Below the pieces are notes generated by a model. The model was not told the DNA's origin. It searched no databases and worked only from the letters and a program-made list of their open reading frames with translations. Positions 1-64,000 of a DNA stretch of 64,000 nucleotides are shown here, in pieces. This stretch comes from Chitinophagaceae bacterium. Its GTDB lineage: Bacteria; Bacteroidota; Bacteroidia; Chitinophagales; Chitinophagaceae. Within the stretch, counting starts at the first letter, position 1, and every line of letters begins with the position of its first letter. A program made the position numbers and the translations under genes. The DNA lies in contig CANGYR010000006.1 of NCBI GenBank assembly GCA_947458275.1, forward strand, positions 62,001 through 126,000. Reading direction: 5' to 3'.

Positions 1-823
1 TCTTTTCCGGCTTGTTGCCTTCTTTAGTAATCAACAACATTCGGTTGATGGAAGTGCCAGATTTTTTTTTGAAACTGAATTCTACGGCTTTTGATGTCTT
101 AGTTTTTACAAATCCATTATTGGGAGTCGGGGTGTTGGCACCGGAGAGGTAGGCCCCAGATTCAATAATCGGAAGTACATAAAACTCGGTTTTATTTTTC
201 GGGCCCAAACCCAGCATCCAGGAATGATTTTCGGGGAGATGGTCGAGGTTGAAAATTTTTCTGTCTGCAAAAAAATATCCGCTGCTGTAATTTTTTTTGA
301 ATGTTGTATACTTTATATCCACCGATCCACTGGCTTTTGCCACATCAACATAAAACCACTGGTCCGGACTTTGGCCTGTTTGAACAACATTCCAGCAGTG
401 ATTGGGCTCATCGGGAGCATTGTTGATGTCATTGAAATTGTATCTGGTGTAACCATTTACCAATAGACAACGGATGTTTGCCATACTGCACATTTCCTGA
501 AAAAGTAATGCAAATCCATAGGCATTTGTTTTTCTGGATTGTATAACGGAAACAGGATCAGTTTTTTTTCTGTCGTTTGTTTTTACTGACTTGGGGTCTA
601 AAGCGATATTGTTGGCTATCCAGTAGTAAATAGCCATGGCTTTATCAGTCTTGTCCGGAAAGGAAAAGGTGATGGTATCCGCTATGGTAGCAATATTAAA
701 ATTATCAAGAGCGCCCATCGTTTGAATTTGCATTTCAATACGAGAACGCTCCTGATTGTTATTTTGCGCTTGAGCTTGCGAAATCACTATACAAGCGAAA
801 AGATAAAAAATAATTCGCTTCAT
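1..823 (-). CDS. Transglutaminase-like secreted protein, cut by window edge
   Basis: Not in the ORF track because its 3' end lies outside the window. I translated the minus strand from ATG at 823 and read 274 residues without a stop. It begins with a signal peptide (MKRIIFYLFACIVISQAQAQ). The body matches the transglutaminase-like/kyphoscoliosis fold: TDKAMAIYYWIANNIALD, then RKTNAYGFALLFQEMC, LLVNGYTRYN, a His in PNHCWNVV (residue 142) and an Asp in WFYVDVAKASG (160). In active members the second block reads R-K-G-V-C-x-G-Y-A. Here the catalytic Cys position is Ala101, so the protein looks like a pseudo-enzyme, perhaps a peptide-binding or structural periplasmic protein. It is followed downstream-in-transcription by unseen sequence, and its upstream neighbour is the small LTXXQ protein 12 bp away, which may be cotranscribed. 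The family assignment is fairly secure; the function is unknown. Confidence 0.75.
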   Translation of the reverse strand, partial: MKRIIFYLFACIVISQAQAQNNNQERSRIEMQIQTMGALDNFNIATIADTITFSFPDKTDKAMAIYYWIANNIALDPKSVKTNDRKKTDPVSVIQSRKTNAYGFALLFQEMCSMANIRCLLVNGYTRYNFNDINNAPDEPNHCWNVVQTGQSPDQWFYVDVAKASGSVDIKYTTFKKNYSSGYFFADRKIFNLDHLPENHSWMLGLGPKNKTEFYVLPIIESGAYLSGANTPTPNNGFVKTKTSKAVEFSFKKKSGTSINRMLLITKEGNKPEK

Positions 824-835
824 TGAAATCGGTTG

Positions 836-1198
836 TTATTTAGGCTGTTTGCCGCCGCTTAATTCATAGTACTTCTTAAGCTGGTCAGCAGTTAAGATAG
901 CTTTAATCTCTTCAATATTCTTATTGCGTAAAGATGCAAATTTTTCTTTCTTTTGGGCAGGAGTAATCGTTGCATCTGATTCTACAGCATCTCTGGATGA
1001 TTTGTATTGAAGATTAACAGTTTTTAATTTAATCTTCTGTGCATCGGTGAGATCAAGTTTTTTGATGATTTCTTTTCTGTCTGAAGTTAAAAGACTCGAA
1101 GCCGGGATTTTAGCATCTTTTGTCAGCTTGTTGGCAGTTTGTCCGATGCTGGTTAATGAAATTGTCAAAGCAAGGGCAATTGAAAATACTTTTATCAT
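836..1198 (-). CDS. Small secreted LTXXQ/Spy-like helical protein
   Basis: 120 residues with an N-terminal signal peptide (MIKVFSIALALTISLTSIGQT) followed by an all-helical, Lys/Glu-rich domain. Two LTxxQ-type motifs are visible: LDLTDAQKIKLK near residue 50 and ILTADQLKKYYEL near 104. This is the arrangement of the Spy/CpxP and DUF4890-like periplasmic proteins, which in Proteobacteria chaperone or sense misfolded envelope proteins. In Bacteroidota such small proteins are common and uncharacterised. It lies 12 bp upstream of the transglutaminase-like gene on the same strand, so the two may form an operon. A terminator belonging to glnN sits directly upstream, so it probably has its own promoter. 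A function in envelope stress is only inferred from the motif. Confidence 0.65.
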   Translation of the reverse strand: MIKVFSIALALTISLTSIGQTANKLTKDAKIPASSLLTSDRKEIIKKLDLTDAQKIKLKTVNLQYKSSRDAVESDATITPAQKKEKFASLRNKNIEEIKAILTADQLKKYYELSGGKQPK

Positions 1199-1230
1199 AG
1201 TTATATTTTTGGGGTAAAAGTATGAAAAAA

Positions 1231-1260
1231 AGCCCTCCGAAAAACAGAGGGCTTTGATAT
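1231..1260 (-). terminator. Rho-independent terminator of glnN
   Basis: On the minus strand the stem AGCCCTC / GAGGGCT (7 bp, 9-nt loop) is followed by TTTTTTT. It lies 15 bp beyond the glutamine synthetase stop codon and before the start of the LTXXQ gene, separating the two. Confidence 0.85.
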
Positions 1261-1268
1261 AGGTTGAA

Positions 1269-3464
1269 TTATCTTAAAAATAACAATTCGCGGTATTTTG
1301 GCAGCGGCCATAGGCTGTCATCAATCAATACTTCCAGTTTATCGGTGCGGTAACGAATAATATCGAAGTATTTACCTTTTACTTCATCGCAATACGCGAT
1401 AGCTTTTTCTCTCGAATGGGCGATATCATTAGCTTTTTTCCTCGCCTCTATCATACTTTTAACGTTTGTACTAATGACATTTATATGTTCATTGATTTTT
1501 TCGAGTATTTCTTTCTGTGCATGGTAGGTATCCGCTGAAAGACCAGCCTCTTTGAGACCTCTGATATTTTCAATCAGTGAATTTTGATATTTGAGCGCAG
1601 CGGGGATGATTTGAGTAGTAGCCAATTCTCCCATCACCCTTGCTTCAATTTGCACCTTTTTAATGTAAGCTTCCAGCATAATTTCATGTCTTGCTTCCAG
1701 TTCAAGGTGGTTGTAGATATGATGGTCTTCAAACAATTTTTTGGCTTTATCCGAAGCATAGGCATCTAAAGACTCAGGAGTTGTTTTGACATTTGGAAGT
1801 CCTCTTTTAGCAGCTTCTTTTTCCCACTCTTCACTGTAGCCGTCGCCTTCAAACAATACCTTTTTACTTTCAACAATGTACTTCTGAATGATTTGCATGA
1901 TGGCTACTTCTTTTTTGTCACCTTTTTCAATCAACGCATCTACATCTTTTTTGAAATTGGTAAGTGTTTCAGCCATGATAGTATTCAATACGGTCATTGG
2001 TACGGCACAGTTTGCAGAAGATCCTACCGCGCGGAATTCAAATTTATTTCCTGTAAATGCAAAAGGAGAAGTCCTGTTTCTGTCTGTATTATCAAGCATC
2101 AGCTCAGGGATGCTTTTGTGAATATCCAGCTTTAGTATTGCCTCATCAGTTTCATCGAAGTTGCCGCTTACTCTTTTTTCAATTTGTTGCAAAACTTCGG
2201 TCAGATATTTTCCTATAAAAATTGAGATGATGGCAGGAGGTGCTTCGTTGGCTCCAAGTCTGTGGTCGTTGCCCGCACTCGCAATAGCTGCTCTCAATAA
2301 TTCAGCATAATCATGAACTGCTTTGATGGTGTTCACAAAGAAAGTAAGGAACATCAAATTTGTTTTGGGAGTTTTTCCGGGAGCAAGAAGGTTTACTCCG
2401 GTATCTGTGCTCATACTCCAGTTGTTGTGCTTACCACTTCCATTGATACCTGCGAATGGTTTTTCGTGCAGTAATACCATCAAATTGTGACGTTTGGCCA
2501 CACGGGTCATTACATCCATTAGCAGGGTGTTATGATCTACTGCAAGGTTCAGCTCTTCATATATAGGCGCACATTCAAACTGCGCGGGTGCTACTTCATT
2601 GTGGCGGGTGCGTAAGGGGATACCCAGGCGATAAGATTCGGTTTCAAAATCTTTCATAAAAGCGTATACGCGTTCGGGTATTGCTCCGAAATAATGATCT
2701 TCCAACTGTTGTCCTTTTGCAGGCGCATGTCCGAAGACAGTTCTTCCGGTAAGAAGAAGATCAGGTCTCGCAGTGGCCAATCCGGCATCCACCAGGAAAT
2801 ATTCCTGTTCCCAACCAAGGGTCGCATTTACTTTGGATACGTTTTTGTCAAAATACTGGCAAACATCTACAGCTGCTTTGTCCAAAGCTACTACAGCTTT
2901 AATCAAAGGCGTTTTAGTGTCGAGAGATTCTCCGGTATAAGATACAAATATGGTAGGTATGCAAAGTGTTTTTCCTTGTCCGGTTTCCATTACAAAAGCA
3001 GGAGAGGATGGGTCCCATGCTGTATATCCTCTTGCTTCAAATGTTGCTCTCAATCCTCCGCTAGGAAATGATGAGGCATCGGGCTCTTGTTGTATAAGCG
3101 CGCCTCCGTCAAATTCCTGAATGGCAGTACCATCACCTTTTAATGTAAAGAATGAATCGTGCTTTTCAGCAGAAAGACCCGTTAGTGGCTGAAACCAGTG
3201 AGTGAAATGGGAAACCCCTTTTTCTTCAGCCCATGCTTTCATTCCGTTGGCAATGTTGTTGCCCATAGCACGGTCTATTTTTTTCCCTCCGGAGGTAGAG
3301 GCCAGCAGACTTTTGTATGCATCATCACTAAGATAATGTCTGGCTGTTTTTAGCGTAAAGACGTTCTCATTAAAAATTGAAGTAACTTTTTCAGATGATT
3401 TTACTTCGTAGCTGATCGCATTTTTAGCGATGTTTTTAATTGCTGTAAATCTTATTGAGCTCAT
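1269..3464 (-). CDS. glnN: Glutamine synthetase type III
   Basis: ATP-dependent ligation of ammonia to glutamate, cytoplasmic, central nitrogen assimilation. The protein has about 731 residues from MSSIRFTAIK, matching the long GSIII family (around 700-730) rather than GSI or GSII. Hallmark blocks are present: GQGKTLCIPTIFVSYTGE, NATLGWEQEYFLVD (metal-binding Glu residues), TRHNEVAPAQFECAP and LLHEKPFAGINGSGKHNNWS. The ORF track extends 14 residues upstream through the start at 3506. I prefer the ATG at 3464, because GSIII proteins of this phylum start close to this SSxRF segment. It is monocistronic, with a strong terminator at 1231. No GlnK or amt gene is nearby, so the sequence gives no clue to regulation. 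Confidence 0.96.
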   Translation of the reverse strand: MSSIRFTAIKNIAKNAISYEVKSSEKVTSIFNENVFTLKTARHYLSDDAYKSLLASTSGGKKIDRAMGNNIANGMKAWAEEKGVSHFTHWFQPLTGLSAEKHDSFFTLKGDGTAIQEFDGGALIQQEPDASSFPSGGLRATFEARGYTAWDPSSPAFVMETGQGKTLCIPTIFVSYTGESLDTKTPLIKAVVALDKAAVDVCQYFDKNVSKVNATLGWEQEYFLVDAGLATARPDLLLTGRTVFGHAPAKGQQLEDHYFGAIPERVYAFMKDFETESYRLGIPLRTRHNEVAPAQFECAPIYEELNLAVDHNTLLMDVMTRVAKRHNLMVLLHEKPFAGINGSGKHNNWSMSTDTGVNLLAPGKTPKTNLMFLTFFVNTIKAVHDYAELLRAAIASAGNDHRLGANEAPPAIISIFIGKYLTEVLQQIEKRVSGNFDETDEAILKLDIHKSIPELMLDNTDRNRTSPFAFTGNKFEFRAVGSSANCAVPMTVLNTIMAETLTNFKKDVDALIEKGDKKEVAIMQIIQKYIVESKKVLFEGDGYSEEWEKEAAKRGLPNVKTTPESLDAYASDKAKKLFEDHHIYNHLELEARHEIMLEAYIKKVQIEARVMGELATTQIIPAALKYQNSLIENIRGLKEAGLSADTYHAQKEILEKINEHINVISTNVKSMIEARKKANDIAHSREKAIAYCDEVKGKYFDIIRYRTDKLEVLIDDSLWPLPKYRELLFLR

Positions 3465-3599
3465 TTTTTGGAAATTTAAGCCACAAAGTAATGGATTAAA
3501 TTCCAAAAAATCAATTTAATTGATAAGTCAGGCTTTAAAATGGCCTAAATCTTGAACAATAATACATATATTATAAATAATAATATTTTATATAAAGAA

Positions 3600-4844
3600 T
3601 CAAGTTATTCTTTTAAATCCATTAATCGCAGCCAATAAAGGTGTGATTATCAATGGCAGATAGGTGCTTTTGTATCTTACAATGGAGCTGGAATTGGGGA
3701 CTATATATCCTATAAGTAAGAAAATGGTAAAACAAAAGAAAATACAAAAAAGCAGAAAATGATTTCGAAAAAGTATTTTGATGTTGCCTCTGAACAAAGC
3801 CATAATGAAAATGATAATGTAAATGAACAGCTCGATTGCCCAATAAGGCGTAAATTTTCCTCCTTTATCCCATAAATAAGGTTTTAAAAAACCGTGATTC
3901 AAAGCCTGAGGTAAATTAGACAAGAAGCTGCCGATAGTAGGCTCCAGATTATTGACAGTTAACTGAGAAGCTGCTTTATCCAGATGCATAAAGTCATGCT
4001 GTCGGTTGCTGATAATGGCAAGTGGCTGTATTGAAGGAAAAAAGAATGAAATGAGTAATAATATAACTAACATCGACGAATAAACGAAAATAAATGATTT
4101 CAATGGAGTCGACTTGCTAAATTTATTACTGATTGTCAGTGAAAGTAGAGCAGGGATGAGTGCAATGAATAAAAAATTCCGCATCAGCAATAAAATCACA
4201 AGCGAAGAAACTAAAATGAATGATTTTTTATATGAAGCTTTTTCTCTTATTATAAAATAAAGAGCATAAAAAAACAATCCCAGAAAAGTAAATACGATTA
4301 GGTCTTTATGCATGGCAGAAGAAAAGAACAGCGTAGAGGGCAAAAGAAAACTTCCTATTAATACAGCCGACTTTTTATCGGGAAACATATCTTTAAATAT
4401 CCGGTAAAAAGCCACAGGGCCAAGTATGCCCAAGATATTAAAAAACAAAGTGTTGGTATAAATAAATCCTCTGCTGAATATATTGCAGATGGCCAGGATT
4501 TTAATTACTAAAGTTGTTCTCAAATCATTCCAGAATGAGTTGGTGGTACTGAAAAATCCCCCATATTCATTACTATAATTTGACTGGAAAATATCCAGGA
4601 AGAATAACTTTGGCTTGTTTAAAAGTATATCATACTCAATCAGCGATTCACGATGCAGACTCCAATAATCATTTGGTAAAGAAAAATAAGCGGGCAACCA
4701 TACTGCAATTATTCCGGCAGCCAATCTAACGATAAATAAAATAAGGATTGTTTTCGTTGATAAGCCTGCTTTTTTTACAAACGGTATCCTTGTAACAATC
4801 AAACATGCTGCTGCCAGGTACAATAAAAACAAAAAGTAATTCAA
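3600..4844 (-). CDS. Polytopic membrane protein, EpsG/Wzy-like
   Basis: About 414 residues with roughly ten hydrophobic segments spread over the length, short loops, and one larger hydrophilic loop (about residues 60-110) between segments 2 and 3. The layout and composition (FYRIFKDMFPDKKSAVLIGSF, then SSAMHKDLIVF) recall the polysaccharide polymerase or O-antigen ligase-like membrane proteins, for example EpsG or Wzy. I see no diagnostic motif, and no glycosyltransferase genes lie beside it. The only start before the upstream in-frame TAA is TTG at 4844, because no ATG lies within the first stretch. That is unusual but occurs elsewhere in this window. It is divergent from purL. Function unknown; a role in surface polysaccharide assembly is a guess. 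Confidence 0.6.
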   Translation of the reverse strand: MNYFLFLLYLAAACLIVTRIPFVKKAGLSTKTILILFIVRLAAGIIAVWLPAYFSLPNDYWSLHRESLIEYDILLNKPKLFFLDIFQSNYSNEYGGFFSTTNSFWNDLRTTLVIKILAICNIFSRGFIYTNTLFFNILGILGPVAFYRIFKDMFPDKKSAVLIGSFLLPSTLFFSSAMHKDLIVFTFLGLFFYALYFIIREKASYKKSFILVSSLVILLLMRNFLFIALIPALLSLTISNKFSKSTPLKSFIFVYSSMLVILLLISFFFPSIQPLAIISNRQHDFMHLDKAASQLTVNNLEPTIGSFLSNLPQALNHGFLKPYLWDKGGKFTPYWAIELFIYIIIFIMALFRGNIKILFRNHFLLFCIFFCFTIFLLIGYIVPNSSSIVRYKSTYLPLIITPLLAAINGFKRIT

Positions 4845-4892
4845 CGCCGGTTAATTTGTGGGAAGATAGTTAAAATATTTACTTCTTGGATA

Positions 4893-4923
4893 CTTGCTTC
4901 ATGAGGTTCTGTAATTACATTTG
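4893..4923 (+). promoter_or_regulatory. Bacteroidota-type promoter for purL
   Basis: CTTG at 4893-4896, then 19 bp, then TACATTTG at 4916-4923. This matches the phylum consensus TTTG-N19-TAnnTTTG (-33/-7) and predicts a leader of about 20 nt before the purL ATG. Confidence 0.7.
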
Positions 4924-4951
4924 CAAAAAAAAATTATAACCTCACTCCTTT

Positions 4952-7168
4952 ATGGAAATTACAGCAAAAACAGCAGCCCAATTAAGAATTACAGAAGAAG
5001 AATTTGAACTTATTAAATCCAAACTGGGCAGGACACCGAATTTTACTGAATTGTGTGCATTCAGCGGAATGTGGAGTGAGCATTGCAGTTACAAAAACTC
5101 AATAAAATGGCTCAAAACTTTACCCCGTGATGGTAAAAAAATGCTTGTCAAAGCAGGGGAAGAGAATGCTGGATTGATGGATATCGGAGACGGGTATGGG
5201 GTTGTTTTTAAAATTGAGTCCCACAATCACCCCTCGGCCATTGAGCCATTTCAGGGTGCGGCTACTGGTGTAGGCGGAATCAATAGAGATATTTTTACAA
5301 TGGGGGCTCGTCCGATAGCATCATTGAATTCACTCCGTTTTGGAAATCTTTCCGAAGCAAAAACTCGGCATCTGCTATCCGGTGTTGTGCATGGCATAGG
5401 TCATTACGGCAACTGCTTCGGCGTACCAACGGTTGGCGGCGAAATTTATTTTGAAAATTGCTACTACACTAATCCGTTAGTAAATGCCATGAGCGTAGGA
5501 ATTGTCAAAAATGGGGAGACGGTTTCGGCTACGGCAGAGGGTACGGGCAATCCTGTATTTTTTGTCGGCAGCGCCACCGGTAAAGACGGAATAGGCGGAG
5601 CTTCTTTTGCCAGCGCTGAAATTACGGAAGACAGTGCCGAAGATTTGCCTGCCGTTCAGGTGGGAGATCCGTTTCAGGAAAAAAAATTATTAGAGGCATG
5701 TCTGGAAGTTATACAAACCGGCGCAGTGGTGGGAATGCAGGACATGGGCGCGGCCGGTATCATTTGTTCAACCGCTGAAATGAGCGCAAAGGGCAATGCA
5801 GGAATGCGAATTGAACTGGATAAAGTTCCTATGCGTCAGTCAAACATGAAGGCCTGGGAACTGTTACTTAGTGAGAGCCAGGAGAGAATGTTGCTGGTAG
5901 TGAAGAAAGGGGAAGAGAAATCAGTTCTGGATGTTTTTGAAAAATGGGATCTTCCCTGCAGTCATATCGGAGAGGTAACCGGTGACGGTTTGCTACAATT
6001 CTATATGAATGGAGAGTTGGAAGCAGTTATCCCTGCGCACGAATTGGTTCTTGGCGGTGGCGCTCCTCAGTATGAGCGTGCTTATTCCAAGCCTGAATAT
6101 CTCAAAAAGATAGAAGCATTTGATGTTAATTCAATTGTAGATGATAAAGACATAAAATCTATCGCTGAAAAATTGGTTGCACTTCCCAATATTGCCAGCA
6201 AGCGCTGGGTATATGATCAGTACGACAGTATGGTGGGTACCGGTAATACCAATACCAATTCCCCCAGCGACGCTGCCGTAGTAATCGCCAAGCCCACCAA
6301 CAAAGCACTTGCCCTCACTACAGATTGCAACAGCCGTTATGTGTTTGCAGATCCTTACAAAGGCGCCATGATTGCAGTGGCAGAAGCTGCCAGAAATATT
6401 GTCTGCAGCGGCGGAGAACCATTGGGCGTGACCAACTGCCTGAATTTTGGAAATCCCTACGACCCCCAGGTGTATTATCAGTTTGTTCATGCCATACAAG
6501 GAATGGGAGAGGCCTGCAGAAAATTTGATACACCTGTCACCGGCGGAAATGTAAGTTTTTACAATCAGTCTCCCGATGGGCCTGTCTATCCCACACCCAC
6601 CATCGGAATGGTAGGCTTGCTGAATGATATCAGCGATAAAATGACACTGGATTTCAAAGAGGCCGGTGATTTGATTTATGTGCTCGGTCATTTGAAAAAT
6701 GATATTCACTCATCAGAGTATCTTCATAAAATAATTGGCGAGGAATTTTCTCCGGCTCCGTATTTTGATTTGGAGGAGGAGTATGCTGTGCAACAACTGG
6801 TTCTTCAGTTAATCAGAAAAAAAATGATTGCCTCTGCACACGATGTCAGTGAAGGCGGACTGTTGATTTCTTTACTGGAAAGCGCTTTTAATCGTTCGAT
6901 GGGATTTGAGGTGAGTCAGACTGATAAAAATATCCGAACAGATGCATATTGGTTTGGTGAGGCACAAGGTAGAATAGTTGTTTCGGTAAAACCTTCAATG
7001 GTAGATTCATTTCTTCAACTGCTCAATGCTCAATCAGTGCCATTCGCTCAGTTGGGAGTGGTAACATCAAGAGAAGTGACAGTAGAAAAATCAAATTTTG
7101 GAGCAATTTCGGATTGGAAAAAAATGTATGATAATTCCATTGGAAATGTAATGTCTGTTTCAAATTAA
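4952..7168 (+). CDS. purL: Phosphoribosylformylglycinamidine synthase II
   Basis: Synthetase subunit of the fourth step of purine biosynthesis, converting FGAR, glutamine and ATP to FGAM. The 738-residue length matches the small, Bacillus-type PurL (about 740), which works with separate PurQ and PurS. That differs from the 1,200-1,300-residue fused enzyme of enterics. Visible hallmarks are FSGMWSEHCSYKNS near the N-terminus, the ESHNHPSAIEPFQGAATGVGG nucleotide/metal block, and a duplicated AIR-synthase-like half with GGNVSFYNQ and HDVSEGGLLISL. purQ and purS are not in the window. The rfaD-like gene starts 8 bp downstream, so cotranscription is likely. Confidence 0.96.
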   Translation: MEITAKTAAQLRITEEEFELIKSKLGRTPNFTELCAFSGMWSEHCSYKNSIKWLKTLPRDGKKMLVKAGEENAGLMDIGDGYGVVFKIESHNHPSAIEPFQGAATGVGGINRDIFTMGARPIASLNSLRFGNLSEAKTRHLLSGVVHGIGHYGNCFGVPTVGGEIYFENCYYTNPLVNAMSVGIVKNGETVSATAEGTGNPVFFVGSATGKDGIGGASFASAEITEDSAEDLPAVQVGDPFQEKKLLEACLEVIQTGAVVGMQDMGAAGIICSTAEMSAKGNAGMRIELDKVPMRQSNMKAWELLLSESQERMLLVVKKGEEKSVLDVFEKWDLPCSHIGEVTGDGLLQFYMNGELEAVIPAHELVLGGGAPQYERAYSKPEYLKKIEAFDVNSIVDDKDIKSIAEKLVALPNIASKRWVYDQYDSMVGTGNTNTNSPSDAAVVIAKPTNKALALTTDCNSRYVFADPYKGAMIAVAEAARNIVCSGGEPLGVTNCLNFGNPYDPQVYYQFVHAIQGMGEACRKFDTPVTGGNVSFYNQSPDGPVYPTPTIGMVGLLNDISDKMTLDFKEAGDLIYVLGHLKNDIHSSEYLHKIIGEEFSPAPYFDLEEEYAVQQLVLQLIRKKMIASAHDVSEGGLLISLLESAFNRSMGFEVSQTDKNIRTDAYWFGEAQGRIVVSVKPSMVDSFLQLLNAQSVPFAQLGVVTSREVTVEKSNFGAISDWKKMYDNSIGNVMSVSN

Positions 7169-7176
7169 TCTTACAA

Positions 7177-8172
7177 ATGCCATTCATGCAAAAAGATTCA
7201 ATGATCGTCATAACAGGCGCTGCCGGATTTATTGGCAGTTGCATGGTTGGATTTCTCAATGAACAAGGCTATGAAAATCTTATTTTGGTAGATGAATTTG
7301 ATGACGAAAAAAAATCGCTCAATCTGCGGAATAAAAAATTTTCATATAAAGTTGAAAGAGATGATTTTTTTGAATGGCTGGACAGAGAGAATGTGGTCCC
7401 CTCTTTTGTATATCATTTGGGCGCGCGAACAGACACTACAGAATTTGATTATGCGGTACATCAAAAATTGAATGTGGATTATTCCATAAGAGTATGGCAA
7501 TATTGTACTGCTCATTCCGTGCCCCTGGTCTATGCTTCCTCTGCAGCTACCTACGGAGATGGGAATCTGGGGTATGATGATGATCACGCAATCATTGAAA
7601 AGCTTTCCCCCCTGAATCCTTATGGGGAGTCTAAAAATAATTTTGATAAATGGGTGTTGCAACAAGATGCAGCTCCTCCCTCATGGGCAGGATTGAAGTT
7701 TTTTAATGTCTACGGCCCCAATGAATATCACAAAGGCAGAATGGCAAGCGTTATTTTTCATTCTTACAATCAAATTATCCGGGATGGAGTGGTGAAACTT
7801 TTTAAATCTCATAAGGACGGGTATGAAGACGGAAAGCAGTTGCGCGATTTTATTTATGTAAATGATATCTGTAAAGTTTGTTACTGGCTGATGCAGGAAT
7901 CCGCTCAGGTGCCGTCGGGAATTTACAACCTTGGCACAGGTAAGGCCAGGACCTTTATTGATCTTGTAAAAGCCACATATCATGCAATGAAAAGAGACCC
8001 TGAGATTAATTTCATAGATATGCCTGTGGACATCAGGGAAAAGTACCAGTATTTTACCGAAGCAAATATGAAAAAACTCCGTGATGCCGGCTACAGCGCT
8101 GATTTCTTTTCCCTGGAAGATGGGGTAGATGACTATGTCAGAAATTATTTGTCGGTAAATATTTTCTATTAA
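7177..8172 (+). CDS. rfaD: ADP-L-glycero-D-manno-heptose 6-epimerase
   Basis: Extended short-chain dehydrogenase/epimerase that inverts C6 of ADP-heptose for lipopolysaccharide core assembly. The NAD(P)-binding GAAGFIGS motif sits near the N-terminus. YHLGARTDTTE and the catalytic Y-x3-K (NPYGESKNNFD) follow, and the C-terminal RDFIYVNDICKV and YNLGTGKARTF blocks are typical of HldD/RfaD. At 331 residues it is slightly longer than usual. Family members normally begin at the MIVITGAAG segment, so ATG 7201 is an equally good start, giving 323 residues. It follows purL by 8 bp. No other heptose genes (hldE, gmhB) are nearby, so the pathway is scattered. Product confidence is high; the start is uncertain. 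Confidence 0.9.
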   Translation: MPFMQKDSMIVITGAAGFIGSCMVGFLNEQGYENLILVDEFDDEKKSLNLRNKKFSYKVERDDFFEWLDRENVVPSFVYHLGARTDTTEFDYAVHQKLNVDYSIRVWQYCTAHSVPLVYASSAATYGDGNLGYDDDHAIIEKLSPLNPYGESKNNFDKWVLQQDAAPPSWAGLKFFNVYGPNEYHKGRMASVIFHSYNQIIRDGVVKLFKSHKDGYEDGKQLRDFIYVNDICKVCYWLMQESAQVPSGIYNLGTGKARTFIDLVKATYHAMKRDPEINFIDMPVDIREKYQYFTEANMKKLRDAGYSADFFSLEDGVDDYVRNYLSVNIFY

Positions 8173-8409
8173 TTTCAGAAAAATTTTCTCCTGCAAAAAA
8201 AATCATCCTATCTTTACACGACCTCTCGGAAGTTTTTTATTCCCTCGGTCATTTTTCTGATCTATTACAGTTTTATATTGGCGACTGCTAAATATTTAGT
8301 TACTGTGTGATAGCCTGTATTGATCTTGAACGCATATAGAATTCGACTCTACATGCTTAATGTTTTTTGGGGTTTAAATTTTGACTTTTAAATTTTGAAT
8401 TTATAATAA
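8173..8409 (+). promoter_or_regulatory. 237-bp leader region of pyrG
   Basis: No ORF or RNA gene is recognised here. It holds a perfect 12-bp palindrome CTAAATATTTAG at 8288-8299. It also holds a 14-bp direct duplication (TTTAAATTTTGA at 8373-8384 and 8387-8398) right before the pyrG start. A TATCTTTA near 8214 could be a weak -7 box. The control function is inferred. Confidence 0.3.
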
Positions 8410-10056
<1,647 letters not shown>

Positions 10057-10066
10057 TATTCTTGCG

Positions 10067-10074
10067 TAACTTTG
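10067..10074 (+). promoter_or_regulatory. -7 box (TAACTTTG) for the SpoU gene
   Basis: Perfect TAnnTTTG whose last base lies 4 bp before the ATG at 10079. Transcription would begin at or within a base or two of the start codon, giving a leaderless mRNA. No clear -33 TTTG is seen. Confidence 0.5.
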
Positions 10075-10078
10075 CCAA

Positions 10079-10612
10079 ATGCAGAAATTGAGCATGGCTG
10101 AGCTGAACAGAAAATCACCGGAGGAATTCAAACGCTCAGAAAAAACTCCGCTTATCGCAGTACTGGAAAATATTCGCAGTGCTTATAATGTCGGCAGCTT
10201 ATTCAGAACTGCAGATGCTTTTCTGCTGGAAGCCATTTACATCACAGGTTACACAGCCCGACCTCCTCATAAAGAAATAAAAAAAACAGCGCTCGGCGCC
10301 GAAGAAACTGTCTCCTGGGAATATTTCCCCAATGCAATGGTAGCTATTGAATCGTTGAAATTAAATGGGTATAAAGTATTTGCTGTTGAGCAGGTAAGGG
10401 ACAGTATTTCTCTGGAAAAGTTCATAGCCGATAAAAATGAAAAAATCGCCGTTGTTTTCGGTAATGAAGTATCGGGTGTTGAACAGGATACTATTTTAAA
10501 TTGCGACGGATGCATCGAAATACCTCAGCTGGGGATGAAGCACTCATTAAACATTGCTACAGCTGCAGGTGTTGTATTATGGGAAATAGTTAGAAACAGA
10601 CTTCATTCATAA
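10079..10612 (+). CDS. TrmH/SpoU-family RNA 2'-O-methyltransferase
   Basis: S-adenosylmethionine-dependent methylation of ribose in tRNA or rRNA, using the knotted SPOUT fold. At 177 residues it is a single catalytic domain. All three SpoU motifs are visible: IAVLENIRSAYNVGSLFRTAD (motif 1 with the catalytic Arg), VVFGNEVSGV (motif 2) and CIEIPQLGMKHSLNIATAAGVV (motif 3). There is no N-terminal substrate-binding extension, so the exact target (tRNA G18, tRNA 34 or rRNA) cannot be read from sequence. It is followed after 12 bp by the UbiA-like gene, so the two are probably cotranscribed with ruvX. Confidence 0.88.
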   Translation: MQKLSMAELNRKSPEEFKRSEKTPLIAVLENIRSAYNVGSLFRTADAFLLEAIYITGYTARPPHKEIKKTALGAEETVSWEYFPNAMVAIESLKLNGYKVFAVEQVRDSISLEKFIADKNEKIAVVFGNEVSGVEQDTILNCDGCIEIPQLGMKHSLNIATAAGVVLWEIVRNRLHS

Positions 10613-10624
10613 TTTTTCGTATCA

Positions 10625-11494
10625 ATGCGAACATTAAAAAAATATCTCTCACTCATAAAGTTTTCCCATACCATTTTCGCGATGCCATTTGCGTTAATTG
10701 GTTTCTCGCTCGGGTTAAAAGCTAATAGTATTCAATCAGACAGCAGACAATTAGCATATAAATTTATTGCAGTTGTTTTTTGTATGGTTTTTGCAAGAAG
10801 TGCTGCAATGGCATTTAACCGGTATCTTGATAAAAATATAGATGCTAAAAATCCCCGCACCGCCATCAGAGAAATTCCTGCCGGTAAAATAAAGCCTTCT
10901 CACGCGTTGGCATTTACCATTCTGTGCTCTTTGTTATTCATCATCAGCGCCTGGTATATTAATTCGCTTTGTTTTTATCTCAGCTTTCTTGCGCTGTTTG
11001 TTATTTTATTCTATAGTTATACAAAAAGATTCACTGCTTTGTGCCATCTGGTATTAGGGCTTGGGCTAAGTCTGGCTCCAATCGGTGCATATATTGCACT
11101 GACTGAAACGTTTGACCTCTTGCCACTGCTTTTCTCTTTCATTGTTTTGTGCTGGGTCAGCGGTTTCGATATTATTTATTCTATGCAGGATGAAGAGTTC
11201 GATAAATCACAGCAGCTTCATTCGATTCCTGCGGTCGTTGGAAAAAAGAATGCACTAAGAATATCTGTTTGTCTTCATTTGATTACCGGTATGCTTGTAA
11301 TCTATGCCGGATTTTTTGGGCAATTCAGTTATTTTTACTGGATTGGAGCAATTGTTTTCCTGGGGATGTTGATTTATCAGCATTCTATCGTAAAGCCGAA
11401 TGACTTAAGTAAAGTTAATGTCGCATTTATGACAGCCAATGGAATTGCTTCAGTAGTATTGGCTGTTTTTGTTTTACTGGATTTATTTTTTTAA
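10625..11494 (+). CDS. UbiA-family polyprenyltransferase, probably MqnP-like
   Basis: Integral membrane enzyme that attaches a polyprenyl chain to an aromatic acid for quinone synthesis. 289 residues with about eight or nine membrane segments. The first Asp-rich motif reads FNRYLDKNIDAKNPRTA and the second SGFDIIYSMQDEEFDKSQ. These are the two prenyl-diphosphate/Mg binding sites of the family. The form resembles the UbiA-like enzymes of the futalosine menaquinone route (MqnP) more than MenA, but no mqn or men gene lies next to it. It is in a run with the SpoU gene (12 bp upstream) and ruvX (17 bp downstream). Confidence 0.82.
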   Translation: MRTLKKYLSLIKFSHTIFAMPFALIGFSLGLKANSIQSDSRQLAYKFIAVVFCMVFARSAAMAFNRYLDKNIDAKNPRTAIREIPAGKIKPSHALAFTILCSLLFIISAWYINSLCFYLSFLALFVILFYSYTKRFTALCHLVLGLGLSLAPIGAYIALTETFDLLPLLFSFIVLCWVSGFDIIYSMQDEEFDKSQQLHSIPAVVGKKNALRISVCLHLITGMLVIYAGFFGQFSYFYWIGAIVFLGMLIYQHSIVKPNDLSKVNVAFMTANGIASVVLAVFVLLDLFF

Positions 11495-11511
11495 GATAAG
11501 TTAATGATTTA

Positions 11512-11928
11512 ATGGCAAGAATTTTAGCAATAGATTATGGAGGTAAAAGAACGGGAATAGCTGTTACCGATCCTTTGCAAATTATTGCAACAGGACTGAA
11601 GACTATTGCTTCAGCTGATTTGATTTCTTTTTTAAAAACATATCTGAAAGAAGAAGAAGTCGAACTCATAATTATCGGTATGCCCAAAAACTGGGATGAA
11701 TCAGATACACACGGCACTCCCTTGGTGAAAGAAGCCATAAAAAAAATCAACAAAGATTTTCCTCAAATGAAAGTTAAAGAGGTCGATGAGCGCTATACTT
11801 CAAAAATGGCAAAAGATGCCATGCTTCAAATGGGACTCAAGAAAAAAGACCGAAGGAATAAGGGTATTGTTGATGAAATAGCCGCTACTATCATGTTACA
11901 GGAGTACATGCAATCTCAGTCTTCATAA
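11512..11928 (+). CDS. ruvX: Putative pre-16S rRNA nuclease / YqgF
   Basis: 138-residue RNase H-like fold protein, at the family length. Motifs are ILAIDYGGKRTGIAVTDP (catalytic Asp), IIGMPKNWD and VDERYTSKMA, with a final Asp in KGIVDEIAA. Known roles of YqgF are trimming of the 16S rRNA 5' end and, more debatably, Holliday junction resolution. It is third in a tight SpoU-UbiA-ruvX run. The following def gene has its own promoter. Identification is secure; the in vivo substrate is known only from relatives. Confidence 0.92.
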   Translation: MARILAIDYGGKRTGIAVTDPLQIIATGLKTIASADLISFLKTYLKEEEVELIIIGMPKNWDESDTHGTPLVKEAIKKINKDFPQMKVKEVDERYTSKMAKDAMLQMGLKKKDRRNKGIVDEIAATIMLQEYMQSQSS

Positions 11929-11956
11929 GAAATCGCCTCTCTGATCTGATAATCAT

Positions 11957-11988
11957 CTTGTGTGTTAGCCCTATATCTGCTAAATTTG
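11957..11988 (+). promoter_or_regulatory. Promoter for def
   Basis: CTTG at 11957-11960, 20-bp spacer, TAAATTTG at 11981-11988. This is a full Bacteroidota -33/-7 pair, giving a leader of about 30 nt before the def ATG. Confidence 0.65.
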
Positions 11989-12025
11989 CACTTTAAATCG
12001 ATTATTAATACAGAAATTCAACATA

Positions 12026-12604
12026 ATGATTTTGTCAATTGCAGCTTATGGTTTACCGGTACTGAGAAAAGTATCCTCAGAGATTTCCGCCGATTATCCC
12101 GGTCTGGAAAAACTGATTGCGGATATGTGGGAAACGATGTACAACAGCAATGGCGTTGGTCTTGCCGCTCCTCAGATTAATAAAGACATCAGATTATTTG
12201 TGGTGGACAGTATGCAGATTTTTTCAAATCAAGAGGAAGATGAGAAAGGAACTTATCCCGACGAACCCGGATTCAAGGGCGCATTCATAAATGCAAAAAT
12301 TATAGCGCTTGAAGGTAATGAATGGAGTTACAATGAGGGTTGTTTAAGCATACCCAGAATCAGAGAGGATGTTCAGAGAAAAGAATCAGTAACATTGGAG
12401 TATGTTGATGAAAATTTCAATCCGCAAAAAAAGACTTTCAACGGATTGACCGCCCGAATCATTCTTCATGAATACGATCATACTGAAGGAAAACTGTTTA
12501 TCGATTATATTTCTCCGCTCAAGAGAACGCTGCTCAGAAGGAAGCTTGATGATATAAGCAAGGGGAAAATAAAAGTTGATTATAAAATGGTTTTCCCGAA
12601 ATAA
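12026..12604 (+). CDS. def: Peptide deformylase
   Basis: Removes the N-formyl group from nascent proteins; a metal (usually Fe2+) hydrolase acting at the ribosome exit. All three catalytic motifs are intact: GVGLAAPQI, EGCLSIP (Cys ligand) and HEYDHTEG (two His ligands and the catalytic Glu). At 192 residues it has the acidic insert typical of Bacteroidota enzymes (residues 65-90, EEDEKGTYPDEPGFKG), which lengthens it relative to E. coli. A shadow ORF in another frame (11962..12180) was discarded. No fmt gene is adjacent. The gene is single, with its own promoter. Confidence 0.96.
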   Translation: MILSIAAYGLPVLRKVSSEISADYPGLEKLIADMWETMYNSNGVGLAAPQINKDIRLFVVDSMQIFSNQEEDEKGTYPDEPGFKGAFINAKIIALEGNEWSYNEGCLSIPRIREDVQRKESVTLEYVDENFNPQKKTFNGLTARIILHEYDHTEGKLFIDYISPLKRTLLRRKLDDISKGKIKVDYKMVFPK

Positions 12605-12645
12605 TTCATTTCCAGGATTTTTGTCTTTCTTTAATTATTAAAAAA

Positions 12646-13572
12646 ATGCGGTCAATACTCATACTCTTCATTTTTTTGATAAATTTTTTTCTCTGCTATG
12701 GTCAATCTGCCAATGACAGCGCAGTGCAATTTGGTAAAAACTATATAACCTTAAAAGAAGTGGTTGTAGACACTAAACTCAATGTGCCTGCATTTATTCA
12801 AAAGGTCAAAACAGACACCAGTTTTTATAAAGCTTTTAAAAATCTGAGAATACTGGGTTATTCAGCCATCAATGATATCAGAATGCTGAATAAATCGGGC
12901 GGACTCAGTGCATCTTTGCACAGCAAAACAAAACAGGAAACTTCAAATGGCTGTCGCTCAATGAAAGTACTGGAGGAACAGACTTCAGGAGATATGTATG
13001 ATAAGAATCTCAATTTTAATTATTATACTGCGCAACTATATGCCTCTTTGTTTTTTACTAAAGGGAATGTTTGTGGTGAAACGAATATCGTTGGAATCAA
13101 TGAGTTTTCTCTCAGTGATAAATCCGGCATTGAAAAACACAAAGAACAACTGAAGATGCTTTTTTTTAATCCGGGGAAAAGAATTGCCGGTCTTCCTTTT
13201 ATGAGCAACAAAACAGCTTTGTTTGATGATGATGTTGCAGAGAATTATGATATGGAAATTGATATGGACGTATTCAACGGCAATAGCTGCTATGTGTTCA
13301 GGCAGAAAGTTAAGCAAGGAAGAGAAGATAATGTAATTGTTGATGAAATGACAACCTGGTTTAATGATAGCGCATTTGATGTGGTAGCCCGAAATTATTC
13401 ACTGGCATACAATGCCGGGGTCTATGATTTCAAAGTGAATATGGAAGTGCAAATGACTAAATATAATGGGTTTACCGTACCCAATTTAATCCGGTACAAT
13501 GGGGACTGGAAGTTGTTGTTCAAAAAACGGGAAAGGGGAGTGTTTACTGCAACGCTCTCAAATTTCGAATAA
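12646..13572 (+). CDS. Secreted protein of unknown function
   Basis: 308 residues beginning with a cleavable signal peptide (MRSILILFIFLINFFLCYGQS). I do not recognise a named domain. The first 60 residues after cleavage (YITLKEVVVDTKLNVPAFIQK) resemble the region between carboxypeptidase-like plug domains and DUF-type domains in large Bacteroidota surface proteins. The C-terminal half is beta-rich with alternating hydrophobics (IDMDVFNGNSCYVFRQKV, TTWFNDSAFDVVARN), as in lipoprotein-carrier LolA/outer-membrane lipoprotein-sorting folds. It is probably periplasmic or outer-membrane associated. It follows def by 41 bp and ends 4 bp from the convergent rluD-like gene. The function is unassigned. 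Confidence 0.7.
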   Translation: MRSILILFIFLINFFLCYGQSANDSAVQFGKNYITLKEVVVDTKLNVPAFIQKVKTDTSFYKAFKNLRILGYSAINDIRMLNKSGGLSASLHSKTKQETSNGCRSMKVLEEQTSGDMYDKNLNFNYYTAQLYASLFFTKGNVCGETNIVGINEFSLSDKSGIEKHKEQLKMLFFNPGKRIAGLPFMSNKTALFDDDVAENYDMEIDMDVFNGNSCYVFRQKVKQGREDNVIVDEMTTWFNDSAFDVVARNYSLAYNAGVYDFKVNMEVQMTKYNGFTVPNLIRYNGDWKLLFKKRERGVFTATLSNFE

Positions 13573-13576
13573 AATG

Positions 13577-14626
13577 TTAGTCTTCAGCATTTCTAAATTG
13601 GCTGTATTTTCTCCATTTTTCAATTACCTGTGCCATGTCATCCGGTAATTCACTTGAAAAAAGCATTTCTTTTTTGGTTGTGGGATGAATGAATCCAAGC
13701 TCTTTGGCATGCAACGCATGTCGGGGACAAATAGAAAAACAATTATCAACAAATTGTTTGTATTTGGTAAAAACTGTTCCCTTTACAATTTTATCTCCAC
13801 CATAAAAATCATCATTAAATAAAGGGTGTTGGATATGCTGCATGTGCACTCTTATTTGATGGGTACGCCCGGTTTCCAGCCTGCATTCTACCAATGTAAC
13901 ATAGTTGAATCTTTCCAGAACTCTGTAATGCGTAATGGCATCTTTACCATAGTCTCCTTCAGGATAGGCTGTAAAGAGTTTTCTGAAACGCTGATGACGT
14001 CCTACATGCGCAATAACGGTGCCGCTTTCTTCTTCAAAGTTTCCCCATACCAAAGCAATGTATCTTCTGTGTACGGTATGATTAAAAAATTGTTTGGCAA
14101 GGTCACTCATCGCTTTTTCCGATTTGGCCATCACCATCAAACCGCTGGTATTTTTATCAATCCTGTGTACCAGCCCATATCTGGGGAGTAACGTGTCATC
14201 CATCTCTGGATTAATTTTTTTGAGATGAAAGGCTGCTGCATTGAGTAAGGTTCTGTCCGGATTGCCACTGCCGGGGTGGCAAACCATTCCTACTGGTTTG
14301 TTGATAATAAATAAATCATCATCCTCATACACTATATCCAGTGCAATATCCTGAGGAATGATGTCGGAGGTATCCGGTGCATTGGTATCAAAAACAACTA
14401 CTCTGTCGCCGCCTTTTATTTTATAATTGCTTTTTACCACATTGTCGTTAACGAACACCAGATTGTTTTCTATGGCCTGCTGAATCTTGTTACGCGTTGC
14501 GCCTTCTATTCTGGCCATTAGAAATTTATCTATACGCAAAGGTTCTTGTCCTTTATCAATAGTAAGAGAGAGCTTTTCATAAAGTTCCTCCGATTCGGGT
14601 ATTTCGTCTTCTATGTCTGTATTCAT
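13577..14626 (-). CDS. rluD: RluA/RluD-family 23S rRNA pseudouridine synthase
   Basis: Isomerises uridines in RNA. 349 residues: an N-terminal S4 RNA-binding domain (about residues 15-75, RIDKFLMARIEGATRN and VFVNDNVVKSNYKI) and a catalytic domain with the nucleophilic Asp in LVHRIDKNTSGLMVMAKS. RTHQIRVHMQHIQHPLFND follows near residue 270. The S4-plus-RluA layout fits RluD, which modifies helix 69 of 23S rRNA. RluC is hard to exclude, so the gene symbol is tentative. Its start lies 59 bp from the divergent lipB start. Confidence 0.85.
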   Translation of the reverse strand: MNTDIEDEIPESEELYEKLSLTIDKGQEPLRIDKFLMARIEGATRNKIQQAIENNLVFVNDNVVKSNYKIKGGDRVVVFDTNAPDTSDIIPQDIALDIVYEDDDLFIINKPVGMVCHPGSGNPDRTLLNAAAFHLKKINPEMDDTLLPRYGLVHRIDKNTSGLMVMAKSEKAMSDLAKQFFNHTVHRRYIALVWGNFEEESGTVIAHVGRHQRFRKLFTAYPEGDYGKDAITHYRVLERFNYVTLVECRLETGRTHQIRVHMQHIQHPLFNDDFYGGDKIVKGTVFTKYKQFVDNCFSICPRHALHAKELGFIHPTTKKEMLFSSELPDDMAQVIEKWRKYSQFRNAED

Positions 14627-14659
14627 CTTGATGGGTTTACGGCAAACGCCGTTTTGTCT

Positions 14660-14667
14660 TAACTTTG
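14660..14667 (+). promoter_or_regulatory. -7 box (TAACTTTG) for lipB
   Basis: Perfect TAnnTTTG 17 bp upstream of the TTG start at 14685. A TTTA about 20 bp further upstream is a poor -33 match. Its position supports the short leader and the TTG start. Confidence 0.5.
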
Positions 14668-14684
14668 CAAATTAAAACAAACCT

Positions 14685-15401
14685 TTGGATAAGCAACAGG
14701 TTATCTTCACTGATTTAGGAATAATTGACTATAAATCCGCCTGGGATTATCAGGAGAATTTATTGCATAAAAATATTTCTGTCAAGTCTGCTGCAAGGGA
14801 GAATACTCCGGAACTTCAACCTGCCCAACTTTCCACCGAACATTATCTGCTGTTTTGCGAGCATCCTCCCGTCTATACATTGGGTAAAAGCGGCAATATT
14901 GACAATGTTCTACTGAATGAAAATCAACTGGAAGAAAACGGTATTGAATTTTTCAGAACCAACAGAGGTGGAGACATTACCTTTCATGGATTACAGCAAA
15001 TTGTAGGATATCCAATAATGGATCTGGAGAAATTTAGTACGGACATTGGATTGTATTTGCGCAATCTGGAAGAAACCGTTATTCAAACCATCGCGGAGTA
15101 TGGTATAAAAGGGGAGAGAAGCAAAGGAGAAACGGGCGTATGGATTGAACCGGGAGTTCCGGGAAAAGAAAGGAAAATTTGTGCCATTGGCGTAAGGTGC
15201 AGCCGGTGGATAACTATGCATGGATTTGCGTTGAATGTAAATACCAACCTCGATTATTTTAATCATATCATACCCTGCGGCATACAAAATAAAATGGTGA
15301 CTTCAATTCAGAAAGAAGTAGGAGCCGAAGTGAATTTTGATGAAGCTAAAAAGATGTACAAATCAAAATTTGAAAATGTATTTCAGGTTGAATTACGCTG
15401 A
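14685..15401 (+). CDS. lipB: Octanoyltransferase
   Basis: Transfers octanoate from acyl carrier protein to lipoyl domains, the first step of lipoate assembly. 238 residues with the LipB landmarks: EHPPVYTLGKSG, NRGGDITFHGLQQIVGYPI, the Lys-containing RKICAIGVRCSRW, MHGFALNVN, and the acyl-carrying Cys in NHIIPCGIQNK. The reading frame opens at TTG (DKQQVIF follows). No ATG lies between it and the promoter box, so TTG is the likely real start. lipA is not in the window. It ends directly against the convergent gene at 15402. Confidence 0.93.
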   Translation: MDKQQVIFTDLGIIDYKSAWDYQENLLHKNISVKSAARENTPELQPAQLSTEHYLLFCEHPPVYTLGKSGNIDNVLLNENQLEENGIEFFRTNRGGDITFHGLQQIVGYPIMDLEKFSTDIGLYLRNLEETVIQTIAEYGIKGERSKGETGVWIEPGVPGKERKICAIGVRCSRWITMHGFALNVNTNLDYFNHIIPCGIQNKMVTSIQKEVGAEVNFDEAKKMYKSKFENVFQVELR

Positions 15402-16130
15402 TTATCTATTTGAGACTTTCGGATCTTTGTTGATGTAAATGCTGTTTTTCTCAATCAATTTGTCATCGCAATAAATTTCAAAATTAAACCAGCCGGATCG
15501 GATGAAATTCACTTTCTCTATGAACAAATAATCTTCCGTAATTTTTTTCAAATCAACAACAAGCTTTCCGCTTTCGTCAAAAAACTTAATATTGTATTTC
15601 TTTAAAAGTGCATCAGGTAAATCAATAACAATATGATTGTTTTTCCCCGGATAAATTCTCTTACTTGCCGGAATAATCGCAGTTTTGTCTTTTGATTGAT
15701 TTATTGAAATTAAACTGTCTTTTTTCTCTGTCTCCTTTATAATTTTTATAACTGCCGAATCGTCGATGTCCGAAACGATTTTTTCTTTCACCGGTCTTGT
15801 AGCCGGGCCCACTGCATAAGTGCCACCTTCAAAAATAATGGTGACTCTGTAGTACATTTTATTGTAGGGTGGATTCAGGTCAGGATATCCGTTTTCAAGA
15901 TTTTGGGGAACTAACACGGAACCGATGGTAGTATAATTCTTCAAACTGTCGTAAGATCTTTGTACAAGAATGTCAGATATTTTCTTCTTGTAATCATTTA
16001 GCCAGCTGATGATAATTTTCCCATTGTAGTTTTTAACGGTAATCTCAGGTAAGCTGCTTTGTGCATAGGTATCTCCGAAACTGAAAATCAGAATAAAAAA
16101 TAAAGCGGAAACAACTTTTTTCATGTTCAT
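15402..16130 (-). CDS. Secreted protein with a fibronectin-III-like domain
   Basis: About 242 residues from MNMKKVVSALFFILIFSFGDTYAQS, a clear signal peptide. The upstream residues in the ORF track open at a TTG and are probably untranslated. Residues 30-120 read like one FnIII-type beta sandwich: KIIISWLNDY, ILVQRSYDS, YYRVTIIF, as in many Bacteroidota surface proteins. The C-terminal half (LPDALLKKYNIKFFDESGKLVVDLKK) may be a second beta domain. I recognise no enzyme motif and no sorting signal. It is convergent with lipB with no gap. Possible roles are envelope structure or carbohydrate/protein binding. Confidence 0.65.
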   Translation of the reverse strand: MNMKKVVSALFFILIFSFGDTYAQSSLPEITVKNYNGKIIISWLNDYKKKISDILVQRSYDSLKNYTTIGSVLVPQNLENGYPDLNPPYNKMYYRVTIIFEGGTYAVGPATRPVKEKIVSDIDDSAVIKIIKETEKKDSLISINQSKDKTAIIPASKRIYPGKNNHIVIDLPDALLKKYNIKFFDESGKLVVDLKKITEDYLFIEKVNFIRSGWFNFEIYCDDKLIEKNSIYINKDPKVSNR

Positions 16131-16247
16131 GTGAAATAGGAGCAAAAGTACGAAAAGCTCCTGTTAATTGTCTTTGGTCTTAGCTTTAGTTATAGTATTA
16201 ACATACTATTTTATTTATGTCTGAAGCAAAAATATAGTTGGTATTTT

Positions 16248-17153
16248 TCAAAAAATTAGTAGTCCCGTCGGTAAAGATTTGTTTCCTTGTAGCCCTCCCG
16301 TATGCAAACAAATAATATTGCTTCCTTCAGGGAAGAAATTATTCTGAATTTTATCCATAACGCCGTACATCATTTTTCCGGTGTAAACAAAATCGGTAGG
16401 AATGTTATAGTTGGTATAAAAATCGTTCATGAAATTTATTAATGCAGGCGTTGACCGGGCATATCCTCCGAAATGATATTCATTCCATATTGTTGGCAAC
16501 GACTCATTTACCTCGCCTATCAAGTGATTCATTCTTTCCTGAATATCTTTCATCCCTTTAAGAACGGGGATGCCAATAATTTCCTGATTATCATTTTTAT
16601 TTGCAAAAAGACCCGCCAATGTTGTTGCGGTGCCAACTGCAGTACAAATATGCGTGGGCTGATAACAGAATAATTCGTTCATTATTTTCCCAGCCCCTTT
16701 TGCACCTGTAGAATGGTAGCCGCCTTCAGGTATAATCATGCTATTATTTACATCCAGTCCAAGTTGGTTACAAAGATTTTCTGCTGATGTATGGGCATAA
16801 TCAAACCTTGCAATAAATCTCAGCTCCATTCCATATTCTATACAATTTAAAAGAGTATGTGATAGTTTCTCCGGTTTTTCACCTCTGATGATTCCAACAG
16901 ATTTAATTCCAGCTTCTTTACAGTAGAACGCAGTGGAGACTATGTGATTGGAATAGGCACCTCCAAAAGTTATAATAGTAGAATAGTTTTTTTCCTTCGC
17001 TTCTTTTATGAAATATAATAGTTTGTATGCTTTATTGCCGGATACAACAGGATGGATTTTGTCGAGTCTGGCAATGCTAAGTCTGATCTTTTTTTCAGAA
17101 AGAAAGGCCGTGTTTAATTTTTCTATCGGATAATTTTCAAGTTCCGGCAGCAT
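16248..17153 (-). CDS. PLP-dependent ACC deaminase / D-cysteine desulfhydrase-like enzyme
   Basis: Fold-type II pyridoxal-phosphate enzyme of 301 residues. The PLP lysine is in VVSGNKAYKLLYFI near residue 40. The phosphate/substrate loop follows as FGGAYSNHIVSTA and later GTATTLAGL. The family includes 1-aminocyclopropane-1-carboxylate deaminase and D-cysteine desulfhydrase. Bacterial members annotated this way outside plant-associated species usually act on D-cysteine or remain undefined, and the sequence alone does not decide the substrate. A TATATTTG on the minus strand (17199-17206) is a good -7 box upstream. It is divergent from the nucleotidyltransferase gene. Confidence 0.82.
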   Translation of the reverse strand: MLPELENYPIEKLNTAFLSEKKIRLSIARLDKIHPVVSGNKAYKLLYFIKEAKEKNYSTIITFGGAYSNHIVSTAFYCKEAGIKSVGIIRGEKPEKLSHTLLNCIEYGMELRFIARFDYAHTSAENLCNQLGLDVNNSMIIPEGGYHSTGAKGAGKIMNELFCYQPTHICTAVGTATTLAGLFANKNDNQEIIGIPVLKGMKDIQERMNHLIGEVNESLPTIWNEYHFGGYARSTPALINFMNDFYTNYNIPTDFVYTGKMMYGVMDKIQNNFFPEGSNIICLHTGGLQGNKSLPTGLLIF

Positions 17154-17263
17154 TGATTTTTATTAAGTGGTTTCCTTTATTTTTGTCCTAATTATTGTCA
17201 AATATATATTTATAAATTATACTTTAACTATTCGGCTCAGGATACAAAACTATATAAAAACAT

Positions 17264-18163
17264 ATGCAACCAACTCTTTTAATATTAGCCGCAGGTATGG
17301 CAAGCAGATATGGCAGTATGAAACAGACGGAGGGATTTGGCCCGTCGGGAGAGACTATTATGGATTATTCAATTTATGATGCCATTAAAGCCGGTTTTGG
17401 AAAAGTGGTATTCATCATCAGAAAAGATTTTGCTGAAAATTTTAAGAATAAATTCGGATCCAAACTTGCCGGAAAAATTGAGGTGGACTATGTGTACCAG
17501 GAAATGGATTCCTTTGTTGAAAAAAATCAAATTCCTACGGAGAGAACAAAACCATGGGGCACGGGCCATGCCATTCTTTGTGCAAAGGATGCGGTGAAAG
17601 AACCTTTTGCTGTTATTAATGCCGATGATTACTACGGACCAGATGCATTCGTTAAAGCCGCCGGTTTTCTGAGTAATCAATGTAATCCCAATCTGTATGC
17701 TATTGTTGGATATCAGCTCGATAAAACATTAAGTAATCATGGTACCGTCAGCAGAGGCGTTTGCCAGGTAGATGATAATGGTAATCTGATAGCCATCAAT
17801 GAGAGAACCAAAATATTTCAACAGGAAACTAAAGTTGTATATGAAGAGGATGGGGGACTGAAAGAAGTTGCAGGATCTTCCAGTGTGTCTATGAATTTCT
17901 GGTGCTTTCACCCATCAGTATTTGATTTGTCATTGAAATTATTTCAGCAATTTGTTCCTCAAAATGCAGAAAATATCAAAGCTGAATTTTTTATACCGAT
18001 CATTGCAGATAAGTTTATTACAGATCAATCCAATTCGATAAAAGTAATTCCTACCACTGCGCAGTGGTTTGGCGTGACTTATAAAGAAGATGCTCCGGGA
18101 GTAAAAAATAATATAGATGAGCTGATAAGCAATAAAGTTTATCCCGAAAGTTTGTGGGTATAA
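17264..18163 (+). CDS. Sugar nucleotidyltransferase
   Basis: NTP-transferase (GT-A-like) fold of 299 residues. It starts with the nucleotide-binding signature LAAGMASRYGSMKQTEGFGP and has the metal-binding Asp segment FAVINADDYYG near residue 125. The family makes NDP-sugars such as UDP- or dTDP-glucose from sugar-1-phosphates. This protein lacks clear GalU- or RmlA-specific context, so the sugar is not assigned. In this phylum it is often annotated only as nucleotidyltransferase. Substrate recognition may use the NFWCFHPSVFDLS region near residue 210. It is monocistronic, between two divergent or convergent genes. Confidence 0.8.
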   Translation: MQPTLLILAAGMASRYGSMKQTEGFGPSGETIMDYSIYDAIKAGFGKVVFIIRKDFAENFKNKFGSKLAGKIEVDYVYQEMDSFVEKNQIPTERTKPWGTGHAILCAKDAVKEPFAVINADDYYGPDAFVKAAGFLSNQCNPNLYAIVGYQLDKTLSNHGTVSRGVCQVDDNGNLIAINERTKIFQQETKVVYEEDGGLKEVAGSSSVSMNFWCFHPSVFDLSLKLFQQFVPQNAENIKAEFFIPIIADKFITDQSNSIKVIPTTAQWFGVTYKEDAPGVKNNIDELISNKVYPESLWV

Positions 18164-18193
18164 AGAGCCGATAGGCCTGATTATTGTAAGGGA

Positions 18194-19303
18194 TTAATTT
18201 CCTTTAATCATGAAGATATAGTCCTGTACTTTTTTAACCTGGCTAACACGGTCACTTCCTCTCAGTGAAGGATTCGTAGTGATTCTTATGTTTGTTAGTT
18301 CAGATGATTGCTTCAAATCGTTGATTGCTTTTTGGATAAATGATGATTTAATCACAAAAACAACCCCTTCTGAATTTGTTTCTCTGCTTGAAACTACTCC
18401 AATAAGGTCACCGTTTTTGTTGATTACCGGAGATCCGCTGTTCCCTTCATTCGCAGTGGCGCTAATCTGATAAAAAACAGTGTCCATTTGATATCCATTC
18501 TTCGCACTCACATATCCTTCGTTGTAAACAATCTCTTGTTTTGGATATCCGAGTGTAAATATTTGTTCTCCCAATTCCGCAACATTCTTCTTGATGCCAA
18601 ATGGAGCCGGCAAATACTTTTTAAAATCTTCGTCAGTAATCTGTAAAATCGCCAGATCGTTTTCATTGTTCACAAAAACAGGTTTCGCAATGAATTGGTT
18701 GCCTTTGTTGTCTTCAATAAAAAGCTGGTTTTTTGCTTCATTCAATACATGAGCATTAGTGACAATTAGGTTGTTGTTTACGTCAACCAAAAAACCTGTA
18801 GCTCTGAATTTACTTTCTGCCTTTGGTTTGTTGGAAATATTGCCAGTATTTAATTGTCCTATTTTCTTTTCGAGTGATTTGTATTTGTTGTCCTGTTCTT
18901 TTATTTTCTCAACAAGCGGCTTAATATTGTTGATTTTATTGTTGTTGAAAACTGAAGTAAGAATTCCTCCAATTATAGAAACAATACCTGCTATAGATGC
19001 AGCAACGGCAATTGTTTTTTTGTATTTGTTCCAGAGGAAAACCACTTTTGCTCTTCCTTTAACTGCATTTTTTTCAATAATACCTTGTTCGGTAAGTTTG
19101 GAAGAAGTTTCATTCAGAAGATGAATGAAATGTTTTGTTTCGCTGTACTTATCCAATTCATTCAAAAAGAATATTTTCTCCACAACCAGTTGATCCAGCT
19201 CGGCATTATTCTTTCTCATCTCCTCAAAAAATTCTTTTTCCTGAATGCTCATTTCACCTCTGAGGTATCTTTCTGCGGCATCAATCAGTAATGCGTCTTC
19301 CAT
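18194..19303 (-). CDS. Membrane-anchored trypsin-like protease with anti-sigma-like N-terminus
   Basis: 369 residues in three parts. Residues 1-75 (ERYLRGEMSIQEKEFFEEM) look like the cytoplasmic N-terminus of a FecR/anti-sigma protein. A single membrane segment follows (about 100-120, AVAASIAGIVSIIGGILTS), then a Lys/Glu-rich predicted coiled coil (130-155). Last is an HtrA/trypsin-type periplasmic domain with the whole triad: TNAHVL (His), ENDLAILQI (Asp) and GNSGSPV (Ser). There is no PDZ domain. It starts 2 bp after the ECF sigma factor stop, so translation is probably coupled. I infer that it combines sequestration of the sigma factor with its own periplasmic protease or sensor. The alternative is a protease that merely sits beside the sigma gene. 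Confidence 0.8.
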   Translation of the reverse strand: MEDALLIDAAERYLRGEMSIQEKEFFEEMRKNNAELDQLVVEKIFFLNELDKYSETKHFIHLLNETSSKLTEQGIIEKNAVKGRAKVVFLWNKYKKTIAVAASIAGIVSIIGGILTSVFNNNKINNIKPLVEKIKEQDNKYKSLEKKIGQLNTGNISNKPKAESKFRATGFLVDVNNNLIVTNAHVLNEAKNQLFIEDNKGNQFIAKPVFVNNENDLAILQITDEDFKKYLPAPFGIKKNVAELGEQIFTLGYPKQEIVYNEGYVSAKNGYQMDTVFYQISATANEGNSGSPVINKNGDLIGVVSSRETNSEGVVFVIKSSFIQKAINDLKQSSELTNIRITTNPSLRGSDRVSQVKKVQDYIFMIKGN

Positions 19304-19305
19304 TT

Positions 19306-19869
19306 TTATCCGTTTTTATATTGAGCAAAAAACAACTTTTTTAATCTGACCAGACACTTATATTTTTGAGTCTTGGCATTGTCAGCATTAGTATAACTGA
19401 ATTCATCAGCAATCTGATGCATGGGCTTTTTATGGATATAATAAGCTTCCAGTAAACTTTTACAGGGCTCACCGATTTTACTCATGGCATTCTCCATGAT
19501 AGTGAAGTTTACCTGATTTCTTTCGTGCAATTCTATGTCTTCTTCTACGGAGATGACTTGTTCGATATCCTCAATTTTAACTCCGCCTTTTTTCTGTTGT
19601 TGAAGCTTTTTTAACCAAAGTCTGCGACATACAGAATATAAGTAGGTTTTTAACTGACAGTGCAACTCAAATCCGGGTTGTTTTGACTTTTCAAACAACA
19701 CAATCATTCCTTCCTGAAAGATATCAGCCGCATCGTCTGAAGAACCATTATTGTTTATGACAAGATTGGTAATCATTGAGTAATTTTCCTTATAAATCAA
19801 CTCGATGATTTGATTGTCCTTATTCGCGAGTCCGACTAATAGCTGTTTTTCCTCCTCTGATAGATTCAC
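19306..19869 (-). CDS. ECF-type RNA polymerase sigma factor
   Basis: 187 residues, the usual length of sigma-70 family group 4. Region 2 is recognisable at DAADIFQEGMIVLFEKS (core-binding and -10 melting) and region 4 at QIADEFSYTNADNAKTQKYKCLVRLKKLF (helix-turn-helix for -35 recognition). The linker is Lys/Glu-rich. The next gene, with an anti-sigma-like head, is 2 bp downstream in the same operon. The upstream 130 bp, shared with a divergent lipoprotein gene, contains two inverted repeats and may include an autoregulated promoter. Which subfamily it belongs to cannot be read by eye. Confidence 0.88.
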   Translation of the reverse strand: MNLSEEEKQLLVGLANKDNQIIELIYKENYSMITNLVINNNGSSDDAADIFQEGMIVLFEKSKQPGFELHCQLKTYLYSVCRRLWLKKLQQQKKGGVKIEDIEQVISVEEDIELHERNQVNFTIMENAMSKIGEPCKSLLEAYYIHKKPMHQIADEFSYTNADNAKTQKYKCLVRLKKLFFAQYKNG

Positions 19870-19901
19870 TATACTTTATTTTATACTTTTTTTGAGCATA
19901 A

Positions 19902-19966
19902 GTAACCCGATTTAAAAAAAAATATATATTTTTGGGTTACCTTATTAATATTTAAGTATTAATAAG
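19902..19966. promoter_or_regulatory. Two inverted repeats between the sigma and lipoprotein genes
   Basis: GTAACCC (19902-19908) is repeated inverted as GGGTTAC (19934-19940) around a 25-bp A/T core. Right after it lies a perfect palindrome, CTTATTAATA (19941-19950) and TATTAATAAG (19957-19966), with a 6-bp spacer. It sits in the divergent control region, so it is a candidate operator or sigma-dependent promoter pair. The role is inferred from position and symmetry only. Confidence 0.4.
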
Positions 19967-20000
19967 CAAATTATAATTTTAAATCAAAAAAAACACATCA

Positions 20001-20207
20001 ATGAAAAAGTTTTTTGCAATTGCGATCATCGCTGCTTCTTTGACTGCCTGTGGCGGTGAAACTAAAACTGAAGAAACAACTGTAGACACTGCTGCGGCTG
20101 CTATAGACACTGCTGCTGCTGCAATAGATACTGCTGCTAAAGCTATAGATACTGCTGCTGCTGCTGTAGATACTGCTGCTAAAGCTGTAGAAGTTAAAAA
20201 ACCTTAA
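20001..20207 (+). CDS. Small lipoprotein with five alanine-coil heptads
   Basis: 68 residues. The signal peptide ends in a lipobox LTAC, with the lipidated Cys at residue 17. From residue 28 to 62 the protein is five perfect 7-residue units, each V/I-D-T-A-A-A/K-A, followed by VEVKKP. The DNA has matching 21-bp tandem repeats (20082-20186). A hydrophobic V/I every seventh residue with Ala elsewhere predicts an alanine-zipper coiled coil, similar in principle to Braun lipoprotein Lpp but about as short as its minimal form. No homologue is recalled, so function is unknown; a structural envelope lipoprotein or oligomer is inferred. It is divergent from the sigma-protease operon and followed by a strong terminator. 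The repeat number may vary between strains. Confidence 0.8.
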   Translation: MKKFFAIAIIAASLTACGGETKTEETTVDTAAAAIDTAAAAIDTAAKAIDTAAAAVDTAAKAVEVKKP

Positions 20208-20227
20208 TATAAGGATCTTTTAAAAAA

Positions 20228-20260
20228 GGGTCATTCCATTTTGGAATGACCCTTTTTTTT
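20228..20260 (+). terminator. Strong rho-independent terminator after the lipoprotein gene
   Basis: Stem GGGTCATTCCA / TGGAATGACCC (11 bp) with a TTT loop, extended by flanking A/T pairs and followed by eight T. It is 21 bp past the lipoprotein stop. Confidence 0.92.
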
Positions 20261-20342
20261 TGCAGATTTTGACACTAAATATTTATTTAGTATGTAAACT
20301 AGTCATAATAAATCGAGTTTTTATGACATAATAGCAGAAGAA

Positions 20343-20350
20343 TAAATTTG
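20343..20350 (+). promoter_or_regulatory. -7 box (TAAATTTG) for clpB
   Basis: Perfect TAnnTTTG 37 bp upstream of the clpB start. A T-rich stretch about 20 bp before it is a weak -33. No CIRCE element was seen. Confidence 0.5.
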
Positions 20351-20386
20351 GTTCTTGTTTTGAACATTTTATTTTAATAAAATATC

Positions 20387-23005
20387 ATGACTATGAACTT
20401 GCAAAATTTTACCATCAAAGCAACTGAAATTATTCAGCAGGCTCAGCAATTGGCCTTCAATGCTAAGCATCCCAATATTGAGACTGAACATATATTGAAA
20501 TCCTTATTGAAATCGGAGGATTCTCCCATTGATTATCTGCTGAAGAAGAATAACGTTACCATTAATTTACTGGAAGCCAAACTGGATGAGCTGATAAATA
20601 AATTGCCAGTCACCACATCAGAACCTGCACAAAATATCGGCAGAGAAGCGAATGCGGTTTTGCTTCGTTCCGGTGCTGTGCTCAGTACTTTCGGAGATGA
20701 GTTTGTTGCCACCGAACATATCTTACTGGCCATTGTTCAGGGAAATGATGCTACGGCAAAGATTTTAAAAGATGCCGGTCTTACCGATAAAGGTTTAATT
20801 GCTGCTATAAAAGAATTAAGAAAAGGAGCAACCATCTCATCTCAAACTCAGGAGATTCAATTTAACGCATTGAACAAATATGCCAAGAACCTTATTGAGA
20901 TGGCAAGGTTGGGAAAACTGGATCCTGTTATCGGTCGAGATGAAGAAATCAGAAGAACGCTGCATATTTTAAGCAGAAGAACCAAAAATAATCCCATTTT
21001 GGTGGGTGAGCCCGGAGTGGGTAAAACCGCCATCGCAGAGGGATTGGCCATACGTATTGTAAATGGGGACGTTCCTGAAAATCTGAAATCAAAAATCATC
21101 TATGCACTTGACATGGGGCAACTGATTGCAGGTGCAAAATATAAAGGTGAGTTTGAAGAGCGCCTGAAGTCAGTTGTGAAAGAAGTGACAGACAGCGACG
21201 GAGAAATTGTTTTATTCATTGATGAAATTCATACCCTCATTGGAGCTGGCGGTGGAGATGGTGCTATGGATGCAGCAAATATTTTGAAGCCCGCACTGGC
21301 AAGAGGTGAACTGCGCGCAATAGGAGCCACCACACTGAATGAATACCAAAAATATTTTGAAAAAGATAAAGCCCTGGAGCGTCGTTTCCAGAAAGTGATC
21401 ATTGATGAGCCAACTACTGAAGATGCTATTTCAATATTAAGAGGATTGAAGGATCGTTATGAAACCTATCATCATGTAAGAATAAAAGATGAAGCCATCA
21501 TTGCGGCAGTGGAACTTTCACAAAGATATATTTCAGATCGTTTTCTTCCGGATAAAGCAATTGACCTGATTGATGAAAGCGCAGCCAAACTCCGATTGGA
21601 AATGAATTCTATGCCTGAAGAGCTGGATAAGCTGGAGCGTCAAATAAGACAACTGGAAATTGAGAGAGAAGCGATTAAACGTGAAAATGACGAGGTTAAA
21701 TTGAAAGAGCTGAATACCGAGATAGCTAATCTCTCTGTGGAGCGAGATACCTACACATCTAAATGGAAAGAAGAAAAGGAAATTGTTGAAAAAATACAAA
21801 ACGGCAAAGCAACCAAAGAAAAACTAAAACTCGAAGCAGAACAAGCGGAAAGGAACGGGGATTATGGTAAAGTAGCCGAAATCAGATACGGTAAGATCAA
21901 GGAGCAGGAAGCGTTAATTGAACTGAGTATGAAACAGCTGGGAGAACTATCCGAAAAAAGACTGCTGAAAGAGGAGGTAGATGCTGAAGATATTGCCGAA
22001 AGTATTGCTAAAAGCACCGGAATACCTGTTTCCAAAATGATGCAAAGCGAGAAAGAAAAATTACTGCATCTGGAAGATGAATTGCATCAACGTGTGGTTG
22101 GTCAGGAGGAAGCCATCGAAGCGGTTGCAGATGCTATCAGAAGGAGCAGGGCGGGGCTGCAGGATCCAAAAAAACCAATTGGTACATTCATATTTTTGGG
22201 CACAACAGGAGTAGGTAAAACCGAACTGGCTAAAGCACTGGCAGAGTATTTGTTTGACGATGACTCTATGATGACACGAATCGATATGAGCGAATACCAG
22301 GAAAAGCATACAGTAAGCCGTCTGGTGGGTGCTCCTCCCGGATATGTAGGATATGATGAAGGCGGACAACTGACAGAGGCAGTAAGACGTAAACCTTATT
22401 CTGTGATTCTTTTAGATGAAATTGAAAAAGCTCACCCCGATGTTTTTAATATTCTGCTACAAGTGTTGGATGACGGTCGCCTGACCGACAATAAAGGCAG
22501 GCTGGTAAACTTTAAAAATACCATCATCATCATGACCAGCAATATGGGCAGCAATATCATTCAGGAAAATTTTGGAAACGTTTCAGAACAAAATAAAGAG
22601 TCAGTTGTTGAGATTACTAAGGTTGAGGTGGTCAATTTACTTAAACAAACCATCCGGCCTGAGTTCTTAAACAGAATTGATGAGATAATCATGTTTCAGC
22701 CTTTGATGAAAAATGAAATCAGGGGCATCATCCAGATTCAACTGAATGAATTGAAAAAACTGGTCGCTAAAAATGGGGTAGAACTTCAGTTTAGTGATTA
22801 TACTCTGGATTATCTGTCCGAAAATGGGTACGATCCTCAATTTGGCGCAAGGCCATTGAAAAGACTGATTCAGAAACAAATAGTTAACCAACTGAGCAAG
22901 AAATTGCTTGCAGGAGACGTTAATAAATCACAGCCTGTTATGGTAGATGTTTTTGACGGTGTGGTTGTCTTTCGTAATGAAATCATGTCAAAAGTACCCG
23001 CCTGA
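20387..23005 (+). CDS. clpB: Disaggregase chaperone ClpB
   Basis: Hexameric AAA+ unfoldase that rescues aggregated proteins with DnaK. 872 residues, normal for the family. An N-terminal repeat domain (to about 145) precedes two AAA+ modules: Walker [14 protein letters not shown] and Walker [15 protein letters not shown] in the first, [13 protein letters not shown] and [14 protein letters not shown] in the second. The middle coiled-coil domain (about residues 400-530, [18 protein letters not shown]) distinguishes ClpB from ClpA or ClpC. A second start (ATG 20393, MNLQNFT) is more like other members. The gene is alone, with its own -7 box. Confidence 0.97.
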
Positions 23006-23125
23006 TAAATGCTAACAAAACTTTAATAAATATCAAATCATTGATTATCAATAAGTTGCATTGTTTTTCACTATAAATTATTTTAACGGCTATGCCGAGA
23101 AACTTAAATTCATTACCTTTCACGC

Positions 23126-23145
23126 ATTAACATAAATATGTTAAT
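23126..23145. promoter_or_regulatory. Palindrome ATTAACAT-aaat-ATGTTAAT
   Basis: Perfect 8-bp arms separated by 4 bp, 45 bp upstream of the DsbA-fold gene, next to a TTAATTTG that is one base off a -7 box. It may be an operator; no regulator is identified. Confidence 0.35.
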
Positions 23146-23189
23146 TTGTTTTCAATCGTTTATGTTTTAAAAGAAAAAATTCATTTTAT

Positions 23190-23768
23190 ATGGCATTCAA
23201 AAAAGAAATTGTAGAAATAATAGAACCAAGGGATGTTTTTGTTGGAAATCCAAAAGCAGAAGTTACATTAGAAGAATTTGGTGAATATGAGAGTGAGGTT
23301 TGTGCAAAAGCAAATGAAGTAGTTAAGAAATTACTGGAAGATTATGATGGTAAAATTAGATTCAATTTCCGTCATTTTCCATTAACAAAAATTCATCAGA
23401 GAAGCCTGAAGGCAGGAGAGGCTGCAGTAGCCACTGCTCAGGAAGGTAAATTCTGGGAAATGCACAATATATTATTTGCCAATAGAAGAAACCTCGGTAC
23501 CACCAGTCTGAAATTACATTCTAAAGAAGCTGGTGTAAAAAACAAACGTTTTTTGGATGATTTGGTAAATGCAACTTATGGCTGGCAGGTTCAAGGCGAT
23601 TTAAAAGAAGGAATTGACAGGGGCGTTAAGGATGTTCCAACTTTCTTTGTAAACGGAACACTTATAAAAGGTAAGCCAACCTATGAGGAGCTTAGTAAAG
23701 CCATTGATGCCGAATTAAAAAAAGTAAAAAAGAAACCTGCGGCAAAGAAATCACTCAGCAAAGCTTGA
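23190..23768 (+). CDS. DsbA/thioredoxin_4-fold protein lacking the CxxC motif
   Basis: 192 residues with the layout of cytoplasmic DsbA-family proteins: VTLEEFGEYESEVCAKAN, NFRHFPLTKIHQRSLKAGEAA, GKFWEMHNILFA, then DVPTFFVNG, which retains the cis-proline loop. In active relatives the first block ends in C-P-Y-C; here it reads S-E-V-C, so only the second Cys remains. A normal dithiol oxidoreductase reaction is therefore unlikely; monothiol chemistry or a binding role is possible. No signal peptide is present, so it is cytoplasmic. The tail (KKVKKKPAAKKSLSKA) is very basic and may bind nucleic acid or membrane. It is monocistronic and ends in a terminator. Confidence 0.8.
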   Translation: MAFKKEIVEIIEPRDVFVGNPKAEVTLEEFGEYESEVCAKANEVVKKLLEDYDGKIRFNFRHFPLTKIHQRSLKAGEAAVATAQEGKFWEMHNILFANRRNLGTTSLKLHSKEAGVKNKRFLDDLVNATYGWQVQGDLKEGIDRGVKDVPTFFVNGTLIKGKPTYEELSKAIDAELKKVKKKPAAKKSLSKA

Positions 23769-23813
23769 TTAATTCTATGATATCAGGATGGTGTGTTAAA
23801 AGTAAGTAAACAG

Positions 23814-23841
23814 AAACCCGGCAAATTTTGTCGGGTTTTTT
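23814..23841 (+). terminator. Terminator after the DsbA-fold gene
   Basis: Stem AAACCCG (23814-23820) / CGGGTTT (23832-23838) with an AT-rich inner hairpin, followed by a T run. Confidence 0.85.
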
Positions 23842-23846
23842 GCATA

Positions 23847-23880
23847 AAAAAAGCTCCACTTTTCAGTGAAGCCTTTTTTG
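23847..23880 (-). terminator. Terminator of tRNA-Lys
   Basis: On the minus strand, stem GCTTCACT / AGTGGAGC with a GAAA loop is followed by seven T, directly past the tRNA 3' end. Confidence 0.85.
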
Positions 23881-23953
23881 TGAACTGGCTGGGACTCGAA
23901 CCCAGGACCCATACATTAAAAGTGTATTGCTCTACCAACTGAGCTACCAATTC
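23881..23953 (-). tRNA. tRNA-Lys (TTT)
   Basis: 73 nt on the minus strand. The acceptor stem GAATTGG pairs with CCAGTTC (one G-T), discriminator A. The D-loop contains AGCTCAGTTGGTAGAGC, the anticodon loop CTTTTAA gives anticodon TTT (Lys), and the T-arm is GGGTTCGAGTCCC. The 3' CCA is not encoded, so it needs the CCA-adding enzyme; a cca-type gene lies at 32477. It is the only tRNA seen in this window. Confidence 0.97.
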
Positions 23954-24083
23954 TCCTTATCCGTTTTAAACGGAGTGCAAAAATAAGGCAAAATGATATT
24001 GTATCAAATTTTTTATGAAAGAATTTAATTTTATCGATTAAAAATAATCTTCGGTAAATTTTCAAATGCCACTTTATCTAACT

Positions 24084-24091
24084 TAAATTTG
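24084..24091 (+). promoter_or_regulatory. -7 box (TAAATTTG) for the SDR gene
   Basis: Perfect TAnnTTTG. The ORF-track start at 24089 is a TTG inside this box, so the true start must be the ATG at 24107. Confidence 0.6.
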
Positions 24092-24106
24092 CTTTATTTG
24101 ACTTGT

Positions 24107-24916
24107 ATGAGCAATTATTTCAAAAATAAAGTAGTGGTCATTACCGGCGGTAGTGACGGTATAGGTAAATCATTGATAGAACTATTACTTCCGATGGGAG
24201 CAAAAGTTGCTACCTGTGCAAGAAATCAGGATAAGTTGTATGATTTGCAGATCAGGCACTCTAAAGAACCTTTGCATTGCATTGTGGCGGATGTAAGCAG
24301 TTATAATGACTGCAAAATGTTTATTGAATCGACTATCAAACAATTTGGTGGCATTGACATATTGATAAATAATGCCGGAATTTCTATGCGTGGTTTACTA
24401 GCCGATACAGATATAGAGGTTTTCAAAAAAGTAATGGACATCAATTTTTTTGGAACTGTTTATTGCACCAAACTGGCATTGTCTTCAATCATTGAGAGAA
24501 AAGGTACCATTGCCGGTATTTCTTCCATTGCCGGATATCGCGGATTGCCCGGTAGAAGCGGCTATTCTGCAAGCAAATTTGCCATCAACGGCTGGCTGGA
24601 ATCAATTCGTACTGAGTTGCAGGAAAAAGGCGTAAATGTTATGTGGGTGAGTCCGGGATTTACCCGCAGCAATATCAGAAATGCTGCTCTCAATGAAAAA
24701 GCAAACCAACAGGGAGAAAGCCCACTTGATGAGAGCTCGCTAATGAGTGCGGAAGTATGTGCTGATCATATTCTACAATCAATTGAAAATCAAAAACGCT
24801 CTGTCATACTTACGCTTAGAGGCAAACAAACTGTATGGTTGAATAAACTTTTTCCTTCTCTTGCTGATAAATTGACCAGAAATTATTTTTTTAAAGACGG
24901 GAAACTAATCAAATAA
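24107..24916 (+). CDS. Short-chain dehydrogenase/reductase
   Basis: NAD(P)-dependent oxidoreductase of about 269 residues in the classical SDR subfamily. The cofactor motif is VVITGGSDGIGKS, with NNAG at ILINNAGISM. The catalytic Ser-Tyr-Lys set is intact (ISSIAGYRGLPGRSGYSASKFA). The PGFTRSNIRNAAL segment after the catalytic residues is typical of lipid- or steroid-like SDRs such as DHRS7/DHRSX-type reductases, but the substrate is not predicted. The gene has its own promoter box and is followed by a long-stem terminator. Confidence 0.85.
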   Translation: MSNYFKNKVVVITGGSDGIGKSLIELLLPMGAKVATCARNQDKLYDLQIRHSKEPLHCIVADVSSYNDCKMFIESTIKQFGGIDILINNAGISMRGLLADTDIEVFKKVMDINFFGTVYCTKLALSSIIERKGTIAGISSIAGYRGLPGRSGYSASKFAINGWLESIRTELQEKGVNVMWVSPGFTRSNIRNAALNEKANQQGESPLDESSLMSAEVCADHILQSIENQKRSVILTLRGKQTVWLNKLFPSLADKLTRNYFFKDGKLIK

Positions 24917-24970
24917 GCCCATCGTTTAAACGGTTGGCTATTAATTTAAACGGTGGGCGGTTAATTTTTT
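24917..24970 (+). terminator. Long-stem terminator after the SDR gene
   Basis: GCCCATCGTTTAAA (24917-24930) pairs with TTTAAACGGTGGGC (24945-24958), 14 bp with one G-T and a 14-nt loop. It starts on the base after the stop codon and is followed by TTAATTTTTT. Confidence 0.8.
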
Positions 24971-25053
24971 CGCATACTTATTGACGTGGGTATATTTATT
25001 ATTTATATCTTTAAATATAGACCGCATTAAAAAAATAAAAATCAATCGCCAGC

Positions 25054-25872
25054 ATGCCCATTCTGACTTTTAGCAGTGATATAGGTAGCAAAGACTATCT
25101 AACGGGAGCGATAAAAGGTCAGTTGCTTTCTATTAATGATGGACTGTCGGTTATAGATATCACTCATGATATCATTCCTTATAATTATCTTCAGGCAGCT
25201 TATATCTGCAGAAATGCCGTTTTCAATTTTCCTAAGGGCACTATTCACATGATATTGTTTAATATTTTCGATGAACGCCCGGAGCATTTACTACTTGCAG
25301 AACACAATGGCCACTATTTCTGTTGCGCAGACAATGGATTGCTCACTATGATCCTCGAGGGAAAACCGCAAAAAGTTGTTTCTCTCAAATTAAACAACAA
25401 CAATCCCATTAATACACTCGAATGTACAGAGATATTTGCCAGGGCTATTGCTGAAATTAATAAAGGAAAAAAAATCGATGATCTTGGTAGCAATGATTTT
25501 AGTTTAAAAGTCAAGTTGCCATTGAAGCCGGCGGTAACAGATGATGGCATCGACTGCCACATAGTTTTTATAGATAACTTCGAAAATGTTATAGTCAATA
25601 TTCGCAAGCAAGAGTTTGAGCAATATCGAAATGGAAGGAATTTCAGTATTGTATTTAAACGTGATCAGGTAATTAAAAAAATAAGTGACACCTATGCCGA
25701 TCTCGGCGATTCGGAACCGCTGGCTATATTCAATTCTGCAGGTTATCTGGAGATTGCCATAAATAAGGGTAACGCGGCGGGACTGTTTGGTTTACAGGGA
25801 TATTCTGAAATGCAGCAGCAGTATTTAAACAATAGAATGTTCTATCAGAATGTGAAAATTTATTTTGAATAA
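25054..25872 (+). CDS. DUF62 SAM hydroxide adenosyltransferase family
   Basis: 272 residues of the DUF62/SAM_adeno_trans family, relatives of fluorinase and chlorinase that in most bacteria hydrolyse S-adenosylmethionine to adenosine and methionine. Recognisable blocks are LTFSSDIGSKDYLTGAIKGQL, VIDITHDIIPYN and CCADNGLLTMI, with a C-terminal beta-barrel-like part (IVFIDNFENVIVNIR). The usual VVDPGVG-like segment is diverged here (ILFNIFDERPEHLL), so activity should not be taken for granted. It could contribute to the SAM cycle with ahcY at 37 kb, but no operon link exists. Confidence 0.85.
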   Translation: MPILTFSSDIGSKDYLTGAIKGQLLSINDGLSVIDITHDIIPYNYLQAAYICRNAVFNFPKGTIHMILFNIFDERPEHLLLAEHNGHYFCCADNGLLTMILEGKPQKVVSLKLNNNNPINTLECTEIFARAIAEINKGKKIDDLGSNDFSLKVKLPLKPAVTDDGIDCHIVFIDNFENVIVNIRKQEFEQYRNGRNFSIVFKRDQVIKKISDTYADLGDSEPLAIFNSAGYLEIAINKGNAAGLFGLQGYSEMQQQYLNNRMFYQNVKIYFE

Positions 25873-25900
25873 TGTTCAGAAAGATGCTATAGCGAATGAT

Positions 25901-26911
25901 TTAAATTGCCATTAGGCTGCATCCTCTTATATCCGAGTTATCCAGGCGTCCGGTTATTTCAAAACTGCCATTTGGATGGAGTTTCCCGCAATCATCAGTA
26001 GCGATAAAAGAACAGCTGTAGACATTTGCTAAGTCAATAATATTGACAGCGCCTGAACGTATTTTCTTCTCATTTATGTAGCTTACATCAAACGGATCGT
26101 CTTCTGCTCTGATTAAAACTTTCATCCAGGGAGGAGAAAAAAATAATCCATCTTTTTTTGAATATGCCTGAGACAACAATTCCGTCATTCCATATTCTGA
26201 ATGAATGTTATCAATTCCGAGTTTACTTTGAAGAATTTCATGAAAGGCACTTCTGATCATCTCTTTTTTTCTTCCTTTCATACCACCCGTTTCCATTACA
26301 ATGGTATTTTTTAATTGCATCGGATATTGTTCAGCAAAATCAAGCAGGGCAAATGAAACGCCTATAAGAAGTGTTTGTTGTTGGTTGTACTCATTTTCCA
26401 ATAATGTCTCCTGCAATTTCATGAAATCGTTTAGATAAAATCCGCTTTTATGGTGACGACTGTTTTCAATCAGTCTCTTGACCATATACACCAGAGATGA
26501 ATTTTCTCTTTCAAGATAGGAGGGGAGTAACCCAATGATACAGTAATTTTCAGGAGCTCCATAAAAAAGTCCGAAATTTTTTAAAAAACTTTCTTCATAA
26601 ATTTTTACATCCTTTATGACATGCCTGCTTTTAACTGAACCGGTTGTTCCGCTACTTTCAAATATAGTTTCAGGTGTAAAGGAAGTACTTACAATTTCTT
26701 TTGTTTTGAAAAATTGAATCGGAAGAAAAGGGATGGATGATATTTTTTTTATCTCTTCCGGGTTAATACGTAAAACATCACAGTATGATCTGTAAACTGT
26801 ATTGAAATTATATTGGAACTGGAATGTTTCAATGGCCAATTGATTAAAATCATCATCATTGCAGAGAAAAATCCTGTCTCTTAATTCGCTGTAATTGTAT
26901 AAATCAGACAT
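25901..26911 (-). CDS. LuxE-like acyl-protein synthetase
   Basis: 336 residues in the adenylate-forming superfamily related to LuxE (acyl-protein synthetase) and phenylacetate-CoA ligase. The ATP-binding motif is FESSGTTGSVKSRH. Later blocks are METGGMKGRKKEMIR, SEYGMTELLSQ and the C-terminal GRLDNSDIRG. Family members activate a fatty acid or aryl acid as an acyl-AMP and pass it to a Cys of the protein or a partner. No luxC or luxD reductase genes are present, so the acceptor is unknown. In Bacteroidota such genes often sit in aryl-polyene or lipid clusters, which is not the case here. Confidence 0.8.
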   Translation of the reverse strand: MSDLYNYSELRDRIFLCNDDDFNQLAIETFQFQYNFNTVYRSYCDVLRINPEEIKKISSIPFLPIQFFKTKEIVSTSFTPETIFESSGTTGSVKSRHVIKDVKIYEESFLKNFGLFYGAPENYCIIGLLPSYLERENSSLVYMVKRLIENSRHHKSGFYLNDFMKLQETLLENEYNQQQTLLIGVSFALLDFAEQYPMQLKNTIVMETGGMKGRKKEMIRSAFHEILQSKLGIDNIHSEYGMTELLSQAYSKKDGLFFSPPWMKVLIRAEDDPFDVSYINEKKIRSGAVNIIDLANVYSCSFIATDDCGKLHPNGSFEITGRLDNSDIRGCSLMAI

Positions 26912-26941
26912 ACTGAGTGCAATTTCCCTATTTATTTTAAA

Positions 26942-26972
26942 ATTGCCATATCAATTTGGTTTTGTAAATTTG
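26942..26972 (+). promoter_or_regulatory. Promoter for the lipoprotein/UbiA-like pair
   Basis: ATTG at 26942-26945, 19-bp spacer, TAAATTTG at 26965-26972. The geometry matches the phylum consensus, with about 17 bp to the ATG. Confidence 0.65.
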
Positions 26973-26988
26973 AATACAAATCCTCACA

Positions 26989-27438
26989 ATGCGCACGCTT
27001 TTTTTATTTTTATTCGCTACAATCATATTAACATCTTGCAAAAAAGATAAATTCACTACTGCGCCTCAAATTTCTTTCAAATCTGTCAATCCGGATACAT
27101 GGAAAAAAGGGATATCAACGCCCGGCACCGGGCCGGTTTTGTCTTTAACATTAACTGATGCAGAAGGGGACCTTGGTTTTATAAGAGGAAAAGATACTGC
27201 TTATGTTTATTTACAAAATAATCTGACCAACAAACTAGATTCAGCCTTTTTTCCTGAAATGCCCATCACCAATAAGAGCAACATGAATGTAACTGTAGAC
27301 GTATTGCTCACTAATTTTTTGGTAAGTTCCGGCGCTGATAAAACCGATATCAATTACTTTGATGTGTATGTAAAAGATTTTGCCAAGAATAAGAGCAATG
27401 TGATTAAAACGGCCCAACCGGTATACTATATTCCATAA
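26989..27438 (+). CDS. Putative lipoprotein
   Basis: 149 residues. The signal peptide ends in a lipobox ILTSC (Cys near residue 17), followed by KKDK. The rest looks like one beta-sandwich domain (LSLTLTDAEGDLGFIRGKDTAYVYL, VDVLLTNFLVSSGADKTDINYFDVYVKD). Such single-domain Bacteroidota lipoproteins are usually exported to the outer membrane, but I recognise no family name. The stop overlaps the start of the membrane gene by 1 bp (TAATG), so the two are translationally coupled and may work together. Confidence 0.7.
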   Translation: MRTLFLFLFATIILTSCKKDKFTTAPQISFKSVNPDTWKKGISTPGTGPVLSLTLTDAEGDLGFIRGKDTAYVYLQNNLTNKLDSAFFPEMPITNKSNMNVTVDVLLTNFLVSSGADKTDINYFDVYVKDFAKNKSNVIKTAQPVYYIP

Positions 27439-28265
27439 TGAGGGGCTTCAATTATTTTCTTTCTAATAATTTTTTTATTTCCTTTTGTGCTGTAGCACTT
27501 GTATGGCAGACCAACATGCTGCTCAATAAATCTGGCACCTATTTTAATTACTGTTTGATTTTTTCTTCAACGCTTGCTGCATACAATTTCTATGTACTGG
27601 TTAGCCGATGGTTTAATCAAAATGATTCAGGCCTGTTCAGTTTTATGTTCAAACAAGCACATATTCTGGCGCTTATTCTAATTGCTGGATCATCACTTGT
27701 GTATACATTATTTCAACTGCCTGAAAATTTATGGATTGTGCTTATTTGTACTGCACTTACCTGCATCTATACAATTTCTGTCATTCCAAACAAAAGTATT
27801 CCTGTTTTCAAAAAAATGGGATTTCTGAAGACTGGGTTACTTGCACTGACCTGGAGTATGGCTACGGTTTTAATTCCTGCGAATGGCCTTGTACATCTTT
27901 TATTCTATAAAGTTCTCTTGATTTTTTTCATACGGCTTTTAGGTTTGTTAATGATTTGTCTGATTTTTGATTTAAGGGATATTCATGTGGATAAGATAAA
28001 TCTATTACGAGCGATAATTGACATCAATCCCAAATGGATTCAGCGTATCATGCTTGGGTTATTATTTCTTTATGCAGTTTCTTCAGTTTTTTTTGGAGTG
28101 ATTTATGCTGATTATTCACAAATGTTTGCACTTCTGACAGCAGGGCTTGCAGCTTATCTACTTTATATTTTTTCTCTTAAAAAAATGGGATATTTTTTTT
28201 ATTATTTCTTGGTGGATGGCTGGATGATATTTACTGCTTTTTTAACCTATTTAGCAACTATTTAA
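27438..28265 (+). CDS. UbiA-like polytopic membrane protein, degenerate motifs
   Basis: 275 residues with about eight membrane segments. FSSTLAAYNFYVL near residue 45 and FDLRDIHVDK near residue 180 resemble the positions of the two Asp-rich motifs of UbiA prenyltransferases. The first motif lacks the Asp residues and has only the second half of the pattern. It may be a UbiA relative that has lost catalysis or uses a different metal-binding arrangement. It is coupled to the upstream lipoprotein. The family assignment is tentative and the substrate is unknown. Confidence 0.5.
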   Translation: MRGFNYFLSNNFFISFCAVALVWQTNMLLNKSGTYFNYCLIFSSTLAAYNFYVLVSRWFNQNDSGLFSFMFKQAHILALILIAGSSLVYTLFQLPENLWIVLICTALTCIYTISVIPNKSIPVFKKMGFLKTGLLALTWSMATVLIPANGLVHLLFYKVLLIFFIRLLGLLMICLIFDLRDIHVDKINLLRAIIDINPKWIQRIMLGLLFLYAVSSVFFGVIYADYSQMFALLTAGLAAYLLYIFSLKKMGYFFYYFLVDGWMIFTAFLTYLATI

Positions 28266-28291
28266 TTAACTTGCATTTATAACTATACATT

Positions 28292-29395
28292 ATGGCAAAA
28301 GCGATCAGAAAAAAATCAATTCTTACAGATACTTCTTATAGTTTTTTGAAAAATTACATCAACAACCCTTCTCCAACAGGCTTTGAGAGCAGTGGACAGA
28401 AGTTGTGGATGGAATACATTCGTCCGAATGTAGATGAAATTTTTACTGATCCTTACGGAACGGCTGTTGGAGTAATCAATCCTTCTGCACCTTTTAAAGT
28501 AGTTATAGAGGCACATGCTGATGAGATTAGTTGGTTTGTTAATTATATTTCAGCCGATGGATTGATATATCTGAAAAGAAACGGGGGAGTGGATCATCAG
28601 ATAGCGCCGTCTATGCGGGTGCTGATCCATGGTAAGAAAGGAATTGTGAAAGCTGTATTTGGGTGGCCTGCTATTCATACCCGTTTGGGAAGTGCCGATA
28701 AGGAAACGCAGCCGAGGGTAGACAATTTGTTCCTTGATTGTGGTGCCAGAAACAAGAAAGAAGTGGAAGCATTGGGCATTCATGTCGGAGCTGTGGTTAC
28801 CTATGAAGAAGGTTATGATGAATTGGCACATGGATATCTCATTGGAAGAGCTTTTGATAATCGTATCGGTGGATTTATGATTGCAGAAGTAGCCAGATTA
28901 TTGAAAGCCAATAAAAAGAAATTGCCGTTTGGATTATATGTGGTAAATGCTGTTCAAGAGGAAATCGGACTCAGAGGTGCTGAAATGATTGCGCGTCGCA
29001 TTAAACCTAATGTTGCTATCATTACAGACGTAACGCATGACAGCACTACTCCAATGATCAATAAAATGATTGAGGGCGAGTGTGCTTGTGGCAAAGGCCC
29101 ATCTTTATGCTATGGTCCAGCTGTACACAATAAATTACTGGATTTCGTTCAGAATATTGCGCAGAAAAATAAAATTCCTGTTCAGCTCAGAGCAACAAGC
29201 CGTAGTACCGGTACCGATACTGATTCCTTTGCTTATGCCAACGATGGTTGCCCATCAGTGCTTATATCTATTCCACTGAGATATATGCATACTACCGTTG
29301 AAATGCTGCACAAAGATGATGTTGAAAATACTATCAAATTGATGTATGAGTCAGTATTGTCGTTAACACCAAAAACCAACCTTAGTTATTTCTAA
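28292..29395 (+). CDS. M42-family metallo-aminopeptidase
   Basis: 367 residues of the M42 glutamyl aminopeptidase/endoglucanase family: dinuclear zinc or cobalt enzymes that form large tetrahedral complexes and trim peptides. Metal and catalytic residues are visible: VIEAHADEISWFVN, GRAFDNRIGGFM (bridging Asp), NAVQEEIGLRGAEM (catalytic Glu pair), ITDVTHDSTTP and MHTTVEM (His ligand). It lies downstream of the UbiA-like gene with a 26-bp gap and is followed by a small membrane protein. A function in peptide recycling is inferred from the family. Confidence 0.9.
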   Translation: MAKAIRKKSILTDTSYSFLKNYINNPSPTGFESSGQKLWMEYIRPNVDEIFTDPYGTAVGVINPSAPFKVVIEAHADEISWFVNYISADGLIYLKRNGGVDHQIAPSMRVLIHGKKGIVKAVFGWPAIHTRLGSADKETQPRVDNLFLDCGARNKKEVEALGIHVGAVVTYEEGYDELAHGYLIGRAFDNRIGGFMIAEVARLLKANKKKLPFGLYVVNAVQEEIGLRGAEMIARRIKPNVAIITDVTHDSTTPMINKMIEGECACGKGPSLCYGPAVHNKLLDFVQNIAQKNKIPVQLRATSRSTGTDTDSFAYANDGCPSVLISIPLRYMHTTVEMLHKDDVENTIKLMYESVLSLTPKTNLSYF

Positions 29396-29407
29396 GACAG
29401 TTCAATA

Positions 29408-29878
29408 ATGGAAGACACTCTTAGTAAATACCTACGGCTTTTTGGGAATATCCTCCTGATATTCATAATATTCCTGATTTTTCTGTTTGGATTATTATTG
29501 ATTTTAAAACTTGTATTTGGAATGCTGGACCATATCTCATGGTTTAGTTATCTGTATACTGTATTTATATTACTTCTGCCGGTCGTGCTATTCTCTTCAG
29601 TGTATTTCATCTTTTTTAAGCGAACAAAATATCATCCGTCAAAAGCGGTGAGAGGAGTATCCTATTTTATTTTCAGTGCAGCCATTTTATCCTGGTTGGT
29701 ATTTCTGGCAATGGATATTAAAACCTACTCAATTCGTCAATACGCTGAGATAGGAAAGTATAATAGTTACGATACTATCTACCTGACCGCGAATGTTGCA
29801 GTGATTTTTCTGGTGGGAATAATACAGGCATTAACTACAGCAAAAGAAAAAGACTGGATGGAAAAACATAATAATTAG
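29408..29878 (+). CDS. Small membrane protein of unknown function
   Basis: 156 residues with four predicted membrane segments (about 14-36, 45-68, 82-100 and 122-140) and short charged loops (KRTKYHPSKAVRG). There is no recognised domain. It overlaps the 3' end of convergent lon by 4 bp, so transcripts from the two strands meet there. It starts 12 bp after the M42 gene and is presumably cotranscribed. Confidence 0.6.
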   Translation: MEDTLSKYLRLFGNILLIFIIFLIFLFGLLLILKLVFGMLDHISWFSYLYTVFILLLPVVLFSSVYFIFFKRTKYHPSKAVRGVSYFIFSAAILSWLVFLAMDIKTYSIRQYAEIGKYNSYDTIYLTANVAVIFLVGIIQALTTAKEKDWMEKHNN

Positions 29879-32274
29879 CTTAAAGCTAGTTCCAGCACTT
29901 GTTGCATCGTTTTCACATAATGAAAAGTTATACCGGTAATGAATTTCTGATTAATTTCTTCCACATCTTTCTGATTCTGCCAGCACATGATAATTTCTTT
30001 GATGCCTGATCTTTTTGCTGCAAGAACTTTCTCTTTAATTCCTCCAACGGGGAGTACCTGTCCTCTCAGTGTGATTTCGCCGGTCATAGCCAGATAAGGT
30101 TTTATCTTTCTTCCGGTAAAAGCACTGGCTAAGGCAGACATCATGGTTATTCCTGCGCTGGGGCCGTCTTTAGGTACGGCACCTTCGGGGATATGAATGT
30201 GTACATTTTTTTTATTGAATATTTCCGGCTCGTTGATGCCAACTTTTTTTGCATTGGCCTGAATCCAGGTGAATGCTGTACTGGCACTTTCTTTCATCAC
30301 ATTGCCCAGATTGCCTGTTAATTTCAATTCGCCTTTGCCGTCACTAAGTTGAGTTTCAATAAAAAGAATATCACCTCCAACATAGGTCCAGGCAAGGCCC
30401 ACAGCTACTCCGGGCATATTCGACATTTTATATAAGTCATTGGAGTATTTTGCCCTTCCCAGAATTTTCTCTACATCACCATTGGAAATAGTAGGTTTTA
30501 TTTTTCCTTTCATTACCAGCTCTTTGGCTTCATAGCGCATTACACTTGCCAATAAACGGTCTAGTTCTCTCACTCCACTTTCTCTGGTATAATCGGTAAT
30601 TATTTTAGCCAGAACACTGTCGTTTATTTTGAGATTATTTTTCTTTAATCCATGCATTTCTTTTTGCTTTGGAATTAAGTGCTGCTTGGCTATTTCAATT
30701 TTTTCTTCTATTGCATATCCGCTCAGATCTATTATTTCCAATCTGTCTCTCAAAGCCGGTTGTATATTACCTATGTTATTGGCTGTAGCGATAAACAATA
30801 CTTTGCTGAGATCATATTCCAGTTCAAGATAGTTGTCGTAAAAACTATTGTTTTGTTCAGGATCCAATACCTCCAGTAATGCCGAAGAAGGATCGCCTCT
30901 GTGATCGCTGCCTACTTTGTCGATTTCATCGAGAATGATTACCGGATTGCTTGATTTGGCCTTTCTGATAGATTGGATAACTCTTCCCGGCATAGCTCCG
31001 ATATATGTTTTCCGATGGCCTCTTATTTCACTTTCGTCGTGCAAACCTCCAAGACTCAAACGGATATATTTTCTATTGACTGCAGAGGCGATGCTTTTAC
31101 CCAGACTGGTTTTTCCTATACCCGGAGGGCCAACAAAACAAAGTATAGGACTTTTCATATCCCCTTTCAATTTCAACACAGCAAGGTATTCCAGAATACG
31201 CTCTTTGATTTTATCCATGCCATAATGATCATGGTTCAATAATTTCTTTGCTTTTTTTATATCATAAGAATCTTCAGTGCATTCATCCCATGGCAGGTCG
31301 AGCAGCAAATCCAGGTGATTGTATACGACTGAGTAATCAGGTGTGGATGGGTGCATGCGCTCTAATTTCTCCAGACCTTTTTTAAACATTTCCTTGGCAG
31401 ATGCAGGCCATTTTTTATTTTCTGCCTTTTTAGCCATCTCTTTTACTTCGGCCACATTATCGCCACCCAGTTCATCTTTAATGGCTTTCAATTGTTGCTG
31501 TAAAAAATATTCTCTTTGTTGTTTGTCGAGTTCGGCTCTTGTTTTGTTGGTGACTTTATTTTTTAATTCTGCATATTGAAGTTCTGTATGCATTAAGTTC
31601 ATCAGCAATTCACCGCGCTCTTTTATATTGTTTATTTCAAGCAGTTGTTGTTTTTTCTTCAAATCGCAATTGAGGTTACTCCCTACGAAGTGAATCAGGA
31701 ACGAGGGGTTCTCAATATTTTTAAGGATGATGGCTGCTTCGCTGGGAAGGTTAGGGGAGTGACCTACAATTTGAGCAGCAAGATCTTTGATACTGCTCAA
31801 CATGGCATCGAAATCAGGGTCATTAGATATTTTTTCTTCTGATAAAAGCGAAATCTTTGCTTTGAAATAAGGCTCTTCTGAGGTGATTTGTTCTATTTGA
31901 AATCGTTTACGACCTTGAATAATGATGGTAGTTCCGCCATCAGGCATTTTAATCAGTTTGACGATTTTTGCAACCGTTCCAATAGATTCAAGATCGTTTA
32001 TGGAGGGTTCTTCAATGGTGCTGTCTTTTTGAGCCAGCACGCCAATCAGTTTGTCGGATTTATAAGAGTCTGTTACAGCTTTGATGCTTTTATCGCGTCC
32101 AACGGTTATTGGAATAACCACTCCGGGAAACAAAACGGTATTGCGTAATGGCAAGATGGGTAGTTCTTCAGGAATGTCTTGTTGATCGTTTTCGCCCTCT
32201 TCTTCATTCAGGGGTATAATCGGCATGAATTCCGTTTCATCCTCATTCCCCTGCAGAAATATGTTTTTGTTCAT
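29875..32274 (-). CDS. lon: ATP-dependent protease Lon
   Basis: Homohexameric AAA+ protease for misfolded and regulatory proteins. 799 residues with the LonA layout: an N-terminal substrate domain ([22 protein letters not shown]), a coiled-coil hinge near 230, and AAA+ with Walker [14 protein letters not shown] and Walker [14 protein letters not shown]. The C-terminal serine-lysine protease carries [10 protein letters not shown] and the Lys in [15 protein letters not shown]. The TAATTTTG box on the minus strand (32340-32347) gives a promoter about 60 nt upstream. It is convergent with the membrane protein gene. Confidence 0.97.
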
Positions 32275-32339
32275 AATTGGTCTTGATTTAATCCTTCATG
32301 TGCACAAATAATTCGCTCGGTATTTACGCGACAATTTGG

Positions 32340-32347
32340 CAAAATTA
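32340..32347 (-). promoter_or_regulatory. -7 box (TAATTTTG, minus strand) for lon
   Basis: Plus-strand CAAAATTA reads as a perfect TAnnTTTG on the minus strand, about 65 bp before the lon start. No convincing -33 is seen. Confidence 0.45.
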
Positions 32348-32476
32348 ATTGAGTTATTTGATTTTTTAGTATAACGTCCAATTAAGACAAGATTAATGCC
32401 AATCTATTATAAATTCAAAAAATGAGTCCTTTTGCTCATGTATTGTTTAGCTTCAAATGGAGTATTTTTGTTGAAT

Positions 32477-33931
32477 ATGGATATTAATTGTTCGCCGGCA
32501 GAATCGGCTCTTTTTGAAAAGGTAGCATCGGCAGCTCAGTCATTAGGGGTTGATTGTTATGTCATTGGCGGTTTTGTTAGAGATAAATTACTGGGTCGAA
32601 AGACGAAAGACATAGATATTGTTTGCACCGGAGACGGCATTGCACTGGCACATGAGACGGCTAAAAAGTTTACGAATCCCCCTTACGTAAGTTTTTTTAA
32701 AAACTTTGGCACTGCCCAGATAAAGATTGGTGTAAATAATGAAAAAATGGCAGAGTTTTCCGATGAAGAATCGGACTTCATTGAAATTGAATTTGTTGGC
32801 GCCAGAAAAGAAAGTTACAGTTTCGACAGCCGAAATCCTGTTGTTGAGCCCGGAACCATTGAAGATGATCAGCGAAGAAGGGATTTTACCATAAATGCAC
32901 TGGCTGTCAGTTTAAATAAAAAAGATTACGGAAAACTCATCGATCCTTTTGGCGGGTTGAATCATCTGGAGCAAAAAATTATTAAAACGCCGCTTGCACC
33001 AAAAGAGACATTCAGCGATGATCCGCTGAGAATGATGCGTGCCATTCGGTTTGCGACGCAACTCAATTTTACCATTGAAGAAAATACTTTAGCAGCCATT
33101 AAAGAAATTGCCGAAAGGATTAAGATTATCAGTAAAGAAAGGATTGCCGATGAGCTGAATAAAATACTATTGAGTCAAAAGCCTTCCATTGGTTTTGATT
33201 TATTGTACAAGACCAATTTGCTTCAATTGATTTTTCCTCAAATGACTGCATTGGCAGGAGCAGAATATATTGATGGCAAAGGCCATAAAGATAATTTTTA
33301 TCATACCCTTCAGGTGGTAGATAATATTTCAGAGACTACCGATGATTTATGGCTCAGGTGGGCTGCAGTCTTACACGATATTGCCAAGCCGGCGACCAAG
33401 AGATTTGAAGAAGGCCATGGATGGACTTTTCACGGACATGAAGTAGTGGGGGGGAGAATGGTGCCTAAAATTTTTACTCAATTGAAACTTCCTCAAAATG
33501 AAAAAATGAGGTTTGTTAGAAAGATGGTAGAGCTTCATTTGCGTCCGATTAGTCTTACAAAAGAGAGTATAACGGATTCGGCTATACGAAGATTGATTTT
33601 TGATGCAGGAGATGATCTGGAATCGCTGTTTAAATTATGCAAAGCTGATATTACTTCTAAAAACAGGAATAAAGTCAAAAGATATTTGGAGAATTTTGAG
33701 CTCGTTCAAAGACGCTGTGCTGAAGTTGAAGAGAATGACCATATAAGAAACTGGCAGCCGCCCGTTACAGGTGAAATGATTATGGATTTTTTTATGCTTT
33801 CTCCCGGAAGAGAAGTGGGGATCATAAAAAATGCCATAAGAGAGGCTATTTTGGATGGGCAGATAACCAATGAATACAGCGCAGCTCATGAGTTTATGAT
33901 TCAAAAAGGACGGGAGATGGGCTTGATTTAA
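32477..33931 (+). CDS. cca: CCA-adding tRNA nucleotidyltransferase with HD domain
   Basis: Class II nucleotidyltransferase of about 484 residues. Motifs are VIGGFVRDKLLGRKTKDIDI (GGxVRD plus the DxD metal site), RRDFTINALAVSL and FSDDPLRMMRAIRFATQ. A C-terminal HD phosphohydrolase domain contains LHDIAKP. The ORF track opens at TTG 32432; I prefer ATG 32477 (MDINCSPAES) because relatives start near there and the extra segment (LMYCLASNGVFLL) is atypical. Either CCA addition or poly(A) polymerase is possible for this class. The tRNA here lacks encoded CCA, which favours CCA addition. Confidence 0.9.
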   Translation: MDINCSPAESALFEKVASAAQSLGVDCYVIGGFVRDKLLGRKTKDIDIVCTGDGIALAHETAKKFTNPPYVSFFKNFGTAQIKIGVNNEKMAEFSDEESDFIEIEFVGARKESYSFDSRNPVVEPGTIEDDQRRRDFTINALAVSLNKKDYGKLIDPFGGLNHLEQKIIKTPLAPKETFSDDPLRMMRAIRFATQLNFTIEENTLAAIKEIAERIKIISKERIADELNKILLSQKPSIGFDLLYKTNLLQLIFPQMTALAGAEYIDGKGHKDNFYHTLQVVDNISETTDDLWLRWAAVLHDIAKPATKRFEEGHGWTFHGHEVVGGRMVPKIFTQLKLPQNEKMRFVRKMVELHLRPISLTKESITDSAIRRLIFDAGDDLESLFKLCKADITSKNRNKVKRYLENFELVQRRCAEVEENDHIRNWQPPVTGEMIMDFFMLSPGREVGIIKNAIREAILDGQITNEYSAAHEFMIQKGREMGLI

Positions 33932-34066
33932 TTTCTCAGCCCTATCAACATGTTAAATATGTCATAAGTGTTGTGTAAAACCTCTAAAGGAGTTATATTG
34001 CATGAGTCTCAAACAACGAAAACTTTTTAATAAACTTAGTTCTACCACATTTAATAATGCATGTGT

Positions 34067-35146
34067 ATGAAAAAACTTCTTTTACTGATTTGCTTATTTC
34101 CCGCTTTAATTCAGGCGCAGTCGAAAAAAAAGTCCAAGGCTTCCTCAACAAATGAGGTTCAACTTGAAGCCGGCAGTTATAAAATAACGGGAACTTTAAC
34201 CGGATATAATGATGGTACGGTCATTGACTTAGTAAATCCCAATACACGCATTCCAGAAGCTACGGCCAAGTTGTCAAATGGCAGTTTTACTCTTTCAGGT
34301 AAATTGGAATCACCAGATATCAAACTGCTCACCTTTGATAAATCCAATGCTTTCATTCCAATTTTTCTGGATTACAGCAATGTTACTGTCACAGCTAAAA
34401 ATGGAGAATTGCAGAATGCTTCAGTAATCGGTTCAAAATCTCACGATGAGTTTATTCAGTACAATACTATCATTAGACCATACGATCAATTGTTTAGTGG
34501 AAACGGAGCTTCCGATCCTGCACAGTCTAAAAAATGCGCAGATGGTCTTGAGTCATTTGTAAAACAAAATAGTTCCTCTTTTGTAGCTCCTTTGGCCATC
34601 TATCGTATCAATCAGCTTACTGATAATGGGGAGCAAATGGAACGTTTATTCAATGGTCTGACAGGTGATGTAAAATCTTCTCCCATCGGAGGATATATTG
34701 CCCAGCAAATTGCTGAAGCAAAAAGGAACCCTATGGGAAAACCATTACCGGATTTTTCTCAGGAAGATACCAACGGCAAATTAGTGAGCTTTTCTTCATT
34801 CAAAGGGAAGTATGTATTGGTTGATTTCTGGGCAAGCTGGTGTGGCCCCTGTCGCCAGGAAAATCCAAATGTAGTTAGAGCTTACAATAAATATAAAGGT
34901 AAGAATTTCACCGTTCTGGGAATTTCTTTAGACAAATCAAAACAACCCTGGTTGGATGCTATTCAGGCAGATGGTTTAACCTGGCAACATCTAAGTGATT
35001 TAAAAGGATGGACCAATGCTGTAGCACAGAAATTTGGCATCAACAGTATACCTCAAAACTTTTTGGTTGATCCTAATGGAGTAGTAATCGGTAAAAATCT
35101 TCGCGGAGCGGATTTGGATAGTAAGCTGGAAGAAATTTTGAAGTAA
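34067..35146 (+). CDS. TlpA/ResA-like thioredoxin with DUF4369 domain
   Basis: About 359 residues. A signal peptide (MKKLLLLICLFPALIQAQS) is followed by a DUF4369 domain (about 30-130, YKITGTLTGYNDGTVIDLVN), a helical linker, and a C-terminal AhpC/TSA-type thioredoxin domain. The active site is VDFWASWCGPCRQENP, with the cis-Pro loop at INSIPQNFLVD. It is an extracytoplasmic disulfide reductase, as in cytochrome c maturation or periplasmic repair, and is very common in Bacteroidota. It is likely anchored by the signal peptide or exported. The ORF extends to ATG 34061, but 34067 fits the signal peptide better. The repeat array at 35147 begins right after the stop. Confidence 0.9.
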   Translation: MKKLLLLICLFPALIQAQSKKKSKASSTNEVQLEAGSYKITGTLTGYNDGTVIDLVNPNTRIPEATAKLSNGSFTLSGKLESPDIKLLTFDKSNAFIPIFLDYSNVTVTAKNGELQNASVIGSKSHDEFIQYNTIIRPYDQLFSGNGASDPAQSKKCADGLESFVKQNSSSFVAPLAIYRINQLTDNGEQMERLFNGLTGDVKSSPIGGYIAQQIAEAKRNPMGKPLPDFSQEDTNGKLVSFSSFKGKYVLVDFWASWCGPCRQENPNVVRAYNKYKGKNFTVLGISLDKSKQPWLDAIQADGLTWQHLSDLKGWTNAVAQKFGINSIPQNFLVDPNGVVIGKNLRGADLDSKLEEILK

Positions 35147-35248
35147 CGTTTAGGCGTTTAGACGATTAGGTGTTTAGGGGGATAGGGGTATAGGTGTATA
35201 GGTTTAAAATTAGTAACCTAAACTTCTAAACTCCTAAACTATCAAACC
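35147..35248. repeat. Opposing 8-bp arrays, GTTTAGGN(+) and CCTAAACT(-)
   Basis: From the base after the tlpA-like stop, seven 8-bp units run from 35148 to 35203 (GTTTAGGC, GTTTAGAC, GATTAGGT, GTTTAGGG, GGATAGGG, GTATAGGT, GTATAGGT). After a 13-bp core come four units in the opposite direction at 35217-35248 (CCTAAACT, TCTAAACT, CCTAAACT, ATCAAACC), which overlap the pdxJ stop codon. The RNA could fold GUUUAGG against CCUAAAC in several registers, so it may act as a bidirectional terminator. No conventional terminator is present here. Confidence 0.75.
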
Positions 35249-35961
35249 AGTTTTCTCTTATACATCTGCACCGTATTCTCCAATCCCAAATTAATAGCAT
35301 CACAAATAAGCGCATGGCCTATGGATACTTCGAGCAGTCCGGGAATGTTTTTTGCGAAATAGGAGAGGTTGTTTAAATCGAGATCATGGCCGGCATTGAT
35401 GCCTATACCCAGTTCATTTGCTTTTATTGCAGCTTTCAAATACGGAGCGATGGCAGCTTCTTTATTTCCTTTTGCAAAATCAATGGCGTATTGCTCTGTG
35501 TATAATTCAATTCTGTCGGTACCGGTATTTTTAGCCGCTTCAATCATTTCTGTGACAGGATCAACAAAAATAGAAACACGAATACCTGCATTTTTAAAAA
35601 CAGATATGATATCAGTGAGGTATGACTGATGTTCAACAGTATTCCATCCGTGATTGCTGGTTAATTGTCCGGTTGCATCAGGCACCAATGTAACCTGGGC
35701 AGGTTTGTTTTCCAGTACCAGCTCAACAAATTTTTTTTCAACAGGGTTGCCTTCAATATTGAATTCAGTATGAATATTTTTTTTAAGTTCAACAACATCA
35801 GCATAACGAATATGTCTTTCATCAGGTCTGGGATGAACCGTAATGCCATCAGCGCCAAAACGTTCTATATCCAATGCAGCCTTCAACAGATTCGGATTAT
35901 TGCCGCCTCTGGAATTGCGAAGGGTAGCGATTTTATTTATGTTGACTGATAATTTTGTCAT
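35242..35961 (-). CDS. pdxJ: Pyridoxine 5'-phosphate synthase
   Basis: Condenses 1-deoxyxylulose-5-phosphate with 3-amino-1-hydroxyacetone phosphate to pyridoxine phosphate, the DXP-dependent vitamin B6 route. A TIM barrel of 239 residues, close to the usual 240-245. Signature stretches are VNINKIATLRNSRGGNNPNLL, GADGITVHPRPDERHIR, IEGNP, VTLVPDA, GIGINAGHDLDLNNL and EVSIGHALI. No pdxA or dxs gene lies beside it. Its stop codon TGA is contained in the last repeat unit of the intergenic array. Confidence 0.95.
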   Translation of the reverse strand: MTKLSVNINKIATLRNSRGGNNPNLLKAALDIERFGADGITVHPRPDERHIRYADVVELKKNIHTEFNIEGNPVEKKFVELVLENKPAQVTLVPDATGQLTSNHGWNTVEHQSYLTDIISVFKNAGIRVSIFVDPVTEMIEAAKNTGTDRIELYTEQYAIDFAKGNKEAAIAPYLKAAIKANELGIGINAGHDLDLNNLSYFAKNIPGLLEVSIGHALICDAINLGLENTVQMYKRKLV

Positions 35962-36016
35962 TTTTGAAAAATCATTTTTATAAAGTTAGTATTATTAGAC
36001 ATGATTTAAAATCAGA

Positions 36017-36739
36017 CTAATCAGTTTTGATTAAATCTCTGATGACAACGGATGCTATTACGGCACCAAAGGTGGCGGGCAAGTATGACATAGTTCCGTA
36101 GGCGGATTTTTTAAAATTGCTACCGTCGGTGAGCATCAGACTTTCTTTGTTGTTTTCTTCAGGCGAAAATACTGTTTTGATACCTCTGTAGATTTTATCT
36201 TTTTTAAGCATTTTTCTTACCTGTTGTGCAAAGGGGCAATTGTATGTTTTGGATATATCGGCTACTTTAAGTTGTGTAGGATCCATCTTACCTCCGGCGC
36301 CCATGCTACTCACAAAAGGGATTTTTTTATCGTAGGCGATTTTTATGAAAGTCAGTTTAGGCGTAATGCTGTCAATGGCATCCACGATATAGTCGGGGTT
36401 GGCAAGAAGAATTTTTTCTACCATTTCCGGACTTATAAATTCTTTGATAGAATTGAGTTGAAGTTCGGGATTTATCTGGCAGAGTCTTTCAGCCATGATA
36501 TCGGCTTTTGATACACCATGATTGGTAGCCAGTGCCGGTAATTGACGATTGCGGTTGGTAGGGTCTACCACATCACCATCAATGATGGTCATTTTTCCGA
36601 TGCCGCTTCTGCAAATAAATTCAGCAGCAAAAGAACCTACACCACCCATGCCGATTACCATTACATGCTTGTCATTTAGTTGCCTTACTTTATCTTCTCC
36701 AATAAGCAGAGATGTTCTGCTGAGCCATGAAATATCCAT
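36017..36739 (-). CDS. tcdA: tRNA threonylcarbamoyladenosine dehydratase
   Basis: E1/ThiF-like enzyme that cyclises t6A37 in tRNA to the hydantoin ct6A, using ATP. 240 residues, somewhat shorter than the E. coli protein. Blocks are VMVIGMGGVGSFAAEFICRSG (ATP loop), IDGDVVDPTNRNRQ and DYIVDAIDSITPKL, then SSMGAGGKMDPTQLKVADIS and SPEENN. These separate TcdA from MoeB and ThiF, which lack the MDPT segment. The partners CsdA/CsdE are not in the window. Its 5' side borders a repeat island at 36740-36946. Confidence 0.9.
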   Translation of the reverse strand: MDISWLSRTSLLIGEDKVRQLNDKHVMVIGMGGVGSFAAEFICRSGIGKMTIIDGDVVDPTNRNRQLPALATNHGVSKADIMAERLCQINPELQLNSIKEFISPEMVEKILLANPDYIVDAIDSITPKLTFIKIAYDKKIPFVSSMGAGGKMDPTQLKVADISKTYNCPFAQQVRKMLKKDKIYRGIKTVFSPEENNKESLMLTDGSNFKKSAYGTMSYLPATFGAVIASVVIRDLIKTD

Positions 36740-36768
36740 TTTGTAAAATTACAATTGATTTGGGATAG

Positions 36769-36946
36769 ATGGTTGAAAGTAGTTGAAGATGGTTGAAGGT
36801 AGTTGAAGTTATTCAACTGTAATACCTTGAAATCCTCAAATATTTTTACCGCTGAGAAAGAAGAGCGCTGAGATTCGCAGAGGTTATTTATTATTTTAGG
36901 AGAGGATATGTTCAACAAATTTCAACCATCTTCCACCATATTCAAC
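36769..36946. repeat. Repeat island with 20-bp units and a CGCAGAG module
   Basis: Two 20-bp tandem units (ATGGTTGAAAGTAGTTGAAG at 36769-36788 and a near copy at 36789-36808). In the middle is one 37-bp CGCAGAG module (ACCGCTGAGAAAGAAG..., 36848-36884). The far side (36911-36946) carries the same TTGAA words in inverted orientation (TTCAACAAATTTCAACC, then TTCAAC). It lies between tcdA and ahcY. No ORF is found in this 263-bp stretch. Confidence 0.7.
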
Positions 36947-36979
36947 ACAAAAGCCCTGTTTTTTGGACAGGGCTTTTGT
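36947..36979 (-). terminator. Terminator of ahcY
   Basis: 13-bp stem ACAAAAGCCCTGT / ACAGGGCTTTTGT with a 7-nt loop, 24 bp beyond the ahcY stop. The lower stem ends in TTTTGT on the minus strand. Confidence 0.85.
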
Positions 36980-37002
36980 TATTGTTTTGCTGAAAGAATC
37001 GG

Positions 37003-38331
37003 TTAATAACGATACATATCTGTCTTATACGGACCTGCAGCGTCAATGCCAAGGTATTCAGACTGATCTTTTGTAAGCACTTCCAGTTCAACGCCAATTT
37101 TAGCCAGGTGAAGACGGGCAACTTTCTCATCGAGGTGCTTAGGCAGAACATATACTTTGTTCTCGTATTTTTCTGAATTAGCCCACAATTCAATCTGAGC
37201 AAGTGTTTGGTTAGTGAATGAATTACTCATCACAAAACTTGGGTGACCTGTAGCACATCCCAGATTAACCAAACGGCCTTCAGCCAAAACGATGATGTCT
37301 TTTCCTTCTATGTTGTACAAATCAACCTGTGGCTTGATGGTATTTTTAGTGTCACCATAATTATCGTTCAGCCAAGCCATATCAATTTCAATATCGAAGT
37401 GTCCGATGTTACAAACAATAGCTTTGTCTTTCATCAGTCTGAAATGTTTTTCAGTGATGAGGTCGCGGCAACCGCTTGCAGTAACGATGATATCAGCTTC
37501 TTTTACTGCATCAATCATTTTCTTTACTTCAAAACCGTCCATAGCCGCTTGTAAAGCGCAGATTGGGTCGATTTCGGTAACGATTACACGAGCACCGGCA
37601 CCACGAAGACTTTCAGCTGAACCTTTACCTACGTCGCCGTAACCGCCTACAACAGCCACTTTGCCGGCCATCATTACGTCAGTAGCACGACGGATAGAAT
37701 CAACCAGACTTTCTTTACAACCGTATTTGTTGTCGAATTTAGATTTTGTTACAGAGTCATTTACATTGATAGCAGGGATTGGTAAAGTACCTTTCGCCAT
37801 TCTCTCATACAAACGGTGTACTCCTGTAGTTGTCTCTTCGCTCAATCCTTTGATATTGGCAATCAGTTCAGGATATTTATCAAATACGATGTTAGTCAAA
37901 TCACCACCATCATCCAAAATCATATTCAAAGGCTTATCTGCACTTCCGAAGAATAAAGTTTGCTCAATGCACCAGTCAGCTTCTTCCTGAGTTTGACCTT
38001 TCCATGCATATACGCCAATTCCTGCAGCGGCAATAGCAGCAGCAGCCTGATCTTGGGTAGAGAAAATGTTACAGCTGCTCCATTTTACTTCAGCACCTAA
38101 AGCTACCAATGTTTCAATCAGTACAGCAGTTTGGATAGTCATGTGTAAGCAACCTGCGATACGCGCACCTTTCAAAGGCTGGCTAGCTGCATATTCTTCA
38201 CGAATGCTCATCAGACCGGGCATTTCTGCTTCAGCCAGACGAATTTCTTTACGGCCCCATTCTGCGAGGCTCATGTCTTTCACCTTGTATTTCAGGTTAA
38301 AGTCGATAGCACTTAAAGTTGTAGTTGACAT
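37003..38331 (-). CDS. ahcY: Adenosylhomocysteinase
   Basis: NAD-dependent hydrolase that splits S-adenosylhomocysteine to homocysteine and adenosine, closing the methylation cycle. About 442 residues from MSTTTLSA, near the bacterial norm. Landmarks are [60 protein letters not shown] (NAD loop) and [14 protein letters not shown], with the C-terminal DKTDMYRY-like tail (PYKTDMYRY). The ORF-track N-terminus (MCSKKIN) is a probable overextension. It is divergent from the lrp gene and has a strong terminator. No SAH riboswitch consensus was recognised upstream. Confidence 0.96.
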
Positions 38332-38349
38332 ATTAATTTTTTTAGAACA

Positions 38350-38357
38350 CAAAGGTA
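38350..38357 (-). promoter_or_regulatory. -7 box (TACCTTTG, minus strand) for ahcY
   Basis: Plus-strand CAAAGGTA reads as TACCTTTG on the minus strand, 19 bp before the ahcY ATG. No clear -33 is seen. Confidence 0.5.
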
Positions 38358-38410
38358 TACTAATTGAGCAGATATTCTAAATTATTTTAAAAAAATAGAA
38401 TGAAATAATA

Positions 38411-38418
38411 TAAATTTG
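38411..38418 (+). promoter_or_regulatory. -7 box (TAAATTTG) for the lrp gene
   Basis: Perfect TAnnTTTG 31 bp before the Lrp ATG, in the 117-bp region divergent from ahcY. Shared control of the two genes is plausible. Confidence 0.5.
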
Positions 38419-38448
38419 ATTATTATTAGAATAAAATAATAGTTTATC

Positions 38449-38949
38449 ATGAAAAAAGTAGAAAATAAAGAACAAAATGCTGTGATTATGCCTTCGCTGG
38501 ACAAAACAGACCTTGCTATACTGAAACTATTACAGGAAAATGCACGGATTACAGTGAAGGAAATTTCGGAGAAAGTGCATTTGAGCACAACGCCGGTGCA
38601 TGAGCGAATTAAACGTATGGAACAAACAGGGGTGATTAAACAATATGCAACGCTGGTTGACTATGCCAAAGTAAAAAAAGGTTTGATGGTGATTTGCTAT
38701 GTCTCTCTCAAAGAACATAGTAAAAATGCCGGATTGAAATTCATCAAATCAATCAATGCCCTTCATGAGGTAATAGAATGCTATAATATCAGCGGGGAGT
38801 TTGATTTTATGCTGAAAGTAGTAGAGGAGAATATGGACAGTTATTATGATTTCCATGTCAATCGACTCAGCTTGATTGAGAACATGGGAAATATTCAGAG
38901 CGTATTTGTGATGGGAGTGATCAAGCAAACGCATCAACTGGTTTGGTAA
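38449..38949 (+). CDS. Lrp/AsnC-family transcriptional regulator
   Basis: 166 residues. An N-terminal winged helix-turn-helix (LDKTDLAILKLLQENARITVKEISEKVHLSTTPVHERIKRMEQTG) is followed by a RAM/ACT-like ligand domain (LMVICYVSLKEHSKN, then YNISGEFDFMLKVVEE). Lrp family proteins form octamers and sense amino acids. The gene is divergent from ahcY and shares a short control region with it, so regulation of ahcY or of methionine-cycle genes is a reasonable but unproven inference. The N-terminal 16 residues (MKKVENKEQNAVIMPS) are an extension over typical Lrp. Confidence 0.9.
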   Translation: MKKVENKEQNAVIMPSLDKTDLAILKLLQENARITVKEISEKVHLSTTPVHERIKRMEQTGVIKQYATLVDYAKVKKGLMVICYVSLKEHSKNAGLKFIKSINALHEVIECYNISGEFDFMLKVVEENMDSYYDFHVNRLSLIENMGNIQSVFVMGVIKQTHQLVW

Positions 38950-38962
38950 TAGAATTGAAATG

Positions 38963-39460
38963 TCAGAAATGAATTTCCATCAGATAATCGTCCATCACAA
39001 AGTTATTGCCAATATCCAGCACCAGCTCACGATATATTGAAAATCCGTTTTTGTGATAAAAATCAACTGCGGTATTTTTTTTATTGACCTGCAATTCAAT
39101 TCTTTCCGCATTTTTTGATTTAGAAAACTGCATCACCGCATCCAATAATAATTTACCCGCACCTTTGCCTTGACAGCTCGGTATTACATATAACTTGTGC
39201 AGTTTGAATGATTTCACATCTGTGTCAACAGCTGAACAACTTGCAAAACCAATGGCTTCATTGTTTTCATTAAAAGATATGAAGAAAGTATGTCCGAGTG
39301 TATTGAGCTGATTTTCTAGAGAATCCTGGCTGTACATCATCTCCAGCATATACTCAATTTGTTCCTTGCTGATGATTTTGCTGTAAGCAGTTGGCCAGGT
39401 TACCAATGCAATATGTCGGATAATATTGAGCTGATGTCTGTCTGCGAAAGAAATTTTCAT
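38963..39460 (-). CDS. GNAT-family N-acetyltransferase
   Basis: 165 residues of the acetyl-CoA-dependent GNAT fold. The acetyl-CoA binding segment is YVIPSCQGKGAGKLLLDAV (Q/RxxGxG/A type), followed by RIELQVNKKNTAVDFYHKNGF, the conserved beta5-alpha4 region with a Tyr near FYHKNGF. The substrate is unknown; the class includes amino-acid, antibiotic and protein acetylases. It is next to a small secreted protein (9 bp) on the same strand, so they may be cotranscribed. Confidence 0.85.
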   Translation of the reverse strand: MKISFADRHQLNIIRHIALVTWPTAYSKIISKEQIEYMLEMMYSQDSLENQLNTLGHTFFISFNENNEAIGFASCSAVDTDVKSFKLHKLYVIPSCQGKGAGKLLLDAVMQFSKSKNAERIELQVNKKNTAVDFYHKNGFSIYRELVLDIGNNFVMDDYLMEIHF

Positions 39461-39469
39461 TTCCCTCTG

Positions 39470-39955
39470 TTATTTGGTAAAAATTTTAAGATTGGGAGCA
39501 TACATCACAACGCCTTTACTGTCTTTGACGATAATGTCAAAAAAAAGCATTTCTTCCCCCGGTTTGATATCTTGTCTGATATTGTCAATCCACACTTTAG
39601 GGAGAGGAGTGGCTTTAAAATTATCAGAAATCATACTGGTGGTAGGGAATGGTTTGCCGGTGGTTTCATCTTCAGACATCACTCTTCTTTTGTACAGGAA
39701 CTGATAATAAGTGATGGTGTATAGATTATTTTGTTTGTCAGTCACTCTAATGGGACTATCAATCAGTTTAAACAACTCCTGTGCAGATACCGTTGCAGTG
39801 TCTGAATAAGCTCCCAAATAGGTCTTTAAAACGGGCAACTCCGATTTTTTTATAATAGTTTTTTTTGAAGTAGTAGCTTTCTTTTTTTGAGCATTTGCTG
39901 AAAAGATAGTAACCAACGTAAAAAAACTTAGCAGTATAATTTTTGTTCTATGCAT
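39470..39955 (-). CDS. Small secreted protein of unknown function
   Basis: 161 residues beginning with a signal peptide (MHRTKIILLSFFTLVTIFSANAQ) and a Lys/Thr-rich linker (KKKATTSKKTIIKK). The mature part is a single beta-rich domain (ITYYQFLYKRRVM, LPKVWIDNIRQDIKPGEEMLFFDIIVKD). The late segment resembles immunoglobulin-like folds seen in Bacteroidota secreted proteins. I do not recognise a family name. It is upstream of the GNAT gene in the same operon-like pair. Confidence 0.6.
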   Translation of the reverse strand: MHRTKIILLSFFTLVTIFSANAQKKKATTSKKTIIKKSELPVLKTYLGAYSDTATVSAQELFKLIDSPIRVTDKQNNLYTITYYQFLYKRRVMSEDETTGKPFPTTSMISDNFKATPLPKVWIDNIRQDIKPGEEMLFFDIIVKDSKGVVMYAPNLKIFTK

Positions 39956-40041
39956 ATTTTAAAAGATGTCTATAAAAATAACAAAGAATTACTTTAAACC
40001 GGTTGTTTGGATTTGTTAAAATTAAAAGCTTTGTGGCTTTG

Positions 40042-42693
40042 TTATTTCAGCAGAGAAAGACTTTCCTCTATTGCTTTTATTTTGGCTTCAGCATCTGATT
40101 TCTTCTTTCTTTCCAGTGCTATGATTTCCGGTTTGGCATTCTGTACAAATTTTTCATTGCTTAGTTTTTTATCAACCGACAATAGAAATCCTTTGAAATA
40201 GTCCAACTCTTTCTGTAATTCTGCAATCTGGTTGTCGCTATTGACGGGCTGTTTCGCAATAATGTACAATTTATCTTTTCCAATTACCGAAGTGATTGCA
40301 GATGCTACGTTCTCTTCTGTATAACTTAATTTTTCGGTATTGGTCTGTTTTGCTAAAATGGTCTCAATTTTTTTGTAAATGGCTTTTTCCTCAGTTTGTA
40401 TAAATAACTCAATCGTCTCTTTTGGTTTTATCTGTTGCTTGTTACGGATGTCTCTTATTCCGGTAATGACATTTTTTAATAACTGTCCGTTACGAAGCAT
40501 CTCCTCCTCGGCAGGTGCAACGGGCTGTTGTTGCCTGTTACATATGTCATCCGTTCGTTCGCTCAACAAATGGTAAACCTCTTCCGTGATGAAAGGCATG
40601 AATGGATGCAACAATTGCAGCAGTTCAGTGAAATAGTGGATGGTTTTTTCATATACTGATTTACTGATAGGTTGTTCAAATCCGGGTTTTACCCACTCCA
40701 GATACCAGCTGCAGAAATCATCCCATATCAATGAGTATATTGTCTTGAGTGCTTCGCTGATGCGGAACTGCTGCATCAGATTGTCTACTTCAATGCTCAC
40801 TTCACGCAGTCTGTTTTCAAACCAATCCAGGGCAAACTGATTTTCAATGGCTGTCTCATCCTGTCTTCCTTCCCACATTTTAACCAGTTTGAGTGCATTC
40901 CAGATTTTATTATTGAAGTTTCTGCCTTGCTCAAGAGATGATTCATCAAATAGTATGTCGTTGCCTGCGGGAGAAGCAATCATAATTCCAAAGCGGGTGG
41001 CATCGGCACCATACTGGTCTATCAATGCAAGTAAATCAGGAGAGTTGCCCAATTGCTTGCTCATTTTTCTTCCTAGCTTGTCTCTCACCATTCCGGTGAA
41101 ATAAACGTCTTTGAAAGGGACTGATCCTTTGTATTCATAGCCGGCCATAATCATTCTCGCCACCCAGAAGAATATGATATCTTGTCCGGTCACTAATGTG
41201 GTGGTAGGGTAGTAGTAGTCAATTTCTTTATTGCCGGGATGGCTGATTCCTTTAAATACTTCTATTGGCCAGAGCCAGCTGCTGAACCAGGTATCCAGAC
41301 AATCCTCATCTTGTTGTAATGTTGGGTTGCTGTCGCTATATTTTTGAGCGTACGCTACTTTTGCTTTTTCTTCATTTTCAGCCACTACAAAATTCCCCTC
41401 TTTGTCATACCAAGCAGGAATTTGTTGTCCCCACCAGAGTTGGCGACTGATACACCAGTCTTTGATATTTTCCAGCCAGTGACTGTAAGTGTTTTTTGTT
41501 TTGGACGGATGAAATTGAATGGTGTCGTTCATTACAGAATGAAGCGTATCGGGATTCTTTTTCATAAATCCCTCCATATTCAAAAACCATTGTAAAGAAA
41601 GTCTGCTTTCAATTACGGCACCTGTTCTTTCACTGGTACCAACCTGTCCTTTGTAGGATTCTGTTTTTTCCAGTTGTCCGATGGTCGAAATGTCTTCTGC
41701 AATCTTTTTTCTCAGTGCAAAGCGATCCATTCCAACATACGATAATACCTGCGATGATGGTTGATCATCTTTTAAATCAATATCAGTGAAACTTCCTTTT
41801 TCATCGAGTGTATCAATGATTTTCAGTTTGTATTTCGTTCCGATTAAATGATCATTCTTATCGTGAGCGGGAGTTATCTTGAGCGCACCTGTTCCGAAGG
41901 TGGCATCCACGTAATCGTCGGAGATGACTGGAATTCGCCTGTTGATGATGGGAACGATTACTTCTTTTCCAATAATATTTTTATAGCGTTCATCTGATGG
42001 ATTTACGCAGATAGCCACATCTCCCAAAATAGTTTCCGGGCGTGTAGTCGCTACCGTTATACTCAGAGAGCTGTCGTCAGCAGATTTGTAATTGACATAA
42101 TATAATTTAGAGTCAATCTCTTTAAAAATTACTTCCTCATCACTTAGTGCTGTCAGGCCAACAGGATCCCAATTGACCATTCTTTTTCCTCTGTATATCA
42201 ATCCTTTTTCGTAGAGATCTACAAATACTTTGATTACACTGGCATAGTAATCTTTATCCATTGTAAAACTGGTTCTATTCCAGTCTAGACTGCAACCCAG
42301 TTTTTTTAATTGTTGCAATATGATGCCACCGTATTTTTCTTTCCATTCCCAAGCATATTTCAGGAACTCTTCGCGGGTAAGGGAGGATTTGGCAATGCCT
42401 TTCTCGCGAAGCATGCCAACGACTTTGGCTTCAGTGGCAATGGATGCATGGTCGGTACCCGGAACCCAGCAGGCATTTTTTCCGCTCATTCTGGCTCTGC
42501 GGATGAGGATATCCTGAATGGTGTTATTCAGACAGTGTCCCATATGCAGCACACCCGTCACATTCGGAGGAGGCATTACGATGGTGTATGGCTCTCTGTC
42601 ATCAGGCAGGCTGCTGAAATATTGTTTTTCCAGCCAATGATGATACCATTTGTTTTCTATCGACTGAGGTTCAAAATTCTTCGAAAGTTCCAT
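40042..42693 (-). CDS. valS: Valyl-tRNA synthetase
   Basis: Class Ia aminoacyl-tRNA synthetase of 883 residues. The HIGH-type motif is NVTGVLHMGHCLNNTIQD and the KMSKS loop GRKMSKQLGNSPD. The CP1 editing domain contains VATTRPETILGDVAICV. The C-terminal third contains the anticodon-binding region and ends in a predicted coiled coil (NSDNQIAELQKELDYFKGFLLSVDKKLS), characteristic of ValS. Size is within the usual range of about 870-950. It is monocistronic and no T-box is expected in this phylum; its 5' region (42694-42790) shows nothing recognisable. Confidence 0.97.
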   Translation of the reverse strand: MELSKNFEPQSIENKWYHHWLEKQYFSSLPDDREPYTIVMPPPNVTGVLHMGHCLNNTIQDILIRRARMSGKNACWVPGTDHASIATEAKVVGMLREKGIAKSSLTREEFLKYAWEWKEKYGGIILQQLKKLGCSLDWNRTSFTMDKDYYASVIKVFVDLYEKGLIYRGKRMVNWDPVGLTALSDEEVIFKEIDSKLYYVNYKSADDSSLSITVATTRPETILGDVAICVNPSDERYKNIIGKEVIVPIINRRIPVISDDYVDATFGTGALKITPAHDKNDHLIGTKYKLKIIDTLDEKGSFTDIDLKDDQPSSQVLSYVGMDRFALRKKIAEDISTIGQLEKTESYKGQVGTSERTGAVIESRLSLQWFLNMEGFMKKNPDTLHSVMNDTIQFHPSKTKNTYSHWLENIKDWCISRQLWWGQQIPAWYDKEGNFVVAENEEKAKVAYAQKYSDSNPTLQQDEDCLDTWFSSWLWPIEVFKGISHPGNKEIDYYYPTTTLVTGQDIIFFWVARMIMAGYEYKGSVPFKDVYFTGMVRDKLGRKMSKQLGNSPDLLALIDQYGADATRFGIMIASPAGNDILFDESSLEQGRNFNNKIWNALKLVKMWEGRQDETAIENQFALDWFENRLREVSIEVDNLMQQFRISEALKTIYSLIWDDFCSWYLEWVKPGFEQPISKSVYEKTIHYFTELLQLLHPFMPFITEEVYHLLSERTDDICNRQQQPVAPAEEEMLRNGQLLKNVITGIRDIRNKQQIKPKETIELFIQTEEKAIYKKIETILAKQTNTEKLSYTEENVASAITSVIGKDKLYIIAKQPVNSDNQIAELQKELDYFKGFLLSVDKKLSNEKFVQNAKPEIIALERKKKSDAEAKIKAIEESLSLLK

Positions 42694-42790
42694 TATCAGT
42701 AATATAAGATTTGTAAGTATGCGAAGTTACTAAATCAATGAAGATAAACGGATTGGTGGAAGGGAAATTAGATAATCAAATCTTCGGTAT

Positions 42791-43591
42791 TTATTCCAGT
42801 GTCTTTACAAGATTGACTCCCCAGCTGCCGTTCTGATAAGAGGGCAATATAATGGTATTCTTCCCCTTATTTTTTAAAAGCCTGGGCTGAATCTCATTGT
42901 AAAGCAAATAAGCCAGTTTGGTGGAAATGACTCCAATTCCTGCACCTGCAACTATATCGCTGAACCAGTGTTTGTTGTTATACATCCTGAGATATCCCGT
43001 CAGGAAAGCTGCGCCATAACCGGCAATGCCAATCCAGGGGGAAACATCTATGTATTCATTTAAAAGAAATTCGGCTGAAACAAAAGCTGCGGCAGTATGG
43101 CCTGAGGGAAATGAATTATCATTAGACATATCGGGCCGCATAACAGGAGTTGTTTTTTTTATAGAGACAACAATGCCGCTCATGATGGCATTGCTCATCA
43201 AATAGATGGCTCCGGCATCAAGCATTTTATGTTTGCCTTTAATTCCGAATGCATTCAGTCCGAATACTGCAGCCGCAGGAGTGTATTGCAGGTAATCATC
43301 AATGCGAACGGCAGGATGAGGGTTGTCGAGAAAAATTTCTTTATTTACCCGCCGGTCAAATTTTTTCAGATAATCATTATTCACCGCCCAAACACCATAA
43401 GCCACCATCGATGCAGGAATGATAAATGAAATTGGCTTAATCCGTTCATTTTTGTATGAAAGGGTATTAAATTGAATGGAAGAAACTGAATCGGAATATT
43501 TGTTGTTTAGCTGAGTATTCTGTGCGAATGCGTATTGATAAAAAAAAAGCAAAAAGAATAATAAATAAAAATCCTTCCTTTTTTTAATCAT
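42791..43591 (-). CDS. PAP2-superfamily phosphatase
   Basis: 266 residues with a signal peptide (MIKKRKDFYLLFFLLFFYQYAFAQ) and the three acid phosphatase motifs of the PAP2/lipid phosphatase family: KKTTPVMRPD, SFPSGHTAAAF and LRMYNNKHWFSDIVAGAGIG. The motif arrangement suggests a membrane-associated or periplasmic phosphatase acting on lipid phosphates, for example undecaprenyl pyrophosphate or phosphatidylglycerophosphate. The ORF is convergent with nothing and has its own transcription unit. The substrate is not determined. Confidence 0.85.
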   Translation of the reverse strand: MIKKRKDFYLLFFLLFFYQYAFAQNTQLNNKYSDSVSSIQFNTLSYKNERIKPISFIIPASMVAYGVWAVNNDYLKKFDRRVNKEIFLDNPHPAVRIDDYLQYTPAAAVFGLNAFGIKGKHKMLDAGAIYLMSNAIMSGIVVSIKKTTPVMRPDMSNDNSFPSGHTAAAFVSAEFLLNEYIDVSPWIGIAGYGAAFLTGYLRMYNNKHWFSDIVAGAGIGVISTKLAYLLYNEIQPRLLKNKGKNTIILPSYQNGSWGVNLVKTLE

Positions 43592-43761
43592 TACAAGTAT
43601 CGTTAAATGTATGAAGATTTCAAACTACCAAATCACAGAATAATTAAATCTTGACCAAAGAGAGATGGTATGTTGGGAAATGATGGTGTTAGCGAATTGA
43701 AAAATTTAAAAAGAATAAGAAATCAATTTTTCCATAACAAAGATTTTAAATTAAAAAAAAT

Positions 43762-44829
43762 CTAGAGTGTTCCCATTCTTCTCAGGTGCAAACTGTGAGA
43801 AAGAATCGCATCTCTTGTCCGTTTGAATTCTATATACTTAACATTAAATTCATCGCAGACATCTTTAATGATTTTACTGATGGCGGGATAGTGTACATGT
43901 GAAATTTTTGGAAAAAGATGGTGCTCTATCTGGAAGTTTAATCCTCCCACAAGCCAGCATACCAATTTATTGTTGGTGGCAAAGTTTGCAGTAGTTTGAA
44001 CTTGATGAATCGCCCATTCATTTTCAATATCGTTATTCTCAGCAGGAGTAGGGAATGCCGTTTCTTCCACTGTGTGAGCAAGTTGAAACACCATACTCAA
44101 AATTAATCCTGCAAACAACAAGATAGTCAGAAAACCTACCAGCCAGTTTACAAAACCAAGCATATAAATTGGCAAAACAATCATCATGAAGTAGTATCCG
44201 ATTTTTGCAATCCAAAAAGCAAAATGGTCGAAAGTGCTTAGTTTCTTGATAGGGATAGCACCAATTTTTTTAGAAAAGTATTTTGTGTAGTCAGATAAAA
44301 ACACCCATACTACGAGAAGCAGAGGATAAAGCATCCACACATAAATATGCTGAAAGCGATGGATGTAATATTTTTTTTGTGTTGGACACATACGCAACAT
44401 AGGTTTGATTTCAATATCATCATCAACACCATCAATATTAGTATAGGTGTGATGCACAATGTTGTGTTTGTTGTTCCACATCAACATGCTCGCGCCAAGT
44501 CCGTTTACTGAAAAGGCAGCAATCTTGTTCCAGAATTTACTGCTGCTGAAACTTCCATGTCCGCCGTCATGCATTACATTAAAGCCGATAGCAGCAGTGA
44601 GTCCGCCCATTATCAGACATTCAATAATTGCAATCAGGGGAGTGGGAGTGAAAAATACTACATGTATGTACAGAAAAATATAGGAGGACCAAAGTAAAAT
44701 CGCCTTAAAATAAAGCGAAAAGTTACCGGTGGGTTTTACGTTGTTCTCCTGAAAATATTGTTGTACTCTTTTCTTTAATTCCTGATGAAAATTACTGCCG
44801 TTGTTGTTTCTGAATTTTGGTGTGTTCAT
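43762..44829 (-). CDS. Membrane fatty-acid desaturase
   Basis: 355 residues with several membrane segments and the three histidine boxes of the acyl-lipid/acyl-CoA desaturase family: MHDGGHGSF (HxxxH), HNIVHHTYTN (HxxHH) and QIEHHLFPKISHVHY (QxxHH). The QxxHH form is typical of front-end or delta-5/6-like desaturases, here without a cytochrome b5 domain. It needs oxygen and an electron donor, consistent with an aerobic host. It is 18 bp downstream of bshB1 on the same strand and is probably cotranscribed with it. Confidence 0.88.
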   Translation of the reverse strand: MNTPKFRNNNGSNFHQELKKRVQQYFQENNVKPTGNFSLYFKAILLWSSYIFLYIHVVFFTPTPLIAIIECLIMGGLTAAIGFNVMHDGGHGSFSSSKFWNKIAAFSVNGLGASMLMWNNKHNIVHHTYTNIDGVDDDIEIKPMLRMCPTQKKYYIHRFQHIYVWMLYPLLLVVWVFLSDYTKYFSKKIGAIPIKKLSTFDHFAFWIAKIGYYFMMIVLPIYMLGFVNWLVGFLTILLFAGLILSMVFQLAHTVEETAFPTPAENNDIENEWAIHQVQTTANFATNNKLVCWLVGGLNFQIEHHLFPKISHVHYPAISKIIKDVCDEFNVKYIEFKRTRDAILSHSLHLRRMGTL

Positions 44830-44847
44830 TTTTATTACTAATTTTTT

Positions 44848-45555
44848 TTAAATCATTGCATCAAGTGTCTTAATGCCTATGTCTTTTTTTGTTACAAATC
44901 CTTCAGCATATTCAACTCCTATTCTTTTGCCAAATATTTTGCATCTGTTTACTATAAACTCCAGAAATCCTGGTCTTGAAATGTATGTTTCAGGGCCTTC
45001 TATTTCGTCGTTGTGAAATTGTGTTTTATATGCTTTAATGGCGGCCATTTTTTTCTCAAAGACAGGTGTGATGTCCACAATAAAGTGCGGCTCAATATAG
45101 CTGTCTTGAATGTAATGAAAAACATGCTTTGGCCTCCATGCTACATTGTGCTCTTTCGTTTCAACTTTTAAAAGCCCTGAGAGAAAAGAGGCCTCCTGAA
45201 TAAGTCCGGCGGCTTTGCCGTGATCTGGATGTCTGTCTTCTATAGCGTTACAAATGATGATATCCGGCTGGTGTTTTCTGATTACTTCAATTACCTTAAG
45301 TAATGTTTCTTTATCATTTCTAAAAAAACCATCCGGAAGTCCCAGATTTTCTCTTACATCAATTCCCATAATTCCGGTGGATGCTTCCGCTTCTTGTCTT
45401 CTTGTCTCAACATTTCCTCTTGTGCCTAATTCTCCTTCTGTAAGATCAATGATGCCCACTTTTTTGCCACGCTGTTTTTCAATCAGCAGCGTGCCTGAAC
45501 AACTGAGTTCCACATCATCAGGATGCGCACCAAAGCCTAAAATGTCTAATTTCAT
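44848..45555 (-). CDS. bshB1: Bacillithiol biosynthesis deacetylase BshB1
   Basis: N-acetylglucosaminyl-malate deacetylase, the second step of bacillithiol synthesis. 235 residues, the usual length. The zinc-binding PIG-L/LmbE fold starts with FGAHPDDVELSCSGTLL (HPDD), followed by EGELGTRGNVETRRQEA and the third ligand in DRHPDHGKAAGLI. Bacillithiol genes are scattered in Bacteroidota, so the absence of bshA and bshC nearby is normal. The neighbouring desaturase has no known link to this pathway. Confidence 0.92.
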   Translation of the reverse strand: MKLDILGFGAHPDDVELSCSGTLLIEKQRGKKVGIIDLTEGELGTRGNVETRRQEAEASTGIMGIDVRENLGLPDGFFRNDKETLLKVIEVIRKHQPDIIICNAIEDRHPDHGKAAGLIQEASFLSGLLKVETKEHNVAWRPKHVFHYIQDSYIEPHFIVDITPVFEKKMAAIKAYKTQFHNDEIEGPETYISRPGFLEFIVNRCKIFGKRIGVEYAEGFVTKKDIGIKTLDAMI

Positions 45556-45646
45556 ATTAAAGGAATGTCCTATTCTTTTGCAAGTTAATTCAATTAATTC
45601 GCATTATCGTCTTTGTGGAATAGATGTGAAGTATTTTACCAAAACA

Positions 45647-46294
45647 TTAAAGTGATCGGGATTTGGCAATATCGGTATATCCGTAGAGCCGTTGTACCTC
45701 ATTTACAAATCGTTCTATCAGCACATCATCCTGTCTTGGATTGTATGGTTGCTTTAAACTGGTACTGAAGAAAAATGCAACGGTTTCATACAATCCGGCA
45801 GTGAGACCTCCGCGATATTCTTTGATGATTTCATAACAGTTGTTTCCTGTTTCCCGGTTAATCAATTTCATCAGCACTTTTCCCTGATAGACAGACAAAT
45901 TGGTAAGCGGAGTGGTAAATTCTTTTCTGAGTTCTTTTTCTCTGGAATGAATGTATTTTTTCTTGTCTTTTTTCTCATTGATTTTTCTCAAATCTATATT
46001 CATTTCATTCATCAGCATACCTGCTTTTCTCGCGTAAGGATAGGTGACATATACTGCATTGCGCAAACGGTTGTATTTGGCAATCGCCTTCTTTTGTTCT
46101 TCTGTAAGAATTGCCTTAATGTAGACATTTGTCAAAACCGACATGGGGATGGTATCGCCCTGATAAATGATTGCCTGCATTCTTACTGTATCATTTGACG
46201 AAGACTGGGCAAATGAGTTTGTGGGAATGAATGATAGTGCCAGGACTAAAATCAAAATCAGTGTAAAAATTATATTTGAGTTGCGGATTTTCAA
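45647..46294 (-). CDS. DUF4294-domain secreted protein
   Basis: 215 residues with a signal peptide (NIIFTLILILVLALSFIPTNSFAQ). It contains the DUF4294-type sequence: YQGDTIPMSVLTNVYIKAI, VYVTYPYARKAGMLMNEMN and KEFTTPLTNLSVYQGKVLMKLINRETG. This domain is found almost only in Bacteroidota and has no known function; the proteins are small and periplasmic. The gene stands alone, 76 bp from ccmF. Family call from memory of the sequence pattern; no role is inferred. Confidence 0.75.
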   Translation of the reverse strand: MKIRNSNIIFTLILILVLALSFIPTNSFAQSSSNDTVRMQAIIYQGDTIPMSVLTNVYIKAILTEEQKKAIAKYNRLRNAVYVTYPYARKAGMLMNEMNIDLRKINEKKDKKKYIHSREKELRKEFTTPLTNLSVYQGKVLMKLINRETGNNCYEIIKEYRGGLTAGLYETVAFFFSTSLKQPYNPRQDDVLIERFVNEVQRLYGYTDIAKSRSL

Positions 46295-46370
46295 TTTAGT
46301 AAATTTAATAAAATCGGTTCAAATATTTATATACTGATTAGGCCAAAAGGTAACCTTAAGAAAAAACTAA

Positions 46371-48929
46371 TTAATTGGCAAAAAGGAACATATAGAACAG
46401 TCCGGCTATGGCAAAAATCAGTGCAATAGTTGACTGAGTCTTATTGAATCCCGCCCTGTGTATCATGCTTGTGGTGATGCCCAGCGCCATGATTATCAGT
46501 CCCAGCCATACCAGGTTGATGTAGGGGAAAATGAAAGTTTTTACTGTCACAAAATCAATAAAGCTATCCGATTCTTTTATGCCAATTTTAACTTTTCTGT
46601 CATCATTCACTCCGGAGAATTTAACAAAAAGGTTTTGCGCATATACGGTATCGTCAACTTGTACAATGCCCAGTGAATCTACCTCAATGAGCGGTCTGGC
46701 GCGATAGCGCATGCTGTCTTTGCTATAAAAAGTAATATCGGCCATGAGAGCAAGATCATTCTGCCGGAATTGGTATTTTTCGTTGGATGGATTTTTTACC
46801 ACTTCATTCAGTATGAAATAACCATTGCTGTAAAATCCGGTATCACCTTCTTTCATCTCGGTAATTTTAAATGAGGCGGTATCCTCATTTTTTTCCTGAT
46901 TGATGGCATAGGTGATATAAGTAAATATATCCTTGGTCAGATATGATTTGGTATCCGGATTGCTGCTCATGTTGTTATCTTTCATGATGTACACATCCGG
47001 CTGTAATATGAAAGATTCAACGATTTTATTTTTGTCTTTTTCTTTTTTATCAAACTGTAGTAAAAAGAACTTTCGACCTTTTTCATTGCCGGCGGAATCT
47101 TTTAAATAAGATACTTTATAATCGCCCATGGTTGCGGGCACTTGCCTGATTAGCGTAAGATTTTCTTTAGGATTGTCCTGTTGTTTGGTCATAGGATCAA
47201 CGCCCATATTGAGATTAATACCGTTGGCACTGCTGTCGCTGATTACTTTTTTATTGCTGCTCGAAATAAGCATACCGGCAATCATTAAAGCAAATCCAAG
47301 ATGAGCAATAGATCCTCCTGCGAATTTCAGATTATTCTTTAGCACAGTTGAGATATACATTGCGTTTGCAACCAATGCATAAATGGATGCAAAAAAGGCA
47401 AGATAAATCGCTCCTAAAAATCCGGGACCATTTTTATTGTACTCAAATGGATAAACAATAGCTATTACAACCGTCAGTAAAACCGCGATAACAGTAGGGA
47501 CAATAATTTTTTTGAGTAAAAATTCACGCGGTGTTTTTTTGTATTTAAAATACTGCGCTATTGCAGTGAGGATACCAACAATGATAGCAACCATCACCAT
47601 TACTTTGTTGTAAAGGAACTCCGCGTTCTCAGGCATGGCTAACTGGCCGCCATTAATTTTGAGAATCAGATCTTTGAGAAAAGGTGTTTTGTTGTATACA
47701 GGTATGGAAGTAACGACGATGATGAAAATCGCAGAAAGAAAAAATACCAGCGAGCCGATAAACATCCAGAACTCTCTTGAATCGGTGGATTCTTCAGCAG
47801 CAATAGCAGGTATATTTTTGTAATTTCTGAAAAACAAAAAAAGAAGAGGGCCTGCAAAAGACAATACAAAAATGCCAATCATAATATTGATGGCTTTGCC
47901 GGCTTCTGTGAAGGAATGCACAGAAGTATCTCCCAAGATGCCCGTACGGGTGAGGAAGGTGGAGTAGAGTACAAATACAAAAGAAAGAATGACAAATAAA
48001 TAACTTGCTCTTAATGCGTTTTGTGTAGAACGGTAAATCAGCATCGTATGTATCCCCGCGATTAAAATCAGCCATGGTACCAGAGAAGCGTTTTCCACAG
48101 GATCCCAGGCCCAGTAACCACCGAAACTTAAAGATTCATATGCCCATTTTCCGCCCATCATAATACCCACCCCTAAAACAGCAACGCAGAACAGCGCCCA
48201 GGGTAAGGCAGGGGAGATCCATTCTCCAAATTTTTTTGTTTGCAATCCGGCATAGGCAAAAGCAAAAGGAATGATGGTAGAGGCAAAACCCAGAAACAAT
48301 ACAGGAGGATGGATGACCATCCAGTAGTTTCTCAACAATACGTTTAGTCCCATACCGTCCTTAATGAAAGAAAGGTAGTTGGGCTGACTGAAAATTGGTG
48401 CCGCAATTTCGTTGCGCGTAAGACTAAATAAGCTGTTCCCGATTTTGACATCAAAAACATACACACCCAAAATCATCAGAGTCAGAAAAAACTGAGCCAT
48501 GCTGATGATGGTCATTACCGGAGCCTGCCAGTTGTTTTTGCGATCTTGATTCTTGTTTAAAATGAAAATCAATCCGAGAGCACCATGCCATATTGACCAA
48601 AGTAAAAAACTTCCTTCTTGGCCTTCCCAGATGCAGGCCAGCAGATACTTGCTTTCCAGCTCTTTGGATGCATGCTTGTAAGCATACATGTATTCATAGT
48701 AGTGATTCTTGCAGATAAAAAAAACAATCCCAAAAATGACTGCAAGACTCGCGGCCTGAATCATAAAACTATATCCGGCAAATTTCAGCCAGTTGTTTTT
48801 TTTGATCGTATCAACCTGACGGGAGGCGCTGAAATATGAAATCATTGAAATCAGAGAAGACACAAAAGCGAGTATCACAAAAAAATGTCCTAACTGTCCA
48901 ATCAGCAGATGTTCTCCTTCAAAATTCAT
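46371..48929 (-). CDS. ccmF: Cytochrome c assembly protein CcmF
   Basis: Heme lyase-type membrane protein for cytochrome c biogenesis (System I). 852 residues with many membrane segments. The WWD-domain signature WAWDPVENASLVPWL is near residue 268, and a large periplasmic insert lies in the C-terminal half (about 560-800). It is the longer CcmF form. It follows ccmE on the same strand with an 11-bp gap, an obvious operon, whereas ccmH/G and ccmABC are not here. It uses CcmE as heme donor. Confidence 0.9.
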   Translation of the reverse strand: MNFEGEHLLIGQLGHFFVILAFVSSLISMISYFSASRQVDTIKKNNWLKFAGYSFMIQAASLAVIFGIVFFICKNHYYEYMYAYKHASKELESKYLLACIWEGQEGSFLLWSIWHGALGLIFILNKNQDRKNNWQAPVMTIISMAQFFLTLMILGVYVFDVKIGNSLFSLTRNEIAAPIFSQPNYLSFIKDGMGLNVLLRNYWMVIHPPVLFLGFASTIIPFAFAYAGLQTKKFGEWISPALPWALFCVAVLGVGIMMGGKWAYESLSFGGYWAWDPVENASLVPWLILIAGIHTMLIYRSTQNALRASYLFVILSFVFVLYSTFLTRTGILGDTSVHSFTEAGKAINIMIGIFVLSFAGPLLFLFFRNYKNIPAIAAEESTDSREFWMFIGSLVFFLSAIFIIVVTSIPVYNKTPFLKDLILKINGGQLAMPENAEFLYNKVMVMVAIIVGILTAIAQYFKYKKTPREFLLKKIIVPTVIAVLLTVVIAIVYPFEYNKNGPGFLGAIYLAFFASIYALVANAMYISTVLKNNLKFAGGSIAHLGFALMIAGMLISSSNKKVISDSSANGINLNMGVDPMTKQQDNPKENLTLIRQVPATMGDYKVSYLKDSAGNEKGRKFFLLQFDKKEKDKNKIVESFILQPDVYIMKDNNMSSNPDTKSYLTKDIFTYITYAINQEKNEDTASFKITEMKEGDTGFYSNGYFILNEVVKNPSNEKYQFRQNDLALMADITFYSKDSMRYRARPLIEVDSLGIVQVDDTVYAQNLFVKFSGVNDDRKVKIGIKESDSFIDFVTVKTFIFPYINLVWLGLIIMALGITTSMIHRAGFNKTQSTIALIFAIAGLFYMFLFAN

Positions 48930-48940
48930 ACAATTTATTT

Positions 48941-49372
48941 TTACGGGCGATTCAATGAATTACTTTCGGTTTGCTCATTCACATTCTTTTCCAGTGTGCT
49001 TTTTTCGTCTTTGTATTTACTGGGGCATTTCAATAAAATATCCTTGCACTCAAAATAATCTTGATGCATTTTCCCTTTCAACACCAGTCGTTCACTTTTT
49101 TCCAGATCCGTGGGCTTGCTGTTATGGTAGATGACTTTTGTCTTACCACCCAGACTATCTACAGCATGAAAAATAAGATAGTTCGGATTTTTTATCGGGT
49201 CGTATTCTACAGGTTGTGATTTATCAAGTTTGGCAATGATATGAACAAATTTTTCCTGTTTTTTTTGCGCAGAGGCAATGGAGTCATAAGTAGAAAAGTC
49301 AGCAGAGAAACTGATGAGGCCGGCTATCAGTCCGGCAATTCCGATGAGTATGATGATGTGGGTCTTTTTCAT
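48941..49372 (-). CDS. ccmE: Cytochrome c maturation heme chaperone CcmE, CxxxY type
   Basis: Periplasmic membrane-anchored heme carrier for CcmF. 143 residues with one N-terminal membrane helix (IIILIGIAGLIAGLISF) and a beta-barrel OB fold. Classic CcmE attaches heme through a His in HDEnY; here the site is LLKCPSKY, with Cys116 and Tyr120 (CxxxY). The same substitution is known in some anaerobes and archaea, so it is likely a real alternative heme attachment. It is just upstream of ccmF. Confidence in the family is good, less in the mechanism. Confidence 0.85.
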   Translation of the reverse strand: MKKTHIIILIGIAGLIAGLISFSADFSTYDSIASAQKKQEKFVHIIAKLDKSQPVEYDPIKNPNYLIFHAVDSLGGKTKVIYHNSKPTDLEKSERLVLKGKMHQDYFECKDILLKCPSKYKDEKSTLEKNVNEQTESNSLNRP

Positions 49373-49486
49373 ATGTATCCAATTTAATTTAGGACAGGGA
49401 ATAAGGTGTTAAAAAATCTTCGCAAAGGTAATTCAAATACGTGCAATGTCATTATTGATTTTTTAGTACAAATTGTATTCTTCAGT

Positions 49487-49494
49487 TATCTTTG
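49487..49494 (+). promoter_or_regulatory. -7 box (TATCTTTG) for the arginase-family gene
   Basis: Perfect TAnnTTTG 21 bp before the ATG at 49516, in the 143-bp region divergent from ccmE. Confidence 0.5.
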
Positions 49495-49515
49495 TTCTCT
49501 ATATAAAATTCAACA

Positions 49516-50559
49516 ATGGCTGATTTGTCCACCTTTGACCCCAATTCTGTCGGAAATCCTAATAACAATATTTTCGGACTTCCGTTCACTGAAGAAGATG
49601 CGAAACTTGTTATCCTTCCTATTCCCTGGGAAGTTACGGTGAGTTACAATGGCGGTACATCAAGGGCGCCTGACCATATTTTTAAAGCGAGTTTACAGGT
49701 TGATTTATTTGATCCGGATTATAAAGATGTATGGAAACATGGTTTTTACATGCGTACGCCCGATAAGAAGATACTCATGAAAAGTGATTATCTCCGTAAA
49801 GAAGCTGAGCTCTATATTAATTATATTTCACTGGGTGAAGCATTGTCTAAAAATAAATTCATGACCAAAACCCTGAAGGAAATCAATCAGGGCAGTATTT
49901 TTCTTAATGACTGGGTATATGAACAAACTACAGAATTGCTTAAGAAAGACAAACTCGTCGGGTTGCTCGGTGGCGATCACAGCACACCTTTAGGTTATTT
50001 CAGGGCCATTGCAGATAAATATCCCGAATTTGGAATTTTGCAGATAGATGCGCATTGCGATCTAAGGAATGCCTATGAGGGGTTCAACTATTCTCATGCC
50101 TCCATCATGTATAATGCGCTGCAAGAGATTCCTGCTTTGAGTCGTTTGGTGCAGGTAGGCATTAGAGATTATTGTGAGGAGGAGATGGATTATATCAGCA
50201 ATAGTAATTTCAGAGTGGTTACCTATTTTGATAAAGAAATCAAAACAAGATTGTACGAAGGTCAGACCTGGATGCATATTGCAGATGAGATTGTATCAAA
50301 ATTACCACAGCATGTTTTTATAAGTTTTGATATAGATGGGCTGGATCCAAAACTTTGTCCACAAACCGGTACGCCCGTCCCGGGAGGGTTTGAAATGGAG
50401 CAGGTTTTTTATCTGCTTAAGAAACTGCAGGAGTCGGGCAGGAAAATTGTTGGATTCGACCTGAATGAAGTAGGAGTGAGCAACAATGAATGGGATGAAA
50501 ATGTGGGTGCTCGTGTGTTGTATAAATTGTGCAATCTCTTAACCGCTTCCCATATATAA
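49516..50559 (+). CDS. Arginase-family ureohydrolase
   Basis: Binuclear manganese hydrolase of 347 residues. Metal ligands are GLLGGDHSTPLGY (His), QIDAHCDLRNAYEG (Asp-His-Asp) and VFISFDIDGLDPK (two Asp). The family covers arginase, agmatinase and formimidoylglutamase. The N-terminal segment (WEVTVSYNGGTSRAPDHIFKASLQVDLFDPDY) is agmatinase/formimidoylglutamase-like. The substrate is not settled, and no arg, spe or hut gene is adjacent. The following membrane protein overlaps it by 1 bp (TAATG), so the pair is coupled. Confidence 0.86.
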   Translation: MADLSTFDPNSVGNPNNNIFGLPFTEEDAKLVILPIPWEVTVSYNGGTSRAPDHIFKASLQVDLFDPDYKDVWKHGFYMRTPDKKILMKSDYLRKEAELYINYISLGEALSKNKFMTKTLKEINQGSIFLNDWVYEQTTELLKKDKLVGLLGGDHSTPLGYFRAIADKYPEFGILQIDAHCDLRNAYEGFNYSHASIMYNALQEIPALSRLVQVGIRDYCEEEMDYISNSNFRVVTYFDKEIKTRLYEGQTWMHIADEIVSKLPQHVFISFDIDGLDPKLCPQTGTPVPGGFEMEQVFYLLKKLQESGRKIVGFDLNEVGVSNNEWDENVGARVLYKLCNLLTASHI

Positions 50560-51110
50560 TGAACAGTTATTCTATTGTTGTTCCCAACAAAAAAGCAGGC
50601 AGCTACCGGCTGATTTCTCTGATTATTGCTTTCATGAATATCGGCATGTTTTTATTTGCATTATTGGGTAATCCAACATCTCTGGTAAAATGGGTAATAA
50701 TCACAGGGATAGTTGTTGTGGCGTCTGTACTCGCACATTATTTTTTTATTCAAAAAAATAGCAGCACCACAGTTTATATAAATTTCTCTTTTATTTTTTG
50801 CGGATTTATCTGGTTTATGCTGGGACTTTATTTTTCCGGAGCCGGCATGATACTTTTTGGCGTTTTCGGTATTTATGCCAATAAACCATTGAGATTGGTT
50901 TTTAAAGAAGACGGAATCTGGTATCCATCCTTTCCTGCTAAAATTATTCCCTGGGAAAATATTGAACAAGTGATGCTGAAGGACAATGTTCTTACCATTG
51001 ATTTGATAAATAATAACCTGTTGCAGTTTTCCGTAACGAATAACGAAACGCTTCCTCCGGAGAAGGAGTTTAATGAGTTTTGTAGGAGGTATGGAGGCTT
51101 AAAGGTTTAA
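50559..51110 (+). CDS. Membrane protein with PH-like C-terminal domain
   Basis: About 183 residues from MNSYSIVV; the ORF track extends upstream into the previous gene, but the ATG at 50559 overlapping its stop (TAATG) is the likely start. Four membrane segments occupy residues 20-110. The C-terminus (LRLVFKEDGIWYPSFPAK, VMLKDNVLTIDLINN) resembles the PH-like domain of small bacterial membrane proteins. The function is unknown. The last codons and the TAA stop lie inside the first unit of the downstream repeat array. Confidence 0.6.
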   Translation: MNSYSIVVPNKKAGSYRLISLIIAFMNIGMFLFALLGNPTSLVKWVIITGIVVVASVLAHYFFIQKNSSTTVYINFSFIFCGFIWFMLGLYFSGAGMILFGVFGIYANKPLRLVFKEDGIWYPSFPAKIIPWENIEQVMLKDNVLTIDLINNNLLQFSVTNNETLPPEKEFNEFCRRYGGLKV

Positions 51111-51330
51111 ACCGCCTTCGGCTGGTTTAATGGTTTAAGTCGCTTCGCTGGTTTCACCCTTGTTGGTGTTATCACCAACAAGCATTGGAGAATACATATT
51201 TTTGCTGTTGGTGATAACACCAACAGCGGGGTAAGACCCCAAACCCCAAACTCCAAACAATAAACACTGCCGAAGGCAGTCACATTTCCAAATTGCCACA
51301 TTGGAATGCATTTCCTAATTTTGTGTACTA
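51103..51330. repeat. Repeat island with hairpin pair, upstream of radical SAM gene
   Basis: No gene is found in this 220-bp gap. From the stop codon it holds GGTTTAAN units: 51103-51110, 51124-51131, 51132-51139 and 51150-51157 (GGTTTCAC). They are split by a GCC-TTC-GGC hairpin and by TCGCTTCGCT. Then come hairpin copy 1 (TGTTGGTGTTATCACCAACA, 51161-51180), copy 2 in inverted form (51206-51225), a GGGG-TAAGA-CCCC stem and a CCCCAAA array (minus-sense GTTTGGG). An ACTGCC-GAA-GGCAGT hairpin (51266-51280) ends the island. The downstream gene promoter is at its right edge. Confidence 0.75.
51292..51323 (+). promoter_or_regulatory. Promoter for the radical SAM gene, leaderless
   Basis: ATTG at 51292-51295, 20-bp spacer, TAATTTTG at 51316-51323. 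The ATG is at 51331, only 7 bp past the box, so transcription should begin at the start codon. Confidence 0.6.
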
Positions 51331-52644
51331 ATGCAACCACTCACACAATCTCCTTATTTGCTGTATTCTGACGGCAGCGGCAATATTTACGAAGACACTA
51401 CGCTCTATGTAACCGGCAGAAGCGGATGGGATGCATATCCAATTCCCGTAGAGGAATGGATTGATTTGCCCGATGGCGGTCAGTTGTATGAGTTGCCGGG
51501 AAGAAGAGGTATTGGGATAGATGTTGAAACCGGAGAGATGCGGTTGTGTGAGAAAGGATGGGCCGTAGCGGCTTTTATTCCTCCTGCTCATACCGGTTTG
51601 TATATGGCAGCATACGAGACCTTGCCTGATGCACCCACCTTGCCGTTGTTTTGTTATACTGCCGCAGGCTGGCTTGATGACAAGTTATATGTCCCTGCTG
51701 TAAGAATTGAAAAAGATATTCGCCAGGAAGCAAGTGGCTATGATGATGATAAGATTGAATCAGGATACAATCATTTATTAAAGGCATATCCGCAAAACAG
51801 ATTGGTGAAGCATTTGATGGATAATTGTTGCATGAGTTATACATGTCCTGCTGCAAGAAACCTTGCACTGGGAAGATGGGAATGTCCCGTGCCTGTATCA
51901 CCTGCCTGCAATGCCAACTGTATAGGATGTATTTCTTTTCAGCCGGAAGAGGAAACGATATTCAGTACGCAGGACAGACTAACTTTTAAGCCTAACCCGG
52001 AAGAGATAGTTGAGTTTACTGTTCCACATTTGCAGACAGCGCCTTTTCCCATCATCAGTTATGGCCAGGGTTGTGAAGGAGAGCCACTGCTTATGTGGGA
52101 AACCATAAAAGATTCAATCATCGAAATACGAAAGCATACGGATAAAGGAAGTATCAATATTAATACCAACGGTAGCAAGCCGGATGCAGTGAAAGCATTA
52201 TGTGAAGCAGGATTGAATAGCATACGTGTCAGCACTAACTCCGCCCGGAAAGATATTTATACTGCTTATTATAAGCCCAATAATTATTCGTTTGAAGACA
52301 TCGTAGAAAGTTTAAGAGTCGCCCGCAGTTATGGCGCCTGGACCAGCATCAATTATTTTGTATTTCCAGGAATGACTGATAGCGTAGATGAATACGAGGC
52401 ATTGCGTAAACTAATCATTGATACAGATTTGTGTATGATTCAATGGCGCAATTTTAATATAGACCCGGACTGGTATCTTGAAAAAATTAACGTTAATGAT
52501 ACCGGTGAATGCATGGGAGTGAAGCAAATGATAGAACTCATCCGCGAAGAATTTCCCAATTTGAAATTCGGCTATTTTAATCCTTCTATGGAGAGAATAA
52601 AGGGGGATTATGAGAAAGACTTTCCCAATAGTTTAGTAGTTTAG
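51331..52644 (+). CDS. Radical SAM protein with an extra cysteine cluster
   Basis: 437 residues. The radical SAM motif C193-x3-C197-x2-C200 (ACNANCIGC) holds the catalytic [4Fe-4S] cluster; GQGCEGEPLL and SININTNGSKPD follow. Just ahead are four more cysteines (C166, C167, C172, C185), which could bind a second cluster as in SPASM-like or auxiliary-cluster enzymes, though in the opposite order. The N-terminal 160 residues are unlike other radical SAM families I know. The reaction is unassigned; no precursor peptide is adjacent. The stop codon TAG sits inside a GTTTAG repeat unit. Confidence 0.8.
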   Translation: MQPLTQSPYLLYSDGSGNIYEDTTLYVTGRSGWDAYPIPVEEWIDLPDGGQLYELPGRRGIGIDVETGEMRLCEKGWAVAAFIPPAHTGLYMAAYETLPDAPTLPLFCYTAAGWLDDKLYVPAVRIEKDIRQEASGYDDDKIESGYNHLLKAYPQNRLVKHLMDNCCMSYTCPAARNLALGRWECPVPVSPACNANCIGCISFQPEEETIFSTQDRLTFKPNPEEIVEFTVPHLQTAPFPIISYGQGCEGEPLLMWETIKDSIIEIRKHTDKGSININTNGSKPDAVKALCEAGLNSIRVSTNSARKDIYTAYYKPNNYSFEDIVESLRVARSYGAWTSINYFVFPGMTDSVDEYEALRKLIIDTDLCMIQWRNFNIDPDWYLEKINVNDTGECMGVKQMIELIREEFPNLKFGYFNPSMERIKGDYEKDFPNSLVV

Positions 52645-52723
52645 ATGCCTGACGGCAAGTTTAGAAGTTTAGGAAATCCCAACCACAAACCCCAAACGCG
52701 CGAAGCGCATCCAAACCCCAAAC
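52631..52723. repeat. Opposing arrays GTTTAGNN(+) and GTTTGGGG(-)
   Basis: Plus strand: GTTTAGTA, GTTTAGAT (contains the TAG stop of the radical SAM gene), a GCC-TGAC-GGC hairpin, then GTTTAGAA and GTTTAGGA (52659-52674). Minus strand, starting right after the S9 peptidase stop: GTTTGGGG (52716-52723), TTTGGAT, the GCGC-TTC-GCGC hairpin (52698-52708), then another GTTTGGGG and TTTGTGG. This is an intergenic stretch of about 80 bp with no ORF. Confidence 0.75.
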
Positions 52724-54640
52724 TTACTTCATTGTGTCACTCAACCATTTAAAAAACTCCTTCTGCCATATCTGTGCATTTTGCACACCCAGTACCCAAT
52801 GGTTTTCTTCGGGGAAATAGATGAATTTGCTTTTAATGCCCCTAAGCTGTGCGGCCTGAAATGCCTGTTGTCCCTGTTCAATGGGCACTCTGTAATCTTT
52901 GCCTCCCTGGTAAATGAGGATGGGGGTATTCCATTTGTCAACAAGTTCAATTGGATTGAATTGGCTGTATGCTTTTTGTGCATCGGTATTGTTTTTGTCC
53001 CAATAGCTGCCGCCGATATCCCAGTTGGTAAACCAAAGCTCTTCTGTTGTGCCATACATGCTTCTCAAATCATAGACGCCGTTATGGGCGATGAATGTTT
53101 TGAAACGATTGTTGTGAATGCCTGCAAGGTAGAAGGCTGAGTATCCGCCAAAACTGGCACCAACGCATCCAATTCTTTTAGTGTCAACATATTTTTCTTT
53201 GCTGATATCATCAACGGCACTCAGATAGTCTTGCATAACCTGACCTCCCCAGTCTTTACTGATTTGCTCGTTCCATTGCGTACCATGTCCGGGCATGCCT
53301 CTTCTGTTGGGACAAATGACGATATATCCGTTGGCGGCCATTAGCTGGAAATTCCAGCGAAATGAATAGTATTGTGTGAGCGCAGACTGAGGTCCTCCCT
53401 GACAATAAAGAAGGGTAGGGTATTTTTTAGTAGAGTCAAAATCCGGAGGATAAATCACCCAGACAAGCATCTCTTTGTTATCTGTTGTTTTAATAAATCT
53501 TCTTTCAGTTCTACTGATTTTTATTTTCGAATAGACATCATCGTTAGTATGCGTCAGTTGCTTCATATTACCGCCGGATAAATCAACTGTATAAAGTTCA
53601 GCTGCATGATTCATATCTGTTCTGCTGACCACAAGTATATTGCCCGATTGTCCAACAATACCGTTTATGTCAAAATCTCCTTTGGTAATTTGTCGGATTA
53701 CAATTGCTTTTTTGGTAAGTCCTGGGTAATTCACTTCGAAGAGTTGTTCGGTGCCGTTCACAGGTGCATAAAAGAAGATTTTTGTTCCGTCATCACTCCA
53801 TTTATATCCCATTACATGAATATCGTCTCTATTGGCAGTGAGGTTGATTGTATTGACTCCATTGTATACTTTCAAATCTTGCTTATCTGCTTCGTAACCA
53901 TCTCTCTTCATGCTCAGCCAGGCCAACTCATTTTTTTGATTGTACGATGGGTTGATATCGTATCCCGTGTTACCTGCGGTGAGATTGATTGTTTTTCTTG
54001 AAGCAACATCATAAGCATACAGGTCGGTATTGGTGCTGGTAGCATAAGCTGTTCCGTATTTTTTTTTGGCAACGTATACAACGGTCTTTCCATCTGCACT
54101 CCAGGTGTAATCTTCTGCTCCGCCAAAGGGCTTTGTAGGACAATCATACGGCTCGCCGGCCATTAGATCAATCTTGTTTTGTGGATTTGATTGCTCGGTA
54201 ATGAATATATGGTCATAGCTTCCGTCTTCCCATGTGTCCCAATGACGGTAGTTGAGTTGGTCGTAGATATACACGTTAGATTTATCCAGTGAGGGATAAA
54301 AATCTTTACCACTGTTATTTTTAATCTTTACAGACTCGTCACTAAGTATGAATTTGCCATCGGGGGAAATGTATTTATTGACAAGCAGACTATCCGTATT
54401 CTTGATTGAAATACTTTTTCCATCTTTCAGGGAAATTGAATAGTATTGAGCTTTTGAGGTATTAGCAGCTACATCGGGAGTCGATACTTTGTAGACTACA
54501 TAATTTTTATCCGAAGATATTCCGATACCGCTTACTCTGCCAAGCTGCCATAACAGTTCGGGTGTCATTACGTTTTGGGCATGTGTGAGATGGTTGACAA
54601 TCAGAATTAATAAAAGGAGTAGGTATGTTTTTTTTATCAT
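52724..54640 (-). CDS. S9-family prolyl-oligopeptidase-like peptidase
   Basis: About 638 residues from MIKKTYLLLLLILIVNHLTHAQ (signal peptide, so periplasmic or exported). The N-terminal beta-propeller is visible as repeated DxxS/W segments (GGAEDYTWSADGKTVVYVAKK, MGYKWSDDGTKIFFYAP). The C-terminal alpha/beta-hydrolase domain has the nucleophile in GCVGASFGGYSAFYLAG, an Asp in YQGGKDYRVP and His in PEENHWVLG. It is dipeptidyl-peptidase IV or acylaminoacyl-peptidase-like. Likely role: extracellular peptide digestion. The TTG at 54658 in the ORF track is not a good start. Confidence 0.9.
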   Translation of the reverse strand: MIKKTYLLLLLILIVNHLTHAQNVMTPELLWQLGRVSGIGISSDKNYVVYKVSTPDVAANTSKAQYYSISLKDGKSISIKNTDSLLVNKYISPDGKFILSDESVKIKNNSGKDFYPSLDKSNVYIYDQLNYRHWDTWEDGSYDHIFITEQSNPQNKIDLMAGEPYDCPTKPFGGAEDYTWSADGKTVVYVAKKKYGTAYATSTNTDLYAYDVASRKTINLTAGNTGYDINPSYNQKNELAWLSMKRDGYEADKQDLKVYNGVNTINLTANRDDIHVMGYKWSDDGTKIFFYAPVNGTEQLFEVNYPGLTKKAIVIRQITKGDFDINGIVGQSGNILVVSRTDMNHAAELYTVDLSGGNMKQLTHTNDDVYSKIKISRTERRFIKTTDNKEMLVWVIYPPDFDSTKKYPTLLYCQGGPQSALTQYYSFRWNFQLMAANGYIVICPNRRGMPGHGTQWNEQISKDWGGQVMQDYLSAVDDISKEKYVDTKRIGCVGASFGGYSAFYLAGIHNNRFKTFIAHNGVYDLRSMYGTTEELWFTNWDIGGSYWDKNNTDAQKAYSQFNPIELVDKWNTPILIYQGGKDYRVPIEQGQQAFQAAQLRGIKSKFIYFPEENHWVLGVQNAQIWQKEFFKWLSDTMK

Positions 54641-54658
54641 AAAATGTAGAATAATCAA

Positions 54659-54957
54659 TGTAAAATATTACTCCGCTGTTGGTGTTATCACCAACAGCTT
54701 TTGTCATTATCTGTTGGATAAAACCATTTTTTATTCATTACCTCCCCAACCCCTCCAAAGGAGGGGCCGAATAATTCTCCCCTCTCCATTTGGAGAGGGG
54801 TTAGGGGGTGAGGTCTTCAACAACTTCTAATCATATCAGCTTAATCTGCTGGATAATTGTTGGTGATAACACCAACAAGGGTAAAATTTCACCGCTGAGA
54901 AAAGAGAACGCTGAGTTTACGCAGAGGCACCAACCCCAAACCCCAAACCCCAAACGT
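54659..54957. repeat. Composite repeat island between S9 peptidase and mutase genes
   Basis: No gene in 299 bp (54641 onwards). Order: hairpin copy 54677-54696; a nested CCCCTCC...GGAGGGG and CCCCTCTCC...GGAGAGGGG palindrome (54741-54813); the inverted hairpin copy 54858-54877; a CGCAGAG module (54891-54928); and three 7-bp units of minus-sense GTTTGGG (54932-54955) ending against the mutase stop. Everything is built from dispersed repeats seen elsewhere in the window. Confidence 0.8.
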
Positions 54958-56517
54958 TTATCTATGTTCCCCAAACACCTTCCTCAACGTATCTGCAATC
55001 TCACCCAGTGTACAGTAACTTTCAACTGCCTTTAACACCACCGGCATGATGTTTTTGCCGCTATTGGCTGCATCGGTCAGTTCATTCAGGCATTCTTTTA
55101 CCAGTTCGTTGTTTCTTTTTTGACGGAGCGCTTTTAATTTTTCTGATTGCATAATTTGTATGCTATCATCAATTTTGAAGCCGGGGATTTTTTCTTCATC
55201 CTCGGAGATGAATTTGTTTACACCAACAATAATCTTTGATTCATCTTCTATACTCTGCTGGTATTTGTATGCGCTACGGGCAATTTCATCCTGGATGAAT
55301 CCCTCCTCAATAGCAGCCACACTGCCTCCCATAGCGTCTATGGCCTCAATGAGTTTCCAGGCCTCTTTCTCCACTTCGTCGGTGAGTGTCTCCACATAAT
55401 AACTTCCTGCCAGAGGGTCTACTGTATCTGCCGCTCCGCTCTCGTAAGCCACAATCTGCTGTGTACGAAGGGCAATCCTGGCGGCCGATTCGGTAGGGAG
55501 ACTCAGCGCTTCATCATAACCGTTAGTATGTAATGATTGTGTGCCGCCCAATACGGCAGCGAGGGTTTGAACGGTAACGCGACTGATATTATTCATCGGC
55601 TGCTGGGCCGTCAGAGTGCTTCCTCCCGTTTGAGTATGAAAGCGAAGCATCATAGCTTTTTCATCTGTTGCTCCAAGATCTTTCATGATCTTTGCCCACA
55701 TTCTTCTGGCAGCCCTGAATTTGGCCACTTCCTCAAATAAATTGTTGTGTGAATTGAAGAAGAAGGAAAGTCTTTTCCCGAATACATTGATATCTAATCC
55801 TTTTTCTAATGCTGCTTTCACGTATGCTTTACCGTTACTTAAAGTAAAAGCAATCTCCTGAACAGCAGTACTGCCGGCTTCGCGGATATGGTATCCGGAA
55901 ATAGAAATTGTATTCCACTTTGGCAACTCTTTGCTGCACCATTCAAAAATATCTGTAATGATGCGCATGGAAGGTTTGGGAGGGTATATATAAGTTCCTC
56001 TTGCAGCATATTCCTTTAAAATATCATTCTGTATCGTACCGGAAATTTTTGTCAAACCAGCACCTTGCTTTTTTGCCAGCGCAACATAAAATGCCAACAG
56101 AATAAATCCGGTTGCATTAATGGTCATAGAGGTGGACACATTTTCCAGTTTGATGCCTTCAAAAAGTTTTTCAATATCCTCCAGGCTGTCAATGGCCACA
56201 CCCACTTTTCCTACCTCTCCATCCGCCAAAGGATGATCGCTATCGTACCCGATTTGTGTAGGTAAATCAAAAGCTACACTCAATCCGCTAACTCCCTGAT
56301 CGAGCAGGTAGTGGTATCTTTTATTGCTTTCCTCTGCAGTGGAGAATCCGGCATACTGACGCATCGTCCATAGTTTTCCTCTGTACATGGAGGATTGAAC
56401 ACCTCTCGTAAAAGGATACTGTCCGGCAAGCGAAGCATCATGATTGCTCACATCTGCAGATGTATACGTTTCCTTGATTGAGATTCCCGAATCAGTGGTG
56501 ATGTTGTTAGTTGACAT
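54958..56517 (-). CDS. Acyl-CoA mutase large (catalytic) subunit without B12 domain
   Basis: 519 residues of the methylmalonyl-CoA mutase TIM-barrel domain. Landmarks are [49 protein letters not shown] and [20 protein letters not shown], then [17 protein letters not shown]. The C-terminal cobalamin-binding domain (DxHxxG) is missing; length about 520 is typical for the split form whose B12 subunit is a separate protein. None is in the window. The substrate could be methylmalonyl-, isobutyryl- or another acyl-CoA. The stop codon is followed by the GTTTGGG array. Confidence 0.88.
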
Positions 56518-56526
56518 ATAATCTGT

Positions 56527-57039
56527 TTAGTTGAGTATTTTTTTTGCTTCAAAGTTAATGGCATTCAATACGATGTTGCTCAGCTCGGCCTCCTGGTTCA
56601 TACTGAACTCCAGGATGAGTTTGCTCAATTGCAGTGCAGACGCACCATCTGGAAGGGTGGAGGCAATCTGATTGAGTATAAATATGTTCTGATCGCGTAA
56701 TCGGTTGACGGCGGACCATATTTCAGGACTCACATATATTTGTTGGCTCGCATTATAATCGTATTCAGTCTTTAGAGAAGCAATCAGTGTTTGATGAAGT
56801 ACCGCTGCACTGCCTTGGGAGTAATCTACTCTTGCTATCATGTTTTTTAGAGATGCTCTATCGCAATATAATGTCAATCGCTCCAGCGCTTGTAGTTTGA
56901 GCTTGATCATTTCATTGTTACTCCCCAGCCGTCGGTCGATGTCAAATCTGAGTTTCTTGAATTCTAAAAAAAGTAATACCACTAGAATCAGAGTAAAAAC
57001 GACAGCGATCAACGTGGCATATTGAAAAAAAGATTCCAT
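56527..57039 (-). CDS. Membrane-anchored protein of unknown function
   Basis: About 170 residues from MESFFQYATL; the ORF track start (57066) is upstream. A single membrane segment near the N-terminus (ATLIAVVFTLILVVLLFLEF) precedes an alpha-helical cytoplasmic domain (RRLGSNNEMIKLKLQALERL, AVNRLRDQNIFILNQIASTL). No recognised family motif. It lies 9 bp upstream of the mutase gene on the same strand and is likely cotranscribed. A possible scaffold or signalling role is a guess. Confidence 0.6.
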   Translation of the reverse strand: MESFFQYATLIAVVFTLILVVLLFLEFKKLRFDIDRRLGSNNEMIKLKLQALERLTLYCDRASLKNMIARVDYSQGSAAVLHQTLIASLKTEYDYNASQQIYVSPEIWSAVNRLRDQNIFILNQIASTLPDGASALQLSKLILEFSMNQEAELSNIVLNAINFEAKKILN

Positions 57040-57136
57040 CTTCAGTTTGTTTATTTTAGGGTACAAATTTAGTCAACATGTACTAACAAAACCCTGCTTT
57101 AACGAATTGATTAACATCAATCAAAAAAAATCATTG

Positions 57137-57144
57137 TAATTTTG
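57137..57144 (+). promoter_or_regulatory. -7 box (TAATTTTG) for the IscA-type gene
   Basis: Perfect TAnnTTTG 16 bp upstream of ATG 57161. The TTG at 57152 listed in the ORF track is not needed. Confidence 0.5.
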
Positions 57145-57160
57145 CTTAAAATTGATCAAT

Positions 57161-57505
57161 ATGGAAACTTTATCACAAACACCGGTAACTTTCAACGATT
57201 CTGCCATACAGGAGATTATTCGCCTAATGAATGTTGAAGGATTTGATGCCACAAAGAAATTGCGAGTAGGAGTGAAGGGAGGCGGTTGCAGTGGCATGAC
57301 CTATGTGCTTGACTTTGATGAAGTGAAAGCCAGTGATCAGATATTCGAACTCGACAGATTCAGTTTTATCATGGATAAATCTCACGGCATATATCTTCAG
57401 GGTATGGAAGTCAACTGGGAAGGAGGACTCAACTCAAGAGGATTTACTTTCAAGAATCCCAATGCAAGCAGTACTTGTGGTTGTGGGACGAGTTTTGCAG
57501 TTTAA
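57161..57505 (+). CDS. HesB/IscA-type iron-sulfur cluster carrier
   Basis: 114 residues from METLSQTPV. The A-type carrier family signature is GVKGGGCSGMTYVLDF, with the C-terminal Cys pair in ASSTCGCGTSF. The three conserved Cys bind iron or transfer [2Fe-2S]/[4Fe-4S] clusters to apoproteins. Family name in this phylum is variable (IscA, SufA, ErpA), so I give no symbol. No suf or isc gene is adjacent. Its stop codon (TAA) lies in a 14-bp repeat unit GTTTAACGTCTAAG. Confidence 0.9.
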   Translation: METLSQTPVTFNDSAIQEIIRLMNVEGFDATKKLRVGVKGGGCSGMTYVLDFDEVKASDQIFELDRFSFIMDKSHGIYLQGMEVNWEGGLNSRGFTFKNPNASSTCGCGTSFAV

Positions 57506-57756
57506 CGTCTAAGGTTTAACGTCTAACGTTGCTTAACATCTCTCCGTTGTTGGTGTTATCACCAACAACTATTGTACTCACAATCTTATTTACTTTTTTA
57601 ACCGCAGAGCCGCAGAGGTCACAGAGTTATCGCAGAGTGATTATCGACTTAGTTTCTTGTTGGTGATAACACCAACAAGGGGGCAATGGCGCAAATTTTC
57701 ACATCTCCACATCTCCACATCTCCACATCTCCAAATCTCCAAATCTCCAAATTTGC
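57500..57756. repeat. Composite repeat island between the IscA-type gene and secDF
   Basis: Starts with two 14-bp units (GTTTAACGTCTAAG, 57500-57527), the first containing the TAA stop of the IscA-type gene. Then hairpin copy 57548-57567, a CGCAGAG module (57601-57638), the inverted hairpin copy 57658-57677 and six 8-bp units plus one degenerate unit (ACATCTCC x4, AAATCTCC x2, AAATTTGC) that end flush with the secDF stop codon at 57757. No ORF or tRNA is found. Confidence 0.8.
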
Positions 57757-60723
57757 TTATAGTTCCGGCGCCTTAACTTTCTTTTTCTTCTCGGCAGCAG
57801 CGCCCAGTGGCTTGTCTTTTGCAAAATCAATCAGAATAGGAGCTCCTACAAAGATGGATGAATAAGTACCTGTAATAACCCCGATTAGCATCGCGAAAGC
57901 GAAACCTCGTGTTACCTCACCTCCGAAAATAAAGAGTATCAAAATAGTGAGGAATACGGTGAGTGAAGTCATGATAGTACGACTCAAGGTATCATTGATA
58001 GCTCTGTTGATGATGTTGGTTTTGGTTTCATTCTTCAAGTCTCTGCTGTACTCTCTGATCCTGTCAAATACAATCACCGTATCGTTCATCGAGAAGCCGA
58101 TTACTGTAAGAATAGCCGCAATGAAGTGCTGGTCTATCTCCAGTGGGAATGGAACGATGTCTTTGAAGAATGAGAATACTGCGAGCGTTACCAATACGTC
58201 ATGCAAGAGTGTAAGGATCGTACCTGCAGAATATCTCCAGTCGCGGAAGCGAAGGAAGATATAAAGGAAGATCATCAGCATCGCAATAATGGTGGCTTTC
58301 ACTGCACCTCTTTTCAGGTCATCAGAAATACTTGGCTGAACTGTAGTAGAACTTTGTATGTGGTCACTTACAAACTTCTCATAAGTAATGTTGGCAGGAA
58401 GCGTTTTTTTAAGTCCCTCAAAAAGTTTTACCTGCACCTTACTGTCTGCGTTATCAATTCCCTTCAAATATGCTGTGGTGATATTCAGATGCTTGCCGTC
58501 TTCACCCACAGTCTTTAATGTAATATTGTCTCCTTCCAATGCAGATTTAAGATCATTTCTCAATTGATCATTCGCCTCAACGCGTTTGTCGAATGCGATG
58601 GTATAGCTGCGTCCGCCTTTGAACTCCACACCCTCATGGAATCCATTGAAGAATGCTGCAACGCCCGCCAGTAATACGATTGATGAAATGACATAAGCAA
58701 CTTTTCTGTATTCAATGAATTTATAATTAGCATGTTTGAATACCCTTTTAGATACTCCTGTGAAATAGTTGAAATGTCTGTTTTTGTTGGTCCAGAATTC
58801 AGTAATCAATCTTGATACCAATATTCCGCAGAACAATGAAAGAAGGATACCGATAATTTGCGTGGTGGCAAAACCAAGTACAGGTCCCAATCCGAAGTAA
58901 GCAAGGATGATCGCAGTTAATAATGAAGTAACGTGCGCATCTATTACGGGAGCCAAAGAACGACGATAGCCGTCATTCACCGCGCTTTGATATGATTTGC
59001 CTTTCGTAAGTTCTTCTTTGATTCTTTCGAAGATAATTACGTTGGTATCTACAGCCATGCCGATGGTAAGTACCAGACCGGCAATACCCGCTGCCGTTAG
59101 TGTGAAGCCCAGGGCTGTCAATACTCCTATGGTGAACAACAGGTTTAGGATAAGTGCGATGTTGGCAACCCAGCCGCCGGTGTTGTAATAAACCAGCATC
59201 AAAGCAAAAATCACCAGGAAGGAAACCAGGAAGGCCATCAAACCACCTTTGACTGCTTCTTTACCAAGAGTTGGTCCCACTACCTGCTCTGCAACAATTT
59301 TCGCGGGAGCATCCAGTTTACCTGATTTTAAAATATTGGCTAAATCCTGTGCTTCTTCAACAGTGAAGCTTCCGGAAATCTCAGAGTTACCTCCTTCAAT
59401 TGCACCATTAACATTAGGCGCGCTGTAAACGATATTATCCAAAGCAATGGCAATAGGACGACCAACATTTTTTCCGGTAAGTCTTGCCCATGTTTTGCTT
59501 CCTGCACCAGTCATTGTCATTTTAATGGCAGGCTTGCCCATTTCATCAAAATCTTGTTTTGCTTCTTCCACACCATCACCTTCCAGAGTAGCTTTTTCAG
59601 AACCTGGAATTGTTTTGATGGCATATAATGGGAAATATCTTTGATTGCCTTTCTGCGTTTTTTCTTCTATACCGAATAAAAATTTGCAGTTGGCAGGCAA
59701 GGCATTTCTTACCACATCATTGTTGATATAACTGTTGAACAATCCGGTATCCTGCAATGCCACACTTCCAATAGATGGAGAGTAGAATCTTTTTCCGTTT
59801 TTATCTGTCTGCACATCAATTGGATTGATGACTCTGAAGAAAGGATTGATGTTTTTCTTAGTGAGGTTGGTGTCTGCTTTTTTCGCTGAATCAGCAGTAC
59901 CGATTCCGTTGAGATAGCTTTGTAGATTTTCATCAGCAATTTTCAGAGAGTTGGCCAGCTCATCAATTTGATACACTTCCCAGAACTGCAGGTTTGCAGA
60001 AGATTGAAGGAACTTACGAACTCTTTCAGGATCGTTTACTCCAGCAAGCTCCACATTAATGACACCTTTGTTTTCATCCAAATTGATGTTAGGTTGAGCA
60101 ACACCAAATTTGTCGATACGTTTAATGAGAATCTTATAAGTCTGATTGATAGCGCCTTTCGCAGTATTTTTTATTTTACTGATAACTACATTATCATTGT
60201 CGCCGATTTTCACTTCTTTATTCGGACCGGCAAAAAGAGCAGCTAATTTGTCGGAGCCGTTTGCTTTGATATAGGCATCGCTGAAAAGAGTTATGTAATC
60301 AGATCCGCTGTTGGCTTTCTGAGCAGTAGCTGTATTCAATGCCTGAATAAGTTGCGGATCGCGTGGGTTGTTGCTGAGTGATTTCAGTAAACCTTCCAGA
60401 CTAACGTCCATGGTTACACTCATACCGCCCTGCAAATCAAGTCCGAGATTTAATTCGTTCTCTTTGCATTTTTGGTAAGAAGTGCCTGTCAAAGGGAAAA
60501 TACTTTTGTCTTTAGTACTGTCAAGTATTCTTTTGGTCTTCTCTTTAATCAATGCTTCTTTTTCATCTCCGGAGAGAGAAGGGAATTGTTTCTTGATGAT
60601 TTTTTCAGCCTGAGCTTTTACCGTGTTTTCGTAACTGCGTACCACCCAGGTGTATGACAATTCCCATAAACAGATTACAATCAAAAAAATTGTTACTGCC
60701 CAGATAAAACCTTTCAATTTCAT
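57757..60723 (-). CDS. secDF: Protein-export membrane fusion SecDF
   Basis: Fused SecD-SecF proton-driven translocation factors of 988 residues, about 12 membrane segments. The SecD half has LGLDLQGGMSVTMDVSLE, a large periplasmic P1 region (about 150-480) and VDTNVIIFERIKEE. The SecF half starts near residue 680 with FHEGVEFKGGRSYTIAF and has SMNDTVIVFDRIREYSR. Fusion of D and F is normal in Bacteroidota. A minus-strand TATATTTG box lies near 60847-60854. The 3' end is against the ACATCTCC array. Confidence 0.95.
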   Translation of the reverse strand: MKLKGFIWAVTIFLIVICLWELSYTWVVRSYENTVKAQAEKIIKKQFPSLSGDEKEALIKEKTKRILDSTKDKSIFPLTGTSYQKCKENELNLGLDLQGGMSVTMDVSLEGLLKSLSNNPRDPQLIQALNTATAQKANSGSDYITLFSDAYIKANGSDKLAALFAGPNKEVKIGDNDNVVISKIKNTAKGAINQTYKILIKRIDKFGVAQPNINLDENKGVINVELAGVNDPERVRKFLQSSANLQFWEVYQIDELANSLKIADENLQSYLNGIGTADSAKKADTNLTKKNINPFFRVINPIDVQTDKNGKRFYSPSIGSVALQDTGLFNSYINNDVVRNALPANCKFLFGIEEKTQKGNQRYFPLYAIKTIPGSEKATLEGDGVEEAKQDFDEMGKPAIKMTMTGAGSKTWARLTGKNVGRPIAIALDNIVYSAPNVNGAIEGGNSEISGSFTVEEAQDLANILKSGKLDAPAKIVAEQVVGPTLGKEAVKGGLMAFLVSFLVIFALMLVYYNTGGWVANIALILNLLFTIGVLTALGFTLTAAGIAGLVLTIGMAVDTNVIIFERIKEELTKGKSYQSAVNDGYRRSLAPVIDAHVTSLLTAIILAYFGLGPVLGFATTQIIGILLSLFCGILVSRLITEFWTNKNRHFNYFTGVSKRVFKHANYKFIEYRKVAYVISSIVLLAGVAAFFNGFHEGVEFKGGRSYTIAFDKRVEANDQLRNDLKSALEGDNITLKTVGEDGKHLNITTAYLKGIDNADSKVQVKLFEGLKKTLPANITYEKFVSDHIQSSTTVQPSISDDLKRGAVKATIIAMLMIFLYIFLRFRDWRYSAGTILTLLHDVLVTLAVFSFFKDIVPFPLEIDQHFIAAILTVIGFSMNDTVIVFDRIREYSRDLKNETKTNIINRAINDTLSRTIMTSLTVFLTILILFIFGGEVTRGFAFAMLIGVITGTYSSIFVGAPILIDFAKDKPLGAAAEKKKKVKAPEL

Positions 60724-60846
60724 AATAATGTAGTTTTTCTCTTTATTTATCCTGAATAAACCTGCATATCGGAGGTGTAATATTCAGTGATAAATGATGT
60801 TTTTATTTTTTAATTAATAGCTAATTACTTAAGTTTTAAGAGTTTG

Positions 60847-60854
60847 CAAATATA
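60847..60854 (-). promoter_or_regulatory. -7 box (TATATTTG, minus strand) for secDF
   Basis: Plus-strand CAAATATA is a perfect TAnnTTTG on the minus strand, about 124 bp before the secDF start. The rest of the 257-bp gap to the aminotransferase gene shows no other element except a TAAATTCG near 60953, a weak candidate box for that gene. Confidence 0.45.
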
Positions 60855-60980
60855 GGGGAAAAACCAATAGCTGTCTTTGTATTGGCATGAGAGTTTTCAG
60901 CTCTATGGTAGCTTTTATTTCAACAGTAGGGCAAGTTCTACTTTTTATTTGTTAAATTCGCGGTCCTAAAAATCAAGCAA

Positions 60981-62174
60981 ATGCAATTATCTTCATTATT
61001 AGCACGTTTTAGCGAGCCCGAAACCCTGAAAATGGCCAAATTGGGCCGGGAATTACGCGCTCAGGGCATTGATGTAACAGATTTAAGTCTGGGAGAGCCC
61101 GATTTTGACACCCCAGATCACATTAAGGAAGCCGCAAAAAAGGCGATAGATGACAACTACAGTCACTATACACCTGTTCCCGGTTATTTAGACCTCAGAG
61201 AGGCGGTATGTGCGAAATTCAAAAAAGAAAACGGACTTACCTATACGCCCGATCAGATTGTGGTGAGTACCGGTGCAAAACAAAGTATAGCGAACGTAAT
61301 TCTGGCACTGGTAGACCAGGGAGACGAGGTGATTATTCCTACGCCGTATTGGGTGACCTACAGTGAAATTGTTAGACTGATAGGAGGGGTACCGGTGCTT
61401 GTGGAGACTTCCTATAAAAATAACTATAAGATAACCCCGGAAGAGTTGCAGGCAAATATTTCTGCAAAGACTAAGTTATTCATGTTCTCTTCTCCATGTA
61501 ATCCTACCGGTTCCGTATACACGAAAGAAGAGCTGGCTGCACTCGTGCCTGTTTTTGAGAAAAATGCCGGTATCTATATCATGAGCGATGAAATTTATGA
61601 GCACATCAACTTCGTTGGTCGACATGTAAGTATTGCCGAATTTGACAGTGTAAAAGACAGAGTCATTATCATCAACGGACTGAGTAAGGGGTATGCCATG
61701 ACCGGCTGGAGAGTAGGATATATTGCTGCTCCGGTAGAAATCGTTAAGGCCTGTGAAAAAATCCAGGGACAGTTTACCAGCGGCACCAATTCTATTGCTC
61801 AGAGAGCAGCTATTGTGGCCTTAACAGGAGATATGCAGCCAACTGCTAAAATGCTCGATGCGTTTGTAGAAAGAAGAGCAAGGGTGATGAAATGGATCAG
61901 TGAAATACCCGGAATGGAATGCAATGAGCCGATGGGTGCTTTCTATGTTTTCCCGGTGATAAAATCATTCTTCAATAAAAAGACACCAAACGGTGAAATG
62001 ATTTCCAATTCAGACGATCTCTGCATGTATCTTCTGAATACGGCGCATGTTTCTACCGTAACCGGCAGAGCTTTCGGAGCGCCAGATTGTATCCGTATGT
62101 CTTTTGCCAACAGCATAGAAAATATTGATAAAGGATTTGGTAAAATTAAAAATGCGTTGGAGGATTTGATTTGA
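60981..62174 (+). CDS. Pyridoxal-phosphate aspartate/aromatic aminotransferase
   Basis: Fold-type I aminotransferase of 397 residues. Landmarks are DLSLGEPDFDTPDHIKEAAK, GAKQSIANVILALV, SSPCNPTGSVYTKEEL (the conserved N-P-T-G), MSDEIYEHINF and the PLP lysine in INGLSKGYAMTGWRVGY; the C-terminal Arg is in DCIRMSFANS. The class Ib form (AspC-like) usually handles aspartate, with broad specificity. A GGAGATGT array begins right after its TGA stop. Confidence 0.92.
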   Translation: MQLSSLLARFSEPETLKMAKLGRELRAQGIDVTDLSLGEPDFDTPDHIKEAAKKAIDDNYSHYTPVPGYLDLREAVCAKFKKENGLTYTPDQIVVSTGAKQSIANVILALVDQGDEVIIPTPYWVTYSEIVRLIGGVPVLVETSYKNNYKITPEELQANISAKTKLFMFSSPCNPTGSVYTKEELAALVPVFEKNAGIYIMSDEIYEHINFVGRHVSIAEFDSVKDRVIIINGLSKGYAMTGWRVGYIAAPVEIVKACEKIQGQFTSGTNSIAQRAAIVALTGDMQPTAKMLDAFVERRARVMKWISEIPGMECNEPMGAFYVFPVIKSFFNKKTPNGEMISNSDDLCMYLLNTAHVSTVTGRAFGAPDCIRMSFANSIENIDKGFGKIKNALEDLI

Positions 62175-62324
62175 AGATGAGGAGATGAGGAGATGTGAAG
62201 ATGTGGAGATGTGCTGATGTGCAAATTTGATAATTCGATAATGTGGGGATGAGTTGGGCGCTTAGCGTACAGGGGTTTAACCGTTAAGCCAGCGTAGCGA
62301 CTTAAACCGTTTAACCATTTAACC
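62175..62324. repeat. Opposing arrays GGAGATGT(+) and GGTTTAAN(-)
   Basis: From the base after the aminotransferase stop: AGATGA, GGAGATGA, GGAGATGT, GAAGATGT, GGAGATGT, GCTGATGT, GCAAATTT (62175-62228). Then, toward the coaE start on the minus strand, units GGTTAAAT, GGTTAAAC, GGTTTAAG (62301-62324), a TCGCTACGCT insert (62291-62300), then GGCTTAAC and GGTTAAAC (62275-62290). The last unit ends at the base before the coaE TTG start. No ORF is found here. Confidence 0.78.
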
Positions 62325-62909
62325 TTGCTTAAAATCGGACTGACAGGAGGTATTGGCAGTGGAAAATCTACTGTTGCGGCAATATTTGAAGTATTGGGCA
62401 TACCTGTTTATTATGCCGATGCAGCAGCCAAAAAATTGATGCAGGAAGACGTAGGTTTGATTGCCGGTATCAAGGAATTGTTTGGAGAAAATAGTTATGT
62501 GAATGGCATGTTAAACAGGACGTATATTTCCGGCGAAGTATTTTCACAACCCGATAAACTTAACAAACTCAATGCACTGGTGCATCCGGTTACGATTGCA
62601 GATGCAGAAAAATGGATAAGCACACAATCCGCTTCCTATTTAATTAAAGAAGCCGCTATTCTTTTTGAAAGCGGCTCCCATATTCAGATGGATTATGTTA
62701 TTGGCGTTTATTCTCCTCTTGAACTGAGAATAGAAAGGGTAATGCAGCGTGATAAAATCTCAAAAGAACAAGTCATCTCTAGGATTAATCAACAGATGGA
62801 TGAAGATGAGAAAATGCGTCGCTGTGATTTCTTGGTCTATAATGATGAAAAAAAACTTCTAATCCCCCAAGTACTGGAGTTACATGATAAATTGATTAAA
62901 GTAAATTAA
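62325..62909 (+). CDS. coaE: Dephospho-CoA kinase
   Basis: Phosphorylates dephospho-CoA, the last step of CoA synthesis. 194 residues, at the family norm. P-loop IGLTGGIGSGKSTVAAIF, then YYADAAAKKLMQED, and the CoA-binding HPVTIADAEKW. The frame opens at TTG 62325 (MLKIGLTGG) and no ATG exists upstream. That TTG begins exactly where the repeat array ends. It is a third TTG-initiated gene in the window. No coaD nearby. Confidence 0.93.
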   Translation: MLKIGLTGGIGSGKSTVAAIFEVLGIPVYYADAAAKKLMQEDVGLIAGIKELFGENSYVNGMLNRTYISGEVFSQPDKLNKLNALVHPVTIADAEKWISTQSASYLIKEAAILFESGSHIQMDYVIGVYSPLELRIERVMQRDKISKEQVISRINQQMDEDEKMRRCDFLVYNDEKKLLIPQVLELHDKLIKVN

Positions 62910-62921
62910 ACTCTAATTTTC

Positions 62922-62993
62922 ACATCTCCACATTTCCTCATCTTCATATCTCCTCATCTCCTCATTTCCTCATTTCCAAATCTCCTAATTGTC
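62922..62993. repeat. Nine-unit ACATCTCC array before the yajC stop
   Basis: Units at 8-bp spacing from 62922: ACATCTCC, ACATTTCC, TCATCTTC, ATATCTCC, TCATCTCC, TCATTTCC, TCATTTCC, AAATCTCC, TAATTGTC. On the minus strand they are GGAGATGT-like and start directly after the yajC TAG. The plus-side end is 13 bp after the coaE stop. Confidence 0.8.
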
Positions 62994-63319
62994 TACTTCT
63001 CCGCCACCGGCTTATTCATAGAAGCACTCCACTCCATACTAATAGCACTCTTTTCAATTTTCAGATAACTGCCCGGACTGGTTTCGAGTGATAAAGTATT
63101 GTCTTCATTTACTTTATTAATCACCCCGTGAATTCCTGCAATGGTGACTATTTTATCGCCTTTTTGAAGGTTGTTGATGAATTGTTTTTGTTGTTTTGCT
63201 TTTTTTGCTTGAGGACGAATCATAAACAGCCACATGACCAAGATCATACCGCCTAAGAAAATTATGTTCATACTGCCACCGCCCGGTGCGCTCTGAAGTA
63301 AAATTGATTGTAGTTGCAT
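62993..63319 (-). CDS. yajC: Preprotein translocase subunit YajC
   Basis: 108-residue single-pass membrane accessory protein of the SecDF-YajC complex. The membrane segment is MNIIFLGGMILVMWLFMI, followed by RPQAKKAKQQKQFINNLQKGDKIVTIAGIHGVINKV, the conserved YajC beta domain. The N-terminal leader MQLQSILLQSAPGGGS is short. It is downstream (on the minus strand) of the DUF1573 gene and, via it, of the probable nusB; secDF is 2.3 kb away on the same strand. The repeat array begins at its stop. Confidence 0.93.
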   Translation of the reverse strand: MQLQSILLQSAPGGGSMNIIFLGGMILVMWLFMIRPQAKKAKQQKQFINNLQKGDKIVTIAGIHGVINKVNEDNTLSLETSPGSYLKIEKSAISMEWSASMNKPVAEK

Positions 63320-63368
63320 TTTTTATTTTTGGTTTATAGTTTAATAACTAAGAAAATGATTCAGATTA

Positions 63369-63481
63369 AAAGGTTTCAGAAGTTTCAGAGGTTTAATGTT
63401 TCAGTGGTTGATTCGTCGACACATTTTCAAATCTCCGAATCTCCTCATTTCCAAATCTCCTCATTTCCAAATTTCCAAACG
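63369..63481. repeat. Opposing arrays GTTTCAGA(+) and GGAAATTT(-)
   Basis: Between the yajC start and the DUF1573 stop: plus-strand units around GTTTCAGA/GGTTTAAT (about 63372-63410), a short core (GTCGACACATTTTC), then 8-bp units at 63429-63476 (AAATCTCC, GAATCTCC, TCATTTCC, AAATCTCC, TCATTTCC, AAATTTCC) which on the minus strand begin 5 bp after the DUF1573 TAA. Confidence 0.7.
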
Positions 63482-63913
63482 TTACTCAGCTTTCCCCACC
63501 ACTGTTCCCTTCAAAATCAATACCGGAAATTCCGGTCTGGCATTGGAAGTGACAGTAATGGTTTTTCTTGCTTCACCGGGTCTTTTATCGCTGTTGAATT
63601 TTACTTTTATGAATCCTATGGCTCCCGGCTGAATGGGCTCTTCAGGCTTTTCGGGTACAGTACATCCACAACTTGCCTGTGCATTGATAATGGTCAGTGG
63701 TTTGCTGCCCGTGTTTTTAAACTGAAAGCGGCGCTCGACCATTTCGCCTTCATTCACTTTGCCGAAGTCATAGACGCTATCAATGATGGCAACGGTAGTG
63801 GAGTCTTTTATCGGTTCTGTTGCAATTTCATCAGGTTTCTTCTCTTGTTTTCTGATATCGCAACTATACAAAATGATACTAACGGCAACGATTAAAGGAA
63901 GCAATCTGTTCAT
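63482..63913 (-). CDS. DUF1573-domain lipoprotein
   Basis: 143 residues. Signal peptide with lipobox ILYSC (Cys near residue 18). The DUF1573 domain (about residues 45-140) is an immunoglobulin-like fold, typical in Bacteroidota: VYDFGKVNEGEMVERRFQFKNTGSKPL, ASCGCTVPEKPEEPI, GFIKVKFNSDKRPGEARKTITVTSN. The role is unknown. Order nusB - DUF1573 - yajC is a common arrangement in the phylum, seen here. Confidence 0.88.
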   Translation of the reverse strand: MNRLLPLIVAVSIILYSCDIRKQEKKPDEIATEPIKDSTTVAIIDSVYDFGKVNEGEMVERRFQFKNTGSKPLTIINAQASCGCTVPEKPEEPIQPGAIGFIKVKFNSDKRPGEARKTITVTSNARPEFPVLILKGTVVGKAE

Positions 63914-63925
63914 ATTAATGCTGTT

Positions 63926-64000
63926 TTATAGTACGCTGTTTTTATAATTCTTTTTATGTATTTTATTTTGTGCAGAAAGTTCTTTGTGAATATTGTCAAG
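63926..64000 (-). CDS. nusB: C-terminal tail of a probable NusB, cut by window edge
   Basis: Minus-strand reading before the TAA at 63926-63928 gives LDNIHKELSAQNKIHKKNYKNSVL, 24 residues with no stop to the window edge. The LDxIxKEL segment matches the usual end of NusB (antitermination factor). The position 12 bp upstream of the DUF1573 lipoprotein gene and then yajC is the standard Bacteroidota order. Not in the ORF track because it runs off the window. Confidence 0.6.
   Translation of the reverse strand, partial: LDNIHKELSAQNKIHKKNYKNSVL

Follow-up and report, generated by a model that had tools for sequence, protein, structure and literature searches.

An ECF sigma factor gene paired with a putative anti-sigma factor that carries a trypsin-like protease domain in Chitinophagaceae

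We found that an ECF sigma factor gene and the gene directly behind it, which encodes a trypsin-like protease joined to a putative anti-sigma factor, form a core locus of Chitinophagaceae. Our preferred reading, which we hold with somewhat more than even confidence, is that the two constitute an autoregulated sigma/anti-sigma pair whose anti-sigma factor bears its own periplasmic site-1 protease. A fuller version is put forward more tentatively, as having a little less than an even chance: regulated intramembrane proteolysis organized in one polypeptide, with a trypsin-type site-1 protease placed on its own anti-sigma substrate, present in several Bacteroidia families and serving, through a very strict promoter, a near-private regulon with a low-complexity lipoprotein as its chief product. 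In many pathways that release a sigma factor from its anti-sigma factor, site-1 cleavage is the step at which the signal is sensed, and a separate protease usually carries it out. If the protease on the anti-sigma factor does act in this way, the sensing step would be a property of one protein. The locus may also offer an entry to anti-sigma factors in Bacteroidota; a survey of class I anti-sigma factors reported class I neighbors for only 6% of Bacteroidetes ECF sigma factors, and the word trypsin is absent from it (PMC7406223). No matching description was found in the open-access papers that were searched.

The gene pair and its distribution

The window, i.e., the whole 64,000-nucleotide stretch of Chitinophagaceae DNA that was analyzed, contains the two genes on the reverse strand with a gap of 2 bp, in the positions that the first-pass annotation had given them:

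19306..19869, reverse strand: gene for an ECF sigma factor of 187 aa, starting with GTG (ORF, profile matches and alignment)
18194..19303, reverse strand: 369-aa protein, a putative anti-sigma factor with an attached trypsin-like protease domain (ORF, profiles, AlphaFold and homologues)

The sigma protein matched Pfam Sigma70_r2 (7e-7) and NCBIfam TIGR02937 (sigma70-ECF, 9.6e-19). The layout proposed earlier for its partner, with a cytoplasmic head, one membrane helix and a trypsin-like protease, was recovered by profiles and in the AlphaFold model (56 homologues, mean pLDDT 81). A convergent gene at 17264-18163 on the forward strand (299 aa, nucleotidyltransferase-like by eye) adjoins the pair in many Chitinophagaceae loci.

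Within Chitinophagaceae, 285 of 299 genomes, representing 103 of 104 genera, gave matches at E 1e-25 or better, and the divergent examples examined were full fusions. Related loci were drawn from GTDB contigs and whole-genome searches; 217 pairs were collected, of which 191 distinct pairs were compared. The protease gene lies directly downstream of the sigma gene and on the same strand in all 191, with a median gap of 1 nt (20 nt or less in 184). Thus, the pairing, whose conservation in relatives the first-pass annotation had left as a point on which its reading could fail, is retained in every distinct pair, and because it is conserved across Chitinophagaceae and beyond, chance is not its explanation. 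In a sample of the phylum Bacteroidota, 37 of 396 genomes matched at E 1e-30. Sigma factor and fusion occurred together in four further Bacteroidia families (all 14 fetched loci of f23, f29 and f30, and one f20 genome); in the remaining relatives sampled, the match was limited to the protease, often plus the tail, in secreted stand-alone proteins. All 47 fusion-linked sigma factors sampled for the sigma tree formed one clade (support 0.65), which is consistent with, and does not firmly establish, a single origin of the fusion. One locus (L096, 2077-4744) was considered as a split fusion; in it, a sigma gene and a gene for a protease-free protein of head and membrane helix lie beside a divergent gene for a secreted, trypsin-like protease that has the same C-terminal tail. 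It was left out as evidence because it is a single case and its sigma factor falls outside the fusion clade.

The head as a putative anti-sigma domain

19064..19303, reverse strand: residues 1-80 (head), a cytoplasmic domain of three helices that lacks cysteine and is putatively anti-sigma (AlphaFold and profile comparison)

In the AlphaFold model, the helices of the head occupy residues 2-72, and a cytoplasmic location would fit Lys95-Lys96, which stand ahead of the hydrophobic stretch 97-119. Where sigma factors of this group fall outside the fusion clade, the next gene often encodes a short protein that has a membrane helix and a head of similar kind and lacks the protease; several of these protease-free proteins bear TPRs. 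A comparison of their heads with those of the fusions by hhalign gave a probability of 98.4% (E 8.9e-15 over 72 columns), and an NCBIfam model for anti-sigma factors matched some of them, at best with 1e-6, which is under the cut-off of that model. The head-TM-TPR proteins of Bacteroidota thus resemble the fusion in that head and membrane helix are homologous and the gene comes immediately after a homologous sigma gene; their periplasmic part, however, is a TPR region or a short tail, and the protease is absent. Because the head is homologous to those of protease-free membrane proteins encoded beside related sigma genes, it is very probably an anti-sigma domain, and we infer that it binds the sigma factor.

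Searched by itself, the window protein's head gave no match to an anti-sigma profile, and the head profile retrieved only coiled-coil and nuclear-receptor noise from PDB sequences. A fold search of the head, in line with the structural check suggested at first pass, gave four PDB hits, none of them significant; two of the four were the anti-sigma factor RslA bound to a sigma domain (RslA hit at E 7.7). Zf-HC2 matched 14 of 90 heads (best 0.0011), and the head, having no cysteine, contains no zinc motif. The label "FecR-like" was dropped since neither FecR nor DUF4880 profiles matched.

It is also conceivable that the fusion is no anti-sigma factor and acts as a positive partner of the sigma factor, or is an unrelated membrane protease that is co-transcribed. 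No profile matches the window protein's head significantly, and in a mean-field DCA of the 191 pairs the head accounted for 16 of the 50 strongest inter-protein couplings compared with 6-16 in shuffles, i.e., not above the shuffled range, both of which would agree with this possibility. We nevertheless regard it as quite unlikely in view of the hhalign homology to heads of other sigma neighbors, the sub-cut-off anti-sigma model matches of some of those homologous heads, and the operon order, which is universal in the pairs compared. Counting against the preferred reading, in two loci of family f30 (L213 and L214) the fusion starts near head residue 46, so that helices 1-2 are apparently missing, and sigma factor, promoter and protease are kept.

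Protease domain, linker and the proposed release of the sigma factor

18947..19015, reverse strand: membrane helix, residues 97-119 (AlphaFold and conservation in 191 homologues)
18809..18946, reverse strand: linker/helix in the periplasm, residues 120-165, with little conservation except at Leu130
18914..18916, reverse strand: Leu130 codon, candidate site-1 cleavage position (98% of 191)
18299..18808, reverse strand: trypsin-like protease domain of DegS/HtrA fold, residues 166-335, no PDZ (Pfam, AlphaFold and Foldseek)
18749..18751, reverse strand: catalytic His185 codon (191/191)
18656..18658, reverse strand: catalytic Asp216 codon (191/191)
18437..18439, reverse strand: catalytic Ser289 codon (191/191)
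18197..18298, reverse strand: conserved C-terminal tail, residues 336-369, common to secreted stand-alone protease relatives

Pfam Trypsin_2 matched residues 168-303 of the fusion (E 7.4e-23), the AlphaFold model has a trypsin fold at residues 166-333, and the best Foldseek matches of this domain were the protease domains of DegS and HtrA1. Among NCBIfam models, TIGR02037 degP (6.9e-21) and MarP (1.4e-20) matched below their curated cut-offs; for example, the fusion scored 74.7 bits with degP against a cut-off of 416, and 45 with degS against 423. The Pfam scan detected no PDZ domain, and the tail was modeled as a helix plus one strand (352-368). The His-Asp-Ser triad, described as complete at first pass, is indeed present and is invariant in the 191 distinct homologues, as are Gly287 and Gly290. 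These features bear on the possibility that the domain is mainly a ligand-binding sensor and that other enzymes perform the release. A precedent is RsgI9, whose C-terminal domain is homologous to proteases and has polysaccharide-binding ability (PMC12203970), yet if the domain served for binding alone, one would expect the nucleophile to have been lost in some lineages, and the homologues span several families. The invariant triad therefore favors catalysis over ligand binding alone, and we consider such a sensor decidedly improbable.

HtrA-fold domains are quality-control proteases, and the protease might accordingly be aimed at other periplasmic proteins, degrading misfolded ones, with its occupancy shifting the state of the anti-sigma factor and a separate site-1 protease starting the release. 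The occurrence of protease plus tail as secreted stand-alone enzymes in related families, and further HtrA-like matches in the genome of the window, are compatible with this explanation, which, however, accounts neither for the retention of the protease on the anti-sigma factor in all 191 pairs nor for an isolated conserved leucine in the linker. We think it rather unlikely. Examples of the stand-alone enzymes are encoded at L082-L095, which have the protease domain of the fusion, mostly its tail, and no same-group sigma gene in the fetched stretch.

The leucine in question, Leu130, is conserved in 98% of the 191 homologues in a linker whose neighboring positions are mostly at 20-50%. Since HtrA proteases commonly cleave after aliphatic residues, it qualifies as a plausible position for the first cut; it could instead be structural, as a packing residue. 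An isolated, almost invariant residue in a variable linker is suggestive, and only suggestive, of self-cleavage. On balance, we lean slightly towards self-cleavage by the fused protease as the site-1 cut. AlphaFold placed a long membrane helix at 84-119, followed by a helix at 128-152, and small residues in the membrane helix are near-invariant (Ala101 in 191 of 191, Ala102 in 190, and Ala105 or Gly in 189). The genome of the window has one site-2 protease (S2P, PF02163) gene. What stands of the anti-sigma/protease fusion put forward by the first-pass annotation is thus a conserved, membrane-anchored, protease-bearing regulator, found in all 191 pairs, with a head homologous to those of other sigma neighbors; sigma binding and self-cleavage we infer.

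Under the preferred reading, the head would keep the sigma factor at the inner membrane in the resting state. An envelope signal would switch on the DegS-like protease domain, which would cut its own linker or that of a neighboring copy, possibly beside Leu130. The site-2 protease would next cut the Ala-rich membrane helix and release the sigma factor, which would transcribe its own operon and a divergent lipoprotein gene from paired promoters. New anti-sigma factor would then reset the system, with the lipoprotein as the main output.

The proposed site-1 then site-2 logic is that of the E. coli DegS-RseP-RseA-sigmaE system, in which the anti-sigma factor is single-pass and the DegS protease is membrane-anchored. 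The present locus likewise has a membrane-anchored protease of DegS fold, a single-pass putative anti-sigma factor and a site-2 protease gene, but protease and anti-sigma factor are one polypeptide and the PDZ domain is absent. Other systems resemble it in part. RsgI of Clostridium thermocellum, grouped here with the SEAL domain, is an anti-sigma factor that supplies its own first cut by autocleavage of a periplasmic domain (PMC12203970), and RsgI9 also bears a protease-like domain. In contrast to the trypsin-type protease found here, RsgI uses autocleavage, and the RsgI9 domain is reported to bind polysaccharides; besides, RsgI acts on SigI-type sigma factors, whereas no RsgI profile was among the Pfam and NCBIfam matches of the fusion and its sigma partner matches the sigma70-ECF model TIGR02937. 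Dma1 and Dma2 of Bacteroides, which occur with an ECF21 sigma factor, have an N-terminal sigma-binding domain, a membrane helix and a beta-barrel on a disordered tether (PMC13088901). They are similar as a Bacteroidota sigma/anti-sigma pair with a membrane helix and a fused envelope domain, except that the C-terminal part here is a trypsin fold by AlphaFold and Foldseek and not a beta-barrel. In Pseudomonas putida IutY, signaling parts that are usually separate are also joined in one protein, in that case sigma factor and anti-sigma factor (PMC8999054), and here anti-sigma factor and protease.

Predicted promoters and lipoprotein target

19880..19908, reverse strand: predicted sigma-operon promoter, GGGTTAC-N15-GTATAAA, ending 10 nt before the GTG
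19934..19962, forward strand: mirror promoter toward the lipoprotein gene, GGGTTAC-N15-GTATTAA (motif comparison)
20001..20207, forward strand: small lipoprotein, predicted sigma target, 68 aa, with lipobox LTAC and IDTAAAA-type repeats

A predicted promoter shared by the sigma operon and the divergent lipoprotein gene is a new feature described here. Its consensus upstream of the sigma gene is GGGTTAC, 15 or 16 nt, and GTATWAA; a near-consensus pattern was recovered ahead of the sigma gene in 180 of 191 cases, and the other 11 mostly deviate by one or two bases. A mirror site, within 500 nt and facing a divergent gene, was present in 138 of the 191. Most of the first set of sites have a -10 element that ends 9-13 nt ahead of the start codon, which probably leaves the sigma mRNA almost without a leader; leaderless mRNAs account for 5.5% in F. 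psychrophilum (PMC9723704). The GGGTTAC motif also occurs at some loci that lack the fusion (L127, L128, L133 and L140), and the promoter type may therefore predate the fusion.

The regulon was sought by a pattern search of the genome. The genome of the window has exactly two exact sites, both at the sigma/fusion locus, and the search found no site with one mismatch; sites with two mismatches (29, against 71 control matches) were discarded as noise. Of 100 Chitinophagaceae genomes, 91 bear sites, usually two or three each, against a control total of 35. By this predicted motif, the pair seems to control almost nothing beyond itself and the small lipoprotein, and a locus that is near-universal in a large environmental family would have a promoter strict enough for regulons to be read from sequence alone. 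Downstream of such sites, we identified 158 distinct small lipobox proteins, in which the median mature length is 49 and Ala, Thr, Lys, Asp and Ser are abundant; the window lipoprotein, divergent from the sigma operon, is rich in Asp, Thr and Ala. Extra sites in other genera repeatedly precede members of two further families, one of 96 aa that matches AMPK1_CBM (L191, L196, L198, L199 and L205) and one that is secreted and about 145 aa long (L188, L189, L190, L202 and L204); neither target family was found in the genome of the window.

After the lipoprotein gene, and in the same direction, lies a gene for an AAA+ chaperone of ClpB type, identified by eye from its sequence (20387-23005, forward strand). 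It was rejected as a conserved co-regulated neighbor; among the fetched loci it is present only in those of the window's own genome, and it may therefore reflect a local arrangement. At L208, L210, L218, L219 and L220, two GGGTTAC sites are oriented outward from the sigma gene, and small lipoprotein ORFs, one or two per locus, lie alongside; at L208 two such ORFs are in tandem.
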